64,000 nucleotides of DNA from Phycisphaerales bacterium (GTDB taxonomy: Bacteria > Planctomycetota > Phycisphaerae > Sedimentisphaerales > Anaerobacaceae), in the NCBI GenBank assembly GCA_020352215.1, contig CP070675.1, positions 3,421,670-3,485,669 on the forward strand, given 5' to 3'. The stretch's first letter is position 1. Each line of letters starts with the position of its first letter. The notes beneath the pieces are model-generated. The model searched no databases. It was given only the letters and a program-made list of their open reading frames with translations, and was not told the origin of the DNA. Shown here in pieces: positions 1-64,000 of this stretch. Made by a program: the position numbers and the translations under genes.

Positions 1-462
1 CTGCCGTTGCGTTGTGGGGTGGCGAGACTCGTCGATGAAGCGATCGCCGAGGGCGTCAATGTAGCAGAACTTCATCATGAGGACGTCGAACTCATCTACC
101 CGCGAGGCGGCTTGGTCTGCCAAGTCATCTACCTTTGCCTGCCAGTTGCCGCCGCGAAGCTCAAGCACCCAGTTTGTCCGGTCGTATTTGCCGGGAGCAA
201 AACCGGAGCAGCCCGGATTTGTGGGACGACTTCCGGCAAGGCAATCCAATCCCCAGTCTATCCCCTGCCCAACCGATGCGTGCCGCATAAGGACTCTAAG
301 CGATGCCGCCAGAGCAATGTCGTCGTCGGCGATTGCAGATACTTGCGTGCAATTGTGGTCCACGACAATAGCTGCTCCGCCGCATGTTTGCCAACCCGAC
401 AAGACCGCCAGCAGAAAGGCAACGCAGGCGCGCGTCACCGACCTTGCTCGCTTCTTATCCAT
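1..462 (-). CDS. Exported protein, possibly SGNH-hydrolase-like, cut by window edge
   Basis: An open frame of 154 codons starts at ATG 462 and runs off the left edge without a stop. The first ~30 residues form a signal peptide: basic MDKKRARS, then a hydrophobic core AFLLAVL. The mature part has RHASVGQGI at about residue 62 and DVLMMKFCYID at about residue 128, spaced like the first blocks of secreted SGNH/GDSL-like proteins with an H-x-S-V-G motif. That assignment is inference because the C-terminal half is missing. A GGGAG ribosome site precedes the ATG. The start lies 23 bases downstream of the dockerin remnant, on the same strand, so the genes probably form one transcript with the two beta-helix genes upstream. 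Confidence 0.7.
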   Translation of the reverse strand, partial: MDKKRARSVTRACVAFLLAVLSGWQTCGGAAIVVDHNCTQVSAIADDDIALAASLRVLMRHASVGQGIDWGLDCLAGSRPTNPGCSGFAPGKYDRTNWVLELRGGNWQAKVDDLADQAASRVDEFDVLMMKFCYIDALGDRFIDESRHPTTQRQ

Positions 463-484
463 GCCGGTATCACTCCCACGATCA

Positions 485-619
485 TCAGTTCGGCTGCTCC
501 ACATAACCAAGATTACCGTCCTCCAACCAATGCACGGCCATAATCTCGAGGTCTGCGAAATTCACCTTGCAGTCGCCTCGTTGTGTCTGTTCTCTGCAAG
601 ACACGGAGGGCTTGGCATT
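485..619 (-). pseudogene. Out-of-frame dockerin-like tail
   Basis: The minus strand has a short open frame (stop TAG 620-622, end TGA 485-487) encoding GDCKVNFADLEIMAVHWLED and a few further residues. This is the single calcium-loop dockerin tail seen at the end of the two neighbouring beta-helix proteins. It has no start codon. It overlaps the last 58 bases of the upstream gene in another frame. The upstream protein ends in a low-complexity stretch unlike any domain, so a single frameshift near 620-660 would restore a dockerin tail to it. A sequencing error or a genuine mutation are both possible. Confidence 0.6.
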
Positions 620-3600
620 CTATAGTCTACCATGCTCGCCACTTGGCGGGGCAAAGAGTGCGAAGGCCAACTTCTGTAGAGGACAATTTCTCCCTCCTCA
701 ATTCTATATGTTAAATCCTGTGGGGCAAGGATGTCTTCAAGGGCTTGATGAAGAGGTTGATTGTCGATCTGGACATCCCAAATGAATTTGCGACATTCAG
801 GATCTGTCTGGGAGTAGGATTTTTGCCAATTGTATCCTATGCCCGCCTGCTCGGCGATATTCAACGCAATAGTCTGTACACTCGCTCGTTCAGCGAAGAA
901 GCTGACTTCGGTCATGAGACGAGGGTCGCTTATGGGTGGGAACACGGGGATGGATGTCCAGCCATAGAACTCCAGCCATTGCTTTTCCAGAGACTCCATG
1001 TCCGTGCCGAAGATATCACAGAACACGGCCTCCTGCAATTCGCCGCCGTCCGTGGCTTTTGCCGCCTCCAAGCACGCCCTCCGGAAGCGATTCAATGTCT
1101 CGGAACCATACTTCTGCTCGAAGAAGAACATAGCAGCAACCGCCTCGTCGAATGCGGCCTTGTCTGCTCCTGCAATCTGTCCGAGGTGATATAGTGGACC
1201 ATCTGGCAGCTTGGCGCATATTTCGTTCTTTACATTCTTGCCTTGCGCTTGCAGTCCGGCCCGCGTTTGAAAATAGATACAGGTGAACTCCCCGGCCCAC
1301 CATCCCTGTGCTTTGCCCTGCAGAAAGGCGAAGTTGAACAGATGCGTCTCTTCATGGAGAAGACTTGTCACGATTGAGATGATGTCGCCTTGATCCCCCG
1401 TACGCATAGCATTGGTCAGCATGCTGCACCGAGAGTGACCCAATTGATTAGGCACGATGAATGCTTTTATGGGAGGTTCTGCCTTTGCCGGGCTCCGTCC
1501 TTTTAAGAACTCGTAGATATTGTCAATGAGGCAGTACAATTCAGCTATCTTGTTTTCATCCGTGGACTGCTGAAAGTAAATCTCATGGTACTGAGTGGAC
1601 ATCATCAGCCATTGCCTGTTTTCAAGGTCTTCACCCAATCCACCAGTCTGACCCACTTCAACTGTCACGGGAGAGGGGATCTGACCAAGCCCGCGCTTCC
1701 AGAGTAGACTCCAATCATCGCAGAATTCAGGGGATTGACAATTGTTGTCCCATAACCAATGTAGGGCCATGAGTCGAAAGTCAAGGAGATCCACTCTGCA
1801 GTCACCGTTGATGTCGCCAGCAACGACAGTCTCGCACACCGGTTCGCCGAAGTATGACTTGCTGGCCTCGGCCGTGCCGCCGTAGGCGCCCATATTGACC
1901 AGGCCGCCATTGGGAAACGGCTCGTGTCCGATAGGACTGATCGGATCACCGGCATCAATGCAGGGGCTTGTAACCTCGTCTCTTACCCAGCTTTGGGTTG
2001 TAGGCTCCCACCGCCCGGCCCGGGATTGCAGGTGATAGTCACCGTGGACCCAGATATCGTCGGTCTCGCTGTAGGGAGTGTCGCACGGATCTTCCCAATG
2101 TCCTGCGTCAGCGAAGCACGGATCAGCGTCCATATTGCCATCGCCCCAGACTACGCCTTCAAATTGGTCATAAATCCCCGCGCGCCCACCTTTGACGTTG
2201 CAGGAGAAGATGCTTATTCTCGCGCCAGGCTTATTGTTGACAATATTCTTGCCGCCCTCGCTGTCCCAGAAGATGCAATTTGTTGCTTGAGCGTTGCTTG
2301 GAAAGTCCTCGGCGGTACAGGCCAGTCCATATCCGACGTTTCCACTGAACGTACAGTTAGCCAGTGCTAAGCTGCTGTCGTAATTGCAGACAGCGCCGCC
2401 GAAGTTCGCCCGGTTGCCGCTGAACGTGCAGTTGCTGAGTCTCGAGTTGCTATCTTGCCAATTAGCCATCCCGCCGCCGTCGAACACTACTGTGTTGCCT
2501 GTGAATACGCAATTGTTCAGTGTAGGGTTACTTTCAGAGTTGTACATCCCTCCACCGACCCACGTTGAGTGGTTCCTGCTGAATATGCAGTTGGTAAAGG
2601 TCGGACTGCTGTTGTGGTTGTAGATCGCGCCGCCTGTCCAACTGGCTGAATTGGCGCTTAAGGTGCAATTGATGACGGTGGGGCTGCCAGACTCATTACA
2701 CATTCCGCCCCCAAAGCCAATGGGGGTACCCTCACGACCACCGGGTTCATAACGGTTGTCGTTGCCCCCGGTTATGGCAAACCCATCAAGAACAGCGGTC
2801 ACGTTCGTACCGCTGCCTGTGACCACATTGTAGCTGTTATCAAGTCGGCTTGAGTGAAAGGCTACAACGACAAACATCGCACCTTCATTATCATTATCCT
2901 TAAGATCACCGCTAAGGACGGTCCCATATTCATTGATATCCCGCACATTTGGGTCTGGTTCGCCAAGACCAGCGTAGCCGCCTCTGATTGCGACACCATT
3001 GTTCAACTGAAACGTCCGCGTCCGATCGCCGGGCGTGATCCCCGCGCCCTGATCCGGCTTGTATACGCCTTGCGCTACACGAATATTTACCGGCTTTTCC
3101 GCGGAGTTGGCATCCGCCAACGCATCCTGCAAGCTGTTATACGCATCCGGCCAGCCTAAGCCGTTATTTGCCCCGGCCGCATCGGCATCGACATATATGA
3201 TCGCTTTTCGTCGGAGCCTGATTTCAACCGTGTTGACCTTGTACTTTGCTTCATGGGCGACGGACAGCGGGTCGATCCACAGTGGGTGTGGGACATCATC
3301 CCGAAGAATCACCAAATCGACATCATGTACGACCGCCATATCGTTCGGCGTCAGGTAGTATGTCCCTTCCTGCAAATGCCCATGGTAGCCCTCCAGCGCA
3401 TCGGCAGTGTTTGCCGTTACAGTTTGGCCTGGTTCTATCTTTCTGACCGGGACTGTGAAGACTGTCTCTCCATCGATTTCTACATAATAGTGTCGTGGAG
3501 GAGGCGGGGGTGTTGCGGAAGGATCACCAGCGACCGTGATTCCATCCTTGTCTTTGACTCTAATGGTCAAGCCGAGAAGAAAACCGTGCCGGTCAACATA

Positions 3601-3837
3601 TATGTACACCGGCTGTGGAGACGAATTCACAATGGTTACGGTCAGCGGAACTTCTTCGCCGAGGTCGTAGAAGTCCTTGAGCGCACTTGCACTAACAGTG
3701 ACCGGTGAGTGTACATCTGCGCCGTGGGCACCTGCGTCGACGTATATGATTCGTCGTGCGGTAGTCCCAGGTGCTGTCAGCACCGCGAGAAACGCCGAAG
3801 TTATCACCAATCTCAGAGCTTCCGCTTTCCTGCTCAT
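562..3837 (-). CDS. Secreted beta-helix / dockerin / HEETH metallopeptidase-like / STN-like fusion
   Basis: A 1091-residue exported protein. The start at ATG 3837 overlaps the upstream stop as ATGA and has GGAGGAG just before it; the frame extends to a TTG at 3852 that would sit on top of this ribosome site. Order of parts: signal peptide (1-28); an Ig-like region to ~200; a right-handed beta-helix region (~210-650) opening with YVDADAAG...GLGW and rich in GGGM-N...NCTFSGN turns; a dockerin loop GDINGDCRVDLLDF near 675; an HEETHLF zinc-protease-like motif near 829 with a GEFT Glu downstream; and an STN-like region (~990-1062). The catalytic role of HEETH is inferred. The C-terminus may be frameshifted: a dockerin tail lies out of frame just downstream. 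Probably exported and attached to polysaccharide or to the cell surface. Confidence 0.85.
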   Translation of the reverse strand: MSRKAEALRLVITSAFLAVLTAPGTTARRIIYVDAGAHGADVHSPVTVSASALKDFYDLGEEVPLTVTIVNSSPQPVYIYVDRHGFLLGLTIRVKDKDGITVAGDPSATPPPPPRHYYVEIDGETVFTVPVRKIEPGQTVTANTADALEGYHGHLQEGTYYLTPNDMAVVHDVDLVILRDDVPHPLWIDPLSVAHEAKYKVNTVEIRLRRKAIIYVDADAAGANNGLGWPDAYNSLQDALADANSAEKPVNIRVAQGVYKPDQGAGITPGDRTRTFQLNNGVAIRGGYAGLGEPDPNVRDINEYGTVLSGDLKDNDNEGAMFVVVAFHSSRLDNSYNVVTGSGTNVTAVLDGFAITGGNDNRYEPGGREGTPIGFGGGMCNESGSPTVINCTLSANSASWTGGAIYNHNSSPTFTNCIFSRNHSTWVGGGMYNSESNPTLNNCVFTGNTVVFDGGGMANWQDSNSRLSNCTFSGNRANFGGAVCNYDSSLALANCTFSGNVGYGLACTAEDFPSNAQATNCIFWDSEGGKNIVNNKPGARISIFSCNVKGGRAGIYDQFEGVVWGDGNMDADPCFADAGHWEDPCDTPYSETDDIWVHGDYHLQSRAGRWEPTTQSWVRDEVTSPCIDAGDPISPIGHEPFPNGGLVNMGAYGGTAEASKSYFGEPVCETVVAGDINGDCRVDLLDFRLMALHWLWDNNCQSPEFCDDWSLLWKRGLGQIPSPVTVEVGQTGGLGEDLENRQWLMMSTQYHEIYFQQSTDENKIAELYCLIDNIYEFLKGRSPAKAEPPIKAFIVPNQLGHSRCSMLTNAMRTGDQGDIISIVTSLLHEETHLFNFAFLQGKAQGWWAGEFTCIYFQTRAGLQAQGKNVKNEICAKLPDGPLYHLGQIAGADKAAFDEAVAAMFFFEQKYGSETLNRFRRACLEAAKATDGGELQEAVFCDIFGTDMESLEKQWLEFYGWTSIPVFPPISDPRLMTEVSFFAERASVQTIALNIAEQAGIGYNWQKSYSQTDPECRKFIWDVQIDNQPLHQALEDILAPQDLTYRIEEGEIVLYRSWPSHSLPRQVASMVDYRMPSPPCLAENRHNEATAR

Positions 3838-5150
3838 CTCTCCTCCAGCCAATGCAGAGCCATGACATTAAAGTCCATGAAGTCGATCTTGCAGTCGCCG
3901 TTAATATCGCCTGCGACTATTGTATCACAAACCGGCTCGCCGAAGTATGACTTGCTGGCTTCGGCTGTGCCGCCATAGGCACCGATATTGATGATGCCCC
4001 CATGCGGGAATGGCTCTTGCCCGATTGGGGAGAAGGGATCGCCACCGTCGATGCAGGGACTTGTCACGCCGTCCGTGACCCAAGTGCCGCTGTCAGGATC
4101 GTATCGGCCAGCTTGGGATTTCAAGTGATAGTCGCCGTCGACCCAGAGATAATCAACATAACCCGGGGGCCTATCGTTTGGCTCGTATGGCTCCCAGTGG
4201 CCGGGATTGGCAAAATATGGTTCCTTGCTTGTCCAATTCCCCTCTATAGGAACGAGCGTGCAGATAGCGTCGGCATCATTCTGAACTATGCAGGAAGCAA
4301 GCTCAAGGGGCATCTCTCCTGCTATGCCTCCCCCCCGATTTGCTATTTGCTGGCAAGTTCTGGCTGTGTTTCCCCATATGATGCAGTTACGCATAACACC
4401 GCCTTTTTCTGTGTCAGGATACCTGCACAGTATTCCGCCGCCGTAGCCGTAGTAGCCTGTGCGGTTCCCGTAGATTGTGCAGTTGACAAAAGCAGGATCG
4501 CCTGCACAATCGATACCCCCTCCATACTCGCTGCTGCGATTGCCACTGATGATGCAGTTGGCGACTATGGGGTGGTGACCGACAATATATATTCCTCCGC
4601 CTCCACCGGCGGCGCCTGATGAAAGCCAACTCCGCGGGTTACTGGAAGCCAAATTATCGGATATAATACACCCAACGATAAGCGAGTTCGATGCTGAACA
4701 CGCAATTCCTCCCCCCGCGCGGGCGATATTGCGGACCAATGTACACTCTCTGATGGTGGGGCTACTCTGGTAACAGTATATCGCGCCACCCCTATACACA
4801 CTCATATAAGCGCCAGTGATAGTTAAGCCCTGCAGGACCGAGTCTTCTTCCTCTCCACTATGAAAGTAGAAGCCCCTATGAGGATCATCTTCCGATCCCT
4901 GACAATTGATAACACAGGTGCCTGGCCCCTCTTCGCTTCTGACAGTTATTACCTTGCCTTTGAAATCTATGTCTCTGTTACCATCGCCGGTATAGGTGCC
5001 GGGGGCAACCTGAACCACGTCGCCGTCGTTGCAGTCGTCGATCGCTGCTTGAATTGTGGCGTACTGATCCGGCACCAGACGAGTTACAGCTTGTCCGCAC
5101 TCTCCCGCGCATACCACTATCGCAAGGCCCAGTAGGATTGCCGCTCTCAT
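3834..5150 (-). CDS. Secreted right-handed beta-helix protein with dockerin-like tail
   Basis: 438 residues with a signal peptide (MRAAILLGLAIVVCAG), then a pectate-lyase-like opening (DQYATIQAAIDDCNDGDVVQVAPGTY) and turns of GGI/NC repeats typical of parallel beta-helices. It ends in VAGDINGDCKIDFMDF and MALHWLEER, a single calcium-loop dockerin-like tail. The last ~75 residues are near-identical to residues ~620-695 of the next gene, and the DNA there is also alike, so the two are recent paralogues. The start has a GGGCGGAG ribosome site. The stop overlaps the next start as ATGA, which suggests translational coupling. No catalytic residues can be assigned; it may bind or cleave polysaccharide. 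Confidence 0.88.
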   Translation of the reverse strand: MRAAILLGLAIVVCAGECGQAVTRLVPDQYATIQAAIDDCNDGDVVQVAPGTYTGDGNRDIDFKGKVITVRSEEGPGTCVINCQGSEDDPHRGFYFHSGEEEDSVLQGLTITGAYMSVYRGGAIYCYQSSPTIRECTLVRNIARAGGGIACSASNSLIVGCIISDNLASSNPRSWLSSGAAGGGGGIYIVGHHPIVANCIISGNRSSEYGGGIDCAGDPAFVNCTIYGNRTGYYGYGGGILCRYPDTEKGGVMRNCIIWGNTARTCQQIANRGGGIAGEMPLELASCIVQNDADAICTLVPIEGNWTSKEPYFANPGHWEPYEPNDRPPGYVDYLWVDGDYHLKSQAGRYDPDSGTWVTDGVTSPCIDGGDPFSPIGQEPFPHGGIINIGAYGGTAEASKSYFGEPVCDTIVAGDINGDCKIDFMDFNVMALHWLEER

Positions 5151-5667
5151 TTCTCCGCCCTTTCAAATTGACGTTGCGCACGCAAACCGGTAGCTGAGCA
5201 TTCTCGAAGGCGGGGTGAGAAGAATGAACGGGCAGATAGGTTATGATGGCAAACCGAATATAATGGTTATGACAATTATCAGCCCGCCTTCACATCTCGG
5301 CTGCAACTATGTTACCACAGCAGCAGCCGCTGAGGCAAGGTATTTCTCTACGCACCTGTGATACATCTAATACCCTCCTATTGCGAAATTGTTCGGGTTT
5401 CGTGCTCGGCGGAGTACACCCTGAGGTAATCTAAGGGCCTCGCTCGCAATGACCGAGAAATGGCAAAATGCGGCACCTTGCCGGAATGATCAGTTGCCGG
5501 TTCTGCCATTGAGGATCTCCGCTTTACATATTTTTTACAGAGTTTTTTTGTAACAAACGCTCGGTTTCCTCGTCATATATGTTGGGCCGGCTGAATGAGT
5601 AGCCGTCAACGTATAATCGACGTTTTCGCGGAATAAGTGTTCCCATACGAGACGGAAGGGTACCGGT
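5151..5667. other. Divergent intergenic region
   Basis: 517 bases between divergently read secreted-protein genes. The plus-strand side contains an ECF-type promoter candidate (annotated separately). No convincing sigma70 pair was found for the minus-strand gene. No RNA gene, no long inverted repeat and no supported small ORF was seen. Confidence 0.6.
5549..5574 (+). promoter_or_regulatory. Candidate ECF-sigma promoter (TGTAAC-N16-CGTC)
   Basis: TGTAAC at 5549-5554 and CGTC at 5571-5574 are 16 bases apart, preceded by a run of T. This matches the general form of ECF promoters (an AAC-type -35 and a CGT-type -10). Transcription would begin about 85 bases before the ATG at 5668. The same 11-mer TGTAACAAACG recurs in a similar element at 13380. 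Confidence 0.45.
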
Positions 5668-7041
5668 ATGTCCAGACGTAGCTTTATGTCGGTAGTTGTA
5701 GCTCTGCTCGCGGTAACGGCCTGCCAAGCTGAACTCCAGATCAATACCTATACCACCCACGACCAGATATACCCGGCCGTGGCCATGAATGCCGGCGGCG
5801 ATTTCGTCGTCGTATGGCGGAGCCAATTCTTAGATGGCAGAGGCGGCGGCCTTTACGGTCAGCGTTTCGGCGCTGACGGTGCTGCTCGCGGCGATGAGTT
5901 CAACATCAATATGACACAAATCGATGTGGGCGTTTGGGCCCCCTCTGTCGCTATGCATTCATCCGGCAGCTTTGTGGTCGTCTGGGCCACCGCGGACAGC
6001 GGTCATTCCGACATAGTGGCCCGTATGTACGATGAAGAGGGCGAGCCTGTCACGGATGAGTTTGTGGTTAATACAGTCACTGAAGGGCCGCAGTGGAACC
6101 CAAAGATTTCTATGAATTCAAGCGGGGATTTTGTCGTAGTCTGGGGCTGCTGGTGCGGCCAGGACTATGTCGGCAAAAACTGCGTGGCCGGCCGCTTGTT
6201 CGACGCTGCCGGTGTCCCAAAGGCGGACGAGTTTACAATCAGCCAGCTTCCGCACGGCTGTGTGCCTGATGTGGCGATGGATGATTCCGGTGACTTTGTC
6301 GTGACGTGGCTTCGCGATGGTGACATGGACGACCGGCCGTTGGGCCAGTACATCAGGCTCCGCAGGTACAATGCGGATGGCACGCCCAAGGCGGACGTAG
6401 TTGAGATTACCAAAGACCTGAGAGGCCGGTGGTATGGGCCGTCGGTAGCTGTGGATCCCGGCGGTAGTTCGGTCATAGCCTGGGCGTGTGGCCCCTGGCC
6501 TTATGACATTCTTGCTGAGCGTTTCGACCCAAACGGTGTCCCGATCGGTGAGCCGTTCCTCGTGAATACACACACCGAAGGCAATCAAGGTGCCCCTCGC
6601 GTGGCCATGAGCCGTGCCGGCCAGTTCGTAATCGTCTGGGAGAGCAAGGGTCAACACAGCACAAGCTATGATGTCTTCGGACAGCGGTACAACTCTGACG
6701 GGACTCGGCTCGGTGGGCAACTCAGGCTCAACACTCACACAGCGGACAGACAGTGGTATTCTGATGTGGCCATGGCCGAGGGTGGCGACTTCGTCACCGT
6801 ATGGGTAAGTGAGCAGCAGGATGGCTCAGGCTATGGAGTCTTTGGAGAGCTCGTCCCGAAACCGGCATCTCCCGACTGCAACGGCGACGGGTTCGTTGAT
6901 TTTAGTGACTTCTGCATTATCGCCGAGCAATGGCATGTGGAAGACGCGCCCTACATCGCCGACCTGGCCACCGACAATAGAGTTGATGGCTTCGACCTGG
7001 TCCGCTTCGCAGCGCACTGGCTTAAACCATGCGGCCAGTGA
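5668..7041 (+). CDS. Secreted seven-repeat propeller-like protein with two dockerin-like repeats
   Basis: 457 residues. A signal peptide (MSRRSFMSVVVALLAVTACQA) is followed by seven repeats of the form P-x-VAM-x3-GDFVVVW, with GQRF-x2-DG-x3-G-x-EF between them. Seven copies suggest a closed seven-bladed beta-propeller. The C-terminus has two dockerin-like loops, DCNGDGFVDFSDF with IIAEQW, and DLATDNRVDGFDL with FAAHWL. The two-loop form differs from the single-loop tails of the beta-helix proteins. The start has GGAAGG ten bases upstream. It reads alone, with an ECF-type element upstream, and converges with the glycosyltransferase gene. Function unknown; a surface adhesin or carbohydrate-binding role is plausible. 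Confidence 0.87.
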   Translation: MSRRSFMSVVVALLAVTACQAELQINTYTTHDQIYPAVAMNAGGDFVVVWRSQFLDGRGGGLYGQRFGADGAARGDEFNINMTQIDVGVWAPSVAMHSSGSFVVVWATADSGHSDIVARMYDEEGEPVTDEFVVNTVTEGPQWNPKISMNSSGDFVVVWGCWCGQDYVGKNCVAGRLFDAAGVPKADEFTISQLPHGCVPDVAMDDSGDFVVTWLRDGDMDDRPLGQYIRLRRYNADGTPKADVVEITKDLRGRWYGPSVAVDPGGSSVIAWACGPWPYDILAERFDPNGVPIGEPFLVNTHTEGNQGAPRVAMSRAGQFVIVWESKGQHSTSYDVFGQRYNSDGTRLGGQLRLNTHTADRQWYSDVAMAEGGDFVTVWVSEQQDGSGYGVFGELVPKPASPDCNGDGFVDFSDFCIIAEQWHVEDAPYIADLATDNRVDGFDLVRFAAHWLKPCGQ

Positions 7042-7165
7042 CGGACGAGTAGTATTTGCCAAGCATGGTACTTGCCGAACAATCCGTGTTCTTCACCGGG
7101 AGGACCGGATAGATGCTTGATTGAGCGTCACCCTCGCCGAGGTTCACTTTCCATTCAGCGGTTTT

Positions 7166-8953
7166 CTAGGCCCGTGTAAAAGCGCCGTTGCTGCGCTGTC
7201 TGTACGGGGTCTTTTGCAGACTACTCAACAGATAGCTCTTGACCACGACGTCCCAGCTCATGTTCTGAGCCAGAGAGTACCCGGTTTGAACCAGGCTCTC
7301 TATTTCAGCTTCGCTCTGCGGCAGACGTGCGAGGATTTCTCCGGCGACCTTCTGGCTTTCGCTTTCTTCCGCGAGGTCGCGCACCGCCCAGTCGATTTGC
7401 AGCAAATCTTCGAGGTCTGCGTGTTCGAGGCCACCTACGTTGGTGTAGTCGGCAACAATGGCGTTCTTCACATTCTCCGTCCCTGTCACGTCTCGCAGGA
7501 AACCCAAACATCCGCAAACGCTGCTGAACACGCATATCCCACCATATGTCAACGGCTCGAGTTGCGCGATACCGAACGGCTCGTAGATGCTTTGGCCGAA
7601 CTCCACATCGCTTCCCTTCCTGATGTCCGCAAATTCCATGTCCTCCGGCATTCTTTGCCCGCAATGCCTTTGCGAGAAGCCGAACTGGTTGATGAAGATG
7701 ATCTTTATGTTCCTGCTCCTGGCATTGAACGTCTGGATGTACGTATAGAAGCTTGCCTCGCCGCCGGAGAGATCGGGCCAGCCTTCGCGATGTGCGACGG
7801 GCCAGCCATACGCCGACTCCGTATTGTGAATATCCCGACTGTTCCTCTGTGAGACCTCCGTCGACAACAGAAATAGCACACCGGTTCTGTTCTGCTTTTT
7901 GAACTCATCTTCTAATGAGCACAGGACGCGCAAATCCCTCCAGAGTGCTTTGCTCTTGACCAATCGTGTGACATGGGTGAACACCACATCAGGCCGGTAG
8001 CCCAGCAGGTTCTCACAATATTGCTGCAGCTTCTTTTTGGAGGCAAGTTTCTCGGCAACGCTGATCTGGTACGCCGGTATCCCGTTGTAGACTATGTTGA
8101 TGTCCGCAGTCTCGAATTCCGGCGCCAAGAATCTCAGCTCGTCCACTACGTAATTGCCTACCGCGTAAATGTGGTCGCAGTATCTGGAAGCCTCTACCAG
8201 CCCGTGCTTGAAGTAGCAGTTCTGGTCGCCGAATACCTCATTTACATAGAGCTTGTCTTTGTGGGCCTGCTTCATAACATTGTAGAACATGGTATCGTGC
8301 CCCTGGTGTTCTTCCACAATGCGTCGCATCGTGGCCACCTCGTGAGCATAGAATACCGTTTTGAAATTGCAGCATGGCTCCAGAATAGCGGCCAATGCGG
8401 TGGGCATTCCCATGAACTCGTGGGAGATGATCGTCGTCGATTCCTTGGCCGCGCCAAGTGCCTTCAGTGCAGCAATCGCCGGTGGAGCCAGGCGCACATA
8501 CTGTTCGTACTCCCAGAGGTCTTCGTACAGGTCGCTGCGGACGCCGAATTCCTCGAATAACTGTCCTTTGAATTCGTTGATCGGCTGCTTGCTCATGTGC
8601 CGGACGTCGATCAGCAGCACCTCTGGCGAGCTCTTTGTGCCCGTTTGCGCGTCGACGAAGGTCCGCCTGCCGTACACGATGCCCACGTTGTAGTAACTCT
8701 CGATCTTGCGAAAGGCCGGGCCGTAGCCGCGGTTCAAAAACCCGTCAACGGACGAGTAGAGCACTTCGCCGTCCGGCCCAAGCCGATCCGACACAGGGCC
8801 TTCAGTTGTGAACAATGGACCGACCAGGATAGACCGGTCGACCGCGTCGAGGTAGGACTTGCTGGTGAAGAAGCCATGCAGGACGGCCCCTATGCCGCCG
8901 ACCTTTGTCACTGTCTCATGAGTGACGTGTACGACCGTTTCCTCATTGGCCAT
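7166..8953 (-). CDS. Starch/glycogen-synthase-like glycosyltransferase
   Basis: 595 residues with a GT-B fold layout. Near the N-terminus is KVGGIGAVLHG, the nucleotide-sugar-binding K-x-G-G motif of glycogen and starch synthases. Near residue 460 is YEPFGIAQLEPLTYGG, the conserved E-x7-E donor site. The middle part (HEFMGMPTALAA, YAHEVATMRR) also fits a glucan synthase. It is longer than classical GlgA (about 480) because of insertions, and could instead belong to a distant retaining GT family, so no symbol is given. GGGGGA lies upstream of ATG 8953. It is the last gene of a minus-strand run, with a 212-base gap to the zinc-ribbon gene. Product is probably a cytoplasmic alpha-glucan or a related polymer. 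Confidence 0.8.
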   Translation of the reverse strand: MANEETVVHVTHETVTKVGGIGAVLHGFFTSKSYLDAVDRSILVGPLFTTEGPVSDRLGPDGEVLYSSVDGFLNRGYGPAFRKIESYYNVGIVYGRRTFVDAQTGTKSSPEVLLIDVRHMSKQPINEFKGQLFEEFGVRSDLYEDLWEYEQYVRLAPPAIAALKALGAAKESTTIISHEFMGMPTALAAILEPCCNFKTVFYAHEVATMRRIVEEHQGHDTMFYNVMKQAHKDKLYVNEVFGDQNCYFKHGLVEASRYCDHIYAVGNYVVDELRFLAPEFETADINIVYNGIPAYQISVAEKLASKKKLQQYCENLLGYRPDVVFTHVTRLVKSKALWRDLRVLCSLEDEFKKQNRTGVLFLLSTEVSQRNSRDIHNTESAYGWPVAHREGWPDLSGGEASFYTYIQTFNARSRNIKIIFINQFGFSQRHCGQRMPEDMEFADIRKGSDVEFGQSIYEPFGIAQLEPLTYGGICVFSSVCGCLGFLRDVTGTENVKNAIVADYTNVGGLEHADLEDLLQIDWAVRDLAEESESQKVAGEILARLPQSEAEIESLVQTGYSLAQNMSWDVVVKSYLLSSLQKTPYRQRSNGAFTRA

Positions 8954-9165
8954 GGCGAGTTTCCCCCAAGTTGTCGTTGAACGAAGTCCGAGTCAAGCAG
9001 TTTCACCTTGTCCAATTAAAATATACGCAATGATTCCGCCACAACCAAACGGGAGGGGACATCCGCCGCATGCTCTTTACAGACCGATAACACGCGTGGT
9101 GAGTTTACAGATTGAGCCCTTCTTCCGGGACCTCCGCAACGCCCCGCAAGGCCTTATGCTTGCCC

Positions 9166-9666
9166 TTAACTTATTCGTGTGCGCAGATTTCTTATCAGAC
9201 CTGAAAGTACCTGCGGAGGAATATCAGCCAGTTCCGGCTCGGGCATCTCACTAAGCCCTATCTTATCGAGTATCTTTGTTGCCTGAAGACCATAAGGCGC
9301 GATCGCATCGGCAAGTCTCGTTCCTTCGTCCAGGTCGCCGCTGGCCATCGTCCGCAAATATCTGATGATCCTTTCGGTCAGCTCTTTATCGCCTATCTCA
9401 TAAGCGGGCCCCATGGACGAGGGGCCCTCTGGGACCTCTCGCTCTTGTAGTATGTCCTGAGTGAGTCTGAACGTTTCGGCCAGCAACTGCTTCTTCCTCT
9501 CTTCCTCCGACTCATCCACAGGCGCCAGTTTGAGCTCTTCATCTGCCTCCGGACTCGGCACGTAGAGCTTTTTGTGGCACGCGGGACACTTGCCCCACTT
9601 GCCCCCCGCACTGTCCGCCGCCTCTATTTTTCTGCCGCAATTCTCGCAATGGAATACTATCGCCAT
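9166..9666 (-). CDS. Zinc-ribbon protein of unknown function
   Basis: 166 residues from ATG 9666; the frame extends further upstream, but AGAGGTGA directly precedes this ATG, four bases after the queF stop. Residues 1-40 hold a zinc ribbon: CENC near residue 7 and CPAC about 20 residues later, a CxxC pair form common in planctomycete regulators. The rest is acidic and probably helical (EEERKKQLLAETFRLTQDI...). No enzyme motif is seen. Tight spacing to queF suggests co-transcription. Confidence 0.8.
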   Translation of the reverse strand: MAIVFHCENCGRKIEAADSAGGKWGKCPACHKKLYVPSPEADEELKLAPVDESEEERKKQLLAETFRLTQDILQEREVPEGPSSMGPAYEIGDKELTERIIRYLRTMASGDLDEGTRLADAIAPYGLQATKILDKIGLSEMPEPELADIPPQVLSGLIRNLRTRIS

Positions 9667-9670
9667 CTTG

Positions 9671-10045
9671 TCACCTCTGATGAGTACCGTTGCTTTTCTC
9701 AGCCTTGTATTGGGCAACCACCTCGGTAGTTATTCCACCCCGTGGCGTAAATCGTGACGTAACCTTCATCCACCGCGGCTTACAGACGCCGCTCAGATCA
9801 TCCAGTATATCGTTCGTTAGGGCCTCATAAAAGATGCCTTTGTTTCGATACGCCTGCATGTAGAATTTCAGGCTCTTGAGTTCGATGCAGGATTTGTCCG
9901 GGCAGTATTCGACGATGATCCGGCCAAAATCGGGCTGGCCCGTTTTCGGGCACAGACTCGTAAACTCGGGACAACTGATCGTAATGCAGTAGTCTCGCTC
10001 AGGACGCGGGTTGTCAAACAGCTCTATTTGGCCCTTCTCATCCAT
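9671..10045 (-). CDS. queF: NADPH-dependent 7-cyano-7-deazaguanine reductase (QueF)
   Basis: 124 residues. QueF reduces preQ0 to preQ1 in queuosine tRNA-modification synthesis, in the cytoplasm. The family signature is present: [14 protein letters not shown] gives the catalytic Cys32 and Asp39, and the ELKSLKFY motif with YRNKGIFYE follows. Length fits the short unimodular (YkvM-like) type. The start at ATG 10045 ([10 protein letters not shown]) has GGGGGA upstream; the longer frame to 10126 lacks family similarity. It is followed four bases later by the zinc-ribbon gene. No other queuosine genes are in the window. Confidence 0.95.
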
Positions 10046-10135
10046 AATCTGTCCCCCACCAATATAGGCCAAACGCCGTTTCAACGCAAGCAATAATTGG
10101 ATGCCCGGGGCGTTCGATACCGGCATTGCCCCCTC

Positions 10136-10771
10136 TTACGGACAGTCCAGGCAATCGGGCTCGATGCCCGGGCCAAACGGAGGCTCCTTCTTTAACCAGT
10201 TGGCAACGAGGATATTCAAGTCGGACGGCCCAACGCGATAGTAGCCGCTCTTGTCACTACCGGCTCGATCATGCGCGATGTCGGCACAAATGCCGTCGGG
10301 CACGGAGGCAATCCCCGGCCCGAATGGCGGCTCCTTAACAAGCCAACTGGCGATCAGCACGTTCAAGTCGGCCGTGCCGACATGGTAGTAGCCTGCCTTT
10401 GCACTTCCGGACCTGGCGCCGTCGGCGTCACCGTGACACTGCCTGTCGTAGCACCAGCAGTCGGGCTTGCCGACGGAAAGCCACTCCGAGTAATCGGCTC
10501 GGCAGGACGGAAAACACTCCGCAGCCGGGATTGGTCCGCCCGGCCAGAAGCCGCCGAGCACTTCATACGGCCCGCCCACACACCAGTCCGCGTCCGGCTG
10601 ACCGATTGTGCCTGTAAGCACATACGGCCCGCCGCTGCTCGTCCCGCCGCCACCGTCAATCGTATACCAGTCAATCCTGTACTGGCCATTGCCAGGGCCC
10701 GCCATCAGCAGCAGTGGCACAAGCAGCAGAAAGAGCCTCTGGCCGAACGAGTTGTGACTATTGGATCGCAT
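10136..10771 (-). CDS. Small secreted protein with tandem dockerin-like repeats
   Basis: 211 residues. A signal peptide (LFLLLVPLLLMAGPG) is followed by a GG-rich region (DGGGGTSSGGPYVLTGTIGQPD, split by GGFWPGG) typical of planctomycete secreted proteins. Two long dockerin-like repeats follow: GDADGARSGSAKAGYYHVGT-DLNVLIASWL and a second copy ending VGPSDLNILVANWL, each closing with KEPPFGPGI. The type differs from the GDINGDC tails elsewhere in the window. The start (ATG 10771) overlaps the upstream S74-domain gene by 14 bases and uses its AAGGAGG, so translation is probably coupled. Function unknown. Confidence 0.88.
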   Translation of the reverse strand: MRSNSHNSFGQRLFLLLVPLLLMAGPGNGQYRIDWYTIDGGGGTSSGGPYVLTGTIGQPDADWCVGGPYEVLGGFWPGGPIPAAECFPSCRADYSEWLSVGKPDCWCYDRQCHGDADGARSGSAKAGYYHVGTADLNVLIASWLVKEPPFGPGIASVPDGICADIAHDRAGSDKSGYYRVGPSDLNILVANWLKKEPPFGPGIEPDCLDCP

Positions 10772-13121
10772 CGTAAGCCTCCTTCATGGCAGCGGGGTAA
10801 TCATCTTGGATTCTGGATTCCAAGGCCTCAAGCCTTTGCTTCAAGGCGTCGTTCTCGGATTTCAGCTCTTTGATTGCGTTGACCATCGCCCAGATGATTG
10901 GATCGTTGTTGACCATCAAGTAGCCGTCGCTGTTCTCTTTCACGGCTTCGGGAATGACGCTCTGAACCTCTTGAGCAACAACGCCTACATACTGCTCTTC
11001 TGTGGGCAACTCCAAGTCATTATCCCGCGTGTAGTTGTACTTAACGGGATTGAGCCCGGTTATCTCGGACAAACCATGTTCGTAGTCATCGTTGATTTCC
11101 TTTAGTCTGGCATCTGAGAAGTTGTCCCAACTACCTCCACCAGTTTTTGCAGCCGAACCATTGACAGCAAGGGTATAACTTCCAGGGGCTGATGTGCCAA
11201 TCGCGACGGGGTCGTAAAAGCAGTTCGCGGAGCCCCCGTATCCCCAGCTAAACGTTGTGCCGTCGTACCAGATTGCCTGATCGCCGCTGACTCGCAGCGC
11301 TGCCCAAGTCGTGTCTATGTTGACTTCTTCGCTGAAGTAACCTTTGCCATCAAAGTACCCCGCGTAGCCGCTGATGGTCCAGCCATGCACGCCATGGCCA
11401 TAAGGGCTCGAGCCCTGCAGCCCGTAGCCGCTATCGCTCCAACCCGTGATGGTCCCCTCGCTAGCCATACCATCGGCGTAAATCTCACCAGCGACATCTA
11501 GTCGTACGCCACTGACCGTGATCGGAAACCCGCCTATACCGACTGTGCCGTTCTCGGCAACATATATCCCCTCATCATCACCATCAGAAGACAGCCAATG
11601 TCCACTGAGCTTGATGTTCTGTGTGGCGGTGTGATCACCCAAGTTGTCGCCACCACCGCCGCCGGTTGGACTCTGCCAAGTCGCAAGACCGCCGGCATCG
11701 GATGTCAGAACCTTGCCCGCACCGGGTGAACCACCGGCAATTTTCACTTGACCGTTCACTTCCAACTTTGCCCCCGGGCTCGTTGTACCCACGCCCACGT
11801 TGCCCGAAGGCATCGCATACATGTCGTTTCCCGAAACAGCCCAATCGCCATCCGGACCACCGCCGCCAGTAGGAGTCTGCCAGGTTGCAAGGCCACTCGC
11901 ATCGGATGTGAGAACCTTGCCTGCCGCCGGTGAACCACCTGAGATCTTGACCTGACCGTTGACGTCTAGTCTTGCATCAGGGCTGGTTGTCCCAATTCCG
12001 ATATTGCCGCCGGATTGATAGACTGCCGAATTACCAATGGAACTGCTGCTGCTGAACCTGGGAATGTAGTTGGTGGTCCCGCTACCGCCAATTCCACCGG
12101 TTCCTCCATCGGTCCCTCCACCTGGCGCCAGCGCATAAAAGGCATAGGGCACAGGCGTCAGCTCCTGACGTGGGCCAAGGGCGGTGAAACCACCGGCACT
12201 GCCGCCGGGCCGCACACTAATCTGGAGCCAGCGAGGATCGCCATTGAACACACCATCGCCAAAGTCCAACTCCACCGTGAAGTAGCCGTCAATCACGTCA
12301 AGCTTTTCTATTGTGATTGTGGCCCCCTGATGGGTGCCGGCATCGGCGGCATCGTAGAGCTTGAACTCAAAGTCGTACAGTCCATCCGCTGCGGCGTTGT
12401 TGTCCATGAGACGTCCCTGATAGGTAAAGCCGTTGACATCAGCAGGAGGCTCCGGCGGTTCTTCCGGCTCAATCAGTAGCTGGATATCTTCCTGGCTCAG
12501 CGCATGGCTGTAGATGCGCACGTCATCGATAAGGCCGTCCCAAACGCGGTCTGTTCGCTCCTCGTTTGCGCCGATCAGGACCCTAAAGCTATTGGTGGTT
12601 ATCCCATCGGCGTAGGCTGTGCTGCCGTCTTCCGAACCGTCCAGATATATGCGGAGCACCGATCCATCATACGTTCCGCAGACGTGGTGCCATTCATCAA
12701 AGCCTGCCAGGGTCTCGCCGTTGACGAAAATCCAGGGAGGACCACCACAGACTGCGAAGTGGAATCTCGTTTCCGTGCCGGCGTTAGAAATCCTCCAGGC
12801 GGAGTTTCCCTTGGTGACGATGCCTATCCACTCGGTAGGCAGTGAAGTGATGTTCACCCAAGCCGCGACTGTAATCTCGCCTGTTATGTTGAAGGCTGGA
12901 TCATTGCCGCAGTCCACATAGTCGCCGTCGCCATCCAGGTTAATTGCCTGACCAAACACCCCAGGTCCATACGTTGGGTTGCCGATTTCTGTGCCGTGGT
13001 TACTGCCGGCGCTGTCGTTGGCGTTGCCCTCGAACTCGTAGTGCGCCACCAGGGCCGCCGATACGTTACCGGCCAGGCACACGACGACAACCAGAACTGT
13101 AAACACTCTCATGGATTTCAT
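10758..13121 (-). CDS. Secreted LamG / tail-fibre-like protein with S74 autoprocessing domain
   Basis: 787 residues. A signal peptide (VFTVLVVVVCLAGNVSA) is followed by a LamG/concanavalin-like domain (~25-215: LVAHYEFEGNANDSAG, AAWVNI, WDGLIDDVRIYSHAL). A linker domain (FTYQGRLMDNNAAADGLYDF) comes next. Two tail-fibre-like repeats (GIGTTSP-x-A-L-VNGQVKI-GGSP-AGKVLTSD-GLATWQ) follow, the DNA of which is also repeated. The C-terminus is a peptidase S74 intramolecular chaperone domain with SDARLK, whose Ser669 and Lys674 match the self-cleavage pair, then YVGVVAQEVQ and a terminal coiled coil. The domain trimerises the fibre and is cut off in phage proteins. It may form a trimeric surface fibre. 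Confidence 0.9.
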   Translation of the reverse strand: MKSMRVFTVLVVVVCLAGNVSAALVAHYEFEGNANDSAGSNHGTEIGNPTYGPGVFGQAINLDGDGDYVDCGNDPAFNITGEITVAAWVNITSLPTEWIGIVTKGNSAWRISNAGTETRFHFAVCGGPPWIFVNGETLAGFDEWHHVCGTYDGSVLRIYLDGSEDGSTAYADGITTNSFRVLIGANEERTDRVWDGLIDDVRIYSHALSQEDIQLLIEPEEPPEPPADVNGFTYQGRLMDNNAAADGLYDFEFKLYDAADAGTHQGATITIEKLDVIDGYFTVELDFGDGVFNGDPRWLQISVRPGGSAGGFTALGPRQELTPVPYAFYALAPGGGTDGGTGGIGGSGTTNYIPRFSSSSSIGNSAVYQSGGNIGIGTTSPDARLDVNGQVKISGGSPAAGKVLTSDASGLATWQTPTGGGGPDGDWAVSGNDMYAMPSGNVGVGTTSPGAKLEVNGQVKIAGGSPGAGKVLTSDAGGLATWQSPTGGGGGDNLGDHTATQNIKLSGHWLSSDGDDEGIYVAENGTVGIGGFPITVSGVRLDVAGEIYADGMASEGTITGWSDSGYGLQGSSPYGHGVHGWTISGYAGYFDGKGYFSEEVNIDTTWAALRVSGDQAIWYDGTTFSWGYGGSANCFYDPVAIGTSAPGSYTLAVNGSAAKTGGGSWDNFSDARLKEINDDYEHGLSEITGLNPVKYNYTRDNDLELPTEEQYVGVVAQEVQSVIPEAVKENSDGYLMVNNDPIIWAMVNAIKELKSENDALKQRLEALESRIQDDYPAAMKEAYDAIQ

Positions 13122-13264
13122 CTTTCTACCCTTTCAGAAAGCCCGTATTGCTGGCGCATTCTCTGCGCGTTTACTCTCTGAGCTGGACTCCTTCAGAACC
13201 GCGCCGATAGACTTGTATTTCTCCGTCACACCGCACACCTCCAGCTGAATCCTACCTACATGTT

Positions 13265-13293
13265 ATTATACTCTCATACAACCCCTAAACGAA
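13265..13293 (-). promoter_or_regulatory. Candidate sigma70 promoter for the S74-domain gene
   Basis: On the minus strand there is a perfect TATAAT (plus positions 13265-13270). The hexamer 17 bases upstream is TTCGTT (13288-13293), a weak -35. The leader to ATG 13121 would be about 135 bases. Confidence 0.4.
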
Positions 13294-13379
13294 GCATATT
13301 CGTCACAGCCGTTCCGCTCTTCGCTGTGCGCCGCAAGTGGCCAGAAACGGCGGTCTTGGCCGATAAAAAAACATTTTCC

Positions 13380-13406
13380 TGTAACAAACGGCGTTTCTTA
13401 AGCGTC
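13380..13406 (+). promoter_or_regulatory. Candidate ECF-sigma promoter (TGTAAC-N17-CGTC)
   Basis: TGTAAC (13380-13385) and CGTC (13403-13406) are 17 bases apart and preceded by A/T-rich sequence. It shares TGTAACAAACG with the element at 5549. It points towards gspE, whose ATG lies 295 bases further on. Confidence 0.4.
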
Positions 13407-13629
13407 TCACTATAGTAGTTGCGGGTTAGCTTGCGCGGGCTCGACGGCTGCGCAAGATGCCCCTTCTTTGTGTAGGCAGGCCGTGGAGGCCCCGTAAGCG
13501 CTTTGTAAGGAACCCATTACGTTGTTTTACATCTATTTTACTTTGTTTTGGATAAGTTTTGTTGTTTTATTGATGTTAGCGATCTACCTGTGTACGTATA
13601 AATGCAGCGCACGCAGGGCGGGTTTAGGC

Positions 13630-13658
13630 TTGACATAAGTTCTTTATTTGAGTAGACT
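13630..13658 (+). promoter_or_regulatory. Candidate sigma70 promoter of the T2SS operon
   Basis: A perfect TTGACA (13630-13635), a 17-base spacer and TAGACT (13653-13658, four of six matches to TATAAT). The transcript would start about 37 bases before ATG 13702. Confidence 0.55.
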
Positions 13659-13701
13659 TGTATTGTAACCGTAATTCTGATTTTGAGGTGGCCGCAAACG
13701 A

Positions 13702-15426
13702 ATGAACAACCAGGAAAGAAGCAATTCGAGAAAGAGGCTCGGCGAGTTGCTCCGCGAGAAATCCTACTTGGACGAAGCCGGCCTGAGAATTGCCCTGGCC
13801 GAGCAGCAGGTTCAAGCCCGGCCGTTGGGCCAGATACTGCTGGATCTCGGGTACATAACGCAAGGCCAGTTGTATGAGGCACTTGCGCTGCAGGTAGGGA
13901 TAGAGAAGGTTGACTTGGCGGGTGTCTCTTTGGGCACGGACATGATCGGGCTCGTGCCGGCCGAACTTGTCAGCAAGTACAACGTTCTACCCCTTTGGCG
14001 CGAGGACGGGCGATTGGCCGTGGCGTTGACGGACCCGTTTCAGCCGCAAGTTATTGATGATCTGCGGCTCGTGACCGGCTGTCCGGTGAAGCGGTATTTC
14101 GCCGATCCGGTGGAGATGGAAGACGCCATACTGAAGTTCTACGGCAGCAACGTGGCGAGGATGATGGACGACCTTGTTCCGGCAGAACAACGGACCGGCA
14201 GCGAATTGGAAAACGGTGATTTCTCGCCCGCCAAACTACACGAGCTGGCCAGGGAGCCGTCTTTGGTCAATCTTGTGAACCTGATAATTCTGGAGGCGAT
14301 CGAGGCCCGCGCCAGCGATATTCACATCGAGCCATTTGAGCACCGGGTCAAGATAAAGTACAGAATCGACGGGATGCTCGTCGAGCAGACGCCCTCGTCA
14401 AAGCGGCTTCAAGCGGCCATAATCTCCCGAATAAAGATAATGGCGGACATGAATATCGCCGAGCGATTTGTTCCCCAGGACGGCCACATCGAGTTCGTAG
14501 GCAAGAACGGCAGAATCGACATTCGCGTCTCCACGATTCCGACGGTGTTCGGCGAGGCCATCGAGCTGAGGCTCCTGGACCGGACTGCGTCGTTAATGGG
14601 TCTTGAGGAACTGGGAATGAACCCCCAGTCTCTCGAAGGTTTCATGAAATGCCTTCGCAAGACGCACGGCATCGTGCTGGTCACAGGGCCCACCGGCTGT
14701 GGCAAGACTACGACACTCTATGCGGCGTTGAGCGAGATATATTCACCGGCCGTCAAGATGATAACGATAGAGGATCCGGTGGAATATCAGCTCGAAGGGA
14801 TCAACCAGATGCCGGTCAATCCCAAGAGAGGATTGACGTTTGCCACCGGGCTGCGGCACATATTGCGTCACGACCCCGACATCGTTATGGTTGGAGAGAT
14901 TCGCGACCGGGAGACGGCTAACATAGCGATACGCGCTGCGTTGACCGGGCACCTTGTCTTCTCGACGCTTCACACCAACGATGCGCCCGGTGCGGTAACG
15001 AGACTGATTGACATGGGTGTCGAGCCGTTTCTGTTGGCAAGCTCGTTGGAAGCGGTCTTGGCCGAGCGACTCGTGCGGAAGATCTGCCCGCTCTGCAAGG
15101 AGTCGTACCATCCCGACGAGGTCCTGCTGAAGAACTTGAATGGCTCCGGAGAGATTCAGTCCGGTACGAAGTTCTATCACGGCAAGGGATGTCATGAGTG
15201 TGGTCAGACGGGTATGAGCGGTAGGACGGGCATATTTGAGTTGCTGAGAGTAACGGACAAGCTGCGGCAGTTGATAGCGTCCAAACCTACCACCGAGCAG
15301 ATCATAAGAGGCGCGCCGGCTGACCATGTTAGCATGGTGCACGACGGGATAGCGAAGGTGTTGAATGGTGTGACGACTCCTGAGGAGGTCTTCAGGGTCG
15401 CAAAGACTATAACAGAGGAAGAGTAA
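13702..15426 (+). CDS. gspE: Type II secretion ATPase GspE
   Basis: 574 residues, the hexameric cytoplasmic ATPase that drives pseudopilus assembly. An MshEN-type N-terminal domain (LGQILLDLGYITQGQLYEAL) precedes the ATPase. Walker A is GPTGCGKTT (329-337), the Walker B region is HDPDIVMVGEIRD (~391), and the Asp and His boxes are present. Near 460-500 a zinc finger has two CxxC pairs (CPLC and CHEC). PilB of type IV pili shares this layout; the order E-F-G-H-I-J-K-L-M and GspD here favour T2SS. First gene of a 14-kb operon. GAGGTGG lies upstream of the ATG. Confidence 0.93.
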   Translation: MNNQERSNSRKRLGELLREKSYLDEAGLRIALAEQQVQARPLGQILLDLGYITQGQLYEALALQVGIEKVDLAGVSLGTDMIGLVPAELVSKYNVLPLWREDGRLAVALTDPFQPQVIDDLRLVTGCPVKRYFADPVEMEDAILKFYGSNVARMMDDLVPAEQRTGSELENGDFSPAKLHELAREPSLVNLVNLIILEAIEARASDIHIEPFEHRVKIKYRIDGMLVEQTPSSKRLQAAIISRIKIMADMNIAERFVPQDGHIEFVGKNGRIDIRVSTIPTVFGEAIELRLLDRTASLMGLEELGMNPQSLEGFMKCLRKTHGIVLVTGPTGCGKTTTLYAALSEIYSPAVKMITIEDPVEYQLEGINQMPVNPKRGLTFATGLRHILRHDPDIVMVGEIRDRETANIAIRAALTGHLVFSTLHTNDAPGAVTRLIDMGVEPFLLASSLEAVLAERLVRKICPLCKESYHPDEVLLKNLNGSGEIQSGTKFYHGKGCHECGQTGMSGRTGIFELLRVTDKLRQLIASKPTTEQIIRGAPADHVSMVHDGIAKVLNGVTTPEEVFRVAKTITEEE

Positions 15427-15463
15427 GGGCTAACGCCGTAAACCCCAAAGCAGAGGTTCGACC

Positions 15464-15497
15464 GGCCGATTGGTGGTTCGTCGCTTGCCAATCGGCC
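15464..15497 (+). other. Strong hairpin between gspE and gspF
   Basis: A perfect 10-base inverted repeat, GGCCGATTGG (15464-15473) and CCAATCGGCC (15488-15497), with a 14-base loop, in the 139-base gspE-gspF gap. It has no proper T-run after it, so it is more likely an mRNA processing or attenuation element than a full terminator. Confidence 0.55.
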
Positions 15498-15565
15498 TGC
15501 TGTTTGACTCACCATGCCTTGTGGTTTCTGCTTCGCAAGTTCAATTCAGGATGAGAGGTTGAGTC

Positions 15566-16825
15566 TTGGGACAGTTTTCGTACAAAGCCGTAGACCGTGG
15601 GGGAGAGCACATCCTGGGAACGATAGAGGCTGTCGACCGCAGGAGCGCGGTCGTGGCGCTTGCCGAGAAGGGCCAGTTCGTCACTGAGTTGGCCGAGGAT
15701 GTGCAGCAAACAGGCGTCTCTGTCGCCGAGAGGCTCGATCTGGATGTGGGCAAATTGTTCAACTTTGGCTCGCGAAGGATCAGCAGCAAAGACACTCTTA
15801 CTATGACGACCCAGCTTGGTACTGCCCTGCGTGCGGGGCTGCCGTTGTTGAATTGCCTTGAGCTAATCCGCCAGCAGCAGCACAAGACGGGGATGAAGGA
15901 GATGTTCGGCCGGCTCGTCAAGTCGGTAAGCTCCGGACAGTCACTGTCGGAGGCTATGAGCGAGCAGGGGTCAACTTTCAGCCCGCTGTATTTGTCTATG
16001 ATACGAGTGGGTGAGACGGGTGGGATTCTCGATCAAACGACGGGCCAGCTGGCGGAGATATTGGGTCGCGATGAGAAGATCAAGACAAGCATGAAGAACG
16101 CCTCTGCGTATCCCATCTTTGTTCTGTGCCTCGGTTTCGTGTCGGTGATTATCATAGTCACGTGGATATTGCCGAACATTCTGGGGACGATGAGCGAGAC
16201 CGCGATATTGCCGTGGCCGACGCGGATACTCATGGGGGCGAGCATGTTTGCGCGGGGTCTGTTCACAACGATTCACGGGTGGATCGTGGTGTTGCTGATT
16301 CTCGCGGGGTTGTACTATCTTCGCAGATGGACCAAGTCGGCAGGCAAAGTCAGTTGGGATTCATTCAAGCTGAAGGTGCCTATTCTGGGCTCTGTTCTGC
16401 GGACGATAGCGGTGGGCAGGTTTGCCAGGACGCTCGGAGCGCTGACTCAGGGGGGCGTTACTATTCTGGAGGCGCTCGGTGTTGTTCGAGATACGCTCGG
16501 CAACGAGGTGCTGGGCGCAGAGATTGACAGCGTGGCCGAGAAGGTCAAGAGAGGTGAGTCTTTGGCTGGGCCGTTGGGTGAGTCGGGGTACTTCCCGCCA
16601 CTACTTGTGCAGATCGTTGCCATAGGTGAGCAGACGGGCAAGCTCGACGAGTTGCTCCTAAACGCGGCCGAGACTTTCGATTCGGAGGCGGACTCGGCGA
16701 TAAGCAAATTCATGGCGATCTTCCCCGCGATCTTGATATTGCTTTTGGCTTTGGTTGTCGGCTTTATCATTGCCGCTGCGCTACTTCCTATATTTGTGAC
16801 CCAATTCAGCGCAGCGGGGCTGTAG
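15566..16825 (+). CDS. gspF: Type II secretion inner-membrane protein GspF
   Basis: 419 residues. The N-terminus MGQFSYKAVD-GGEHILGTIEA is typical of GspF/PilC. The two T2SSF repeats are seen, each with a long membrane segment (FVLCLGFVSVIIIVTWILPN near 190; LILLLALVVGFIIAAALLPI near the end) and the conserved RVGE-GG and IGEQTGKLDEL motifs. It starts with TTG at 15566, preceded by GAGAGG; no in-frame ATG fits the conserved N-terminus. It forms the platform with GspL/M/C that couples the ATPase to the pseudopilus. Confidence 0.92.
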   Translation: MGQFSYKAVDRGGEHILGTIEAVDRRSAVVALAEKGQFVTELAEDVQQTGVSVAERLDLDVGKLFNFGSRRISSKDTLTMTTQLGTALRAGLPLLNCLELIRQQQHKTGMKEMFGRLVKSVSSGQSLSEAMSEQGSTFSPLYLSMIRVGETGGILDQTTGQLAEILGRDEKIKTSMKNASAYPIFVLCLGFVSVIIIVTWILPNILGTMSETAILPWPTRILMGASMFARGLFTTIHGWIVVLLILAGLYYLRRWTKSAGKVSWDSFKLKVPILGSVLRTIAVGRFARTLGALTQGGVTILEALGVVRDTLGNEVLGAEIDSVAEKVKRGESLAGPLGESGYFPPLLVQIVAIGEQTGKLDELLLNAAETFDSEADSAISKFMAIFPAILILLLALVVGFIIAAALLPIFVTQFSAAGL

Positions 16826-16902
16826 GGAAACTCGAAAGGCACGGTTGAAAGTGCAAGAAGTCGGGACTGGGAGTTCGATGTGTTCATATGAAAGGTAGGC
16901 AG

Positions 16903-17331
16903 ATGAGGCGGAACAAGTGCAAAAGGAGGGCATTTACGCTTGTGGAACTGCTGGTGGTGATTCTCATCATATCGATGCTGGGCGCGTTTGTGGCCCCGAA
17001 CGTATACAAGCACCTGAGCAGGGCCAAAAGGGACTTGGCAAGACCCAAGATGGCGATCCTCGAGGATGCCCTCGGCAGGTTCCAGATTGACTGTGGACGG
17101 TTACCGGATGACTCGGAGGGCCTCGAAGCATTATTGATGGCGCCGGCGGATCTTGAGGAGCAGTGGAACGGGCCCTACGTCAAGCAACGTCAGCTCCTCG
17201 ATCCGTGGGACAATCCGTATATCTATGTGGCCGAAGGCGAGTACAACCCGGGCAGTTTTGATCTTATAAGCCTCGGAGCAGACGGTCAGGATGGCGGTGA
17301 GGGTGACGACGCAGACATTATCAACGATTAG
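16903..17331 (+). CDS. gspG: Major pseudopilin GspG
   Basis: 142 residues from ATG 16903, chosen because AAAGG lies just upstream; an earlier ATG at 16888 adds five residues and has a poorer site. A basic leader ends in RRA, then FTLVELLVVILIISMLGAFVAP, the prepilin cleavage site and hydrophobic helix (split here for display). Cleavage would follow Ala instead of the usual Gly. The C-terminus has the GspG loop LDPWDNPY and the ...SLGADGQDGGEGDDADI calcium-binding tail typical of GspG, which clearly separates it from minor pseudopilins. Confidence 0.93.
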   Translation: MRRNKCKRRAFTLVELLVVILIISMLGAFVAPNVYKHLSRAKRDLARPKMAILEDALGRFQIDCGRLPDDSEGLEALLMAPADLEEQWNGPYVKQRQLLDPWDNPYIYVAEGEYNPGSFDLISLGADGQDGGEGDDADIIND

Positions 17332-17396
17332 GTGGCGCACGTGGCGTCAGAGGTGTGGCAGTACGGATCGCTGGGCGTGACCGGTGGCTGCAGACT

Positions 17397-18002
17397 ATGG
17401 AGCTGACTAAGCAAAAGAACAGACGAGATCCGAGGGCGCGAGCCCGGGTGAAGCAGCGTGGCTTCACGCTGACGGAGTTGCTCGTGGTCGTTGCAATTAT
17501 CGCGGTCGTAACCGGGCTTGGCGGCGGCATCTATGTTGGGACTTACAAGCGGCTGCTGGTGGTCAAGACCGCACGCGATCTTCTGCTCACAGCTAAGTAT
17601 GCGAGGATAATGGCGATTGAACAGCAACGGCCTTACGAGATACACCTGGACCTGGAGAACAACGGATTCGCGCTGGCGACTTCAGGGTTCAACGAGGAGA
17701 CCGGGGCGACGGAGCAGGTAGTGGTGCGGGATTACTACTGCAGGCCCGTCGAATTCCAAGGAGACGTCAAATTCGAGGATATCAAGATCACGTCCGTCAC
17801 GGGCAACACATCGACCGACAGTGGCGACGAGCAGAAAATAGTCTTTTCGCCGAGCGGTGGTGCCGAGTCGGCTGTGATACAGATAGGCGACGGCAAGACT
17901 CACTACACGGTAAGCGTTTGTGCCGCCACCGGGAAGGGACGGATACATGTTGGCACCGCAGACAAAGTTGAGGCTGTTACTGTGGATTTGGACGCTGAGT
18001 GA
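17397..18002 (+). CDS. gspH: Minor pseudopilin GspH-like
   Basis: About 201 residues from ATG 17397 (a GTG at 17355 is an in-frame alternative). A basic leader ends in KQRG, then FTLTELLVVVAIIAVVTG, the prepilin signature with cleavage after Gly. The globular part has a GspH-like layout (ARIMAIEQQRPYEIHLD, IVFSPSGGAESAVI). It sits in the GspH position between GspG and GspI and its stop overlaps the next start as TGATG. The function is inferred from the signature and the order, since the family is poorly conserved. Confidence 0.82.
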   Translation: MELTKQKNRRDPRARARVKQRGFTLTELLVVVAIIAVVTGLGGGIYVGTYKRLLVVKTARDLLLTAKYARIMAIEQQRPYEIHLDLENNGFALATSGFNEETGATEQVVVRDYYCRPVEFQGDVKFEDIKITSVTGNTSTDSGDEQKIVFSPSGGAESAVIQIGDGKTHYTVSVCAATGKGRIHVGTADKVEAVTVDLDAE

Positions 18003-18415
18003 TGGGCCGAGCAAGAAGAAACAGAAAGGGCTTTAATCTGGTAGAGACAGTGGTGGCCAGCGTCATCCTGTCCGGTGCCGTAGTGACTGTAGCGGCGATC
18101 AGCACGAGGTCTCTGAGCAACACACGGCTCAACCGGCAATATGAGACGGCGGCATCGATTGTAGAGAGACAGCTTCGTTTGATTGACGTAGCGGGAATCG
18201 ATACGTTCATCGAGACGGATCAGACCGAGGGAGAATATCTGGAGTTTGAGCCCGGCTACCACTGGCAAGTGGAAACACAATACGAGGAGCTTGACAGTCT
18301 TTATCTGGTCACCGTGACGGTTACCTGGGTTGAAGGCAAGCGTGCGCACAGCATCTCCGTGGATACGAGGCTCGACGGAGTAAGTCTATATGCGGAGGTC
18401 GAAGGTGGGCAGTAG
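18002..18415 (+). CDS. gspI: Minor pseudopilin GspI-like
   Basis: 137 residues from ATG 18002, which overlaps the preceding stop. The leader RRNRKG is followed by FNLVETVVASVILSGAVV, a prepilin signature with Glu5, cleaved after Gly. The length and the position between GspH and GspJ fit GspI, which starts the pseudopilus tip with J and K. The stop overlaps the next gene by 26 bases if GspJ starts at 18390. Confidence 0.8.
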   Translation: MGRARRNRKGFNLVETVVASVILSGAVVTVAAISTRSLSNTRLNRQYETAASIVERQLRLIDVAGIDTFIETDQTEGEYLEFEPGYHWQVETQYEELDSLYLVTVTVTWVEGKRAHSISVDTRLDGVSLYAEVEGGQ

Positions 18416-19178
18416 TGAGCGGAAAATGAGGTGCTTTGGCAGAGCGGGCTTCACTATTGTTGAGGTGCTTGTGGCCTCGACGATAGGTGGATTTGTAGCC
18501 CTGGTCGCCGTTAGCACCCTCAAGGCGATTTCGACAAGCGCGGAGATCGTCGAGCAGACCGTTGAAATGGCCGCCGAGGTCAGCTTCGCGTCGAACATGG
18601 TGACCCGTGACCTTGTCAATCTATATCGTGATCCCAACGTCGCCAATTCGACGCTGATCGGGATCACCGAGGATACGGGGGATGGTTCTGTCAGCTATAT
18701 GTTGCTGCACACTGTGGGCAGGGCGAAGGCCAGAGCAGGCCAGCCGGAAGGCGATGTATACGAAGTAGAGTACTACTTGGTGAAGGATGAGGAGAAATCG
18801 ATGCTGATGCGGCGATTGTGGCCTTACCCCAACCGAGACCTCGATCCGGGCGGAATTCTGACGGTGATAGCCGAGAATATCGACGTTTTCGAGGTGAGGT
18901 ACTTTGACGGTGAAGAATGGTCGGTGGAGTGGCCCGAGGAAATGGAGACCCTCCCGGCAGTGGTAGAAGTGAATATCGTAGCGGTTCAACAGGGCCGGAG
19001 AACGCCTATTATGGAGTCCGTGTTTGTGAATCTTGTCAGGTCTGCGGGCGACAGCGCCGAGACCCTGAGTGGTGAGAGCGGCGAATCTGGTACCGGAGGC
19101 ACCGGTGGTGCGGGTGGTACCGGCGGCCCGGGCAGCGGGGGAGGTGGCGGTGATCTCGGCACGCCGCCCGGTCGGTAG
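18390..19178 (+). CDS. gspJ: Minor pseudopilin GspJ-like with Gly-rich tail
   Basis: 262 residues from ATG 18390 (18426 is an alternative start). The prepilin signature is RAG then FTIVEVLVASTIGGFVALVAV. The middle has a GspJ-like fold region (VVEVNIVAVQQGRRTPIMESVFVNL, split). After residue ~220 comes a Gly/Ser/Thr-rich tail (GGTGGAGGTGGPGSGGGGG), low-complexity and not usual in GspJ. It lies between gspI and gspK. It would form the pseudopilus tip complex. Confidence 0.8.
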   Translation: MRRSKVGSSERKMRCFGRAGFTIVEVLVASTIGGFVALVAVSTLKAISTSAEIVEQTVEMAAEVSFASNMVTRDLVNLYRDPNVANSTLIGITEDTGDGSVSYMLLHTVGRAKARAGQPEGDVYEVEYYLVKDEEKSMLMRRLWPYPNRDLDPGGILTVIAENIDVFEVRYFDGEEWSVEWPEEMETLPAVVEVNIVAVQQGRRTPIMESVFVNLVRSAGDSAETLSGESGESGTGGTGGAGGTGGPGSGGGGGDLGTPPGR

Positions 19179-19216
19179 TAGAGAAGAGAATCGGAGCATC
19201 GAAGCTCAGTTGAGAA

Positions 19217-20518
19217 ATGGCTACTAAACGTAATAAGACGGGGCTCGTTCTTGTGGCGGTGCTGTGGGTGGTAATGTTGCTGATGGTGATCGTTGCTGCC
19301 GTCGGGCGGACCAGCCGACTCGACACTAAGGTTACCGTTGCGAGGATGGGGGAGGTTCGGTGCAGTTGGGCCTGTCGGGCCGGGATTGAGACAGCCATGG
19401 CCGTGCTGTACGAGGACGAAAGGGAGAGTGACTGTCTGTTGGATCTCTGGAGCGACAATGACGAGGACTTCAATAATGTAATGTTAAGGCAGTGTGAGTT
19501 CTCAGTGCGGGTCGTTGACGAGTTGGGCAAATTGAACGTGAATGTCGCGTCAAGAGACCAACTGATGGGTTTGGAGTATATGGAGCAGGACATAGCCGAC
19601 GCGATAATAGATTGGCGTGACAGTGACGACACCGTGAGCACAGAAGGCGTGGAAGGGGGGTACTATGAGAATCTGGACTTCGGCTATACGATTCGTAACG
19701 GCCCTTTCAGAACTATTCGTGAGTTGCTATTGGTCAGGGGCGTCACGGAGGAATTGCTGTACGGGGAAGATACGAATCTTAACGGGCAGTTGGATTACAA
19801 CGAAAGGGACGGTGACGAAAGCCCGCCTGCCGATGATGGAGATGATGAGCTGGACGAGGGGTGGATCGCATATCTGACGTGTTATTCGTACGACAAGAAT
19901 ACGGATGCCACCGGCAGCGCACGAGTCAATATCAACGATGGTAACGAACGGCAGCTCAGGGGATCGCTGGGCCTGAGCGGGCCCCAGGCCAAGTGGATTG
20001 TCGATAACCGTCCCAATAACGGATACAGCAGTATCAGCGATTTGATCAGTGACAATAGCCCGAAGCAACCCCAAGGCTCTGGCGGGAATCAGGATGAGGC
20101 ACAGCCCATCGATTTACAGACGTTCAATCAGATAGCGGACCAAATAACGGTCAGTAATGAGGAGAAGATACCCGGAAGAGTGAACATCAATACGGCGCCG
20201 GAGGAAGTTCTGGTTGCTCTATTGGGGGCAGATGGCAATGCTGAGCAGCTCGCCGAGAACATCATCGCATACAGAGCGGGTCTGCTGTACGGGATGGAGA
20301 GCATCGCAGAGGTGATGAGCGTGGAGTCGGTGGACATCGACACATTCAAGCGGATTGCCAGCTTCATAACGACGCGTTCCAGCGTGTATACGATTCGATG
20401 TGTTGCGACGGCTGACAGGCAAGGGGCCAGCAACGCGACGGTAACCACGGAGGCGGTGGTTGATAGAACTTCATCGCCTTATGAGATACTTTACTGGTAT
20501 CAGGGAGCAAGTAACTGA
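19217..20518 (+). CDS. gspK: Minor pseudopilin GspK
   Basis: 433 residues. The N-terminus TGLVLVAVLWVVMLLMVIVAA is the GspK form of the prepilin helix (cleavage after Gly, no Glu5), shown here in short form. The helix-hairpin-helix-like SAM regions give GKLNVNVASRDQL and PGRVNINTAPEEVLVALLG, the GspK hallmarks. Acidic D-rich stretches near 200 (DTNLNGQLDYNERDGDE) may bind calcium. Its stop overlaps the gspL start as TGATG. Caps the pseudopilus tip with I and J. Confidence 0.9.
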   Translation: MATKRNKTGLVLVAVLWVVMLLMVIVAAVGRTSRLDTKVTVARMGEVRCSWACRAGIETAMAVLYEDERESDCLLDLWSDNDEDFNNVMLRQCEFSVRVVDELGKLNVNVASRDQLMGLEYMEQDIADAIIDWRDSDDTVSTEGVEGGYYENLDFGYTIRNGPFRTIRELLLVRGVTEELLYGEDTNLNGQLDYNERDGDESPPADDGDDELDEGWIAYLTCYSYDKNTDATGSARVNINDGNERQLRGSLGLSGPQAKWIVDNRPNNGYSSISDLISDNSPKQPQGSGGNQDEAQPIDLQTFNQIADQITVSNEEKIPGRVNINTAPEEVLVALLGADGNAEQLAENIIAYRAGLLYGMESIAEVMSVESVDIDTFKRIASFITTRSSVYTIRCVATADRQGASNATVTTEAVVDRTSSPYEILYWYQGASN

Positions 20519-22005
20519 TGAGTAGCAGTGTGACCGGCAAAAGGACCCGAGCGTCTGCAATTGCGATATCGCAAGAGGACGGCAAGCTTAAGGCAGTGGA
20601 GCTTGCAAGGCACGATGGGGTGCTTGAGCTTCTCTGGACTAAAAGCAGCGAGGCGGGCGACGAAAAGTGGGGTCCATTTGCCGCTGAGTGTGGCTTGTCG
20701 GCCGATGCCAAAGGCCGAAGCAAGACGGGTAAGGGCAAGACAGCGGTAGTCGGGTACGGATCGGCGGGGGTGGCCTTTTATCGCATGGATGTGCCGGCCG
20801 TGGCTGAAGAAGAAGCCGCCGCTGTGGTTCAGATGCAGGCTGAGACTCTGCTGCCATTGCCGACCGATCAAATGGAGCTGGCCTGGCGGAGTAGCCCGGC
20901 GCAGAACGGCGAGATGACCGTCACTTTGGCAGCGGCCAGACGCGAACCTCTGCAGGGTTTTGTCAGGCACGTGGCTGGCTTTAGGCCGGCGAAAATACTG
21001 CTGGACTGTGAGGGCGTCGTAAAGGCGTGGAGGGTATTGTTCGGCGGAAGCGAAAAAGAGGCTGTCATTGTGAACCTGGGGGCACGAGATTCCCAAGTCT
21101 GTCTGGCCGGGAATGGGCGGCTGAGTCATGCGGCAGTCTTGGACATGGGAATGGAGGATTTCAGGCACGTGAGGTGGGAGAGTTCGGGTGTTGACGATCG
21201 GGGTGTTCTCGAACAGACCGAAGCCACTGAGAGATTCTCGCAGGACATGAGGAGCGTGTTGGGATCTTTCGACTTTGACGAACCGGCGGCCGTGCCGGTT
21301 TACGTGCTCTCTGATGGCAGTGGCGCGATCGAAGGCGTTGTGGCTTGTCTTGTCGAGGCGGGGATAGATGCAAAGGCCGCTCTGCCTCAGATCGCGCAGT
21401 TCGGTGCGCGGGCGGAAATTGAAGCCGGAGAAATCTACGACTATCGAGTGCCGATGGGCCTTTCACTGATGGCCCTCGAAGCGCCCGCGGAGGAGCTTGG
21501 TCTCTTTGAGGGAATCTATGCCCCCGATAGGAAGGAGAAGAAAGGACCTGCCTTGTATTCGCCGATAACGGCCGGGGCCATTGCGGTGGCGATGTTGGTT
21601 GTGCTTCTTGCTGTCTCCTATGTGATTGATGTGACCATGGAGAAGCGTTTTAGTCAGTTAGAGGCCAGGGCGGGTTTTGAACAACTCCAGCGTCGGCAGG
21701 ACCTGGTCAGGACTGTTGCGAGACAGAGGCCCGATATGCTGCAGCTTCTCAATGAAATCAATTCGGGGTCAGCCGATGGAATTATGTTGGACAGCCTCCA
21801 TTTCAAGAAAGGCCAACTTGTAACCCTCCGAGGGCAGGCCCAGAGAGCTGAGCAGCTATATGAGTTTCAGAAGGCACTGCTGGACGGCAAGGGCATTACG
21901 GATGTGAAACTCCTGAATCCGACGGTTGATAGTAAGAGTAAGAAGGTCAAATTCGGTATGACTTTCCACTATAGGAATTTCACCAAGAAGAGCGCTACAC
22001 TTTGA
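20518..22005 (+). CDS. gspL: GspL-like inner-membrane platform protein
   Basis: 495 residues. The cytoplasmic part (1-350) resembles the actin-like fold of GspL/PilM (AVVGYGSAGVAFYRMDVPAV, AVIVNLGARDSQVCL). One membrane segment follows near 360 (TAGAIAVAMLVVLLAVSYVI). The periplasmic part has a ferredoxin-like PilN/GspL domain (FKKGQLVTLRGQAQRAEQLYEF). Sequence is divergent; the assignment rests on this layout and on the place between gspK and gspM. It anchors GspE to the membrane. Confidence 0.78.
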   Translation: MSSSVTGKRTRASAIAISQEDGKLKAVELARHDGVLELLWTKSSEAGDEKWGPFAAECGLSADAKGRSKTGKGKTAVVGYGSAGVAFYRMDVPAVAEEEAAAVVQMQAETLLPLPTDQMELAWRSSPAQNGEMTVTLAAARREPLQGFVRHVAGFRPAKILLDCEGVVKAWRVLFGGSEKEAVIVNLGARDSQVCLAGNGRLSHAAVLDMGMEDFRHVRWESSGVDDRGVLEQTEATERFSQDMRSVLGSFDFDEPAAVPVYVLSDGSGAIEGVVACLVEAGIDAKAALPQIAQFGARAEIEAGEIYDYRVPMGLSLMALEAPAEELGLFEGIYAPDRKEKKGPALYSPITAGAIAVAMLVVLLAVSYVIDVTMEKRFSQLEARAGFEQLQRRQDLVRTVARQRPDMLQLLNEINSGSADGIMLDSLHFKKGQLVTLRGQAQRAEQLYEFQKALLDGKGITDVKLLNPTVDSKSKKVKFGMTFHYRNFTKKSATL

Positions 22006-22025
22006 GGGTGAAGATTAGGGGAATC

Positions 22026-22553
22026 ATGTTAGAGCGACTTAGTGCGAGTGAGAGACGGACAGTGAAGATTGGAGCCGCATGCGCCGTGGCCATTCTCGTG
22101 TTCACGTTTGGCAAGAAGTGGTACGACGACTGGTCGGACGTGAGGGACTCGCTTACGGCCACGCGAGAGAAGCTGGATGCCATCGGTCTTGATGAGGCCA
22201 AGCAGAAGGCCTTGTTTGCGATTGTGCCTGTATTCGAGATGCCGAAAGCAGAGGAGCAGCAGATGTTCCTGTTCAGGGATAAGTTCAACGAACAGCTTAA
22301 GAGAGCTGGTATCAAGAGCGAACCTCTGCAGGTTCTGCCTCTGGGCAAGAAGAAGGGTGAGTACCGATTGCTACGGATGAAATGCACGGGCAAGGGCAGA
22401 TTCGGGCAGGTGCTCGATTTGCTTGCCAATCTCAAGGAGAATCCGTATCTGGTTGGTATAGAGGAGATGAAGATCCAGTGTGATCCCAAGAAGCCACAGG
22501 ATCAGCGACAGGAAGTCGAGCTGGAATTGACGGTGTCAACGTTCGTTAAGTAG
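22026..22553 (+). CDS. gspM: GspM-like inner-membrane protein
   Basis: 175 residues from ATG 22026, with AGGGG upstream. A single N-terminal membrane segment (IGAACAVAILVFTFGKKW) is followed by a coiled coil (DVRDSLTATREKLDAIGLDEAK) and a small PilO/GspM-type domain with FGQVLDLLANLKENPYLV. Family identification is from layout and position after gspL; sequence alone would not settle it. Confidence 0.75.
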   Translation: MLERLSASERRTVKIGAACAVAILVFTFGKKWYDDWSDVRDSLTATREKLDAIGLDEAKQKALFAIVPVFEMPKAEEQQMFLFRDKFNEQLKRAGIKSEPLQVLPLGKKKGEYRLLRMKCTGKGRFGQVLDLLANLKENPYLVGIEEMKIQCDPKKPQDQRQEVELELTVSTFVK

Positions 22554-22564
22554 GTCGAGGATAA

Positions 22565-23287
22565 ATGGGCTTCGATTACTCAAAAAAGGAGCAGAAGCTG
22601 GCTGCGGTTGTGCTGGTGGGGGTCTCAGTGCTTCTGGCTGTCACGGTTTTGGTGAAGATGGCCAGTTTTCTCGCGACCACCGCCAAGGCCGAGAACATGG
22701 TCAGCAGGGCTGAGAGGCGCGCTGCGCCGAACGGCGATGATATGAAAGTCCATTTGGCCGAGTCGAAGGCGGACGCGGATAGACTGAAGAAGAAGAATCT
22801 GTTTGCGTCGCCACCACCTCGTAAGCACCCGGTCAAGGAAGTGTCGGGGATTTTGGGCAGTGAGGTGCTGATCGCGGGCAAGTGGTACAGCGCGGGCGGC
22901 AAGGTAGCGGACGCGAAGATAGTGACTGTTGGGTCGACGGACGTCACGATCGAGTGGGACGGGAAAGAAAAGGTCTTTGCCCCGATTGCTGCGACGATTG
23001 TTGGTGGGCCGAAGAAGGATGCATCAAGAAAGTCTGTTGGGGAAAAGAAGGCACCGGCTGAGGGCGTTGCGGTGAAACCCGTAGAGAGGGAGGTTGCGGC
23101 TGCTCCGGCGGAAAAAGACGTGCTGGCTTGGATTGGAGTAAAGCTATCTGAAAAACTGAGGAGCAAATTCCTGGAAAAGTGGAACGGTCTGTCGAAGCAG
23201 GAGCAAGCCGAGGCCAAGACCAAGTGGAAGAGTATGTCGGACGAGCAAAGGAAGCAGGCTGTGGAGGGGATGGAACGCCGCATGTGA
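22565..23287 (+). CDS. GspC/PilP-like protein, first tandem copy
   Basis: 240 residues. N-terminal membrane segment (LAAVVLVGVSVLLAVTVLVKM), then the homology region KKKNLFASPPPR...VSGILGSEVLIAGKWYSAGGKVADAKIV...VTIEWDGKEKVF (pieces), which is the HR domain of GspC/PilP-type proteins that contact the secretin. The last 60 residues are helical (FLEKWNGLSKQEQAEAK, WKSMSDEQRKQAVEGM). The next gene repeats this plan. GAGGATAA precedes the ATG. Confidence 0.8.
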   Translation: MGFDYSKKEQKLAAVVLVGVSVLLAVTVLVKMASFLATTAKAENMVSRAERRAAPNGDDMKVHLAESKADADRLKKKNLFASPPPRKHPVKEVSGILGSEVLIAGKWYSAGGKVADAKIVTVGSTDVTIEWDGKEKVFAPIAATIVGGPKKDASRKSVGEKKAPAEGVAVKPVEREVAAAPAEKDVLAWIGVKLSEKLRSKFLEKWNGLSKQEQAEAKTKWKSMSDEQRKQAVEGMERRM

Positions 23288-23417
23288 TGACCGGGGCAGG
23301 GTGGTACTGTTTCTCGGCTGACGTGGGTGACTGGAAATCTGGTATATATCGTGGGAAATATGCTGCAAAAGTTGAAGCGGGATGGTGGGCGCGAACGCCG
23401 GTAAGGTAGGTAGGCTT

Positions 23418-24161
23418 ATGACAATTGACAATTCAGAGGATAGAAAGGAAGTCATTCCGGCCGTGCTGGTCGGGGTCTCCGTGCTTCTGGCAGTTATGGT
23501 CTTGGTTAAGGTCACCAGTTTTCTTGCGACCTCGGCCAAGGCCGAGAACATGGTCAGAATGGCTGAGTTGCGGGCTGATCCGAGTCCCGAGGACATGAAG
23601 ACGCATTTGGCTGGCTCGAAGGCTGTCGCAGATGGACTGAAGAAGAAGAATCTCTTTGCGCCGCCTCCACCGAGACAAAACCCGGTCCAGGCCGTTATTG
23701 GCATACTGGGCAATAGGGCGCTAATAAACGATAAATGGTACGAGGTCGGTGATACAGTGGGGGACGCGAAGGTTGTGGCTATCGAGGCAACGCGGGTCAA
23801 GATCGAATGGGATGGCAGGGAGAAAACCTTCACACCGATCACTTCGTCAGGCGAGTCGGGTCCGGGCGGTCCGAGGCGACCGGGGTCCCGGCCGGCCCGC
23901 AGGGGCCAGAGACCGGAGGCTCCCGAGGCGGTCGTAGTTGAGCCTCGAGAGGGGCCGATGCCCGGCCCCGGGGGATTCGGCATGATGAGAGAACGGTTCA
24001 TGAATATGTCGGAGGCCGAAAGGGCCGAGTTCAGGGAACGAATGCGCGAGCGATTTGGCGACCGCGGGCCGGGAGGTTTCCGAGGGCCGGGCGGCGAACG
24101 CGGAGAAGGTCGTGGCCGGGGACCAAGTGGCGGACGTGGACGCGACGGTGGCCGGCGATAG
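23418..24161 (+). CDS. GspC/PilP-like protein, second tandem copy
   Basis: 247 residues from ATG 23418, chosen for AGGTAGG upstream. It has the same membrane segment and HR region as the first copy (VGVSVLLAVMVLVKVTSFL; KKKNLFAPPPPRQNPV; KIEWDGREKTFTP). The DNA of the first ~100 codons remains clearly alike, which shows tandem duplication. The C-terminus has diverged to a Pro/Gly/Arg-rich tail with a MSEAERAEFRERMRERFG helix. That helix is shared with the next gene. Confidence 0.8.
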   Translation: MTIDNSEDRKEVIPAVLVGVSVLLAVMVLVKVTSFLATSAKAENMVRMAELRADPSPEDMKTHLAGSKAVADGLKKKNLFAPPPPRQNPVQAVIGILGNRALINDKWYEVGDTVGDAKVVAIEATRVKIEWDGREKTFTPITSSGESGPGGPRRPGSRPARRGQRPEAPEAVVVEPREGPMPGPGGFGMMRERFMNMSEAERAEFRERMRERFGDRGPGGFRGPGGERGEGRGRGPSGGRGRDGGRR

Positions 24162-24185
24162 GATAGCATAAGAGAGGTGCAACTA

Positions 24186-24734
24186 ATGAAACATCTGAGT
24201 ACAGTGACGTCGATCGTAATTGCCGTAGTGGTGCTTCTTGCCGCCTTCGGGATTGGCCTTGGGATACGAGAGATCAGGACCTGGCGAGCCGAGGTCGAGT
24301 CGGCCGAACAGATCCAGCCGGTAAGCTCGACGCCCAAACGTGGGACCAGACCGAGCGGCGAACCTTCCCAAGAGCAAAGAGCCGAATTGAAGGAGCGCAG
24401 AGCAGAGACTCTGGAGAGGATGGCCAACTTGTCTGAGGCCGAGCAGGAGCAGTTCCGGTCGCAAATGCGGGATCGGATGCAGAGATTCGATGCTGGGCCG
24501 CGCGGAGGCAGAGGGGGGGGGGCTTCCCCCGAAGAAAGGGCCCGAATGAGAGAGCGCTTTGAGAACATGACCGAGGAAGAAAGAGAACAGTTCCGGGCTC
24601 AGATGCGTGAGAGATTTGGGGGCAGGCGGCGCGGAGAAGGAGGCAGACGGCCTGGGCCGCCGCCGGGAGATGAGGCTGGACCGCCGGATGAGGTAGAAGC
24701 GACGGAACAACCGAACGACGTATCCGAGGAGTAA
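24186..24734 (+). CDS. Small membrane protein with repeated helical FRxxMRxR modules
   Basis: 182 residues from ATG 24186 (GAGAGGTG upstream). One N-terminal membrane segment (VTSIVIAVVVLLAAFGIGLG) is followed by a charged, repetitive body with LSEAEQEQFRSQMRDRMQRF and MTEEEREQFRAQMRERFGGR. The same type of module ends the second GspC-like protein, and the first has a looser version. No known family. It lies between the GspC-like genes and gspD and is probably part of the secretion apparatus in this lineage (inference from position). Confidence 0.8.
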   Translation: MKHLSTVTSIVIAVVVLLAAFGIGLGIREIRTWRAEVESAEQIQPVSSTPKRGTRPSGEPSQEQRAELKERRAETLERMANLSEAEQEQFRSQMRDRMQRFDAGPRGGRGGGASPEERARMRERFENMTEEEREQFRAQMRERFGGRRRGEGGRRPGPPPGDEAGPPDEVEATEQPNDVSEE

Positions 24735-24808
24735 CAGGGCCTCGGGTTGAAGTATATGAACGGGCAAATGCCAAGCGGCAGGTACACTTTTGAAATGAGG
24801 TGACTAAA

Positions 24809-27800
24809 TTGGAACGGCTAAGAATACTATTCTGGATCGTTGTTTGTGTCGCGGCTGTCGTTATAGTCTGGAGAGTCGGCTTCTACCCCATTGAGGCAGG
24901 GTTGGCAGGCAACGGTATGGGGGCGCGGACGGGTGGCGCACTCGCTGCGCGCGCGGAAGCTGAGGAGCCCGCTGAAGCAAACGAACCTGCGGTGAAGCCC
25001 GATGCCGACGCGCCGGAGGAGTCGGCTGATGCCAACGAGCCGGAGGAGCCCGACAAGCCGGGTGAGCCTAACAAGCCTGCGCAGCGGATTGGGCCGGACA
25101 GGCAGAAGCCCGACGAGCCCAACAAGCCCAGCGAGCCCAACGAGGTGTCTGAGTCGGGCGAGCCCATGGAGGCCGTGAATCTGACGGACGTTGAGGTTAA
25201 GAAGATCATCGCCAAGATCGCGGATTGGACCGGAAAGGCGGTACTGCCGGACGAGGAAGTGATAAAGCAGAAGGTGACGATATACGCACCGAAAAAAGTG
25301 CCTCGAAGCAAAGCTCTTTCGCTGATTTACAGCGCGCTGCTGATGAAAGGCTACGTGGCCGAGGAGACTGAGGACCGGATCTACCTCAAACCCATCACTG
25401 AGGCCAGGCTTGGTCTGGTTCCGACGATACCGGCCGAGCAGCCCCTTGCCATGGTTGAGAACAAAGAGCAAGTAGCCCAGAGGTTCATCAGGCTTGATAA
25501 CTACAATCCGGCTCAGATGATTGAGATTATTCAGCCTTTGGTCGGTGAGCATGGGTACATCACCGCCGATGAAAGTACGAGCCGTCTGTTAGTGATTGAT
25601 ACGGTGGCGAATCTGATGCGGCTTGAGCGGATCGTCGAACAGTTCGATGTGCCGGAAGCTGAGCAGGCGAAGACCCAGATTTTCGACGTTCGCTATGGTG
25701 ATCCCACGGAAATCGTGCAGATGCTGAACATATTGTTGGGTGAGACCGAGGGGCGCAGCAGCCGCTACAGTCGGGATAGGGATAGGGACAGAAGGTTCGG
25801 CTCAAGCCGGTTCTCCGGTCCACCCAGGCCTCCGAGTGGCAGCTCACCTACCAAGAAGAGCGATTCAAAGAGTGGCGCTGCGTCGTCGGTGGTGATTACG
25901 TCGGGCGATGTACCTGTTGTCCTTATCCCCGAGCCGCGGCGCAAGTGGATTATCGCAAAGGCGTCAGCCGAGGGTATTAAGATGATCGGCGAGTGGATAA
26001 AGGAATTGGATAAGGAAGAGCCGGTCGAGTCGGAATACGAGATAGTCCAACTCAAGTATGCCGATCCGCGGGAGGTGGAGAGCAGCATTGAGGACGGGTT
26101 CCAGGATATGCCCGGAACGGAATTCTTGCCGAGCATTCTGATCGAGCCGCTTGAGCAGACAAACCAGGTCATGGTCTTCGGCAGGAAAGAGCTGCGGGAG
26201 ATGGTCAAGAAAATGATCGCGGAGATAGATATTCCTCCGGGTGATCTCTTGACAGAAATATTTCCGCTGGAGCACGCAGACCCTGACGAGATCAAAGAGA
26301 ATCTTGATGGTCTTTACGAACAGCAGTCTGGTCGGTTCTCGAGTTACAGCGCGCGCGGCTATAGCTCGCGTACGGTCGATGCAAGGGAAACCGTAAAGGT
26401 GATATCGTTTCCGACGATGGGGCAGGTGACGGTGATTGCCTCGCCCGACAATATGGAAAAGATCAGAAAGCAAATAAAGGAATGGGACGTTCCGCTGGAT
26501 GTGAACGAGGTCAGGCCGAGAATAATCACGCTTCGCAACACGGATCCTGTGCAGTTGGCCGAGCTGTTGCAGACACTTTTCAGCGAGGACAGCTCGAGCA
26601 GCAGATTCAGTATTTTCGACCTCATATACGGCAGGAGCCAGGAGCGACAGAAGATTGTCGGCCCGTTGTACGGACAGTTAACGTTTGAGAATGTCCCCGG
26701 GACAAAGAAGATAATTGTGATCAGCAAGATTCCCGCGGCATACGACGTTATCGAGGAGCTGATACGCGAGCTCGACGAAGAGGAAATGGCTGAAGTACCG
26801 AGGGTCATAGAGGTCAAGTACGCAAATGTCGAAAAGCTGGCTGAGCTTCTCAATGCCCTGTTCAACGAGCAGGGCACTACCGCGACAATCCAGCGCAGCG
26901 ACGGCGGGCTCAGCGAGTACACGATGGAAGAAACAGACCAGAGTGGTGATGGCGGTGGTGGAGGCAACCAGGGCGACCAAGGCGGAAGCAGTGGCGAATA
27001 CAGGCCCTGGTGGAACACCGGACGGCAGAACATTAATGAGGAGCCTATAAGCAACGTCATTGGAAGGGTGCGGTTTATTCCTGACCCTCGCAGTAAGTCA
27101 CTGCTCGTTCTCGCCCCTCCGGAGTTTATGGAGAGCATAGAGGCGACCATTAAGGAGCTGGACATACCGGGCAAGCAGGTGATGCTAAAGGCCGTAGTTG
27201 TGGAGGTCTCGCATAGTAAGGTGACTTCTCTCGGCGTGCAACTGGCGACGGATCCTGCAGCGTTTGGCACGTTGGGAGAGAATTCGATTGAGGCGATTGG
27301 CCAGCTCACTGCTCTTGCCACCGATGGCGCGATAACAACCGGTGCGGGCGGTGTTACAACGGGAACAGGGACGGTGCTTGGTGTGAATACGAACGTGTAC
27401 GCCTTGGTTGATTTCTTGGTTAAGACAACTAACGCGAAGATTCTTAATCAGCAGACGCTATGGACGAAGGACAACGAAGAGGCCGACTTCTTCAAGGGTA
27501 GCAATATTGCGTTCCAGACGGATACGTCGGTTTCGCAGGTAAGCGGCATGACCACATCCAGCTACGCCTATGAGAGAGTAGGTATGGCGCTGCAGGCCCG
27601 CCCCAGTATCACTCCGGAGAAGAAGGTGGATATGATCGTAAAGGTCATGCTCTCACAGCTTACACCGCAAATGGTAAATAATGTGCGGGTAAGGACCGAG
27701 ATGGAGACAACGACCAACATGATAGTGCCGGACGGCCAAACGCTCATGCTCGGCGGCATCCTTTTCCAGGAAGATAGCCTTGTCGAACGGAAGGTTCCAC

Positions 27801-28027
27801 TATTCGGCGATGTCCCTGTGGTCGGTGGCCTGTTCCGTCACAACGATGTCGTAGCCTCCAACAATGAGATGATCATATTCATTACCCCTTACGTGATAGA
27901 CGACGGTGACACGTTGTCTACCGAGACGGTCCGTGAAATGGAGCGTCCCAAGGAGAAGCTAAAGGATGTTCAGGACCGGCTGAAAGCGATGCTGGAAAAG
28001 CTGGAAAACCTCGAGCCAGTCGACTGA
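24809..28027 (+). CDS. gspD: Type II secretion secretin GspD with enlarged N-domain array
   Basis: 1072 residues from TTG 24809, with GAGGTGACTAAA just before it; a GTG at 24800 would overlap this site. N-terminal hydrophobic segment, a Pro/Glu/Asn-rich linker (~45-120), an N0-like region (~125-195), then six NolW-like N domains ending in D-x-P or LD-x-E (~210-790, with low-complexity inserts such as SRYSRDRDRDRRFGSSRF). The secretin domain begins at PGKQVMLKAVVVEVSHSKV (~785) and closes with VPLFGDVPVVGGLFR and MIIFITPYVI. Usual GspD has N0 and N1-N3. It forms the outer-membrane channel. Last gene of the operon. Confidence 0.92.
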   Translation: MERLRILFWIVVCVAAVVIVWRVGFYPIEAGLAGNGMGARTGGALAARAEAEEPAEANEPAVKPDADAPEESADANEPEEPDKPGEPNKPAQRIGPDRQKPDEPNKPSEPNEVSESGEPMEAVNLTDVEVKKIIAKIADWTGKAVLPDEEVIKQKVTIYAPKKVPRSKALSLIYSALLMKGYVAEETEDRIYLKPITEARLGLVPTIPAEQPLAMVENKEQVAQRFIRLDNYNPAQMIEIIQPLVGEHGYITADESTSRLLVIDTVANLMRLERIVEQFDVPEAEQAKTQIFDVRYGDPTEIVQMLNILLGETEGRSSRYSRDRDRDRRFGSSRFSGPPRPPSGSSPTKKSDSKSGAASSVVITSGDVPVVLIPEPRRKWIIAKASAEGIKMIGEWIKELDKEEPVESEYEIVQLKYADPREVESSIEDGFQDMPGTEFLPSILIEPLEQTNQVMVFGRKELREMVKKMIAEIDIPPGDLLTEIFPLEHADPDEIKENLDGLYEQQSGRFSSYSARGYSSRTVDARETVKVISFPTMGQVTVIASPDNMEKIRKQIKEWDVPLDVNEVRPRIITLRNTDPVQLAELLQTLFSEDSSSSRFSIFDLIYGRSQERQKIVGPLYGQLTFENVPGTKKIIVISKIPAAYDVIEELIRELDEEEMAEVPRVIEVKYANVEKLAELLNALFNEQGTTATIQRSDGGLSEYTMEETDQSGDGGGGGNQGDQGGSSGEYRPWWNTGRQNINEEPISNVIGRVRFIPDPRSKSLLVLAPPEFMESIEATIKELDIPGKQVMLKAVVVEVSHSKVTSLGVQLATDPAAFGTLGENSIEAIGQLTALATDGAITTGAGGVTTGTGTVLGVNTNVYALVDFLVKTTNAKILNQQTLWTKDNEEADFFKGSNIAFQTDTSVSQVSGMTTSSYAYERVGMALQARPSITPEKKVDMIVKVMLSQLTPQMVNNVRVRTEMETTTNMIVPDGQTLMLGGILFQEDSLVERKVPLFGDVPVVGGLFRHNDVVASNNEMIIFITPYVIDDGDTLSTETVREMERPKEKLKDVQDRLKAMLEKLENLEPVD

Positions 28028-28048
28028 GTAGGTCGAGCTGCTTGCTCT

Positions 28049-29326
28049 TTAGGATCGCGCTGTAATTCGGTCCTTGCCGCCCATGTATGGGCGAAGAGCC
28101 TCCGGTATTGTGACCGAACCGTCCGCATTCTGGTACAGTTCCAGAATGGGTATGAGTATCCTCGGAGAAGCGATCACCGTGTTGTTAAGCGTGTGGCAGA
28201 AGAGATTCTTCTTGGTGGTGGGGTCCTTGTAGCGCAGGTTCATTCTTCTGGCCTGGAACTCATAGAACTTGCTGGCGCTGTGCGTTTCGCAGTAGCTCTC
28301 GCGAGAAGGCATCCACGCCTCTATGTCGAACTTCTTGGCTTGGCCCCTGCCGAGATCGCCCGTGCATACATTTGCCACGCGGTAGGGCAGGTTCAGCGCT
28401 TGCATAACAGCCTCGGCATTGGCCAGGATCTCTCCGTGGAACCGATTGCTCTGCTCGACGCTGTTTTCACAGACAACGACCTGCTCGACTTTGTCGAACT
28501 GGTGGATTCTGTACAGGCCGTACGTGTCTTTTCCGGCGGCGCCGGCTTCACGCCTAAAGCAGCTCGACAGGGCCACAAATTTCAGCGGCAGCTCGTCGGC
28601 CTTTACGATCTCGCCCATGCGGTAGGCCGTCAGGGGCACCTCGGCGGTCCCCGCCAGGTTGAGCCCGTCCTTTTCCATGCGGTAGGTCTGATCTTCGGAG
28701 CCGGGGTAGTAGCCGGTGCCTTGCATCGCTTCGTCTTTCATCAGAAGCGGCACCGACATCGGGACATAACCCTTGCCGACCATGTAGTCCATCGCAAATC
28801 GCAGGACGGCCCAGTGCAGCAGTGCGCCGTCGCCTTTGAGCAGGTAGTTCCGCGTTCCCGCTAATTTCACACCTCGCTCGATATCCATGATATCAAGAGC
28901 CAGACCCAGTTGGACGTGGTCCTTGGGTTCGAAATCGAACTGTCTGATTTGCCCCTCCTTGCGTATCTCCACGTTTTCCGTGTCGTCCTTGCCGAGAGGC
29001 ACATCTTCATCGGCAGGCTGCGCGACCTGAAGCATCAACTCATCCAGCTTTGGCTGCTCGTCCTGGACCTGCGTCTGATAGGTGGACTCATTTTGCTTCA
29101 GTGTGGACAGTTGGGCGAGGGCCTGTTGTCTCTCTTGTTCCGATAGTTTCGGGATCGATTTGCCGATTTGGTTCTTCTCGGTGGCGATCTCCTGCAGCTT
29201 GGCTTTTGCGTTCCGGAGTGAGTCATCCAAGCGCGACAGTTCTTCGATATCCACGTCGAAGTTCTTGTCCATAGCAGCTTGCCTGAATCTCTCCGGATTC
29301 TCTCGTATCTGCTTGATGTCAATCAT
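28049..29326 (-). CDS. serS: Seryl-tRNA synthetase
   Basis: 425 residues. Charges tRNA-Ser in the cytoplasm. An N-terminal antiparallel coiled coil (~1-105) binds the tRNA arm. The class II motif 2 is SSCFRREAGAAGKDTYGLYR and the downstream HQFDKVE fits SerRS. Motif 3 reads LNNTVIASPRILIPILE instead of the familiar LNGSGLAVGRTLVAILE, and the serine-binding stretch reads ETHSASKFYEFQARR; the motif 3 Arg is kept. Last gene of the minus-strand ketosynthase run, 50 bases after the KS-alpha stop. Start at ATG 29326. Confidence 0.95.
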   Translation of the reverse strand: MIDIKQIRENPERFRQAAMDKNFDVDIEELSRLDDSLRNAKAKLQEIATEKNQIGKSIPKLSEQERQQALAQLSTLKQNESTYQTQVQDEQPKLDELMLQVAQPADEDVPLGKDDTENVEIRKEGQIRQFDFEPKDHVQLGLALDIMDIERGVKLAGTRNYLLKGDGALLHWAVLRFAMDYMVGKGYVPMSVPLLMKDEAMQGTGYYPGSEDQTYRMEKDGLNLAGTAEVPLTAYRMGEIVKADELPLKFVALSSCFRREAGAAGKDTYGLYRIHQFDKVEQVVVCENSVEQSNRFHGEILANAEAVMQALNLPYRVANVCTGDLGRGQAKKFDIEAWMPSRESYCETHSASKFYEFQARRMNLRYKDPTTKKNLFCHTLNNTVIASPRILIPILELYQNADGSVTIPEALRPYMGGKDRITARS

Positions 29327-29376
29327 ATCCGGTTCCTCGTGACCGGTCGCTCGTGTCTCATGGTCGGTGCCAGAGT

Positions 29377-30696
29377 TTACGAGAAACGCTTGATTATTAC
29401 CACGTCGTTTTGTCCACCGAATCCGAACGACTCGTTCATAACGATATTGACGGGTGTTTTCTTGGGTGCGTTCGCCACGTAGTCGAGGTCCAGCTCGGGG
29501 TCGGGGTCGTCAAGGTTCATAGTCGGCGGCACGATGTTGTCGCGAATCGCCAATACGCATGTGATCAGCTCGGCCGCCCCTGCTGCCCCGATCAGGTGTC
29601 CGAGCATGCTCTTGACACTGCTGACCGGGATACCCTTGGCCTTTTCCTTGAAGACGCCTTTGATAGCCTTGGTTTCGATATAGTCATTTTCGCTCGTGCC
29701 CGTGCCGTGTGCGTTTATGTAGTCTATGTCCCCGTAGGTGATGCCGGCGTCGGAAATGGCCGCGGTCATCGCTGCGATGGCGCCCCGGCCTTCCTCGTGC
29801 ATGTCGGTGACGCGAAAAGCATCGGCGCTGCTACCGTAGCCCATAACTTCAGCCAGAATCTCCACGCCTCTTCTTCTCGCCGAACCGAGGCTTTCCAAGA
29901 TTAGAATCGCTGCACCTTCACCCAGTATGAAGCCATCTCGACTCGCTGAGAACGGTCGTGAAGCGGTTTCAGGAGTGTCATTTCTTGTAGATAGGGCAGT
30001 GAGCCGATTGAAGCCGGTGACACCGAGAGGGTGTATCATCGAGTGGGCGCCGCCGGCGATCATTACGTCTGCGTCACCGGCGCGGATTAGCGTCGCGGCT
30101 TCCCCAACCGCCTGCGTGCTTGCCGCACAGGCGGTGAGGCAGTTCCGTGCGGGGCCACGCGCGCCGGTCAGCATGGCAATGTGTGCAAGAGGTGCGTTTG
30201 CTTCCTGCTCAAGTTCATAGCCCGGGTCCATCCCGCCGAACGCCACCTTGGCCCACTTGTCCCAGTCCATCTCGTTCTTGTCTGTATCCCACCCGGCAAG
30301 AATTGCGGCGAAGAATACGTCGTTGTTGACGGAGCTTTCCCCCGCACCGAGATACATCCCCAATCTTTCGCGGGCGACACCGTCGGTCGGGCCGGCGGTC
30401 TCTATTTCGATGCCGGCCTGTTTGCAGGCCTGCGCCGCCGCTCCGATGGCAAAACCTGCGCCCCGGCTGCTGCCTCTATGGCGCTCGGGCCTATTGACGT
30501 ATTCGGTGAAGTCGTAGTTCTTTACTTCGGCGCCGAAAGTTGTCGGGAAGGTCGATGCGTCGAAAACGGTGGTCTTTGCCATCCCGCTCTGCCCCGCAAG
30601 AATCGCCTGCCAGACCGTTTCGACGTCGTGACCCAGAGGGCAGACTATGCCCATTCCCGTTATTACTACTCGTTTGTCTTCGTCTCTGTCGGCCAT
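29377..30696 (-). CDS. Beta-ketoacyl-ACP synthase II-like (KS-alpha)
   Basis: 439 residues. Condensing enzyme that extends acyl-ACP with malonyl-ACP. The triad is intact: Cys190 in TACAAS, His330 in AHGTGT, His367 in KSMLGHLIGAAG. FabF-like throughout, with an insertion near 130-165 (DNEMDWDKWAKV-like region). It follows the KS-beta gene by 12 bases. Pairing with a KS lacking the triad resembles KS-alpha/chain-length-factor pairs of type II polyketide synthases, so it may act in a specialised lipid or polyketide pathway besides primary fatty-acid synthesis. No symbol is given for that reason. Confidence 0.9.
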   Translation of the reverse strand: MADRDEDKRVVITGMGIVCPLGHDVETVWQAILAGQSGMAKTTVFDASTFPTTFGAEVKNYDFTEYVNRPERHRGSSRGAGFAIGAAAQACKQAGIEIETAGPTDGVARERLGMYLGAGESSVNNDVFFAAILAGWDTDKNEMDWDKWAKVAFGGMDPGYELEQEANAPLAHIAMLTGARGPARNCLTACAASTQAVGEAATLIRAGDADVMIAGGAHSMIHPLGVTGFNRLTALSTRNDTPETASRPFSASRDGFILGEGAAILILESLGSARRRGVEILAEVMGYGSSADAFRVTDMHEEGRGAIAAMTAAISDAGITYGDIDYINAHGTGTSENDYIETKAIKGVFKEKAKGIPVSSVKSMLGHLIGAAGAAELITCVLAIRDNIVPPTMNLDDPDPELDLDYVANAPKKTPVNIVMNESFGFGGQNDVVIIKRFS

Positions 30697-30708
30697 TTAG
30701 TCCTACGT

Positions 30709-32025
30709 TTACGCAACGAATTTCTTGAGCACGAGCGCTGCCGTTTGCCCGCCGTATGTGTAGCCGCAGCACAGCGCGTATTTGACATCCATGCGCGCCG
30801 GCTGGCGAACGATGTTCAGCTCACAGCCGTCCGCCTTTTTCTCCAGGTTCTTCGCAGCCGGTATTGTGCCCTCGGATATCGCTCGCACGGCCGCGATGAC
30901 ATCGAGGGCGCCACAGGCGGCCCCTGTCGTGCTGAGCATACTCTTGGTGGGCCACACGGCAACTTTCGACACACTGTCACCCAGCACAGTCTGGATAGCC
31001 TTTGCCTCCGCCAGATCATCTGCAGGTATCCCGGTCCCGTGCGGAATAATCAAGTCCAGCTCTGCGGGGCTTACATCTGCATCTTGCAGGGCCTTCTCTA
31101 TTGCTATTGCAATGCCCCTTCCATCGGGCTCGATATGCTCGTACTCGGGATTGATGCTGCTGCTTTGCCCGATGCCGACTATCTCGGCCAGGACTTCGGC
31201 GTCCCGCCCGGCGGCGTTTTCAAGGTTTTCGAGTATTGCGACGCCACCGGCTTCGCCGAAGACCGAGCCTTTGGCGTGGGCATCGAATGGCCTGCAGGCC
31301 GATTCGGGATCATCGTTGCCTTCGCTGGTAGCCCTACCGAGCAGGCACTGGCGCATGATTACCATGGGATTGACCTTTGCCTCGGCTCCGCCGGCGACGG
31401 CGACGTCACTATCTCCTCGGGCTATTGTCTGAGCCGCTTCGCCGATCGCAATGTGCCCGGAGGTTTCGGCACACGTGATCGTGTTGCTTGGTCCCTGGAG
31501 GTCGTGAATTATGCCAACGTGACACGGCAGCATGTTGGGCAGGTATTTCAACAGCCAAAGCGGCGTGACATGCTCCAAACCCTCTTTGCCCCATTTGCGA
31601 ATGTCGAACTTGCCGTCGGTAGCGCTTGCAGCCACGGCCGGCGCAAGTTCGATAAGATCGCAGCTTATCAGACCCGCCCCCAGGTTGATTCCCACACGCG
31701 TCGGATCTATGTTAATGTTGTCAGGATCGATGCCTTTAGTGACCAGGCCACTGTTGACGAGGGCCTCGTTTGCCGCGATGATGGCCAATTCGATGTCTCT
31801 GCACATCAGCTTGGCAGCTTTGCGGTAGGTCTTCGGCAAGTACTTCTGTATTTTGTAGTCGGGGACCTGGCCCGCCACCTTGCAGCTAAAGCCAACGGGG
31901 TCAAATGCCGTGATCCTGCCTATTCCCGATCGGCCCGCAGTCAGGCCGGCCCACATATCGTCAACGGTGAGTCCAAGACAGCTTACGGCACCGAGGCCCG
32001 TCACGACTACCCGAGCTGAATCCAT
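30709..32025 (-). CDS. Ketosynthase-like protein lacking the catalytic triad (KS-beta/CLF-like)
   Basis: 438 residues, full-length thiolase fold. The sequence around the nucleophile aligns without gaps to FabF (GPSNTITCAETSGH...GDSDV against GPSISIATACTSGV...GDADV). This puts Glu187 in place of the catalytic Cys. The first His is kept (His329 in PHGTG) but the second is Thr366 (KSMLSTTG instead of KSM-GHL). It should be unable to form an acyl-thioester and may serve as a heterodimer partner, like chain-length factors that carry Gln. The start overlaps the preceding stop as TAATG. Function inferred. Confidence 0.88.
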   Translation of the reverse strand: MDSARVVVTGLGAVSCLGLTVDDMWAGLTAGRSGIGRITAFDPVGFSCKVAGQVPDYKIQKYLPKTYRKAAKLMCRDIELAIIAANEALVNSGLVTKGIDPDNINIDPTRVGINLGAGLISCDLIELAPAVAASATDGKFDIRKWGKEGLEHVTPLWLLKYLPNMLPCHVGIIHDLQGPSNTITCAETSGHIAIGEAAQTIARGDSDVAVAGGAEAKVNPMVIMRQCLLGRATSEGNDDPESACRPFDAHAKGSVFGEAGGVAILENLENAAGRDAEVLAEIVGIGQSSSINPEYEHIEPDGRGIAIAIEKALQDADVSPAELDLIIPHGTGIPADDLAEAKAIQTVLGDSVSKVAVWPTKSMLSTTGAACGALDVIAAVRAISEGTIPAAKNLEKKADGCELNIVRQPARMDVKYALCCGYTYGGQTAALVLKKFVA

Positions 32026-32603
32026 TACTGTTGCTCCGATCGGTGCTCGCTGGAACCGGCACTATCTGAAGGCAGGTAACGCAGAAGCGACTCGAATGTG
32101 CTGCCGGAAAAGACGAAGTTCTCCTCCGGGAACTTCTTGCCCGCCAGGTTCTGGTCTATGTGGCTGAACATCAGGTCTATTTCGGCGATCAGCTTCTGGC
32201 TTTCGGCCGGGCCTGGGGTCGTGTCTTTGGTCAAATCCTCGCGAGACGCCTGCTCGGGCGATTCGTGACGGATGAGCGTAATCCTGCCGCTGGTGCTTGC
32301 CGCTTCGCGGGCCACAGATCCGATCTCAGCCTCCAGTCTAAGTGTGTCGCCCGGCTTGACGTAGTCAAAGAACTCGGCCTTCTTAATCTTTGCGAGAATG
32401 ACCTTTTCCTCAAAGTTCCTCACTTGACCGACGAGTATGCCGGCTGTCTGGGCCATTGCCTCGATCATCAGACTCTCAGGCATCACCGGAAAGCCCGGGA
32501 AATGATCGTGCAGGTGCTCTTCGGCAAGCGTCACGTTCTTGACGGCGACAGCACTGCTGCCACTCTTGAACTCGACGAACTTGTCTATCCACATCCAACG
32601 CAT
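32025..32603 (-). CDS. FabZ-like hotdog dehydratase with extended C-terminus
   Basis: 192 residues. The hotdog-helix motif HDHFPGFPVMPESLMIEAM carries His34 and Glu48, the FabZ catalytic pair, so dehydration of 3-hydroxyacyl-ACP is likely. It is ~45 residues longer than FabZ, with a C-terminal tail after residue 140. It lies between the ACP and KS-beta genes. The stop overlaps the next start by one base. Confidence 0.85.
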   Translation of the reverse strand: MRWMWIDKFVEFKSGSSAVAVKNVTLAEEHLHDHFPGFPVMPESLMIEAMAQTAGILVGQVRNFEEKVILAKIKKAEFFDYVKPGDTLRLEAEIGSVAREAASTSGRITLIRHESPEQASREDLTKDTTPGPAESQKLIAEIDLMFSHIDQNLAGKKFPEENFVFSGSTFESLLRYLPSDSAGSSEHRSEQQ

Positions 32604-32656
32604 ATCCGGTCTCGGCGAGAGTTGAAGGAAAACGGAACCTTGAGCGGGGGCCGCTA

Positions 32657-33052
32657 TTATGCCGCGTTAAGATTCCTCTCCACATAGTTTACGATGACGT
32701 TGACGGTGAACAGGTCGGCCAACTTATTGACATCGGGGTCCGCTTCAAAGGCCGTAAGGTCCGTCTGCGGCAGTCTCGCTCGCAGCTCGGCCAGCCCTTT
32801 TTCCGTTAGTTTGCCGTTACTTATCAACTCCGCGTCGTTCATGAGGCTCTCGGCGGGAAACAAATCCTCCCGCTGAATCTTTATTGCGAACGCCTTCTCC
32901 AATCGGAAGACTATGTCGAGAAAGTCAATGCTCTCGGCGCCCAAGTCGCCCATGAGGGTGGCCTCGGGCGTGACCTCGTCGTCGTCGACTCCCAATGCAT
33001 CGACCAGGACTTCTTGAACTTTCTGCACGATTTCATCGCGGCTCATCGCCAT
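32657..33052 (-). CDS. Acyl carrier protein, long variant
   Basis: 131 residues compared with ~80 for a standard ACP. The phosphopantetheine site is in DLGAESIDFLD, with Ser41. Acidic helices precede it (VQEVLVDALGVDDDEVTP). Between helix II and the C-terminal VNVIVNYVERNL helix is an insertion of ~45 residues (LISNGKLTEKGLAELRARLP...), as in other planctomycete ACPs of this cassette. Probably carries the chain for the adjacent KS and hotdog proteins. Confidence 0.9.
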   Translation of the reverse strand: MAMSRDEIVQKVQEVLVDALGVDDDEVTPEATLMGDLGAESIDFLDIVFRLEKAFAIKIQREDLFPAESLMNDAELISNGKLTEKGLAELRARLPQTDLTAFEADPDVNKLADLFTVNVIVNYVERNLNAA

Positions 33053-33095
33053 GCTTGTTACCTCCAGTGTTATCTCTGCCTTTGTCCTTGCTATC

Positions 33096-33569
33096 TTATT
33101 CTTGGCTGCTCAACAGCTTCCATCGTGTTTTCAAGGCGTCTACGATTTTTGCATCCACCGCCCCCATTGTTGGGTCCTGCGAGGCGAGATTGAAGTGCCT
33201 CAAACTGAATCTTGCTTCGACAATCTGCTGCCCTTGCGATACGCCGGAACCGGAGAAGCTGCTGAGATCATCTTCGATGCTCTTGGCGTCGACGGTATAT
33301 TCTACCCGGGCGCCGGGGGCCAAGAAACTCCTGTATTTTACATTTCTGGCACGTTTGAGCAATATCATGCTGTGGGCGAAGTCCTCTGTCTGGCGGACCA
33401 GCCAGGAGGCCGACTCGATCAGCCCTTGCAGCATGAGCACGCCAGGCAGCACCGGGAACGTTGGGAAGTGATCGCCCAAATACTCCTCGGCCAGCGAGAC
33501 GGTCTTGACCGTCTTTATCGTCTTGCCGGCTTCGAGTGAGACTATCTTGTCGATAAGAATGAATCGCAT
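33096..33569 (-). CDS. Hotdog protein, FabZ-like with Gln at the catalytic Glu
   Basis: 157 residues, same N-terminal layout as the other hotdog gene (MRFILIDKIV, GDHFPTFPVLPGVLMLQGL). His34 is present, but the residue matching Glu48 of the partner is Gln48. Dehydratase activity is therefore doubtful; it may bind acyl chains or work as a heteromer. First gene of the minus-strand cassette: hotdog, ACP, hotdog, KS-beta, KS-alpha, serS. ATG 33569. Confidence 0.85.
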   Translation of the reverse strand: MRFILIDKIVSLEAGKTIKTVKTVSLAEEYLGDHFPTFPVLPGVLMLQGLIESASWLVRQTEDFAHSMILLKRARNVKYRSFLAPGARVEYTVDAKSIEDDLSSFSGSGVSQGQQIVEARFSLRHFNLASQDPTMGAVDAKIVDALKTRWKLLSSQE

Positions 33570-33878
33570 AACTGACCATTACTATCTAACCGGCGGCTTG
33601 GCACCGGAAATCACCATGCGCAATACAAAATCCGCAATACGATACACAAGCCACGCCCGTTTTTCCAGACTTTTCTAACCTTTTCAGCCCCCAATCGTAC
33701 GGCTCCCACACGAGTTTATCAAAGGCGCCAAGCACTGAACCGTCTTACCCTCGCACGCACAGGCTCTCCTGACACGGTGCCCTATGCCAACCCTCCAGGG
33801 GCCGTCGAGCTTGAAACTCAACTGCACTTCTGAGAGAATATCCGTGGGTCTGGGACGGCCCGAATTGCGGGCAGAACC
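33570..33878. other. Divergent intergenic region upstream of the ECF sigma gene
   Basis: 309 bases between the hotdog cassette and the ECF sigma gene. On the plus strand, TCTAAC (33674-33679) and CGTA (33696-33699) are 16 bases apart after T-rich sequence, a weak ECF-promoter-like match that would suit autoregulation. No clear sigma70 pair was found for the minus strand. No RNA gene or ORF is supported. Confidence 0.4.
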
Positions 33879-34436
33879 ATGAGTGACGTCACACGCATCT
33901 TGAATGAGATTGAGGCAGGCAACCAAGGAGCCGTTGACAGGTTGATCTTGGCTGTCTATCAGGAACTACGATACCTGGCCAAAAAGAAGTTGCAGGCAGA
34001 AGCGCCTGGACAGACCCTGCAACCTACGGCCTTGGTTCACGAGGCATATTTGCGCCTGCTGAGTGATCAAGACCAGATTTGGAGGAGTCGTACCCACTTC
34101 TTCTCTGCCGCGGCCGAAGCCATGAGACGCATTCTTGTTGACAATGCCAGACGCAAGAAGAGTCTGAAACGAGGAGACCAGTATCGACGCGTCACCCTCG
34201 AAGATGCCGATCTGGCGATCGAAGAGCCCTCCGAGGATATCGTTGCTCTCGATGAAGCTTTATCCGAACTCGCCGCCTCAGACAAACTCAAGGCGGATCT
34301 GGTCAAGCTCCGCTATTTTGCAGGCTTTACCATTGAACAAGCTGCTGATGCGCTCGGGCTTTCTCTGACTACTGCCAAAAGGAATTGGAAATACGCGAGG
34401 GCTTGGCTGTACAACCGAATGACAGGCGGTTCGTAA
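33879..34436 (+). CDS. ECF-type RNA polymerase sigma factor
   Basis: 185 residues, of the TIGR02999-like group common in planctomycetes. Region 2 is AGNQGAVDRLILAVYQELRYLA with LQPTALVHEAYLRLL and FFSAAAEAMRRILVDNARR. Region 4 holds a helix-turn-helix (FTIEQAADALGLSLTTAKRNW). There is no anti-sigma gene; the next gene is a Ser/Thr kinase, so control by phosphorylation or by the kinase's sensor is likely (inference from known sigma/kinase pairing in this phylum). A possible target motif is discussed under findings. Confidence 0.92.
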   Translation: MSDVTRILNEIEAGNQGAVDRLILAVYQELRYLAKKKLQAEAPGQTLQPTALVHEAYLRLLSDQDQIWRSRTHFFSAAAEAMRRILVDNARRKKSLKRGDQYRRVTLEDADLAIEEPSEDIVALDEALSELAASDKLKADLVKLRYFAGFTIEQAADALGLSLTTAKRNWKYARAWLYNRMTGGS

Positions 34437-34661
34437 CCACATTCCACTGCACCAGTAGTGCCTGCGGTTGGTGGTAGTTGGGCCTGGAGGGCTTCTGGCG
34501 GCACTGGTCTATTTCGTTATCCCAAGTTTTTCCACTCTCCGTTTATCCGTGCTGCGAGAAGATTTTTTGAAAGAACTCGGAAAATAGTGGACCGAATTCG
34601 CGCTGGTTTTCGCCATACTTGGTGGAGGCAGAGAAGGGCAATATACGAAGGAGTAAAGAAG

Positions 34662-37600
34662 ATGGATGCTGAGCAAATCTTCCACGAGGCCGCTGACATA
34701 TCTGATCCCAAGGAGCGAGCTGCTTATCTGGATGCAGCCTGCAAGGACGACGACAACCTAAGGGCCGCAGTTGAGGCACTATTGCACGCGGATGAAGCAG
34801 CAGGTGGCTTTCTCGAATCTCCCGCTGTCGAAGCAAAAGCCACTTTTGACACCTCTACTCGGATTGACGGTCCCGGTACAAAGATCGGCCGATATGAGGT
34901 GCTCGAGCTGATCGGCGAAGGGGGCATGGGTCTCGTCTATTTAGCCGAGCAGAAAGAGCCGGTCAAGCGCCGAGTCGCACTCAAGATCATCAAGCCGGGC
35001 ATGGATTCGCGACAGGTCATAGCTCGCTTTGAGGCCGAGCGTCAGGCCCTGGCCCTGTTGGACCACCCAAATATAGCTCATGTTTTTGATGCCGGGACCA
35101 CCGAAACCGGCCGGCCATACTTTGTAATGGAACACGTCAAGGGCATGTCTGTCACCAGGTACTGTGACGAGCGCAAGCTAAATATTGAACAAAGGTTGAG
35201 GTTGTTCGAGCAAGTCTGCGAGGCAGTGCACCATGCCCATCAGAAAGGAATCATCCACAGAGACCTCAAGCCCTCAAACATTTTGGTATCGGTCCACGGC
35301 GACCGGGCCGTGCCCAAGATCATCGACTTCGGGATTGCCAAGGCGATCACGCAGCCGCTCACGGACAAGACCTTCGTTACCTTCCAGGGCCAGCTCCTGG
35401 GCACGCCGGAATACATGAGCCCCGAGCAGGTGGACTTGGCCACGCAGGATATCGATACCCGCTCCGACATCTACTCGCTCGGCGTGGTTCTTTATGAGCT
35501 GTTGGCCGGCGTATTGCCGTTTGAGAAAGAGTCCTTCGAGGGTGTTGGATTTGCGGAGATTCAGCAGACGATTCGCGAGCAAGAGCCGGCCTCGCCCAGC
35601 ATACGGTTGACACGTCTCGGGGAAAAGGCCAGGGTGATCGCGGCCAGTCGTGGCACACAGGTCGTGCCGCTGGCAAGGCGTCTGCATCGTGAGCTTGAAT
35701 GGATTCCACTAAGAGCGATGCGAAAGGATCGCTGCAGGCGTTATCGCTCAGCCACCGAAATGGCTGACGACATCCGCAATTACCTCACCGGCCTGCCCTT
35801 GATTGCTGGCCCTGAAACAGCCATCTATCGAGTAAAAAAGTTTGTCCATAAACACGCCGGTTCAGTAGCAACAGTTGCTCTTGTAGCAGCGGCAATTGTT
35901 GTAGGTCTAGTTATTAGTATAGCGATGTATTTCCTCGCCGAAGACGCCCGTCAAAAGGAAGCGGTTGCCAGAGAGAAAGAATCCGTCGCTAGGATAAGAG
36001 CTGAAAATGCAGAGGAGGCTACAAAAGAAAAAGCAGAGGAACTGCGCCGCACTCTTTATGTGAACAGTATTCAATTAGCCGAGGCAAAACACCGTGAGGG
36101 AAACGCAAGCCAAGTCAGAAGCCTCTTGGATTCATGCCCCGAGGACCTGCGAAGCTGGGAATGGGACCGCCTCAATTACATCCGCGATGAGTCTATCAGC
36201 AGCCTGCATACACATAAAGATCGCCTGCGTCACGCAATTCTGAGTCCCGAGGGGAACCGTATCATCACTTCTGGTGACAAAGATAATACAATCAAGGTGT
36301 GGGACTTGGCGACAGGTGAGGAGCACAAAAGGTTTCGAGGTCACGAAAATGTCATCAATGTGCTAGCGGTCAGCCCCGATGGCAGACATATCGCCTCAGG
36401 TAGTGATGACAAGACGATCAAACTTTGGGATGCGACAAGCGGTGCGGAGGTAATGACACTCCGTGGGCATCAAGCTCCGGTTTATGCCCTTGCATTTAGC
36501 CCGGATGGTAAGCATATTGCCTCGGGCGGTTATTATGATGACTCAACAATCATACTGTGGGATGCTCAAACGGGTGCCCAACTGAGAACTCTCAGAGGGC
36601 ATGGAGGAGAGATAAATGCCCTCGCGTTTAGTCCCGATGGCAAGCGCATTGTCTCTGGTAGTGGCGACGATACGATTAAGCTGTGGGATGCTCAAACTGG
36701 TGCTGAGGTGACAACACTCATGGGACATGATACCTGGGTCCATTCAGTCGCATTCAGTCCTGACGGCAAGAGAATTGTCTCAGGCAGTTGGGATAAGACT
36801 GTCAAGGTATGGGATTCAGAAACCGGAACCCTTATAAGTACCATCCGTGGACATGTCGGACCTGTCTTTTCAGTTGTTTTCGGTCTGGACGGCAATACTA
36901 TTGCTTCAGTGGGGGGCGACAATACGGTCAGAGTCTGGGACGCAAACAGTGGAGAGGAACTCAAGACATTCCATGGTCACGACTGGAATGTGGCGCACGT
37001 GGCGTTCAGTCCCGACGGCAAGCACCTAATATCCGCCAGCATGGATGGCACTGTTAAGCTATGGGATATGATGATAGACCGTGTATCATTCAAGTTCCGC
37101 GGGCATATACATCATGTTGTATCCATAGCATTTAGTCCCGACGGCAGGCAAATAGTCTCAGGCAGTGTCGATTCTACCATCAAGTTGTGGGATGCTCAGA
37201 CGAGCCAGCCGATCAGGACAATGCGTGATCACGGGCTCGCCATCTGGTCTGTTGCTTTCAGTCCGGATGGAAAGCGTATCGTCTCAGGTAACCATCTGGG
37301 GGTGGTTCGAGTGTGGGATACCTCGACTGGAGCACCGTTGCTTGCTTTGCGTGGTCATAAAGTTGAAGTCAGGTGTGTCGCCTTTAGCCCTGACGGAAAA
37401 CATATCGTCTCCGGTAGTGGAGATAGAACAGTTAAGCTGTGGAGTACGTCAAGTGGCTCTGAGATAATGACGTTTCGAGGTCACAAAGGGGAAGTCAGGT
37501 GTGTCGCCTTTAGTCCTGACGGCAAGCATATCATTTCCGGTAGTTACGACAAGACAATTAGGATCTGGGATGCGTCAAGCGGCTCAGAGGTAATGACGTT

Positions 37601-38588
37601 TCAAAATCATACTGATTACATTTTGTCAGTATGTTTCAGCCCGGACGGCAAACGAATCGCATCGGCAAGTCGAGACCGGACAGTTAAGGTCTGGGATGCT
37701 GAGACTGGTGGCGAACTGATGAACCTTACTCACCCGGATTGTGTCTATGCTGCATTTAGTCCAGACGGTACACGTATTGTGACGGGTTGCTACGATGGAA
37801 GGGTCAGGCTTTGGGATTCTGCAACAGGCGCAGAACTATTGACTCTGGCTGCAGAATCTTTCATCTTTGACACAGCGTTTAGTCCCAATGGTAAGACTAT
37901 TGTAGCTGGAATTGGTGATGGAGAAGTTATGCTGTGGGAATCGACGATGCCTCCAGGTAGTTACGAGCCACGGAAGACTGCCGAAAGTGCCAGGAATCTT
38001 GTGCAGAAGCTATACAGCAAAAACAGACTCTATCATGATGTAATAAGCGAGTTGCAGAGCGATGTGGCGATTGATTCGGATGTTCGCAGGCTGGCTATAC
38101 AGATGGCTAATTCTAGAAAGTGGGAAGATGCTGACAAACTCATAAAGAAGGCTTGGCAGGTTATCAGTTCGCCGGACAAGGGCGCTGAGGAATACCGTGT
38201 GGCTTTTGAAAGAGCTGAGAAGGCGAATGCTTTAGAACCAAATGAGCCTACTATCCTAAATACACTCGGTGCAGCTCATTACCGTGTGGGTTCTCATGAA
38301 GATGCACTAAAGACGCTGGTGAAGTCCGCGCGGATGCTATCTGATGCCAAGGAGCTTCCAGATCCATTAAATTTGGCTTTTACGGCGATGGCTTTGCACA
38401 AAATCGGCCGGGCTAGTGAGGCTATGGCCGCTATCGAGCGACTACGCGAATTGCGTAAGGATGACGCTACCAATCTTATCGCAACATTCAGGATCGATAC
38501 TGGGGATTTGGAATATAGTGATGTCATCATGGAAATCCAGGGCCTTCTGGCCGAAGCGGAAAAAGTCGTCGCCGGCGAAGGGAGGTAG
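34662..38588 (+). CDS. Membrane Ser/Thr protein kinase with 14 WD40 repeats
   Basis: 1308 residues from ATG 34662, with AAGGAG eight bases upstream; a longer frame to 34458 has no family similarity. Residues 1-60 match the planctomycete kinase leader (MDAEQIFHEA). The Hanks kinase domain (~75-340) has IGEGGMG, Lys108, HRDLKPSN (His199-Asp201), DFG (222-224) and GTPEYMSPEQ. A membrane segment lies near 400-425, then a coiled coil. From ~510 to 1096 come 14 WD40 repeats (FSPDGK-x-I-SGS-D-T-KLWD), enough for two seven-bladed propellers. The C-terminus (~1100-1308) has TPR-like helices. The WD40 part would be extracytoplasmic. Paired with the sigma gene 225 bases upstream. Confidence 0.93.
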   Translation: MDAEQIFHEAADISDPKERAAYLDAACKDDDNLRAAVEALLHADEAAGGFLESPAVEAKATFDTSTRIDGPGTKIGRYEVLELIGEGGMGLVYLAEQKEPVKRRVALKIIKPGMDSRQVIARFEAERQALALLDHPNIAHVFDAGTTETGRPYFVMEHVKGMSVTRYCDERKLNIEQRLRLFEQVCEAVHHAHQKGIIHRDLKPSNILVSVHGDRAVPKIIDFGIAKAITQPLTDKTFVTFQGQLLGTPEYMSPEQVDLATQDIDTRSDIYSLGVVLYELLAGVLPFEKESFEGVGFAEIQQTIREQEPASPSIRLTRLGEKARVIAASRGTQVVPLARRLHRELEWIPLRAMRKDRCRRYRSATEMADDIRNYLTGLPLIAGPETAIYRVKKFVHKHAGSVATVALVAAAIVVGLVISIAMYFLAEDARQKEAVAREKESVARIRAENAEEATKEKAEELRRTLYVNSIQLAEAKHREGNASQVRSLLDSCPEDLRSWEWDRLNYIRDESISSLHTHKDRLRHAILSPEGNRIITSGDKDNTIKVWDLATGEEHKRFRGHENVINVLAVSPDGRHIASGSDDKTIKLWDATSGAEVMTLRGHQAPVYALAFSPDGKHIASGGYYDDSTIILWDAQTGAQLRTLRGHGGEINALAFSPDGKRIVSGSGDDTIKLWDAQTGAEVTTLMGHDTWVHSVAFSPDGKRIVSGSWDKTVKVWDSETGTLISTIRGHVGPVFSVVFGLDGNTIASVGGDNTVRVWDANSGEELKTFHGHDWNVAHVAFSPDGKHLISASMDGTVKLWDMMIDRVSFKFRGHIHHVVSIAFSPDGRQIVSGSVDSTIKLWDAQTSQPIRTMRDHGLAIWSVAFSPDGKRIVSGNHLGVVRVWDTSTGAPLLALRGHKVEVRCVAFSPDGKHIVSGSGDRTVKLWSTSSGSEIMTFRGHKGEVRCVAFSPDGKHIISGSYDKTIRIWDASSGSEVMTFQNHTDYILSVCFSPDGKRIASASRDRTVKVWDAETGGELMNLTHPDCVYAAFSPDGTRIVTGCYDGRVRLWDSATGAELLTLAAESFIFDTAFSPNGKTIVAGIGDGEVMLWESTMPPGSYEPRKTAESARNLVQKLYSKNRLYHDVISELQSDVAIDSDVRRLAIQMANSRKWEDADKLIKKAWQVISSPDKGAEEYRVAFERAEKANALEPNEPTILNTLGAAHYRVGSHEDALKTLVKSARMLSDAKELPDPLNLAFTAMALHKIGRASEAMAAIERLRELRKDDATNLIATFRIDTGDLEYSDVIMEIQGLLAEAEKVVAGEGR

Positions 38589-38826
38589 GGAGCGTTCAAT
38601 CCCACAAGCACGGACGGGTCGGGTTACCATTCACGGCCGGACACTTCACAAGACCCGGCGTTTTTCCCTAAGAATCTGCTTGACTGCCAACACGTAGGTG
38701 TGTATAGTATTTGTTTAACTAATAGGGGATCGTTGATAGTAAAAGCACGGCAGGAAGAAGACAGGAGGCAGCAAATCGAGGATACCAGATGCGGGCGGCA
38801 TCGGTGAGCAACTCCTCGGTGAATTA

Positions 38827-38845
38827 TGCAAAACAAAGCCAATTT
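38827..38845 (+). repeat. KNKAN-type repeat, A copy 1
   Basis: Core TGCAAAACAAAGCCAATTT. The same core with neighbouring AATT recurs at 39027, exactly 200 bases downstream. Part of a family recognised in related planctomycete genomes from memory; not checked. Confidence 0.6.
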
Positions 38846-38916
38846 CCAGGACGATGAGACGACCTTAAACGTGTTTTGTATAAGGAGTTATCGTGATATT
38901 CCGCGTCAGCGGGGCG

Positions 38917-38947
38917 GAAAAAACAAAGCCAATTCAAAGCCAATCCG
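38917..38947 (+). repeat. KNKAN-type repeat, B copy 1
   Basis: AAAAACAAAGCCAATT followed by a shortened second copy CAAAGCCAAT. Lies 90 bases after A copy 1. Its partner is at 39117, 200 bases on. Confidence 0.6.
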
Positions 38948-39026
38948 GAATGCGAAGACGGAAGACAGAAGTCAGAAAACGACGTCGAATCAGTGGAAAC
39001 GGGCGCGCAATTCTGCGAGTTAATTT

Positions 39027-39045
39027 TGCAAAACAAAGCCAATTT
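39027..39045 (+). repeat. KNKAN-type repeat, A copy 2
   Basis: Identical 19-base core TGCAAAACAAAGCCAATTT to A copy 1, 200 bases downstream of it. Flanks differ. Confidence 0.6.
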
Positions 39046-39116
39046 GCCGTGAGGCAGAATCGGCCCAAAGCCAGCTCTGATAGAGCCTTATGACGGTAGA
39101 TCGGCCGTGAGACTCG

Positions 39117-39147
39117 CGAAAAACAAAGCCAATTCAAAGCCAATTGA
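39117..39147 (+). repeat. KNKAN-type repeat, B copy 2
   Basis: AAAAACAAAGCCAATT with the doubled CAAAGCCAAT, as in B copy 1, 200 bases downstream of it and 90 bases after A copy 2. Confidence 0.6.
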
Positions 39148-39344
39148 ATCTCGGGGGATGGCCCAGAGGGTCCGGCCACGGGGCGTGCCCGTCGGCAGTT
39201 GCAGGAGAGACATTGGGCGGGGCCGGGCAGGGCGCGGATGCGAGACGCAGGACGGGCCATATTGGAAGAGCTGTGGTCCGGCACAGTCCGAGCCCGGCGG
39301 ATAGGTGTTGGAAAGTCGCAGGGGGTCGGGTATATTCTGCGACC

Positions 39345-39800
39345 ATGAATGTACGGGCTGCGAAAATTGCCGATGCCAAAGCGATCTACGCTCTGATCAA
39401 TTCACATGCAGAGCGAGACAGGATGCTATTCCGCTCGATGGCGGATATCTATGAGAATCTGCAGGCATTTGTCGTCGTCGAGGTAGCCGACAGTGTGATC
39501 GGATGCTGTGCGCTGGAGGTCATCTGGTCGGACTTAGCGGAGATAAAGTCGCTGGCGGTGGACGACTCGCAGAGAGAAAAAGGCGTGGGCAAGATGTTGG
39601 TGGGGGCGGCATTGGAGCGGGCGCGGGAGCTTGGGGTCCCGCGGGTGTTCGCGCTTACGCTTGAGCCGAGCTTCTTCGAGAAGCTGGGCTTCGCCATCGT
39701 CGAAAAGGAGACACTTCCGATGAAGGTCTGGAGTGACTGCGCGAAGTGCTCCAAGCAGCAGGATTGCGACGAAACAGCGGTCGTTAAAGACGTGAAATAG
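39345..39800 (+). CDS. GNAT acetyltransferase, ArgA-like (N-acetylglutamate synthase type)
   Basis: 151 residues from ATG 39345; the frame is open to 39144 but the family N-terminus (MNVRAAKIADAKAIYALI) begins here. GNAT fold with the acetyl-CoA loop QREKGVGKML (Q-x-x-G-x-G/A type). The C-terminus LPMKVWSDCAKCSKQQDCDE is typical of short ArgA-like enzymes that acetylate glutamate for arginine synthesis. Isolated gene, convergent with the ABC permease gene. Confidence 0.85.
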   Translation: MNVRAAKIADAKAIYALINSHAERDRMLFRSMADIYENLQAFVVVEVADSVIGCCALEVIWSDLAEIKSLAVDDSQREKGVGKMLVGAALERARELGVPRVFALTLEPSFFEKLGFAIVEKETLPMKVWSDCAKCSKQQDCDETAVVKDVK

Positions 39801-39809
39801 TCAAATACT

Positions 39810-40772
39810 TCAGCCGAGTTGCCGGCGCTGGAAGAGGGCAATGGCAAAGGCCAGTATGGCGGTTGTATAGCACAGGGCGTAAGCTGCGGTTATTAGAATG
39901 TACTTGATGGGGACGTCACTGCCTTCGTAGATTGCGTCGCTTATCCAGAAGACCTGCAAGTTGGGCACCAGGAATCGGCCGATCTTCGCCCACAGTTTCG
40001 TCTCGGCGAACCTGCCGAACGCGTAATCGTTCACCAGGCCCAGCAGGAAGATTCCCATGCAGGCCGACAGCGTCACCACCGTGTTGAATCTGGCCGATAG
40101 CGCCACGGCCAAGGCGACTATAACTAATGCGGCCAGCACCAGCAGTACAGACCCGTAGATGTCGAAGGCGTGAAAGCCATTGTTCGAGGGATTGAATTTC
40201 CAATCCCGGTCGATGAAGGCGAGCAAGACGATGCCGAACGTCGCAAGGATGCCGGTAAGTACAACGGCCGTCGATGAAAATCTCCAATCGTAAGAATAGT
40301 TGAAAAAAGCACTTAACAACATGGCGGCGACGATTATGACCGCACCTGTGGCGATCACCGTCCAGTCGTGCGTATCGGATGCCGTTTCGAGGACGCCGTG
40401 CCTGATTGCCATCAGCAGGGCGACCGTGCAAATGTAATGTGCCAAGAGGACGGCTGCGGCGACACCCAGGAATTTTGCGAGGATGAATATGGGACGTTGG
40501 ACCGGTTTGCTCAGGACGGTCGATATCGTTTTGTCCTCCAGTTCGGTGGCTACCGCGCCGGAAGCGGAGAATATTGATATGAACAAGCTGGCCAGAAAAA
40601 GCGTAGATAGCCCTATCTCGCGCAGAAGCTTGTTGTCGTCACTCATTGTGTACATCGTGAGCGACGGGCTTATTATGAACAGGAACAGAGCGGTCGCGAT
40701 GATGATAGCGTATATGGGCTGTCGCAGGGTTTGCGTGAAGGTGTTTTTTGCTAATGTCAGTAGTTTATGCAT
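39810..40772 (-). CDS. ABC-2 type transporter permease
   Basis: 320 residues from about ATG 40772. Six or so hydrophobic segments (AIIIATALFLFIISPSL, LFLASLFISIFSASGAV, ALLMAIRHG-region, VIIVAAMLLSAFF, SVLLVLAALVIVALAVAL, YALCYTTAILAFAIAL). The cytoplasmic ELEDKTISTVLSKPVQRP motif recurs in the permease at 48701 as DIEQRQIFTVITKPIRR, so the two are homologous. No ATPase gene is next to it on its strand; the ABC ATPase at 47470 might serve both. Substrate unknown. Confidence 0.8.
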   Translation of the reverse strand: MHKLLTLAKNTFTQTLRQPIYAIIIATALFLFIISPSLTMYTMSDDNKLLREIGLSTLFLASLFISIFSASGAVATELEDKTISTVLSKPVQRPIFILAKFLGVAAAVLLAHYICTVALLMAIRHGVLETASDTHDWTVIATGAVIIVAAMLLSAFFNYSYDWRFSSTAVVLTGILATFGIVLLAFIDRDWKFNPSNNGFHAFDIYGSVLLVLAALVIVALAVALSARFNTVVTLSACMGIFLLGLVNDYAFGRFAETKLWAKIGRFLVPNLQVFWISDAIYEGSDVPIKYILITAAYALCYTTAILAFAIALFQRRQLG

Positions 40773-40979
40773 AAGTTGTAGCCCGATGTCCACCGGTACT
40801 TGGTCTTGTGGCGACCCGCTCGCATAGTTTTTGAACCAATTTTTTCACAGTAGCCTCTACACGAAGGGACTGCTTGCTGTTATATTACGAAACTTTCAGC
40901 TTGTAAAGAGGATGCACATACATCCATTGGATACTGTGCAGACCGTTTCTTTGTTCGCATTACGGGACCGGAATAGAAA

Positions 40980-43055
40980 GTGACACCTTCAGCTAAACGT
41001 GCGGAACGCATATCCTGGGCATCTCTTGTTTTGTGCACGGTATTCTTCGCCTTGGTCTTCCTAACCGGCCTATGGAGCGGTTTCTACGCGGTTTTTGCGG
41101 TAAGCTGGCACATCCTTGCGACGGCATTTGTGTGGGTAATTCTTGCCATCCAGTTCCACCAACGTTCGCTGGCCGAGCAGGAAAGGCTCGACCTGAGCCA
41201 GTTGGCCAAGGGCGAGCAGACCTCCACCATCTTTGAGGGCAAGGGCGACCGTGCGGCGCTCTTTGCGGCCGCTCAACGGCGCTCGGAGATACTTGAGAAG
41301 TGGTTCATTCCAATATTCGCCGGACTGTTGGCCGGCTATCAGATAGTCATCGGTCTCTATCTGTTGAGGATTATACCCGGTTGGGCCGATGTCGAGACGC
41401 AGCAGCCGCTGCCTACTGCGGTGATCCTGACGGCGATAGCGTTTGTCAGCTTCCTGATCTCCCGATACGCCACAGGGATGGCGGCGCACTCGGAGTGGAA
41501 GCCGCTGAGGGCAGGGGCAAGCCTGTTGCTGAGCGTGGCGGTGCTGTGTTTTGTCTTGGCGATCAGTCTGGCGATGGCGCAGTTTCAAAGCTTCAAGCTC
41601 GTGGGGGTAATGACTTATCTCATCCCCGTTCTACTGGTCGTTCTCGGCATCGAAACCGCCCTGAATGTAGTGCTGGACATATATCGGCCAAGGCTGAAGG
41701 GTCAGTACGGCAGGGCGGCTTATGATAGCAGGCTTTTGGGAATCATCAATGAGCCCGGTGGGTTGCTGCACAGTCTCGCAAGTGCGATCGACTATCAGTT
41801 TGGGTTCACGGTCTCTGAGACGTGGTTCTACAAGTTGCTTGAGAAATGGATCTTGGCTTTGATTCTTTTTGGAGCTGTCACACTTCACCTTCTGAGCTGT
41901 ATTGTAGTAGTACCATCAAATGAAGGGGTGATAATCGAGCGGTTCGGCAACCCGCTGGATGCCTCCGGCAAGGTCAGAGTCCGCGGGCCCGGATTGCATT
42001 TCAAGTGGCCTTGGCCAATTGAAATTGACTACAACGAGCCGACCCAGAAGGTTATGGAGCTCAACGTAGGTTTTGTGCCGAAGATCGATACGAAAACGGG
42101 CCAGCCGGAACGTGGGCCACTGCTGTGGGGCAAGAGCCACTATGAAGAAGAGTACAGCGTGCTGGTGGCGAGTGGGCAGACAAGTGCCGAGCTGACGGAA
42201 GGGGCGCTGCCGGTTAGTCTTGTTAACGCCAGCATACCGGTGCAATACCGGATCAAGGACCTGCACGCCTACATCTACAACCATGTTGATCCGGGCAGAC
42301 TATTGGAGGCTATTTGTTACCACGAATTGACCAAGTTTGCGGCTAGTTCAACCGTTGAGCTTGACAGCCAAGCGGTCGGTGAGGCTGAATTGGCCGAGAG
42401 TCTGTTTGGGGCCGGTAGGGCCCGGGCGAAGGAGATACTGACACAGAGAGTCCAGGCTGCGGCGGATCGAGAGGGCTTGGGTGTTGAGATCGTATTCTTA
42501 GGAGTCCAGGGTATCCATCCTCCTGTTGAGGTTGCGGCGGATTACCAGGCGGTGGTCGGAGCGGTCCAGAAGAAGCAGGCAAGTGTTCTGGATGCGCTGG
42601 CCGAGCGAAACAAAAGTCTGAGCACGCTTGCCGGCTCAGTGGAGGACGCGTATGAGCTGTACGCCCTCGCTGCCCAGTATCAGCAGGCACAGGACGATGG
42701 TGAGACGGAGAAAGCCGAAGAGCTTGGCCGGCTGTTGGACGCCGCTTTTGCGAACGCCAGAGGCGATATCTTCAAAATACTCCGGGAATCACAGAGTTAC
42801 GCATTTGAAAAGGCGACGCTGGCCAAAGCGACGGGGGAACGTTTCGCAAGTCAGGTTAAGGCCTATGAGGCGGCGAAGGAGATTTACAAACGCGAGCAGA
42901 GACTGGCGGTTCTTGAAGAGACGCTGCCCGGTGTACGCAAGTATGTCGTTGTCGCCGACGCGAATGACCCGCAGGTCTATATTGTTGACGTTAAGGAGAA
43001 GCTGGACGTGGATCTTTGGGATCTACCCGGCATCCAGGAGAGTGGCACAAAATGA
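40980..43055 (+). CDS. SPFH (HflK-like) protein with seven N-terminal membrane segments
   Basis: 691 residues from GTG 40980. Residues 1-310 hold seven membrane segments (for example LVLCTVFFALVFLTGLW, WFIPIFAGLLAGYQIVIG, ALILFGAVTLHLLSCIVVV). The last of these is the ordinary HflK anchor, so the first six are an added N-terminal module. From ~315 comes the SPFH domain (VPSNEGVIIERFGNPLDA, GLHFKWPWPIEI) and a long coiled coil. HflK/C controls FtsH protease in E. coli. Start of a three-gene SPFH set; stop overlaps the next ATG. Confidence 0.82.
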   Translation: MTPSAKRAERISWASLVLCTVFFALVFLTGLWSGFYAVFAVSWHILATAFVWVILAIQFHQRSLAEQERLDLSQLAKGEQTSTIFEGKGDRAALFAAAQRRSEILEKWFIPIFAGLLAGYQIVIGLYLLRIIPGWADVETQQPLPTAVILTAIAFVSFLISRYATGMAAHSEWKPLRAGASLLLSVAVLCFVLAISLAMAQFQSFKLVGVMTYLIPVLLVVLGIETALNVVLDIYRPRLKGQYGRAAYDSRLLGIINEPGGLLHSLASAIDYQFGFTVSETWFYKLLEKWILALILFGAVTLHLLSCIVVVPSNEGVIIERFGNPLDASGKVRVRGPGLHFKWPWPIEIDYNEPTQKVMELNVGFVPKIDTKTGQPERGPLLWGKSHYEEEYSVLVASGQTSAELTEGALPVSLVNASIPVQYRIKDLHAYIYNHVDPGRLLEAICYHELTKFAASSTVELDSQAVGEAELAESLFGAGRARAKEILTQRVQAAADREGLGVEIVFLGVQGIHPPVEVAADYQAVVGAVQKKQASVLDALAERNKSLSTLAGSVEDAYELYALAAQYQQAQDDGETEKAEELGRLLDAAFANARGDIFKILRESQSYAFEKATLAKATGERFASQVKAYEAAKEIYKREQRLAVLEETLPGVRKYVVVADANDPQVYIVDVKEKLDVDLWDLPGIQESGTK

Positions 43056-43945
43056 AACATATAGCCATCCCCATTCTGATCGGATTGATATTCCTCATCA
43101 TGTGTGTGTATCTCGTCACGTTTCAAGTGCGGGAGACGGAGTCGGCATTCATAACAAGGTTCGGCATGCCGGTCAGTGAGATTACCGAGCCGGGCCTCTA
43201 TTTCAAGTGGCCGAGCCCGATTGAGCGTGCGCACAAGTTTGATTCGCGGATGCGGGTCTTTGAGGACGATTTGGGTGAGACGACCACCAAGGGAGCGGTG
43301 CCGATTATCGTCAAAACCTACGTGGTCTGGCGGATTGCCGAGCCCTTGAAGTTCCTGAATGCCGTCGGGAGCGTTCAGAAAGCCGAGACCAAGTTGCTCA
43401 GCCAACTGGGTGACACGCGCAATATTGTGATAGGTCAGTACACATTCGGTCAGTTTGTCAATAGCGATCCAAACAAGATCGAGCTCGAGCGGATACAGGG
43501 TGATATGCTCGCTCAGCTCAAGGGCCCCATGAGCGAGCAATACGGTATCGAGATCAAGACACTGGGGATAAAGCAGCTCAAAGTGAATGAGGATGTCAGC
43601 AAGGACATCTTCGAACGAATGAAGGCCGAGCGCACACTTCGGACGGCGGCCACAATCGCAGAGGGAGCTGCTCAGGCGACGAGCATAAAGACCGACGCCA
43701 AGAGCAAAAGCAATGAATTGTTGGCGGCGGCCAATGCCAGAGCTGAGGCGATAAAGGGAGAAGGCGACGCCAAGGCCGCTGAGTATTACAAGATGCTTGA
43801 GGAAAATCAGGAGCTGGCAATATTCCTGCGGAACCTCAAAGCCCTCAAGAAGACATTGGGTGAAGGGACAACTGTTGTTCTGCCGGCTGATTCGGATCCC
43901 TTCAGATATCTCAAGGAGATTCCTTCTCTCGAGCCCAAGCAATGA
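43052..43945 (+). CDS. SPFH protein, HflC-like
   Basis: 297 residues from ATG 43052, which overlaps the previous stop as ATGA. One N-terminal anchor (IAIPILIGLIFLIMCVYLV), then SPFH features (VRETESAFITRFGMPVSEITEPGLYFKWP, in pieces) and a coiled coil with GDAKAAEYYKM. It matches HflC in size and layout, and would be the partner of the preceding HflK-like protein. Second gene of three. Confidence 0.85.
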   Translation: MKHIAIPILIGLIFLIMCVYLVTFQVRETESAFITRFGMPVSEITEPGLYFKWPSPIERAHKFDSRMRVFEDDLGETTTKGAVPIIVKTYVVWRIAEPLKFLNAVGSVQKAETKLLSQLGDTRNIVIGQYTFGQFVNSDPNKIELERIQGDMLAQLKGPMSEQYGIEIKTLGIKQLKVNEDVSKDIFERMKAERTLRTAATIAEGAAQATSIKTDAKSKSNELLAAANARAEAIKGEGDAKAAEYYKMLEENQELAIFLRNLKALKKTLGEGTTVVLPADSDPFRYLKEIPSLEPKQ

Positions 43946-43988
43946 GTTGATCGGTACCGGACGCAGAAACGGACGGATGTGAGACAAG

Positions 43989-45407
43989 ATGTCAGACGAC
44001 GACAGACTATACAACAAAGAATCATCTCCCGCCGAGCGGGACAGACAAGCGGGCAGTGGTCTTGATGCTGCCGGCAGGTCTTTGTCTGAGGCGCTTCGGA
44101 TCAGCTTTATTATCTTGAAAGTGATAATGCTTGCGCTGGTCGTTGCCTTTCTGGCGTCCGGGTTTAGGATTGTTGACCCCGATGAACGAGCGCTCGAATT
44201 GCGATTCGGTAAGATTCGGGGTGTGACGGAGGGCCGGGTGCTCGAGCCTGGTCCGCACTGGGTATTCCCGTATCCGATAGGTGAAATGGTGAAGATTCCG
44301 GTTGAGAAGAAGGTGAATCTGGCCATCAACTCGTTCTGGTATCACGAAACAAAGGAGGACGTGATAGGGGAGGGCCCGAAAAGACCAAGGCGAGTGCCGG
44401 AGAAACTCAACCCGATAAGTGAGGGCTACTGCCTCACGCGCAGTGAAGGGCGAGGCGTCGTGCCATCGGAAGACGACGGAAGCAGAAGGGGATTTCTTGA
44501 AACGGAGTGGCAGATAAAATATAGTCCGGGTGGTTTCGAGGTTGAGCTCACGAACCTGCGACTTGGCCTTGGACGCTGGAGGGCCTTGGGGGACGCCGAG
44601 GGCAGTGACTACAACATAGTGCATTCGAAGTGGCAGCTCATCTACAAAATTGATGACCCCGAGATGTTCTTCAAGAACGTATACGTCAAGGATATCAAGC
44701 CCGGGGAGGTATACTTCGATGCGATGACCGAGAGCGTCACGCCGCTGTTGACGAGCCTCTTCGAGGATGCGGTCGTGACGGCAATGGTCAACTACACGAT
44801 TGACGAGATTCTGTTTGAGAAGCTGGCGCAGGCATCCGAGGATGTCAGGAGACTGCTGCAACAGAGGCTGGATGATATAGAATGCGGCATAAAGGTTGTG
44901 CAGGTCCAGCTAACCAGGACAGCGTGGCCTTTGCAGGTGAACGAGGCTTTCGAGGCCTTCGTCAGTGCAAGCCAGCAGAGTCAGACTGCGGTAAGCAACG
45001 CGCGAATCTACGCCAAAAACACATTGAATGAGGCAGCAGGCTCTGAAGCCGAACGCCTTTTCGCTGCCCTGCACGACCCAACTGTCAGCGATGAAGACAG
45101 GAATATGCTGTGGGATCAGGTGGACGGTGCCGCTCGCCAGAAGATAGCCGAAGCACATACGTACGAGACTCAGGTCGTTGAAGACGCCAGGGCCAACTGG
45201 GAGTACCTAAGGCGTTTGCTGCCGGAATATCGAAAACGCCCCGAGCTTGTCGTCCACAATCTCTACCAGGATACCGTCGAGGAGGTGCTTGCCAATGCAG
45301 AGAGGTTCATCATGCGAGAAGGCGCAGAATGGAGGATCCTGTTGAGCAGAGACCCGAATATCAAGCCGAAACCCGAAGAGGGTACAGAGACGGCCGAGGC
45401 AGAATAA
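43989..45407 (+). CDS. SPFH protein, third (HflK-like)
   Basis: 472 residues. A short basic/acidic head, one anchor (IILKVIMLALVVAFLASGF), then RIVDPDERALELRFGKIRG and GPHWVFPYPIGEMVKIPVEK, an SPFH/HflK-type core. Insertions at ~115-170 (EGPKRPRRVPEKLNPISEGY) distinguish it. Ends in a Glu-rich tail. Spacing of 43 bases from the HflC-like gene suggests one operon and a three-subunit membrane assembly, while E. coli uses two. Confidence 0.83.
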   Translation: MSDDDRLYNKESSPAERDRQAGSGLDAAGRSLSEALRISFIILKVIMLALVVAFLASGFRIVDPDERALELRFGKIRGVTEGRVLEPGPHWVFPYPIGEMVKIPVEKKVNLAINSFWYHETKEDVIGEGPKRPRRVPEKLNPISEGYCLTRSEGRGVVPSEDDGSRRGFLETEWQIKYSPGGFEVELTNLRLGLGRWRALGDAEGSDYNIVHSKWQLIYKIDDPEMFFKNVYVKDIKPGEVYFDAMTESVTPLLTSLFEDAVVTAMVNYTIDEILFEKLAQASEDVRRLLQQRLDDIECGIKVVQVQLTRTAWPLQVNEAFEAFVSASQQSQTAVSNARIYAKNTLNEAAGSEAERLFAALHDPTVSDEDRNMLWDQVDGAARQKIAEAHTYETQVVEDARANWEYLRRLLPEYRKRPELVVHNLYQDTVEEVLANAERFIMREGAEWRILLSRDPNIKPKPEEGTETAEAE

Positions 45408-45472
45408 CCGCCGGACACCGGCAGGACGGCTGCCGGAGATTGAGCCCAGCTTGGTGGGCGGATGTTGAGATT

Positions 45473-47392
45473 ATGGTTCACGAACACTTACATTTGAAGC
45501 ACGACATTGCTGATGAACACACTCATAGCAAGCAGATTCGCGTCAGTATTGCACTGCTGGGAACATTCGCCGGCGTCGTGCTGCTGATCAACAGCCGCAT
45601 CGCGAGGTACGTATATGGCGAGGGCAGTTTCAACGCTGATCTCTTTGCGCTGGCGGCCGCGGTGCTGCTGGGAGCCCCGGTTGTAGTACATGCTGTCAAG
45701 GGCCTGCTGCGGGGCGAGTCGCATATGGATGAGTTGGCGGCCCTGGCAATAGTGGCTGCCTTTGCAACTCACGATTACGTTACTGCCGGACTGATCGGTT
45801 GCCTTATGCTGCTGAGCCAGTTGGTTGAAACGCGAACCGCTCTTGGGGCACGGGCCTCTATCGAGTCGCTCATAAAGCTGACACCGACCAAAGCCAATCT
45901 GATCCGCAGCGGTGGCAGTGAGCAAGAGGTGGAAGTCAAGGATCTCAGACCCGGTGACCACATCCGCGTTCGGCCCGGTGACAACATACCGGCCGATGGC
46001 GAGGTCAGCGACGGTCTCAGTTCGGTCAACGAAGCCACGATAACCGGTGAGTCCTTGCCCGTTGACAAGGTGCCGGGCATGCAAGTCTTTGCCGGGACAA
46101 ACAACCTGACGGGCGCGCTCGATGTGAGGGTCACCAAGGCAGGCTCGGACACGACTTTGGGTAAGGTCCAGTCGCTGATCATACAGGCTGAGCAGACTAA
46201 GATACCCATAATGCGAATCATTGACCGCTACATAAAGTGGTATGTCCCCACGATACTGATGATCGCGGCCATTGTCTTGTTCTTCACGAGGAATGTGAAT
46301 CAGGCGATCGCGATACTTGTGATTTCCTGTCCGTGCGCGTTGATTTTGGCAACGCCTGCGGCCATGGTGGCTGCGATCTCGGCGGCGGCTCGCCTTGGCG
46401 TCTTGGTCAAGAACGTTGCAGACCTGGAGATTGCAGGCAAAATGACGGCGATGGTATTTGACAAGACGGGCACGGTTACGACGGGGCGACTGTACGTCAC
46501 CAAACTGACGCCGGCCGAAGGTGTTGAGGCCGCAGAGTTACTGGCCGAAGCCGCTGCCGCAGAGCAAATGAGCAAACACCCCGCTGCGAGAGCCCTTCAA
46601 GAGGTGGCAAAGGAGGCAAACCTGTCGCTGCCCTCGAGCGAGCAGTTCCATGAAACTCCGGGCAAGGGTGTGACCGCCGTTGTTGGCTCGACCAAGATCT
46701 TCGTCGGCCGGGATAGCTTCCTGAAGGAAAACGGCATAGATATCGGCAACGTGGCCGATCCGAGCCTGCATGAGGAGCAGGGCTTCAGCACGCTCTATGT
46801 GGCAAAGGATTCCAAATGCATCGGGTGGATAGGGCTGCAGGATAAGACCAGGCCGGAAGCTCAGAAGGCAATTAAAGAGCTGGCCGACATCGGCATAAAG
46901 AGGGTGACGATGCTGACCGGCGATCGCAACGAGGTAGCAAATCGCGTCGCCGCTGAATTAGGCTGTACGGACTTCAAGGCGCATTGTCTGCCTCAGGACA
47001 AACTGGCGATTGTCGAGCAGATTAGAGAAGACGGCCACACCGTGGTCGTTGTCGGTGACGGCATAAACGATGCGCCGGCGTTGGCGGCAGGAGACCTTGG
47101 AGTTGCAATGGGTGCCGCCGGCAGTGACGTGGCTATCAATTCCGCCTCGATAGCCTTGATGAGCGATGACCTGCGCAGGATACCGTTCCTGGTGCGGATA
47201 TCGCGGGCCACGAGGAGGGTAATCAACCAGAACTATGCATTTGGCGTTACGTTCATCGTGTTGGGAATCTCATTGTCGAAGTTCCTGCACCCCGCATTAG
47301 CGGCAGCACTGCACCTTGCGGGCTCATTGGTTGTCCTGTTTAACAGTTTCAGACTCGTGCGCTACGGCGAGGAACTGCATCACGAGGCATAG
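45473..47392 (+). CDS. Heavy-metal P1B-type ATPase without HMA domain
   Basis: 639 residues from ATG 45473; the frame extends 144 bases into the previous gene but the His-rich start fits here. The N-terminus is HEHLHLKHDIADEHTHSK, a likely metal-binding stretch that stands in for the usual CxxC HMA domain. TGE (NEATITGES), CPC (SCPCALILATP, ~286), DKTGT (~330), the HP motif (SKHPAARA) and GDGIND are present. The last membrane segment reads GSLVVLFNSFRLVR. CPC with this ending is most like Zn/Cd/Pb pumps, but substrate is uncertain. 65 bases after the SPFH genes. Confidence 0.9.
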   Translation: MVHEHLHLKHDIADEHTHSKQIRVSIALLGTFAGVVLLINSRIARYVYGEGSFNADLFALAAAVLLGAPVVVHAVKGLLRGESHMDELAALAIVAAFATHDYVTAGLIGCLMLLSQLVETRTALGARASIESLIKLTPTKANLIRSGGSEQEVEVKDLRPGDHIRVRPGDNIPADGEVSDGLSSVNEATITGESLPVDKVPGMQVFAGTNNLTGALDVRVTKAGSDTTLGKVQSLIIQAEQTKIPIMRIIDRYIKWYVPTILMIAAIVLFFTRNVNQAIAILVISCPCALILATPAAMVAAISAAARLGVLVKNVADLEIAGKMTAMVFDKTGTVTTGRLYVTKLTPAEGVEAAELLAEAAAAEQMSKHPAARALQEVAKEANLSLPSSEQFHETPGKGVTAVVGSTKIFVGRDSFLKENGIDIGNVADPSLHEEQGFSTLYVAKDSKCIGWIGLQDKTRPEAQKAIKELADIGIKRVTMLTGDRNEVANRVAAELGCTDFKAHCLPQDKLAIVEQIREDGHTVVVVGDGINDAPALAAGDLGVAMGAAGSDVAINSASIALMSDDLRRIPFLVRISRATRRVINQNYAFGVTFIVLGISLSKFLHPALAAALHLAGSLVVLFNSFRLVRYGEELHHEA

Positions 47393-47469
47393 AAGCGCAA
47401 ATATCAGCTGCACCCGGGTAGTTTCGGGTCTCGGTTATCCGATCTGATGTCTCATATTGTGAATGGCCT

Positions 47470-48708
47470 ATGGAATACGCAGTTGAGACGATTTCTCTGA
47501 CGAAGGTGTTCTCCGACTGGTGGGGCAGGGACAAGGTCTACGCCGTCGAAGACTTGAATCTTCAAGTTCGGTATAATGAGGTCTTTGGGCTTCTTGGTCC
47601 GAACGGCTCCGGAAAGACGACGACCCTGAAGATGCTGCTGGGTTTGCTCTATCCGACCAAGGGCAAAACCGTTGTGCTCGGCGGAGATGGAGCGGATCCC
47701 AAGATCAATGCCAGGATAGGTTTTTTGCCTGAGGAGTCTTATCTCTACCGGTACTTGAATGCCCGGGAGACGCTGGATTTCTATGGCAGGTTGTTCGGCC
47801 TGGACCGGCAGGTGCGCAAGATGCGTATCGAAGCCCTGCTCGATATGGTGGGGCTAACCGCCGTGGCCAACCGAGCTGTCGGGACGTATTCGAAGGGTAT
47901 GGCGCGGAGGATCGGCCTGGCGCAGGCGCTGATAAACGATCCGGACCTGCTGATACTGGATGAACCGACCACGGGCCTTGATCCGATCGGGACAAGGCAA
48001 ATCAAAGACCTGATTAAGAAGCTTGCCGAGCGCGGGAAGACAATCCTGCTGTGCAGCCACCTGCTTGCCGACGTCGAGGATGTGTGTGATAGAATAGCAA
48101 TTCTTTACGGAGGCAAAACCCAGGCGGAAGGCGAGGTTAAGGAGCTGCTGCAGCAGACGAGCAAGAGGCAGATTGTCACCGATGCAATAAGCGACGGCGC
48201 GGTAGAGAAGATAAAGCAGATAGTGCAAGCCGAACACGCCGACTGCGAGGTGACCTCGCCGATGGATAAGCTCGAAACATTCTTCGTTAAGACGGTGGCC
48301 GAGGCCCAGCGCCAGGCAACGCCGACAAGTGGAGCATTCAGCACGACACAAATCGGCGAGTTCCTCGCTGCAGATAAGGCACAGGATAGTATTCTGGATA
48401 AACTTGTCTCGGCGCCGGCGGGCCATGAGAGTCTGTCGGAGACCCCAAAGACCGAAAAGGTCGCTCCGGTGGAAACATCCGAACCCAAGCCGGACGAGCA
48501 GTTGCTTGGCAGACTGAGAACTGCGGAACCAGCTACCCCGGAAAAGCAAGTCGATACGAGCGAGGTCGAGTCGCTGCCCGATGCGGCCGCTGGGCAAGAG
48601 AAGATCAAAAAGAGAGTGTTGGACCAGCTCACCGGCAAGCCCACATCCGGAGACAAAGACAGAGAGTCGAGCGACCAAGGCAAAGCGGGAGACCCCGGCG
48701 ATGCGTAG
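47470..48708 (+). CDS. ABC transporter ATP-binding protein with long C-terminal extension
   Basis: 412 residues. Walker A GPNGSGKTT (~44-52), a TYSKGMARR signature in place of LSGGQ, Walker B LLILDEPTTGLDP and an SHLLADVE switch region. ATPase domain ends near 240; a further ~170 residues follow, rich in Glu, Pro, Lys and Thr (SEPKPDEQLLGRL...), with no recognised domain. Its end overlaps the permease start by 8 bases. Substrate unknown. Confidence 0.92.
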   Translation: MEYAVETISLTKVFSDWWGRDKVYAVEDLNLQVRYNEVFGLLGPNGSGKTTTLKMLLGLLYPTKGKTVVLGGDGADPKINARIGFLPEESYLYRYLNARETLDFYGRLFGLDRQVRKMRIEALLDMVGLTAVANRAVGTYSKGMARRIGLAQALINDPDLLILDEPTTGLDPIGTRQIKDLIKKLAERGKTILLCSHLLADVEDVCDRIAILYGGKTQAEGEVKELLQQTSKRQIVTDAISDGAVEKIKQIVQAEHADCEVTSPMDKLETFFVKTVAEAQRQATPTSGAFSTTQIGEFLAADKAQDSILDKLVSAPAGHESLSETPKTEKVAPVETSEPKPDEQLLGRLRTAEPATPEKQVDTSEVESLPDAAAGQEKIKKRVLDQLTGKPTSGDKDRESSDQGKAGDPGDA

Positions 48709-50077
48709 TATCTGGGCTGTTGCAGTAAATACTATAAGGCAAGCCCTGCGGATGAAAATCGCTGCTATCTTCGTAGTCCTGCTGCTGGTCTTGCTTCCTG
48801 TACTGGGCTTTACCACGACCGGCGACGGTACGTTGAAGGGCAGGCTGCAGACGTTTGTCAGCTACGGATTGTCGCTGACTAGTATCCTGCTCTGCCTGCT
48901 GACGCTGGTTGCTTCGGTGTATACGATAACGAGTGACATCGAGCAGAGACAAATATTCACGGTCATCACCAAGCCCATCCGTCGTTTCGAGCTTCTGTTC
49001 GGCAAACTGCTTGGCGTGGTATTGCTCGACGCAGGGTTGCTTGTTCTGTTTTGTGCTATCATATATGGCATAACCGCGTACATGCCGAGTTTCTACGCGG
49101 CGACCGAAGCTGAGCGTACTGAAGCTGCAAACGAGTTCTACACGGCCCGTGCGAATCTGGTCTTGCCCGATCTGGACGTGAGCAAAGAGGCCGCCGAGGA
49201 CTACGGCAAGCTCAAAGCCACCGGCCAATTGGCTCAGTTCTATCCGGGCTTTAGCGAAAAGGAGATACTCGACCAGCTCACCAAACGAAGAAGACTCGAA
49301 AAGCGAGCTGCTCCTGCAGGTCATGAGCTGCTATGGGAATTTGAGAACGTCAGGCCCTTGGATCCGGGGGAGAGACTGTTCATACGATTCAAATACGATG
49401 TCTCGGTGAATCCGCCGGATTCATATGTCTACAGCCGGTGGCTGGTGGGGGACTATCGACAAATCAAGTATGGCACGCCGATTGTGACGCCCATATATGA
49501 GCCGCCCATGCGCAAGGATCCGATTCGCACGTTTCGCGAGATAGAGGTGCCCGCAGATGCCGTGGCTGAAGACGGGTACCTGGCCGTCGCGTTCCTAAAC
49601 GTCACTTTGAATAACATGGTGGTGATCTTTCCGCTGGAGGACGGTCTTGAGGTGCTTTATAAGGCCGACACGTTTACCGCCAATTTCATCAGAGCGGCCC
49701 TGTTGATATTGCTGCGGCTTATCTTCCTTGCCTGCCTGGGTATACTGGCTGCGAGCTTCCTGTCCTTTCCGGTGGCGATGATGTTCTGCCTCGCGATCTT
49801 CGTTACGGCGAATTTCAGCGGCTTTGTTCTTGAGTCGTTTAGCTATATGAGTGATAGTGTTTACACGGTTTATTCGTACACGCTCAAGTGGGTGATTTGG
49901 CTGTTGCCGCAATTCGACAAATTCAACCCCGCGAAATTTCTCGTTCCCGGCCGCTTGCTGAGCTGGTCATTGGTGGCCAGGGTGGCAGGGCTTGTCGTTT
50001 GTGTCAGGGGATTCTTGATGCTGCTCCTCGGCTTGCTGATCTTCAGCTTCAGAGAGATTGCGAGAATCGTAGTATAG
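48701..50077 (+). CDS. ABC-2 type transporter permease
   Basis: 458 residues from ATG 48701 (GGGAG upstream, inside the ATPase gene). Membrane segments at the N-terminus (KIAAIFVVLLLVLLPVLGF, LTSILLCLLTLVASVYTI, VVLLDAGLLVLFCAIIYGI) and C-terminus (ALLILLRLIFLACLGILAASFL, VAGLVVCVRGFLMLLLGLL). A large hydrophilic, probably periplasmic region (~110-320) lies between. Homologous in its SDIEQRQIFTVITKP motif to the permease at 39810. Forms the transporter with the preceding ATPase. Confidence 0.88.
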   Translation: MRSIWAVAVNTIRQALRMKIAAIFVVLLLVLLPVLGFTTTGDGTLKGRLQTFVSYGLSLTSILLCLLTLVASVYTITSDIEQRQIFTVITKPIRRFELLFGKLLGVVLLDAGLLVLFCAIIYGITAYMPSFYAATEAERTEAANEFYTARANLVLPDLDVSKEAAEDYGKLKATGQLAQFYPGFSEKEILDQLTKRRRLEKRAAPAGHELLWEFENVRPLDPGERLFIRFKYDVSVNPPDSYVYSRWLVGDYRQIKYGTPIVTPIYEPPMRKDPIRTFREIEVPADAVAEDGYLAVAFLNVTLNNMVVIFPLEDGLEVLYKADTFTANFIRAALLILLRLIFLACLGILAASFLSFPVAMMFCLAIFVTANFSGFVLESFSYMSDSVYTVYSYTLKWVIWLLPQFDKFNPAKFLVPGRLLSWSLVARVAGLVVCVRGFLMLLLGLLIFSFREIARIVV

Positions 50078-50099
50078 ATTGCTCGCAAGTGTGCTTGTT

Positions 50100-51872
50100 A
50101 TGCATTTTCGCGACACATTAATTTGGCTTGTTTGTTCAGTAGTTGGGGTCGGCTTGCTTGCTGTGGCGGGCACGCAACTGGATTACATCAACTCCCAGCG
50201 TCAGGAAATGGAGCTTATAAGCAATGAGCCGCTCGAAAATGCACCGCCTTCGCTGGCGTTTGCAACCGTTGCGATGGGGGCGTTTCGCGGTCTGGTAGTA
50301 GATATCCTGTGGATGCGGGCCGACAAGCTGAAGGAAGAGGGCCAGTTCTTTGACGCACGGCAGCTTGCCGAATGGATAACGAAGCTGCAACCTCGCTTTG
50401 GTGCAGTCTGGGTGTTCCACGCCTGGAATATGTCTTACAACATATCGGTGGCGATACCGGCGAGCCAGCCTGACCAGCGGTGGCGCTGGGTCAAGAACGG
50501 CTACGAGCTGCTGCGGGATAAGGGGATCCCGCTGAATCCCAAGGTAATCCAGCTCTATCACGAGCTTGCCCGAATATTCCAGCACAAGATTGGGGCTGTA
50601 TCGGATGATGCGCACAAGTATTACAAGCTGCAGTTGGCTATGGCGATGGAGCCGTTGCTTGGCTCCGCCGACAATGAGTATTTTGAAGCCCTGGTCAAGG
50701 CCCCCATCGAATGGGCGCAGATTGCAGGTGATCCCAACGTGACACCGCTGATTGCGGCGCTGAGATCCGCGGACGAGTCATTCGCCGCCGACGATGAATT
50801 TGTGAACACCTATCTATCTCTGAGGCAGAATCCCAAGAGATTCAAACCGGCGGCCTTTGAGACGATTGATGATTTCAGAGGGACGCCGGCGCTGCAGAAG
50901 TTTGATCTTTTTGCTAAGGCCTACCGCCTGCGCAATACCTGGAAGCTTGACCCGGCGCTGATGCAGGAGATCAACAAGATATACGGACCCGTTGATTTTA
51001 CCGATCCGAACAAACACTTCCCTATGGACTGGCGGCATCCGGACGCGCACGCCATCTATTGGGCCGTCAAGGCACTGAGGGAAGCGGCGAAGAAACCCGG
51101 CCGTGAGATCGATATGCACGAGACAAACACCGACCGTATTGTTGGCCACAGTCTCCAGAATCTGTTCAGAAATGGCACGATACTCATTTACGACGCTCCG
51201 ATTGAGGTGCCCACAAAGGACGGTTCCGGAACTCAGCGGATCGTGCAAAAGAATGTGTTTTTGCGACCCGACTTGCGGTTCTTCGAGCCGTACAACCGGA
51301 CGCAGTTGGCCATTATCGAGAAGCACAAGGACGACGAGGGTCGTCGCGGATCGCTCCAGAACGGCCATCGCAACATGCTCATTAACGCCCTGCTCAGCTT
51401 CTACCAAGCCGGTCACAGACGCCGGGCCGCCCAGATCTATCAGCAGTTGCGCCAGCTCTATCCGCTGGAGGAGTTCAAGGTCTCGCTTGTTGAGTTTGCC
51501 AGGAACCGCCTCTTTGAGGAGCTTGAGACCATCGGAATAAATGACGCAAAGGAGCAGATAGTGATGCTTCTCAGGGAGGGCTACTACCTATACGGGATTC
51601 GATCCGACAACGAGGCGGCTGGCAGGGAGGCATTTGCCGAACAGATTCACGATTACTACCGCAATAAGTACAGTGACGCCAACAGGATTGACCTGCCGGA
51701 GATGAGGTGGTTGAGGTATGTTGCGCTGATGGATTTTCTCAATGATCAGCGGTATCCGCCGCATTTGCGAAACAGTCTACTTGCTCGCATAAGAATCGAA
51801 AGACCGGAACTTTACAAGCAGTTGGAGCAGCAGGAACAGCAACTGAGGAGCCAATCAGAACGGACAGGGTGA
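50100..51872 (+). CDS. Conserved membrane-anchored helical protein of unknown function
   Basis: About 590 residues from ATG 50100 (a TTG at 50079 is an alternative). One N-terminal membrane segment (LIWLVCSVVGVGLLAVAG), then a helical body with the conserved-looking block AFRGLVVDILWMRADKLKEEGQFFDA and LQPRFGAVWVFHAW. TPR-like helices are likely near 420-480 (AGHRRRAAQIYQQLRQLY). No known family was recognised. It starts 23 bases after the ABC permease stop, so it is probably an accessory to that transporter (inference from position). Confidence 0.8.
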   Translation: MHFRDTLIWLVCSVVGVGLLAVAGTQLDYINSQRQEMELISNEPLENAPPSLAFATVAMGAFRGLVVDILWMRADKLKEEGQFFDARQLAEWITKLQPRFGAVWVFHAWNMSYNISVAIPASQPDQRWRWVKNGYELLRDKGIPLNPKVIQLYHELARIFQHKIGAVSDDAHKYYKLQLAMAMEPLLGSADNEYFEALVKAPIEWAQIAGDPNVTPLIAALRSADESFAADDEFVNTYLSLRQNPKRFKPAAFETIDDFRGTPALQKFDLFAKAYRLRNTWKLDPALMQEINKIYGPVDFTDPNKHFPMDWRHPDAHAIYWAVKALREAAKKPGREIDMHETNTDRIVGHSLQNLFRNGTILIYDAPIEVPTKDGSGTQRIVQKNVFLRPDLRFFEPYNRTQLAIIEKHKDDEGRRGSLQNGHRNMLINALLSFYQAGHRRRAAQIYQQLRQLYPLEEFKVSLVEFARNRLFEELETIGINDAKEQIVMLLREGYYLYGIRSDNEAAGREAFAEQIHDYYRNKYSDANRIDLPEMRWLRYVALMDFLNDQRYPPHLRNSLLARIRIERPELYKQLEQQEQQLRSQSERTG

Positions 51873-51894
51873 AAACGGCTCGCTGATTTTGGTA

Positions 51895-54033
51895 ATGGAC
51901 GACACATCGTGGGCACAACTGACCTCTTCGCAGAAAAAAGCCGTTTGTCACAAGGAGGGGCCACTGCTCGTTATTGCGGGCCCCGGCAGTGGTAAGACTC
52001 GCGTCATAACGCATCGCATCGCAGCCCTTATCAATTCAGGCATTCGGCCATACAATATCTGCGCAATAACCTTCACGAACAAGGCCGCTGAAGAGATGCG
52101 GCACAGAGCGGTCGCACTCGGCGCCTCAGGCGGCGCGCATATCAGTACGTTTCACTCCTTGTGTGTCAGAATTCTTCGCGCCTATGCGGACGAAGCGGGG
52201 ATAAACCGCAACTTCAGCATCTACGACGAGGCCGACCAGAGGAGGTGCATCAAGCAGGCCGTCAAGGATTGCGAGCTCGATGCGACCAACTTTTCGCCTG
52301 CTCGGATGCTCGATGCGATCTCCACTCTCAAGAACAAGCTTATAGACGTTGATGCTTTCGGATCGCAGGCCGACGACTTCTTTTCTCAGCGATTGGCTCA
52401 GGTGTATGCTCGGTATGAGACTATCCTTGCCGAGCGGAACGGCCTGGATTTTGACGATCTGCTGAAAAGGACGGCCTTCTTGCTTGAGGGGCGTTCCGAA
52501 GTCCGCCGCCAACTCGGAGATCGTTTCAAATTCCTCCTCATCGACGAGTATCAGGACACCAACCATGCCCAGTACAGGATCGCCAAGGCTCTCGCTTCCG
52601 CGCACGGCAACATCTGTGCTACCGGTGACCCGGACCAGTCGATTTACCGCTGGCGCGGGGCAGATATTCGCAACATACTCGCGTTTGAAAGTGACTGGCC
52701 CGATGCGACGGTTGTCAGGCTCGAAGAGAATTTTCGCAGCAGCGCCGATATCCTCGAAGCGGCGGACCGGCTGATCGCCTTCAACAAGAATCGCAAGCAA
52801 AAGAGACTCGTGCCCACCAGGCCTCATGCTAAGGCAGTCCTCGTGACAAGCTTTGAGGACGAGGCCGACGAGGCCGAGGCGGTAGCCCGGCAGATAGAGG
52901 AGCTTGTAGACTGTGGTACATCATTGAACGAAGTGGCCGTGTTCTATCGCGTCAACGCGATGAGCCGGGTGATCGAAGAGGCCCTGATCGCCGGCAACAT
53001 ACCGTACCAGATTGTTCGCGGCGTCGAGTTCTACAGCAGGAAGGAAATACGCGACCTTCTTGCTTATCTGAAAGTACTCGTCAACCCAAGTGATGAAATC
53101 GCATTGCTGCGGATTATCAACACACCGGCGCGCGGGATAGGCAAAGTGACAATTGAAAGGGTCCGCAACTACGCCGTTCGGCGCGGCATTACGTTCTTCG
53201 AAGCCCTGAAGCACGCAGGCGACATAGATGTCCTCTCCAAGGCCGCTAAGAGCAAACTGGCTGCCTTCGTTGCAATGCTTGAGCGGTTCAAGACGGCAAG
53301 TACAGGTGATGTGGCGCCGTTGGCGGAGCGGGTATTTTCCGAATCCGGCCTGGAGGGATCTCTTCGGGGAGCAGGCGCTGAGGGACTGGACGCACTGGAA
53401 AACGTCGACGAGCTGATAACTGCAGTCGCACAGTATGACCGGCAGGCAGAAGAGCCTTCCCTGACCGATTTTCTTCAGCAGATATCATTGTTCAGCGATG
53501 CCGATGCGTATGACGCCTCGGGCAACCGTGTTGCTCTGATGACGCTTCACGCCGCGAAAGGGCTTGAGTTCGAGAATGTATTCGTTGTTGGGCTCGAAGA
53601 TGGTTTGCTCCCGCATGAAAGAGGCATCGACGACGAGGACGAGCTGGAGGAAGAACGGAGGCTTTTCTTCGTTGGTATAACGCGAGCCAAGACTAATCTG
53701 CAAGTGAGCTACTCCCGGTACCGGACGATACGCGGCCAAATGTTGCGTAGTGTGCCGTCACAGTTCTTGTTCGAGCTTGGCTGTGGCTTCGACGAACGCT
53801 CCGAAGAAGAAGACACATCTGAGAAATCCGAATTTGACCACCACAGCATGACCGCCCCGGAGTTCGCGGTTGGTGAATTGGTCCGGCACAAGGCCTTTGG
53901 CTTGGGCAGAGTCGAGAAATACGTCAATATGGGCGGAAGCAGCGTTGTGGTCGTCAATTTTAGTTCTGGCCAGAGGAAATCACTGATGGTAAGATACGCC
54001 GGGTTGTCAAAGATGTCGGATCTTGGGCGATAG
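51895..54033 (+). CDS. pcrA: UvrD/PcrA-type DNA helicase
   Basis: 712 residues, SF1A helicase. Walker A GPGSGKTRVI (~29), AITFTNKAAEEMRHR (motif Ia), LIDEYQDTNHAQY (motif II), GDPDQSIYRWRGAD (motif III), LEENFRS, MTLHAAKGLEFENVF (motif V) and VGITRAKT (motif VI). The C-terminus (FAVGELVRHKAFGLGRVEK) is the Tudor-like PcrA/UvrD tail that contacts RNA polymerase. Acts in repair and at stalled forks. PcrA and UvrD cannot be told apart by sequence alone. ATG 51895 chosen over an upstream TTG. Confidence 0.9.
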   Translation: MDDTSWAQLTSSQKKAVCHKEGPLLVIAGPGSGKTRVITHRIAALINSGIRPYNICAITFTNKAAEEMRHRAVALGASGGAHISTFHSLCVRILRAYADEAGINRNFSIYDEADQRRCIKQAVKDCELDATNFSPARMLDAISTLKNKLIDVDAFGSQADDFFSQRLAQVYARYETILAERNGLDFDDLLKRTAFLLEGRSEVRRQLGDRFKFLLIDEYQDTNHAQYRIAKALASAHGNICATGDPDQSIYRWRGADIRNILAFESDWPDATVVRLEENFRSSADILEAADRLIAFNKNRKQKRLVPTRPHAKAVLVTSFEDEADEAEAVARQIEELVDCGTSLNEVAVFYRVNAMSRVIEEALIAGNIPYQIVRGVEFYSRKEIRDLLAYLKVLVNPSDEIALLRIINTPARGIGKVTIERVRNYAVRRGITFFEALKHAGDIDVLSKAAKSKLAAFVAMLERFKTASTGDVAPLAERVFSESGLEGSLRGAGAEGLDALENVDELITAVAQYDRQAEEPSLTDFLQQISLFSDADAYDASGNRVALMTLHAAKGLEFENVFVVGLEDGLLPHERGIDDEDELEEERRLFFVGITRAKTNLQVSYSRYRTIRGQMLRSVPSQFLFELGCGFDERSEEEDTSEKSEFDHHSMTAPEFAVGELVRHKAFGLGRVEKYVNMGGSSVVVVNFSSGQRKSLMVRYAGLSKMSDLGR

Positions 54034-54044
54034 CCATGTGCGGT

Positions 54045-54072
54045 GGCTAATCCGGCTGGCAGTTAGCCTTTT
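54045..54072 (+). terminator. Probable terminator after the helicase gene
   Basis: GGCTAA (54045-54050) and TTAGCC (54063-54068) form a six-base stem with a 12-base loop, followed by TTTT. Lies just after the helicase stop and before the next transcript unit. Confidence 0.45.
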
Positions 54073-54128
54073 GTGAAATCGTTACAACCGGCCAGAAGAC
54101 TTTGGGGGACTACGAAAGGGAGATTGCG

Positions 54129-55577
54129 ATGGACGCGAACATTGATCGGAGACAATTCATTCAACTTGCCGCGGCCGGCGGGGCCGTCTGCCTTGGTGGT
54201 CAGGGCATCTTGACCTTCGCGGCGGGTTCGAGAGGTTCAAGCTTAGTCAGTCCGGGTTGCAGAAGGACAAAGGTTAAGGTGGCCAGGATCTATATGGGCA
54301 ATCCAAGCGGTCTGTGGCCTAAGCCCACGCTGGACATGAAAGAAGAAATCAAGTTCTACGAAGCCCAGTTTGCCAAGTCCAAGGACGAATTGCGGGACGT
54401 GGACTTCGTCGTCGACGAGTTGGTCTCGTCACCGCCCGACGTTGCCAAGCTCCAGGACCGACTGAAGGACGTCGACGGGATTTTGGTGATTCACTTCACC
54501 ATGGGAACCGGTGGCGTCCTGCAGGAGGTTCTCAAGTCCGGCAAACCGACCGTTGTTTTTGCCAGGCCGTATTCAGGGCATCAGTGGACTGGGTTCGGGC
54601 GTCTGCAGAAGCAGAAGGCGGGAGCCAAGCTGGAGTGCATGCTTACCACTGACTACGGGCAGCTTGCAGTTGCGATAAGGCCGTTCCGTGCGATTCATCA
54701 TCTGCGGGAGGCAAAGGTTCTCAACGTTACGACCAGATCATTTGCCGAGTATGCCGGCGCAGTGAAGGATAAATTTGGGACGGAAATCAAGCAGCTCGAA
54801 CGCCAGCGAGTGCTCGACGCGTATGATGCCGTCAGTGACAGGGATGCCCGGGCCGAAGCCAAACGATGGTCGGGCGAAGCTGATGCAGTCGTGGAACCTT
54901 CGCCGCAGGAAGTATTCAGGTCCTGCAAGTTGGCGCTGGCCTTTGAGAAGCTGATGAACGAAGAAGATGCAACGGTCTTTACCGTTGACTGCTATGGCAC
55001 AATGTGGCGGAACACGATCATGCTTCCCGCCTATCCGTGTCTGGGCTTTACGCGGCTCAATGACATGGGGTTGGGCGGCATTTGCGAGTCAGATTTGCAG
55101 TCGGCGATGACCCACATCATAATGCAGGGACTTGTCGGCAAGCCGGGCTTCATCAGCGACCCGACGGTGGATGAGTCCGACAACAGTATTATCCTCGCCC
55201 ACTGCCTGGGCACGAGGAAGATGGATGGCCCCGATGGCCCGGCTGCCCCATACAAGCTGCGCACGGTTATGGAGCGTCGCGAGGGGGTTGTACCGCAGGT
55301 CGAAATGCGGATCGGGGAGAAGGTCACGCAGGCCATACTGCTCGGCATGGATTTCCTGCCATACTTCGTGGGCGAGATCATCGGCACGCCTGTGTCACTT
55401 GAAGACGACAGAGGTTGCCGCACCAAGATTACTGTTCGGGTCGACGGTGACGTAACAAAGCTGTGGCAGAACTGGAACAATGGATTGCATCGGCAGACCT
55501 GCTATGGAGATATCACGAAGGAACTTGGGATGTTCTGCAAGTTCAAGGACATCAAAATGGTGAATGAGGCGGTGTGA
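54129..55577 (+). CDS. Tat-exported fucose-isomerase-like protein
   Basis: 482 residues from ATG 54129, with AAAGGGAG upstream. Tat signal: IDRRQFIQLAAAGGAVCLGG. The body resembles the L-fucose/arabinose isomerase fold (N-terminal Rossmann-like region, then DCYGTMWRNTIMLPAYPCLGF and a C-terminal domain with YKLRTVMERREGVVPQ and YFVGEIIGTPVSL). Sugar isomerases of this fold work in the cytoplasm, so an exported version is unusual; it may be a binding protein or an enzyme acting on extracellular sugars. Followed after 30 bases by the GH10 gene. Specific activity unknown. Confidence 0.8.
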   Translation: MDANIDRRQFIQLAAAGGAVCLGGQGILTFAAGSRGSSLVSPGCRRTKVKVARIYMGNPSGLWPKPTLDMKEEIKFYEAQFAKSKDELRDVDFVVDELVSSPPDVAKLQDRLKDVDGILVIHFTMGTGGVLQEVLKSGKPTVVFARPYSGHQWTGFGRLQKQKAGAKLECMLTTDYGQLAVAIRPFRAIHHLREAKVLNVTTRSFAEYAGAVKDKFGTEIKQLERQRVLDAYDAVSDRDARAEAKRWSGEADAVVEPSPQEVFRSCKLALAFEKLMNEEDATVFTVDCYGTMWRNTIMLPAYPCLGFTRLNDMGLGGICESDLQSAMTHIIMQGLVGKPGFISDPTVDESDNSIILAHCLGTRKMDGPDGPAAPYKLRTVMERREGVVPQVEMRIGEKVTQAILLGMDFLPYFVGEIIGTPVSLEDDRGCRTKITVRVDGDVTKLWQNWNNGLHRQTCYGDITKELGMFCKFKDIKMVNEAV

Positions 55578-55607
55578 GCGCGAACGCTCTTGCCACAGGA
55601 GAATATC

Positions 55608-56939
55608 ATGAATCGGCGTGATTTCTTGAAGACTGCTGGCCTCGGCACGGCTTCATTGGCCATGCCTGCGTCACTGCTGACCGCAAGACAGCGCGATAAT
55701 CAGCAACCCAAAGAGAGGGTTCTCGCACGGGCAGACGAGCGGATAGAGAAGTACCGCAAAGGTCGTATCATGCTGCGCATTGTCGGCCCGGACGGCAAGC
55801 CCCTCGCCTCCGGAGCCCCTGTGAAGATTAAGCAGACGCGTCACAAGTTTCTCTTCGGATGCAATATCTTCAAGTTGAATCGGTGCAGAACCGCTCAGGA
55901 CAACGCGGCTTACGAGAAACACTTCGCCTCGCTGCTCAACTTCGCGACCCTGCCTTTCTATTGGTGGAATTACACTCGGCAGCGTGGCAAGCCGGACGAT
56001 GCTCGGACCGATGAGATTGTGCGTTGGTGCAAGGCCCACAACGTCACGACCAAAGGCCATCCGCTCGCCTGGAACTACAGTGAGGCCCGGTGGCTACCGG
56101 ACGAGCCCGAAGAGGCTATGCAAGAGCAACTCAAGCGTATTGACCGTTGCGCCCGCCGATTTCAGGGCGACATCAATATCTGGGACGTGGTCAACGAGGC
56201 GACGCATTACGACCGTGACCAGTGCAAGAAGAATGCCCCCAAGTTGACCGAGGCGATCCGCAGAATGGGTATCGGTGCATACGTGCGCGCAGCGTTTGAG
56301 ACGGCCCGCAAGGCAAATCCGAAAGCTACGCTAATCATAAATGATTATCGAACCGACGAGGCGTATGTAGATAAGGTGATAACTGAATTGGTGGATGAAA
56401 ACCGCGGGCCTCTCTACGACGTGATCGGGATTCAATCACACATGCACGGCCGCTACTGGGGTGCGCAACGGGCCTGGGAGGTCTGCGAGCGGTATGCCAA
56501 GTTCGGAAAACCCCTGCATTTTACCGAGACCACGGTCGTATCAGGGCCGAGAGAGGCCTCGGGATGGGTCACCACGCCCGAAGGTGAAAAACGCCAGGCC
56601 GAGCAGGTCGTCGAGTTCTATCGGGTCCTGTTCTCGCATCCGGCTGTCGAGGCAATAACCTGGTGGGACTTCACCGACCAGAACGCCTGGCAGCGGGCGC
56701 CGGCGGGGCTTGTGCGGGCGGATATGACGCCAAAGCCGGCCTACGAGCAACTGCAGAACCTGATCAAGGGACAATGGTGGACAGACGCTGAGACGAAGAT
56801 CACGGCGGATGGCGGAACGCGCTTGCACGGCTTCTACGGCGACTATGAGGTCACCGCACTGCACCAGGGCCGGAAGTTGAGCGGTGCTTTCAGCTTCGAC
56901 AGGCAGATTCGAGAGCGTGTGAATGTGCAGCTCGGCTGA
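55608..56939 (+). CDS. Tat-exported glycoside hydrolase family 10 (xylanase-like)
   Basis: 443 residues from ATG 55608 (AGGAG upstream). Tat signal NRRDFLKTAGLGTASLAMP. A (beta/alpha)8 barrel with the GH10 acid/base Glu in DVVNEATHYD (~195) and the nucleophile region LHFTETTVVSG (~307). TKGHPLAWNY is the GH10 substrate-binding strand. Probably cleaves beta-1,4-xylan or a related glucan. Sits between the isomerase-like and agarase-like genes, so this is a small polysaccharide-use cluster. Confidence 0.88.
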   Translation: MNRRDFLKTAGLGTASLAMPASLLTARQRDNQQPKERVLARADERIEKYRKGRIMLRIVGPDGKPLASGAPVKIKQTRHKFLFGCNIFKLNRCRTAQDNAAYEKHFASLLNFATLPFYWWNYTRQRGKPDDARTDEIVRWCKAHNVTTKGHPLAWNYSEARWLPDEPEEAMQEQLKRIDRCARRFQGDINIWDVVNEATHYDRDQCKKNAPKLTEAIRRMGIGAYVRAAFETARKANPKATLIINDYRTDEAYVDKVITELVDENRGPLYDVIGIQSHMHGRYWGAQRAWEVCERYAKFGKPLHFTETTVVSGPREASGWVTTPEGEKRQAEQVVEFYRVLFSHPAVEAITWWDFTDQNAWQRAPAGLVRADMTPKPAYEQLQNLIKGQWWTDAETKITADGGTRLHGFYGDYEVTALHQGRKLSGAFSFDRQIRERVNVQLG

Positions 56940-56973
56940 TCCAAAGACGCTTGGGCGGCCCAAAGAGTCTCTA

Positions 56974-58419
56974 ATGCGCAGGCTCTTGGTAGTCTGTGTG
57001 GTTGGGCAGCTTGTATCTGCTGTAGTGGCCACTTCACGCGTTGCGGCACGAGCTTCTGCTGGGGGACAACAGGCATCCGTGCAGAAGTACGTAAAGGTGC
57101 AGGTCAAACGGAGACCCTCGGACAAAGAGTGGAAGCTGCGTGACACGCGGACGCTTGAGCTGCTGGATGCTTTCGGGCCGGCTGCGAAAGAGATTCGGCG
57201 TGGTATATACGGCGGAAGACTGGATAGAAGGGCCGAAGCGAGAGGATTCTTCTATGCGAAGAGAATAGATGGCCGATGGTGGCTGGTTGACCCTGACGGG
57301 AATCTGTTCATTCATGTCGGCGTTTGCAGTGTGCGAAGGGGAAAGTCGGAAATAAGTCAAAGGCCCGCCATGAAGAAGTTCGGGACATGGGATAGATGGG
57401 CTGAGTTTTCAACTTCGCTTCTGGCAAGGTACGGCTTCAACGGGACCGGCGGCTGGTCCGAGCCGTCTCTTCTTCGGGCGACGTCACGACCCTTGGCATA
57501 TACTCTCTCCTGGAACTTCATGGGTTCGTTCGGTCGCTCCAAGGGGCTTGTGTGGCAAGAGCCGGGGCATCTCGGATATCCAAACAGGTGTGTCCCGGTG
57601 TTTCATCCCGATTTCAAGCCGTTCTGCGATGACTACGCCGGGCAGCTTTCGGCGACGAAGGATGATCCGTGGTTGGTGGGGCACTTCTCAGACAATGAGC
57701 TGCCTGTCGCAGCCGATATGCTGGACAGGTCTTTGCAGCTGGATGTCAATAATCCGGACTTGAGGCATGGCTATGATGCGGCTAAGGGGTGGCTTCGCAG
57801 CAGAAAGGGCAGAGAATCAGGTCTGAAGGACATAACTGAAGGGGACCGGCAGGCGTTCTTAGCCTATGCGCTCGACCGGTACTTTCGGATTACCACGAAT
57901 GCCATTCACAAGTATGATCCGCATCATCTGTGCCTTGGGCCGAGGCTGCACGGTAAGGCAGTCAGACTACCTCACATGTTCAAGGTTGCGGGTAAGTACC
58001 TGGACGTAATAGCCGCCAACTACTACGGTGCGTGGGGGCCGGACCCGAAGCTGATGGAGATGTGGGTGCGAGAATCGGGCAGGCCCTTCATGATCACGGA
58101 GTTTTACGCGAAGGGCCAGGATTCGGGCCTTGCGAACACCTCCGGCGCCGGATGGCTGGTTCCAACGCAAAGGGACAGGGCACGGTTTTACCAGAATTTC
58201 ACATTGGGGCTGCTTGAGTCCCGGGCCTGTGTCGGATGGCACTGGTTCAAGTACAGGGACAATAATCCGGAAGACCTGAGCACGGACCCGTCCAACCGTG
58301 ATTCCAACAAGGGCATCGTTGACTATCAGTACAACCCGTATCATACACTGGTTGAGGGAATGGGCGGATTGAACACCCGGGTGTACGCCCTTACGGACTA
58401 CTTCGACTCCAGGTGGTAG
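56974..58419 (+). CDS. Secreted agarase-like glycoside hydrolase
   Basis: 481 residues from about ATG 56974; the frame extends to 56923, overlapping the GH10 gene. N-terminal signal-like segment (RRLLVVCVVGQLVSAVVATS). Candidate TIM-barrel hydrolase: FFYAKRIDGRWWLVDPDGNLF opening, FSDNELP (Glu ~242) and MITEFYAKGQDSG (Glu ~377), the spacing of clan-A acid/base and nucleophile. The layout is like agarases of family GH50, but the family is not certain. C-terminus GWHWFKYRDNN is the final barrel strand. Third gene of the sugar cluster. Confidence 0.75.
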   Translation: MRRLLVVCVVGQLVSAVVATSRVAARASAGGQQASVQKYVKVQVKRRPSDKEWKLRDTRTLELLDAFGPAAKEIRRGIYGGRLDRRAEARGFFYAKRIDGRWWLVDPDGNLFIHVGVCSVRRGKSEISQRPAMKKFGTWDRWAEFSTSLLARYGFNGTGGWSEPSLLRATSRPLAYTLSWNFMGSFGRSKGLVWQEPGHLGYPNRCVPVFHPDFKPFCDDYAGQLSATKDDPWLVGHFSDNELPVAADMLDRSLQLDVNNPDLRHGYDAAKGWLRSRKGRESGLKDITEGDRQAFLAYALDRYFRITTNAIHKYDPHHLCLGPRLHGKAVRLPHMFKVAGKYLDVIAANYYGAWGPDPKLMEMWVRESGRPFMITEFYAKGQDSGLANTSGAGWLVPTQRDRARFYQNFTLGLLESRACVGWHWFKYRDNNPEDLSTDPSNRDSNKGIVDYQYNPYHTLVEGMGGLNTRVYALTDYFDSRW

Positions 58420-58476
58420 CGCCGATGGTTTGGCAAGCTCAGAGGCAGCTCGCTGTCGCGAAAGTGCGGAATGGTC

Positions 58477-58504
58477 TTGTATTCTTATGACGTCGCGGTA
58501 GAAT
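58477..58504 (+). promoter_or_regulatory. Candidate sigma70 promoter of manC with overlapping palindrome
   Basis: TTGTAT (58477-58482), 16-base spacer, TAGAAT (58499-58504). The 15-base palindrome CGGTAGAATCTACCG (58496-58510) covers the -10 box, a place where a repressor could bind. Confidence 0.45.
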
Positions 58505-58569
58505 CTACCGGGGGTGCTAAATATGGTCGGTTTGATCGTCTAATGTGTTCGCGATAAGAGGGTTTTGTG

Positions 58570-59658
58570 ATGGACTATGCGGTGATAATGGCGGGGGGCA
58601 CGGGAAAGAGACTGTGGCCTCTAAGTCGAAAGAAGCGCCCGAAACAGGTTCTGAAGTTGTTGGAGGGGCAAACGCTTCTTGAGCGCTGCTTTGATCGGCT
58701 GGTGCCGCTGTTCGATGCCAGGAACATAATTGTCCTCACCAACGCCGGATACGTTGATGTGGTGCGAGAGAGTCTACCCGAGCTGCCCATCAACAACGTC
58801 ATTGCCGAACCTGCTGTCCGTGATACGGCCGGCGCTATCGGATTGGCCGCAACCGTCATAGCCAAGTATGACCGTGACGCGACGATGACTGTGGTAACCG
58901 CCGATCAGGTCATCCAACCTGCTGAGGCGCTTCAACAGGCTATCAGGGACGCCCTGACATTCGTGAATCAGAACCCTGGCGATATAGTTACTTTCGGGAT
59001 CAAACCGACCTTTGCCAGCACGATGCTCGGCTACATAAAATGTGGCGGAACACGCAAGTGTCCCGGCAGTCAGAACAAGATCTTCTCGGTGGAGGCGTTC
59101 AAGGAAAAGCCCGATGAGATGACCGCGAAGGAATATCTGGCTGGGGGCGACTACCTCTGGAACGCCGGGATGTTTGTCTGGAAGGCTAAGACGATCCTGG
59201 CGCAGTTGGGGCAGTTCCTGCCTGAGGCCACCGAGCCGCTGCTTAAGATTCAAGCGGATTGGGGCAGTCCTAGTCAACAGTTGACGCTTCAGGAGTGGTT
59301 TCCAAAGCTTCCGCAGATCAGTATTGACTTTGCCGTCATGGAGAAGGCGGACAACGTCCACGCCGTGAAGTTAGATTGTCACTGGCTGGATATGGGTTCC
59401 TTTGCTGCTCTTGCCGATATCATTACGCGCGACGAGGACGGCAACATTGTTGTGGCTGGCACGAGCGAGCTGCTTGACTGCAAGGACAGTATCATTGTAA
59501 CCGAAGACAAGGGGCATCTAATCGCCGCCATCGGCTTGAAGGATATGGTCGTGGCCCACAGTTCCGACGCCACGCTCGTTTGTCATATAGACCAGACACA
59601 GCGGCTAAAAGATCTGCTTGAATTGATAAAGCGGCGTGGGGGGGAGAAGTTCCTGTAG
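58570..59658 (+). CDS. manC: Mannose-1-phosphate guanylyltransferase
   Basis: 362 residues from ATG 58570 (a GTG lies three bases earlier). Makes GDP-mannose from GTP and mannose 1-phosphate. Nucleotidyltransferase signature MAGGTGKRLWPLSRKKRPKQ (split here) and the VTADQVI metal site; GYIKCG, FKEKPD and DYLWNAGMFVW are typical of the GDP-mannose family. It lacks a phosphomannose isomerase domain, so it is the short type. Preceded by its own promoter, followed after 44 bases by ruvX. Confidence 0.93.
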   Translation: MDYAVIMAGGTGKRLWPLSRKKRPKQVLKLLEGQTLLERCFDRLVPLFDARNIIVLTNAGYVDVVRESLPELPINNVIAEPAVRDTAGAIGLAATVIAKYDRDATMTVVTADQVIQPAEALQQAIRDALTFVNQNPGDIVTFGIKPTFASTMLGYIKCGGTRKCPGSQNKIFSVEAFKEKPDEMTAKEYLAGGDYLWNAGMFVWKAKTILAQLGQFLPEATEPLLKIQADWGSPSQQLTLQEWFPKLPQISIDFAVMEKADNVHAVKLDCHWLDMGSFAALADIITRDEDGNIVVAGTSELLDCKDSIIVTEDKGHLIAAIGLKDMVVAHSSDATLVCHIDQTQRLKDLLELIKRRGGEKFL

Positions 59659-59702
59659 CCTGCGATCGGGCAAGGTCGCAAAGGCGCGTTGCGGGCAAGG
59701 CG

Positions 59703-60113
59703 ATGAGATATCTGGCGATAGACCACGGTACGAAGCGAACGGGACTGGCCATTTGTGATTCTGCGGAGACTATCGCCTCACCCCTTGGTGTTATTGAGGG
59801 CCAAGCAGAAGCCCTCAAGAGGATTGCCCAGGTGGTTGAAAGCGAGGAGGTCGGAGCTATCGTTCTGGGACTGCCTTTGAACATGGATGGGTCGGCGGGG
59901 CCTCAAGCCCGACTGGTTCTGAAGTTTGCCGAACGGCTTAGAGAGCGGATCGATATCCCTGTCCAACTTCAGGACGAACGCCTCAGTAGCTTCAGTGCCG
60001 AGGAGAAGCTCTTTCCGGCGGAGTTCACCAAAGACAAGCGGAGGAAACGCCTCGATGCGATCGCCGCCGCACAAATCCTCGAGGATTTTCTGGAGGCCAA
60101 ACGGTCGAAATAG
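59703..60113 (+). CDS. ruvX: Putative Holliday junction resolvase / pre-16S rRNA nuclease RuvX (YqgF)
   Basis: 136 residues, RNase H fold. MRYLAIDHGTKRTGLAI carries the first catalytic Asp, IVLGLPLNMDGSAGPQA the conserved middle motif, and LQDERLSSFSAEEKL plus RRKRLDAIAAAQIL the later acidic residues. YqgF/RuvX takes part in 16S rRNA 5'-end maturation and possibly in recombination. Between manC and rpsO. Confidence 0.93.
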   Translation: MRYLAIDHGTKRTGLAICDSAETIASPLGVIEGQAEALKRIAQVVESEEVGAIVLGLPLNMDGSAGPQARLVLKFAERLRERIDIPVQLQDERLSSFSAEEKLFPAEFTKDKRRKRLDAIAAAQILEDFLEAKRSK

Positions 60114-60222
60114 AGTATTATCGGCCCTGACGGCGTTCCATAAGCGATGGGGCTCAGCTTGTCCGCGCCGAGGTAGTCCCGCGTTCTTTGCACGCTCTGA
60201 GGGCTGTAGGAAGGGCTGTACC

Positions 60223-60241
60223 CTGCCGGAGGCGGTTTTTT
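60223..60241 (+). terminator. Rho-independent terminator after ruvX
   Basis: CTGCC-GGA-GGCGG (60223-60235) forms a short five-pair stem (one G-T pair) followed by six T (60236-60241). It would separate ruvX from the rpsO promoter. Confidence 0.5.
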
Positions 60242-60264
60242 GTTAGGCTTTGGCGGGAAAAGAC

Positions 60265-60293
60265 TTGCATAGAGCAATAAGTTGCTTTACCAT
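60265..60293 (+). promoter_or_regulatory. Candidate sigma70 promoter of rpsO-pnp
   Basis: TTGCAT (60265-60270), 17-base spacer, TACCAT (60288-60293). The leader to ATG 60363 is about 65 bases, enough for S15 autoregulation, though no known S15 leader fold was identified. Confidence 0.5.
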
Positions 60294-60362
60294 ACGAGGT
60301 TTGTTTTACGGTGTATTCTGAAGGTTGTGTGAAGATAATTTGCGAAAGGATTTACCCGAAAG

Positions 60363-60629
60363 ATGCTGACGAAGCAGGAAAAAGAGGTGATTGTCGATGA
60401 TTTCGAGACGCACGAGGGAGATACCGGTTCGCCGGAAGTGCAGATTGCACTGCTGACGAAGAGGATTAATGACCTTACCGAGCATCTCAAAGTTCATCCC
60501 AAGGACCATGCGTCAAGGCGTGGTCTGCTGAAAATGGTCGGGACCCGGGCGTCATTGCTCAGATATGTGAGCAAGAAAGACGTCAAACGTTATCAAGACG
60601 TTATATCCCGGCTGGGTCTGCGAAAATAG
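60363..60629 (+). CDS. rpsO: 30S ribosomal protein S15
   Basis: 88 residues, the usual length. [33 protein letters not shown] (in pieces) and [12 protein letters not shown]-x4-RASLLRY are S15 hallmarks; it binds the central domain of 16S rRNA. The rpsO-pnp order is widely conserved in bacteria. Confidence 0.97.
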
Positions 60630-60648
60630 GAACGCATAGAAGTGTAAC

Positions 60649-60682
60649 AACACAGCGGCACAGGTGTGCTGTGGGCTGTGTT
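60649..60682 (+). promoter_or_regulatory. Stem-loop between rpsO and pnp
   Basis: AACACAGC (60649-60656) pairs perfectly with GCTGTGTT (60675-60682); an inner GCAC/GTGC stem with an AGGT loop lies between. A stem in this place is the known RNase III site controlling pnp mRNA in E. coli. The same role here is inferred. Confidence 0.5.
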
Positions 60683-60717
60683 CGTGTCATGTACGTAATT
60701 ACTAACGAGGTTGTTGT

Positions 60718-62892
60718 ATGAATGATGTATGTAGAGTGGAAAGAGAAGTAGGCGGCAGAGTTTTATCGATTGAGACGGGTAAGGTTGCCAGACAGGCAGA
60801 TGGAGCAGTTGTTGTCCAATACGGCGAGACCGTCGTCCTTGTTGCGGCTGTGACGGCGGCCCCCCGGTTTGAAGACATTGATTTTTTCCCGCTGAGTGTT
60901 GAGTATCGCGAGAAGCAAAGTGCGGCAGGCAAGTTTCCGGGTGGGTTTATTAAGCGCGAGGGCAGACCCAGCACCAAGGAAACCCTCACGGCGAGGATGA
61001 TAGACCGGCCGATTAGGCCTTTATTCCCTGAGGGTTATTTTCAGGAAGTGCAAATAATGGCGTGGGTCCTGAGCGCCGACCAAGAAAATGACCCGGATGT
61101 TCCCGCAATGGTGGGTGCCAGCGCGGCACTTACTATAAGCAAGATACCGTTTATGGGGCCGACCGGGGCCTGTAGAGTAGGACGGGTAGATGGGCAGTTC
61201 GTGCTCAATCCGACGCACAAGCAATTAGAGGCGGGGGACCTGAATTTGCTGCTTGGCGGGCGAAAAGAGGCACTGAACATGGTAGAGGTCGGCGCCAAGG
61301 AGCTGTCGGAGCAGGTTATCGCCGAAGCTGTGTTGATGGGACAGAAGACGGTTCGCGTGGTCTGTGAAATGATCGAGGAGCTGCGCGAAAAGGTGGGTGT
61401 GGAAAAGGAGATCCCGCTTGTCGAGACTGATGAGCAGCTTTGGGCGGAGATTAGTTCGCAGATATCGGATCGGCTTAGAGAACTGAAGCAGATACCGGAT
61501 AAGCAACAACGCAATACAGCCGTTAAAGAGCTCTTTGAGCAGGTTGAAGCGGAATACTGTGGTGTCGATGAAGGTGTCGGGTCGGGTGGTGACGCCGCTT
61601 CGCGGAGTACGGAGCCGAAATGCGACAAGGCGATGCTCAAGCGTATCCTTGGCAAGGTGGAGGGCGATGTTGTTCGCGGACTACTCTTGGAGGGCAAGAG
61701 GGCCGACGCCAGAGGTTATAGGGACGTTCGTCCGCTCTCGTGCGAAGTAGGTTTCCTGCCTCGGACTCATGGTTCAGCATTGTTCTCGCGAGGGGAAACG
61801 CAGTCGCTGGTCAGTGTGACTCTTGGTACTATCCGGGATGCGCAGATAATAGATGGCCTTCTGGAGGAATACGCTCAGAGTTTCACACTCCACTACAATT
61901 TTCCGCCGTTTTCTGTCGGTGAGGTACGGCCGGTTCGTGGGGTCGGTCGCCGGGAGATTGGTCACGGGGCCCTTGCCGAGCGAGCGTTGGAGCAGGTTAG
62001 GCCGCCGGAAGATAAATTCGCCTACACGGTTCGCGTTGTCTCAGACATTACGGAATCCAACGGTTCCAGTTCGATGGCTTCGGTTTGCGGCGGTTCCCTG
62101 GCTCTTATGGATGCGGGCGTTCCCATCACTAAGGCGGTAGCCGGTATATCAATCGGAATGGTCAGCGATGAGAACAACGGCCGGTACGAGCTACTGACGG
62201 ACATCATTGGGGAGGAGGACCATTACGGTGACATGGACTTCAAGGTTGCCGGCACTACCGGAGGGATCACGGCCATTCAGCTGGACATCAAGGCCAAGGG
62301 ATTGGATCACAATGTCATGGTGGAGGCGCTTGAGAGGGCCAAGGCGGCCCGGCTGGAAATCTTGAAGGTCATGGGGGAGGTCATTAGTGAACCCAGGACC
62401 GAACTGAGCAAGTATGCCCCGAAGTTGATAAGTATCGAGATTGACCCGGAATTCATCGGCAAGGTGATCGGGCCGGGCGGCAAGATGATAAAGAGCATTC
62501 AGGAGCAAACCGAGACAACCATCGAGATCGAAGAGGACGGGACTGTTTACATCAGTTGTCTGGGTGGTGACGGGCACCTCAAAGCAAAGGAGTATATCGA
62601 GTCACTTACCCAACCCCCGCAGGTGGGACGGATATACGAGAAGTCGAGGGTCGTGTCTGTGAAGGACTTCGGAGCATTTGTCGAAATCACGCCGGGGGTG
62701 GAAGGCCTCTGCCATATCAGTGAGCTGAGCGATGGCTTTGTTAAGAACGTCACGGACGTGTGCAAAGTGGGTGACGAGATATCGGTGAAGCTATTGTCCG
62801 TTGATGATCAGGGTAGACTCAAGCTTTCTCGACGGGCTACCCTGGCCAGGTCGAGCAATAAGGATAAGCCAGAACCCGCGGGGAAGAAATAG
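60718..62892 (+). CDS. pnp: Polynucleotide phosphorylase
   Basis: 724 residues. 3'-5' phosphorolytic exoribonuclease of the RNA degradosome. Two RNase PH-like domains with the helical linker between them; MVEALERAKAARLEIL follows the second. KH domain with IGPGGKMIKSIQEQT (~585) and a C-terminal S1 domain (GRIYEKSRVVSVKDFGAFVEI, split; LKLSRRA). It carries a small Ser/Gly-rich insertion near 285-300 (VDEGVGSGGDAASRS). GAGG lies seven bases before the ATG. Co-transcribed with rpsO. Confidence 0.97.
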   Translation: MNDVCRVEREVGGRVLSIETGKVARQADGAVVVQYGETVVLVAAVTAAPRFEDIDFFPLSVEYREKQSAAGKFPGGFIKREGRPSTKETLTARMIDRPIRPLFPEGYFQEVQIMAWVLSADQENDPDVPAMVGASAALTISKIPFMGPTGACRVGRVDGQFVLNPTHKQLEAGDLNLLLGGRKEALNMVEVGAKELSEQVIAEAVLMGQKTVRVVCEMIEELREKVGVEKEIPLVETDEQLWAEISSQISDRLRELKQIPDKQQRNTAVKELFEQVEAEYCGVDEGVGSGGDAASRSTEPKCDKAMLKRILGKVEGDVVRGLLLEGKRADARGYRDVRPLSCEVGFLPRTHGSALFSRGETQSLVSVTLGTIRDAQIIDGLLEEYAQSFTLHYNFPPFSVGEVRPVRGVGRREIGHGALAERALEQVRPPEDKFAYTVRVVSDITESNGSSSMASVCGGSLALMDAGVPITKAVAGISIGMVSDENNGRYELLTDIIGEEDHYGDMDFKVAGTTGGITAIQLDIKAKGLDHNVMVEALERAKAARLEILKVMGEVISEPRTELSKYAPKLISIEIDPEFIGKVIGPGGKMIKSIQEQTETTIEIEEDGTVYISCLGGDGHLKAKEYIESLTQPPQVGRIYEKSRVVSVKDFGAFVEITPGVEGLCHISELSDGFVKNVTDVCKVGDEISVKLLSVDDQGRLKLSRRATLARSSNKDKPEPAGKK

Positions 62893-63054
62893 AATCGTGG
62901 CCTGGGGGGAGGGTCGTGAAATAACGTGCTGCAGGCGGTGCCGGATGTAGAGAATAAGAAACAGAGCCAGGTCTCTGATTTCAGGCGCGGTCCTGGATTC
63001 TTCACCGTAGGTTTTGGGGGCTTCTTTGGATCTTGAGTTGGAGAGGCGAAGTAG

Positions 63055-63936
63055 GTGCGGGAGTTTGCAGGTGGCTTTGTAATAGGCTTGTTAGCGGCTC
63101 TGCTGGGCGCGGTCTTGCTTTTGCGGAGACGTCTGCACATCGCAGATGCAGTGCAAAAGGGCGAGACACCGGCCGGTAGCGATACCCACGAAAGTAACGG
63201 CAAGTGCCTCCGTGAGGTGGAAGAATTGGGAATGTTTGTGGGTGAGCTTGCCCACGAGATCAAGAATCCACTTTCCACTATCAAGGTCAATTTGAAACTG
63301 ATCAGCGAGGATCTGGGCCGGTTGGCATCGAGCGGGTCAAGCAAGGCGGAGTTGAAGGAGACCGAGCGAGAGCTCAAGAGGACGCTTCGGAAAATAGGCG
63401 TTATTCAGAGAGAGACCGACAGGCTGGAGCAGATACTCGATGGTTCCTTGCGGTATGTCGACAGGACACAATTGCAGCCGGCGAGGGTCGACATCAATGA
63501 GCTTGTTGGTGACATGGTCGATTTCTATTCGCCTCAGGCATCCAGCCGCTCTATTACCGTTCGACAAAGCATGTATGGCGAGCCGCTTGTCTGTCGAGTG
63601 GATACGCCGATGTTGAAGCAAGCCGTCTTGAATCTGTTCATTAACGCGCGCCAAGCAATGAGCGAGGGAGGGGAGTTAATCGTGAGAACAGGTAAGCACC
63701 AGAAGGATGCGGTGATTCAAATCAGTGATACGGGTTGTGGTATTGCGTCCGAAAACGTGCCGAACATCTTCGACGTGTACTATTCGACCCGGCCGCAGGG
63801 CAGTGGCCTGGGCCTGCCGACGGCAAAGAAGATAGTTGAAGCGCACAACGGGACGATTGCTGTTGACAGTGAGCTGGGCAAAGGAACGTCATTCACCATA
63901 AGACTGCCTTTGCTTGCAGACAGCGAAGTTACTTAG
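63055..63936 (+). CDS. Sensor histidine kinase
   Basis: 293 residues from GTG 63055 with GGAGAGG upstream. One N-terminal membrane segment (FVIGLLAALLGAVLLL). The H-box is ELAHEIKNPLSTIK (His ~67), followed by the N-box (NLFINARQAM), G1 (DTGCGI) and G2 (GSGLGLPTAKKIV). NtrB/AtoS-like; no periplasmic sensor domain. Its response regulator probably follows beyond the window. Confidence 0.9.
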   Translation: MREFAGGFVIGLLAALLGAVLLLRRRLHIADAVQKGETPAGSDTHESNGKCLREVEELGMFVGELAHEIKNPLSTIKVNLKLISEDLGRLASSGSSKAELKETERELKRTLRKIGVIQRETDRLEQILDGSLRYVDRTQLQPARVDINELVGDMVDFYSPQASSRSITVRQSMYGEPLVCRVDTPMLKQAVLNLFINARQAMSEGGELIVRTGKHQKDAVIQISDTGCGIASENVPNIFDVYYSTRPQGSGLGLPTAKKIVEAHNGTIAVDSELGKGTSFTIRLPLLADSEVT

Positions 63937-63988
63937 GCAAAGTTGGGTCCTGCGGCCCGTATGCAGCTTGCTCTGAGGTGTGTCTTGG

Positions 63989-64000
63989 GTGAACAGAAGA
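63989..64000 (+). CDS. Possible start of next gene, cut by window edge
   Basis: GTG at 63989 (or TTG at 63985) follows GAGG (63975-63978) downstream of the histidine kinase stop. Only four codons are visible, so nothing can be said on the product; a response regulator would be expected by position. Confidence 0.25.

Follow-up and report, generated by a model that had tools for sequence, protein, structure and literature searches.

The minus-strand reading frame at 562-3837 of the window, the whole 64,000-nucleotide stretch of DNA analysed here, is probably a genuine gene fusion that produces an exported multi-domain protein, a putative surface or periplasmic gluzincin peptidase with an STN docking module. 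The frame is open without a break over 562-3852, and the ATG at 3837, its likely start, gives a predicted exported protein of 1091 residues. The initial annotation had described a four-part exported fusion of beta-helix, dockerin loop, HEETH metallopeptidase-like and STN-like regions, and these parts do lie where it had placed them within one uninterrupted ORF. All of its parts belong to known kinds, while the join is new and the architecture so far unique, the full fusion having been seen in one genome only. This ATG shares bases with the TGA stop of the gene upstream (3834-5150), which encodes a beta-helix protein that ends directly after its dockerin loop; the neighbouring paralogue matches PF13229 in Pfam at 38.5 bits. 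On the downstream side, positions 1-510 of the window (minus strand) hold the start of the next gene, whose product looks exported and, by eye, of SGNH type; a Pfam scan of this fragment gave no match.

What did the fusion bring together? The N-terminal 706 residues belong to the genome's large family of signal peptide-beta-helix-dockerin proteins and carry, in addition, an Ig-like domain close to the start. A predicted signal peptide (residues 1-27, 3757-3837, minus), recognizable by a basic start, the hydrophobic core LVITSAFLAVLTA and then PGTTA, is followed by RIIYVDAGAHGAD (residues 29-41, 3715-3753, minus), a partial copy of the mature N-terminus of the paralogues. In those paralogues the signal peptide is followed by KIIYVDDDAAGANDGSSW; our query has this motif twice, at residues 29-41 and 212-226, and the Ig-like region (residues 42-210, 3208-3714, minus) sits between both copies, as if an Ig-like module had been inserted near the beginning of an otherwise ordinary beta-helix-dockerin family member. 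Residues 42-210, putatively Ig-like, share 38-43% identity with two small membrane-anchored proteins encoded in tandem in genome G039 and 28% with the N-terminal part of a TPR-like protein from genome G122. A Pfam scan of the region returned nothing over the cut-off, and its single-sequence fold had a pLDDT of 32. The G039 pair (locus L018, 1438-2971) comprises proteins of about 250 amino acids each, with a signal peptide, an Ig-like module and a C-terminal membrane segment. The right-handed beta-helix itself (residues 212-665, 1843-3204, minus) scores 25.9 bits against PF08480, over the cut-off of 22.6, falls just below the cut-off for PF02415, and has many paralogues in the genome at 45-57% identity. 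The first 706 residues as a whole gave 118 matching stretches in the genome, in a family whose members often stop behind the dockerin.

The dockerin is a single dockerin-type repeat with a Cys-containing tail, WLWDNNCQSPEFC (residues 671-706, 1720-1827, minus). Its calcium loop spans residues 671-697 with D675-x-N-x-D-C-x-V-D-x-x-D686 intact, and the calcium-ligand pattern is thus present at D675, N677, D679, D683 and D686. Against PF00404 it reaches 13 bits, below the cut-off of 22.9, over the first 23 of 57 positions; it is one repeat and lacks the two tandem repeats of a type I module. Tails of the C..P..C kind like WLWDNNCQSPEFC end other dockerin proteins of the genome. The initial annotation had found the mid-protein position surprising because dockerins were taken to be normally terminal, a premise that proves weak here: a genomic dockerin query found 95 places at E 0.05, and 23 of the 70 best carry more than 100 in-frame residues after the dockerin, so a dockerin in mid-protein is not exceptional in this genome. 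Within the closest subfamily, sister fusions carry HEAT-like (L066), propeller-like (L073) and Ig-like (L065, L071) extensions behind beta-helix and dockerin, these extension labels having been assigned by eye. At many other loci of this genome (G000), two-repeat dockerins lie directly behind the signal peptide at the start of long proteins (for example L110, L117, L119, L127, L132 and L135), and in the dockerin protein L068 a stop falls between the first repeat and another, repeat-like segment that keeps the frame. The short frames L091 (G000:C1:650000-652500), L064 and L074 hold little beyond the dockerin end of the beta-helix family and are apparently debris of decayed members. No PF00963 cohesin match was found in the genome at E 0.1, in an assembly rated 89.8% complete and by a search that very divergent cohesins could escape; with no cohesin found, the dockerin's part may be a structural one, that of a calcium module.

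Behind the dockerin lies a gluzincin-like (DUF1570-like) domain (residues 707-960, 958-1719, minus), recognized by 37-54% identity to the Acidobacterial proteins L025, L026 and L030 and by hhalign. It keeps an intact HExxH-x17-E signature, comprising the HEETH zinc motif (residues 828-832, 1342-1356, minus), which is invariant in its relatives, and the candidate third ligand Glu850 in WWAGEF (1288-1290, minus). LHEETHLFN and WWxGEF are invariant in all four aligned proteins, which come from two phyla. Comparison with an alignment of DUF1570 members by hhalign gave 96.1% and an E of 3e-9 with HExxH and the glutamate in register, the query's HEETH aligning to HEATH and the stretch around Glu850 to the W-x-x-E of DUF1570 proteins. 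A profile search reached seven proteins (L138-L144); all three that were scanned match DUF1570 over the cut-off, and one of them also matches Peptidase_MA_2 and M1 over their cut-offs. Like DUF1570 (PF07607) and Peptidase_MA_2 (PF13485), the domain has HExxH with the third glutamate on W-x-x-E and a similar C-terminal F...F...L-x-x-x-W stretch; unlike them, it has GEFxxxYFQ in place of EGLAxYFE. A direct Pfam scan against these clan MA families (PF07607/PF13485) gave no match, and because the similarity is of the profile-profile kind we file the domain as DUF1570-like rather than as a member. These comparisons support its assignment as a divergent clan MA gluzincin, a DUF1570-like putative peptidase.

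Would this domain still cleave peptides? The initial annotation called it metallopeptidase-like, and the profile-profile match and the conserved ligands bear this out, while its zinc site is modelled at low confidence only: an AlphaFold model built from three sequences is poor near HEETH (pLDDT about 41). Comparison of this low-confidence model with M1, M9 and M30 chains by VIA-align gave Z scores of 7-8, in the range of common arrangements and not taken as proof, and the sequences of solved structures gave matches at chance level only. The uncertain model of the active-site region and the distance from characterised peptidases would fit a domain that has lost catalysis and is kept only for structure or binding. 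We regard such a loss as unlikely, since HExxH, Trp-x-x-Glu and the residues around them do not vary across four relatives that span two phyla. Our reading is that of a putative zinc-dependent peptidase. Plasmid or viral relatives of the domain were looked for and none were found; a search of the literature on DUF1570 function or STN-peptidase proteins yielded nothing useful.

The last domain resembles STN, the N0 domain of secretins (residues 985-1060, 658-885, minus), by both PF07660 and a fold match. PF07660 matches residues 1022-1055 at 23-25 bits (24.9 at best), under the cut-off of 28.4, and the domain is for this reason termed STN-like. Its part of the model is confident and superimposes on EscC (3gr5) with Z 9.7 and an rmsd of 2.1 over 82 residues; as modelled, it has the beta-alpha-beta fold of N0. 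The query thus shares with STN (PF07660) and secretin N0 domains both the profile match and the fold, and differs in that its STN-like domain is joined to a peptidase rather than to a secretin or TonB-dependent receptor. Other genomes have STN relatives in unrelated contexts, for example in HEAT or TPR proteins. We suggest that the domain would act as a protein-docking module.

Are peptidase and STN found together elsewhere? A scan of the genome collection with the C-terminal half recovered two Acidobacterial loci, L025 and L026. L025 (JACQZR010000277.1, ORF 5857-7002) encodes 381 residues made up of leader, peptidase and STN, and is the nearest relative with the same peptidase-STN layout. The C-terminal 385 residues of the query align with it over nearly the whole length at 37% identity. 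The same two domains stand in the same order in both; in L025, however, they form a gene of their own with its own leader and without beta-helix, Ig-like region or dockerin. L025 ends directly after the STN domain and lacks the C-terminal tail of the query (residues 1061-1091 and the stop, 562-657, minus). L026 is a peptidase without STN that appears 5'-truncated, and L030, whose source shares its phylum with that of L025, is likewise a peptidase that lacks STN, encoded separately and apparently exported. Given the 37% identity to L025 and the 54% identity of the peptidase core to L026 and L030, the architecture is not a product of chance. The core is nearer to these two than to L025 (40%), which indicates that peptidase and STN are separable modules.

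The C-terminal part of about 385 residues occurs once in the host genome, against many occurrences of the beta-helix part. Overlapping sets comprising 148 relatives, 397 genomes from the class and 392 from the phylum yielded distant matches only. Such sporadic occurrence may reflect lateral transfer. GC content in the C-terminal part is 0.50-0.52 versus 0.53-0.56 in most of the rest of the ORF, and codon usage is alike, so that nothing points to a very recent transfer.

How were the two halves joined? The alignment with L025 begins at PDWEKLW, just behind its leader, and in the query at DDWSLLW, just after the dockerin tail WLWDNNCQSPEFC; L030 has NDWQTLW in the matching place, behind a leader-like stretch. 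No stop or frame break occurs across the junction at residue 707. The second protein thus lacks its leader and the first its stop, with nothing between. The initial annotation offered as one explanation that a lost stop had fused two genes. The fusion stands, and the halves, which it had proposed to look for as separate genes, do exist as such in L025 and in the beta-helix-dockerin family. The mechanism does not stand: simple stop loss, which would leave an intergenic stretch and a second signal peptide, is ruled out by the absence of both. With leader and stop both gone, a deletion or recombination is needed. By our proposal, a secreted peptidase-STN protein, minus its signal peptide, would have been joined in frame directly behind the dockerin tail, where the stop of the dockerin protein was lost as well.

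Two neighbouring genes might instead only seem joined, a stop close to the end of the dockerin having been masked by an error of assembly or sequencing. The host genome (6.2 Mb), which its gene content suggests to be Planctomycetota-like, is a single-contig assembly with completeness rated at 89.8%, in which indel errors are possible, and the ORF does end in a frame-broken dockerin. A hidden stop, however, would predict a second start and signal peptide, and none lies between Cys706 and the conserved DDW; moreover, other family members in the genome carry the same kind of extension. We consider such an error very unlikely and keep to a genuine fusion.

The frame-broken dockerin lies at 485-577 (minus, GDCKVNFADLEIMAVHWLEDGN...YVEQPN*), in another frame and overlapping the ORF end. 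It scores 37.0 bits against a dockerin HMM built from the same genome and covers positions 9-26 only; it is 5'-truncated, without the first eight HMM positions, which include the GDIN half of the loop. It is probably a decayed C-terminus. In two sister fusions, L071 and L073, a dockerin stub likewise lies no more than 64 bases from the stop, and L122 and L137 have a dockerin-X-dockerin arrangement in one frame. The true protein might accordingly continue in the other frame as beta-helix-dockerin-peptidase-STN-dockerin, the frameshift being an error or a recent mutation; the overlap of the 37-bit stub with the stop, the stubs behind the sister fusions and the one-frame arrangements all speak for it. 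The missing first eight positions, GDIN half included, mean that more than a lone frameshift separates the stub from a canonical dockerin, and we judge this continuation unlikely. The position of the stub out of frame suggests rather that the protein originally had a dockerin at its C-terminus, which disappeared during the fusion or later. On the simplest reading, the second partner, or the gene replaced by it, once ended in a dockerin that has since decayed.

A further explanation for stubs directly behind three extension-bearing genes is that dockerin DNA serves as an integration site for cassettes such as peptidase-STN, whose arrival leaves truncated stubs. The stubs begin at differing points, and we regard this as exceedingly improbable. 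Across 19 copies, codon identity at shared amino acids was 42-48% versus 40% expected from codon usage, so the dockerin region has no marked conservation at the DNA level, and the integration-site candidate was rejected.

The nearest published idea is the planctosome model of freshwater Planctomycetes, with dockerin/cohesin-anchored peptidases attached via cohesins (PMC6461901). Exported peptidases are linked to dockerin modules in that model as in the query; planctosome peptidases, however, bind via cohesins (PMC6461901), whereas the query peptidase is covalently fused, in a genome where no cohesin was found. The fused protein would present a zinc-dependent gluzincin-type peptidase on a beta-helix stalk, either in the periplasm or at the cell surface; the adhesin that matures itself or others, suggested in the initial annotation, is conceivable but found no support. 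More tentatively, it could be a working one-piece surface protease in which the beta-helix/dockerin stalk replaces non-covalent cohesin-dockerin attachment, from a genome that would routinely make enzymes of this sort by placing catalytic or binding domains behind its beta-helix-dockerin proteins. The host genome does encode members of this family in which further domains follow the dockerin, and its dozens of dockerins with no detectable cohesin bear on what a dockerin does if it does not bind cohesin. The C-terminal half, in turn, places the host bacterium alongside Acidobacteria as a sporadic holder of a rare peptidase-STN family.
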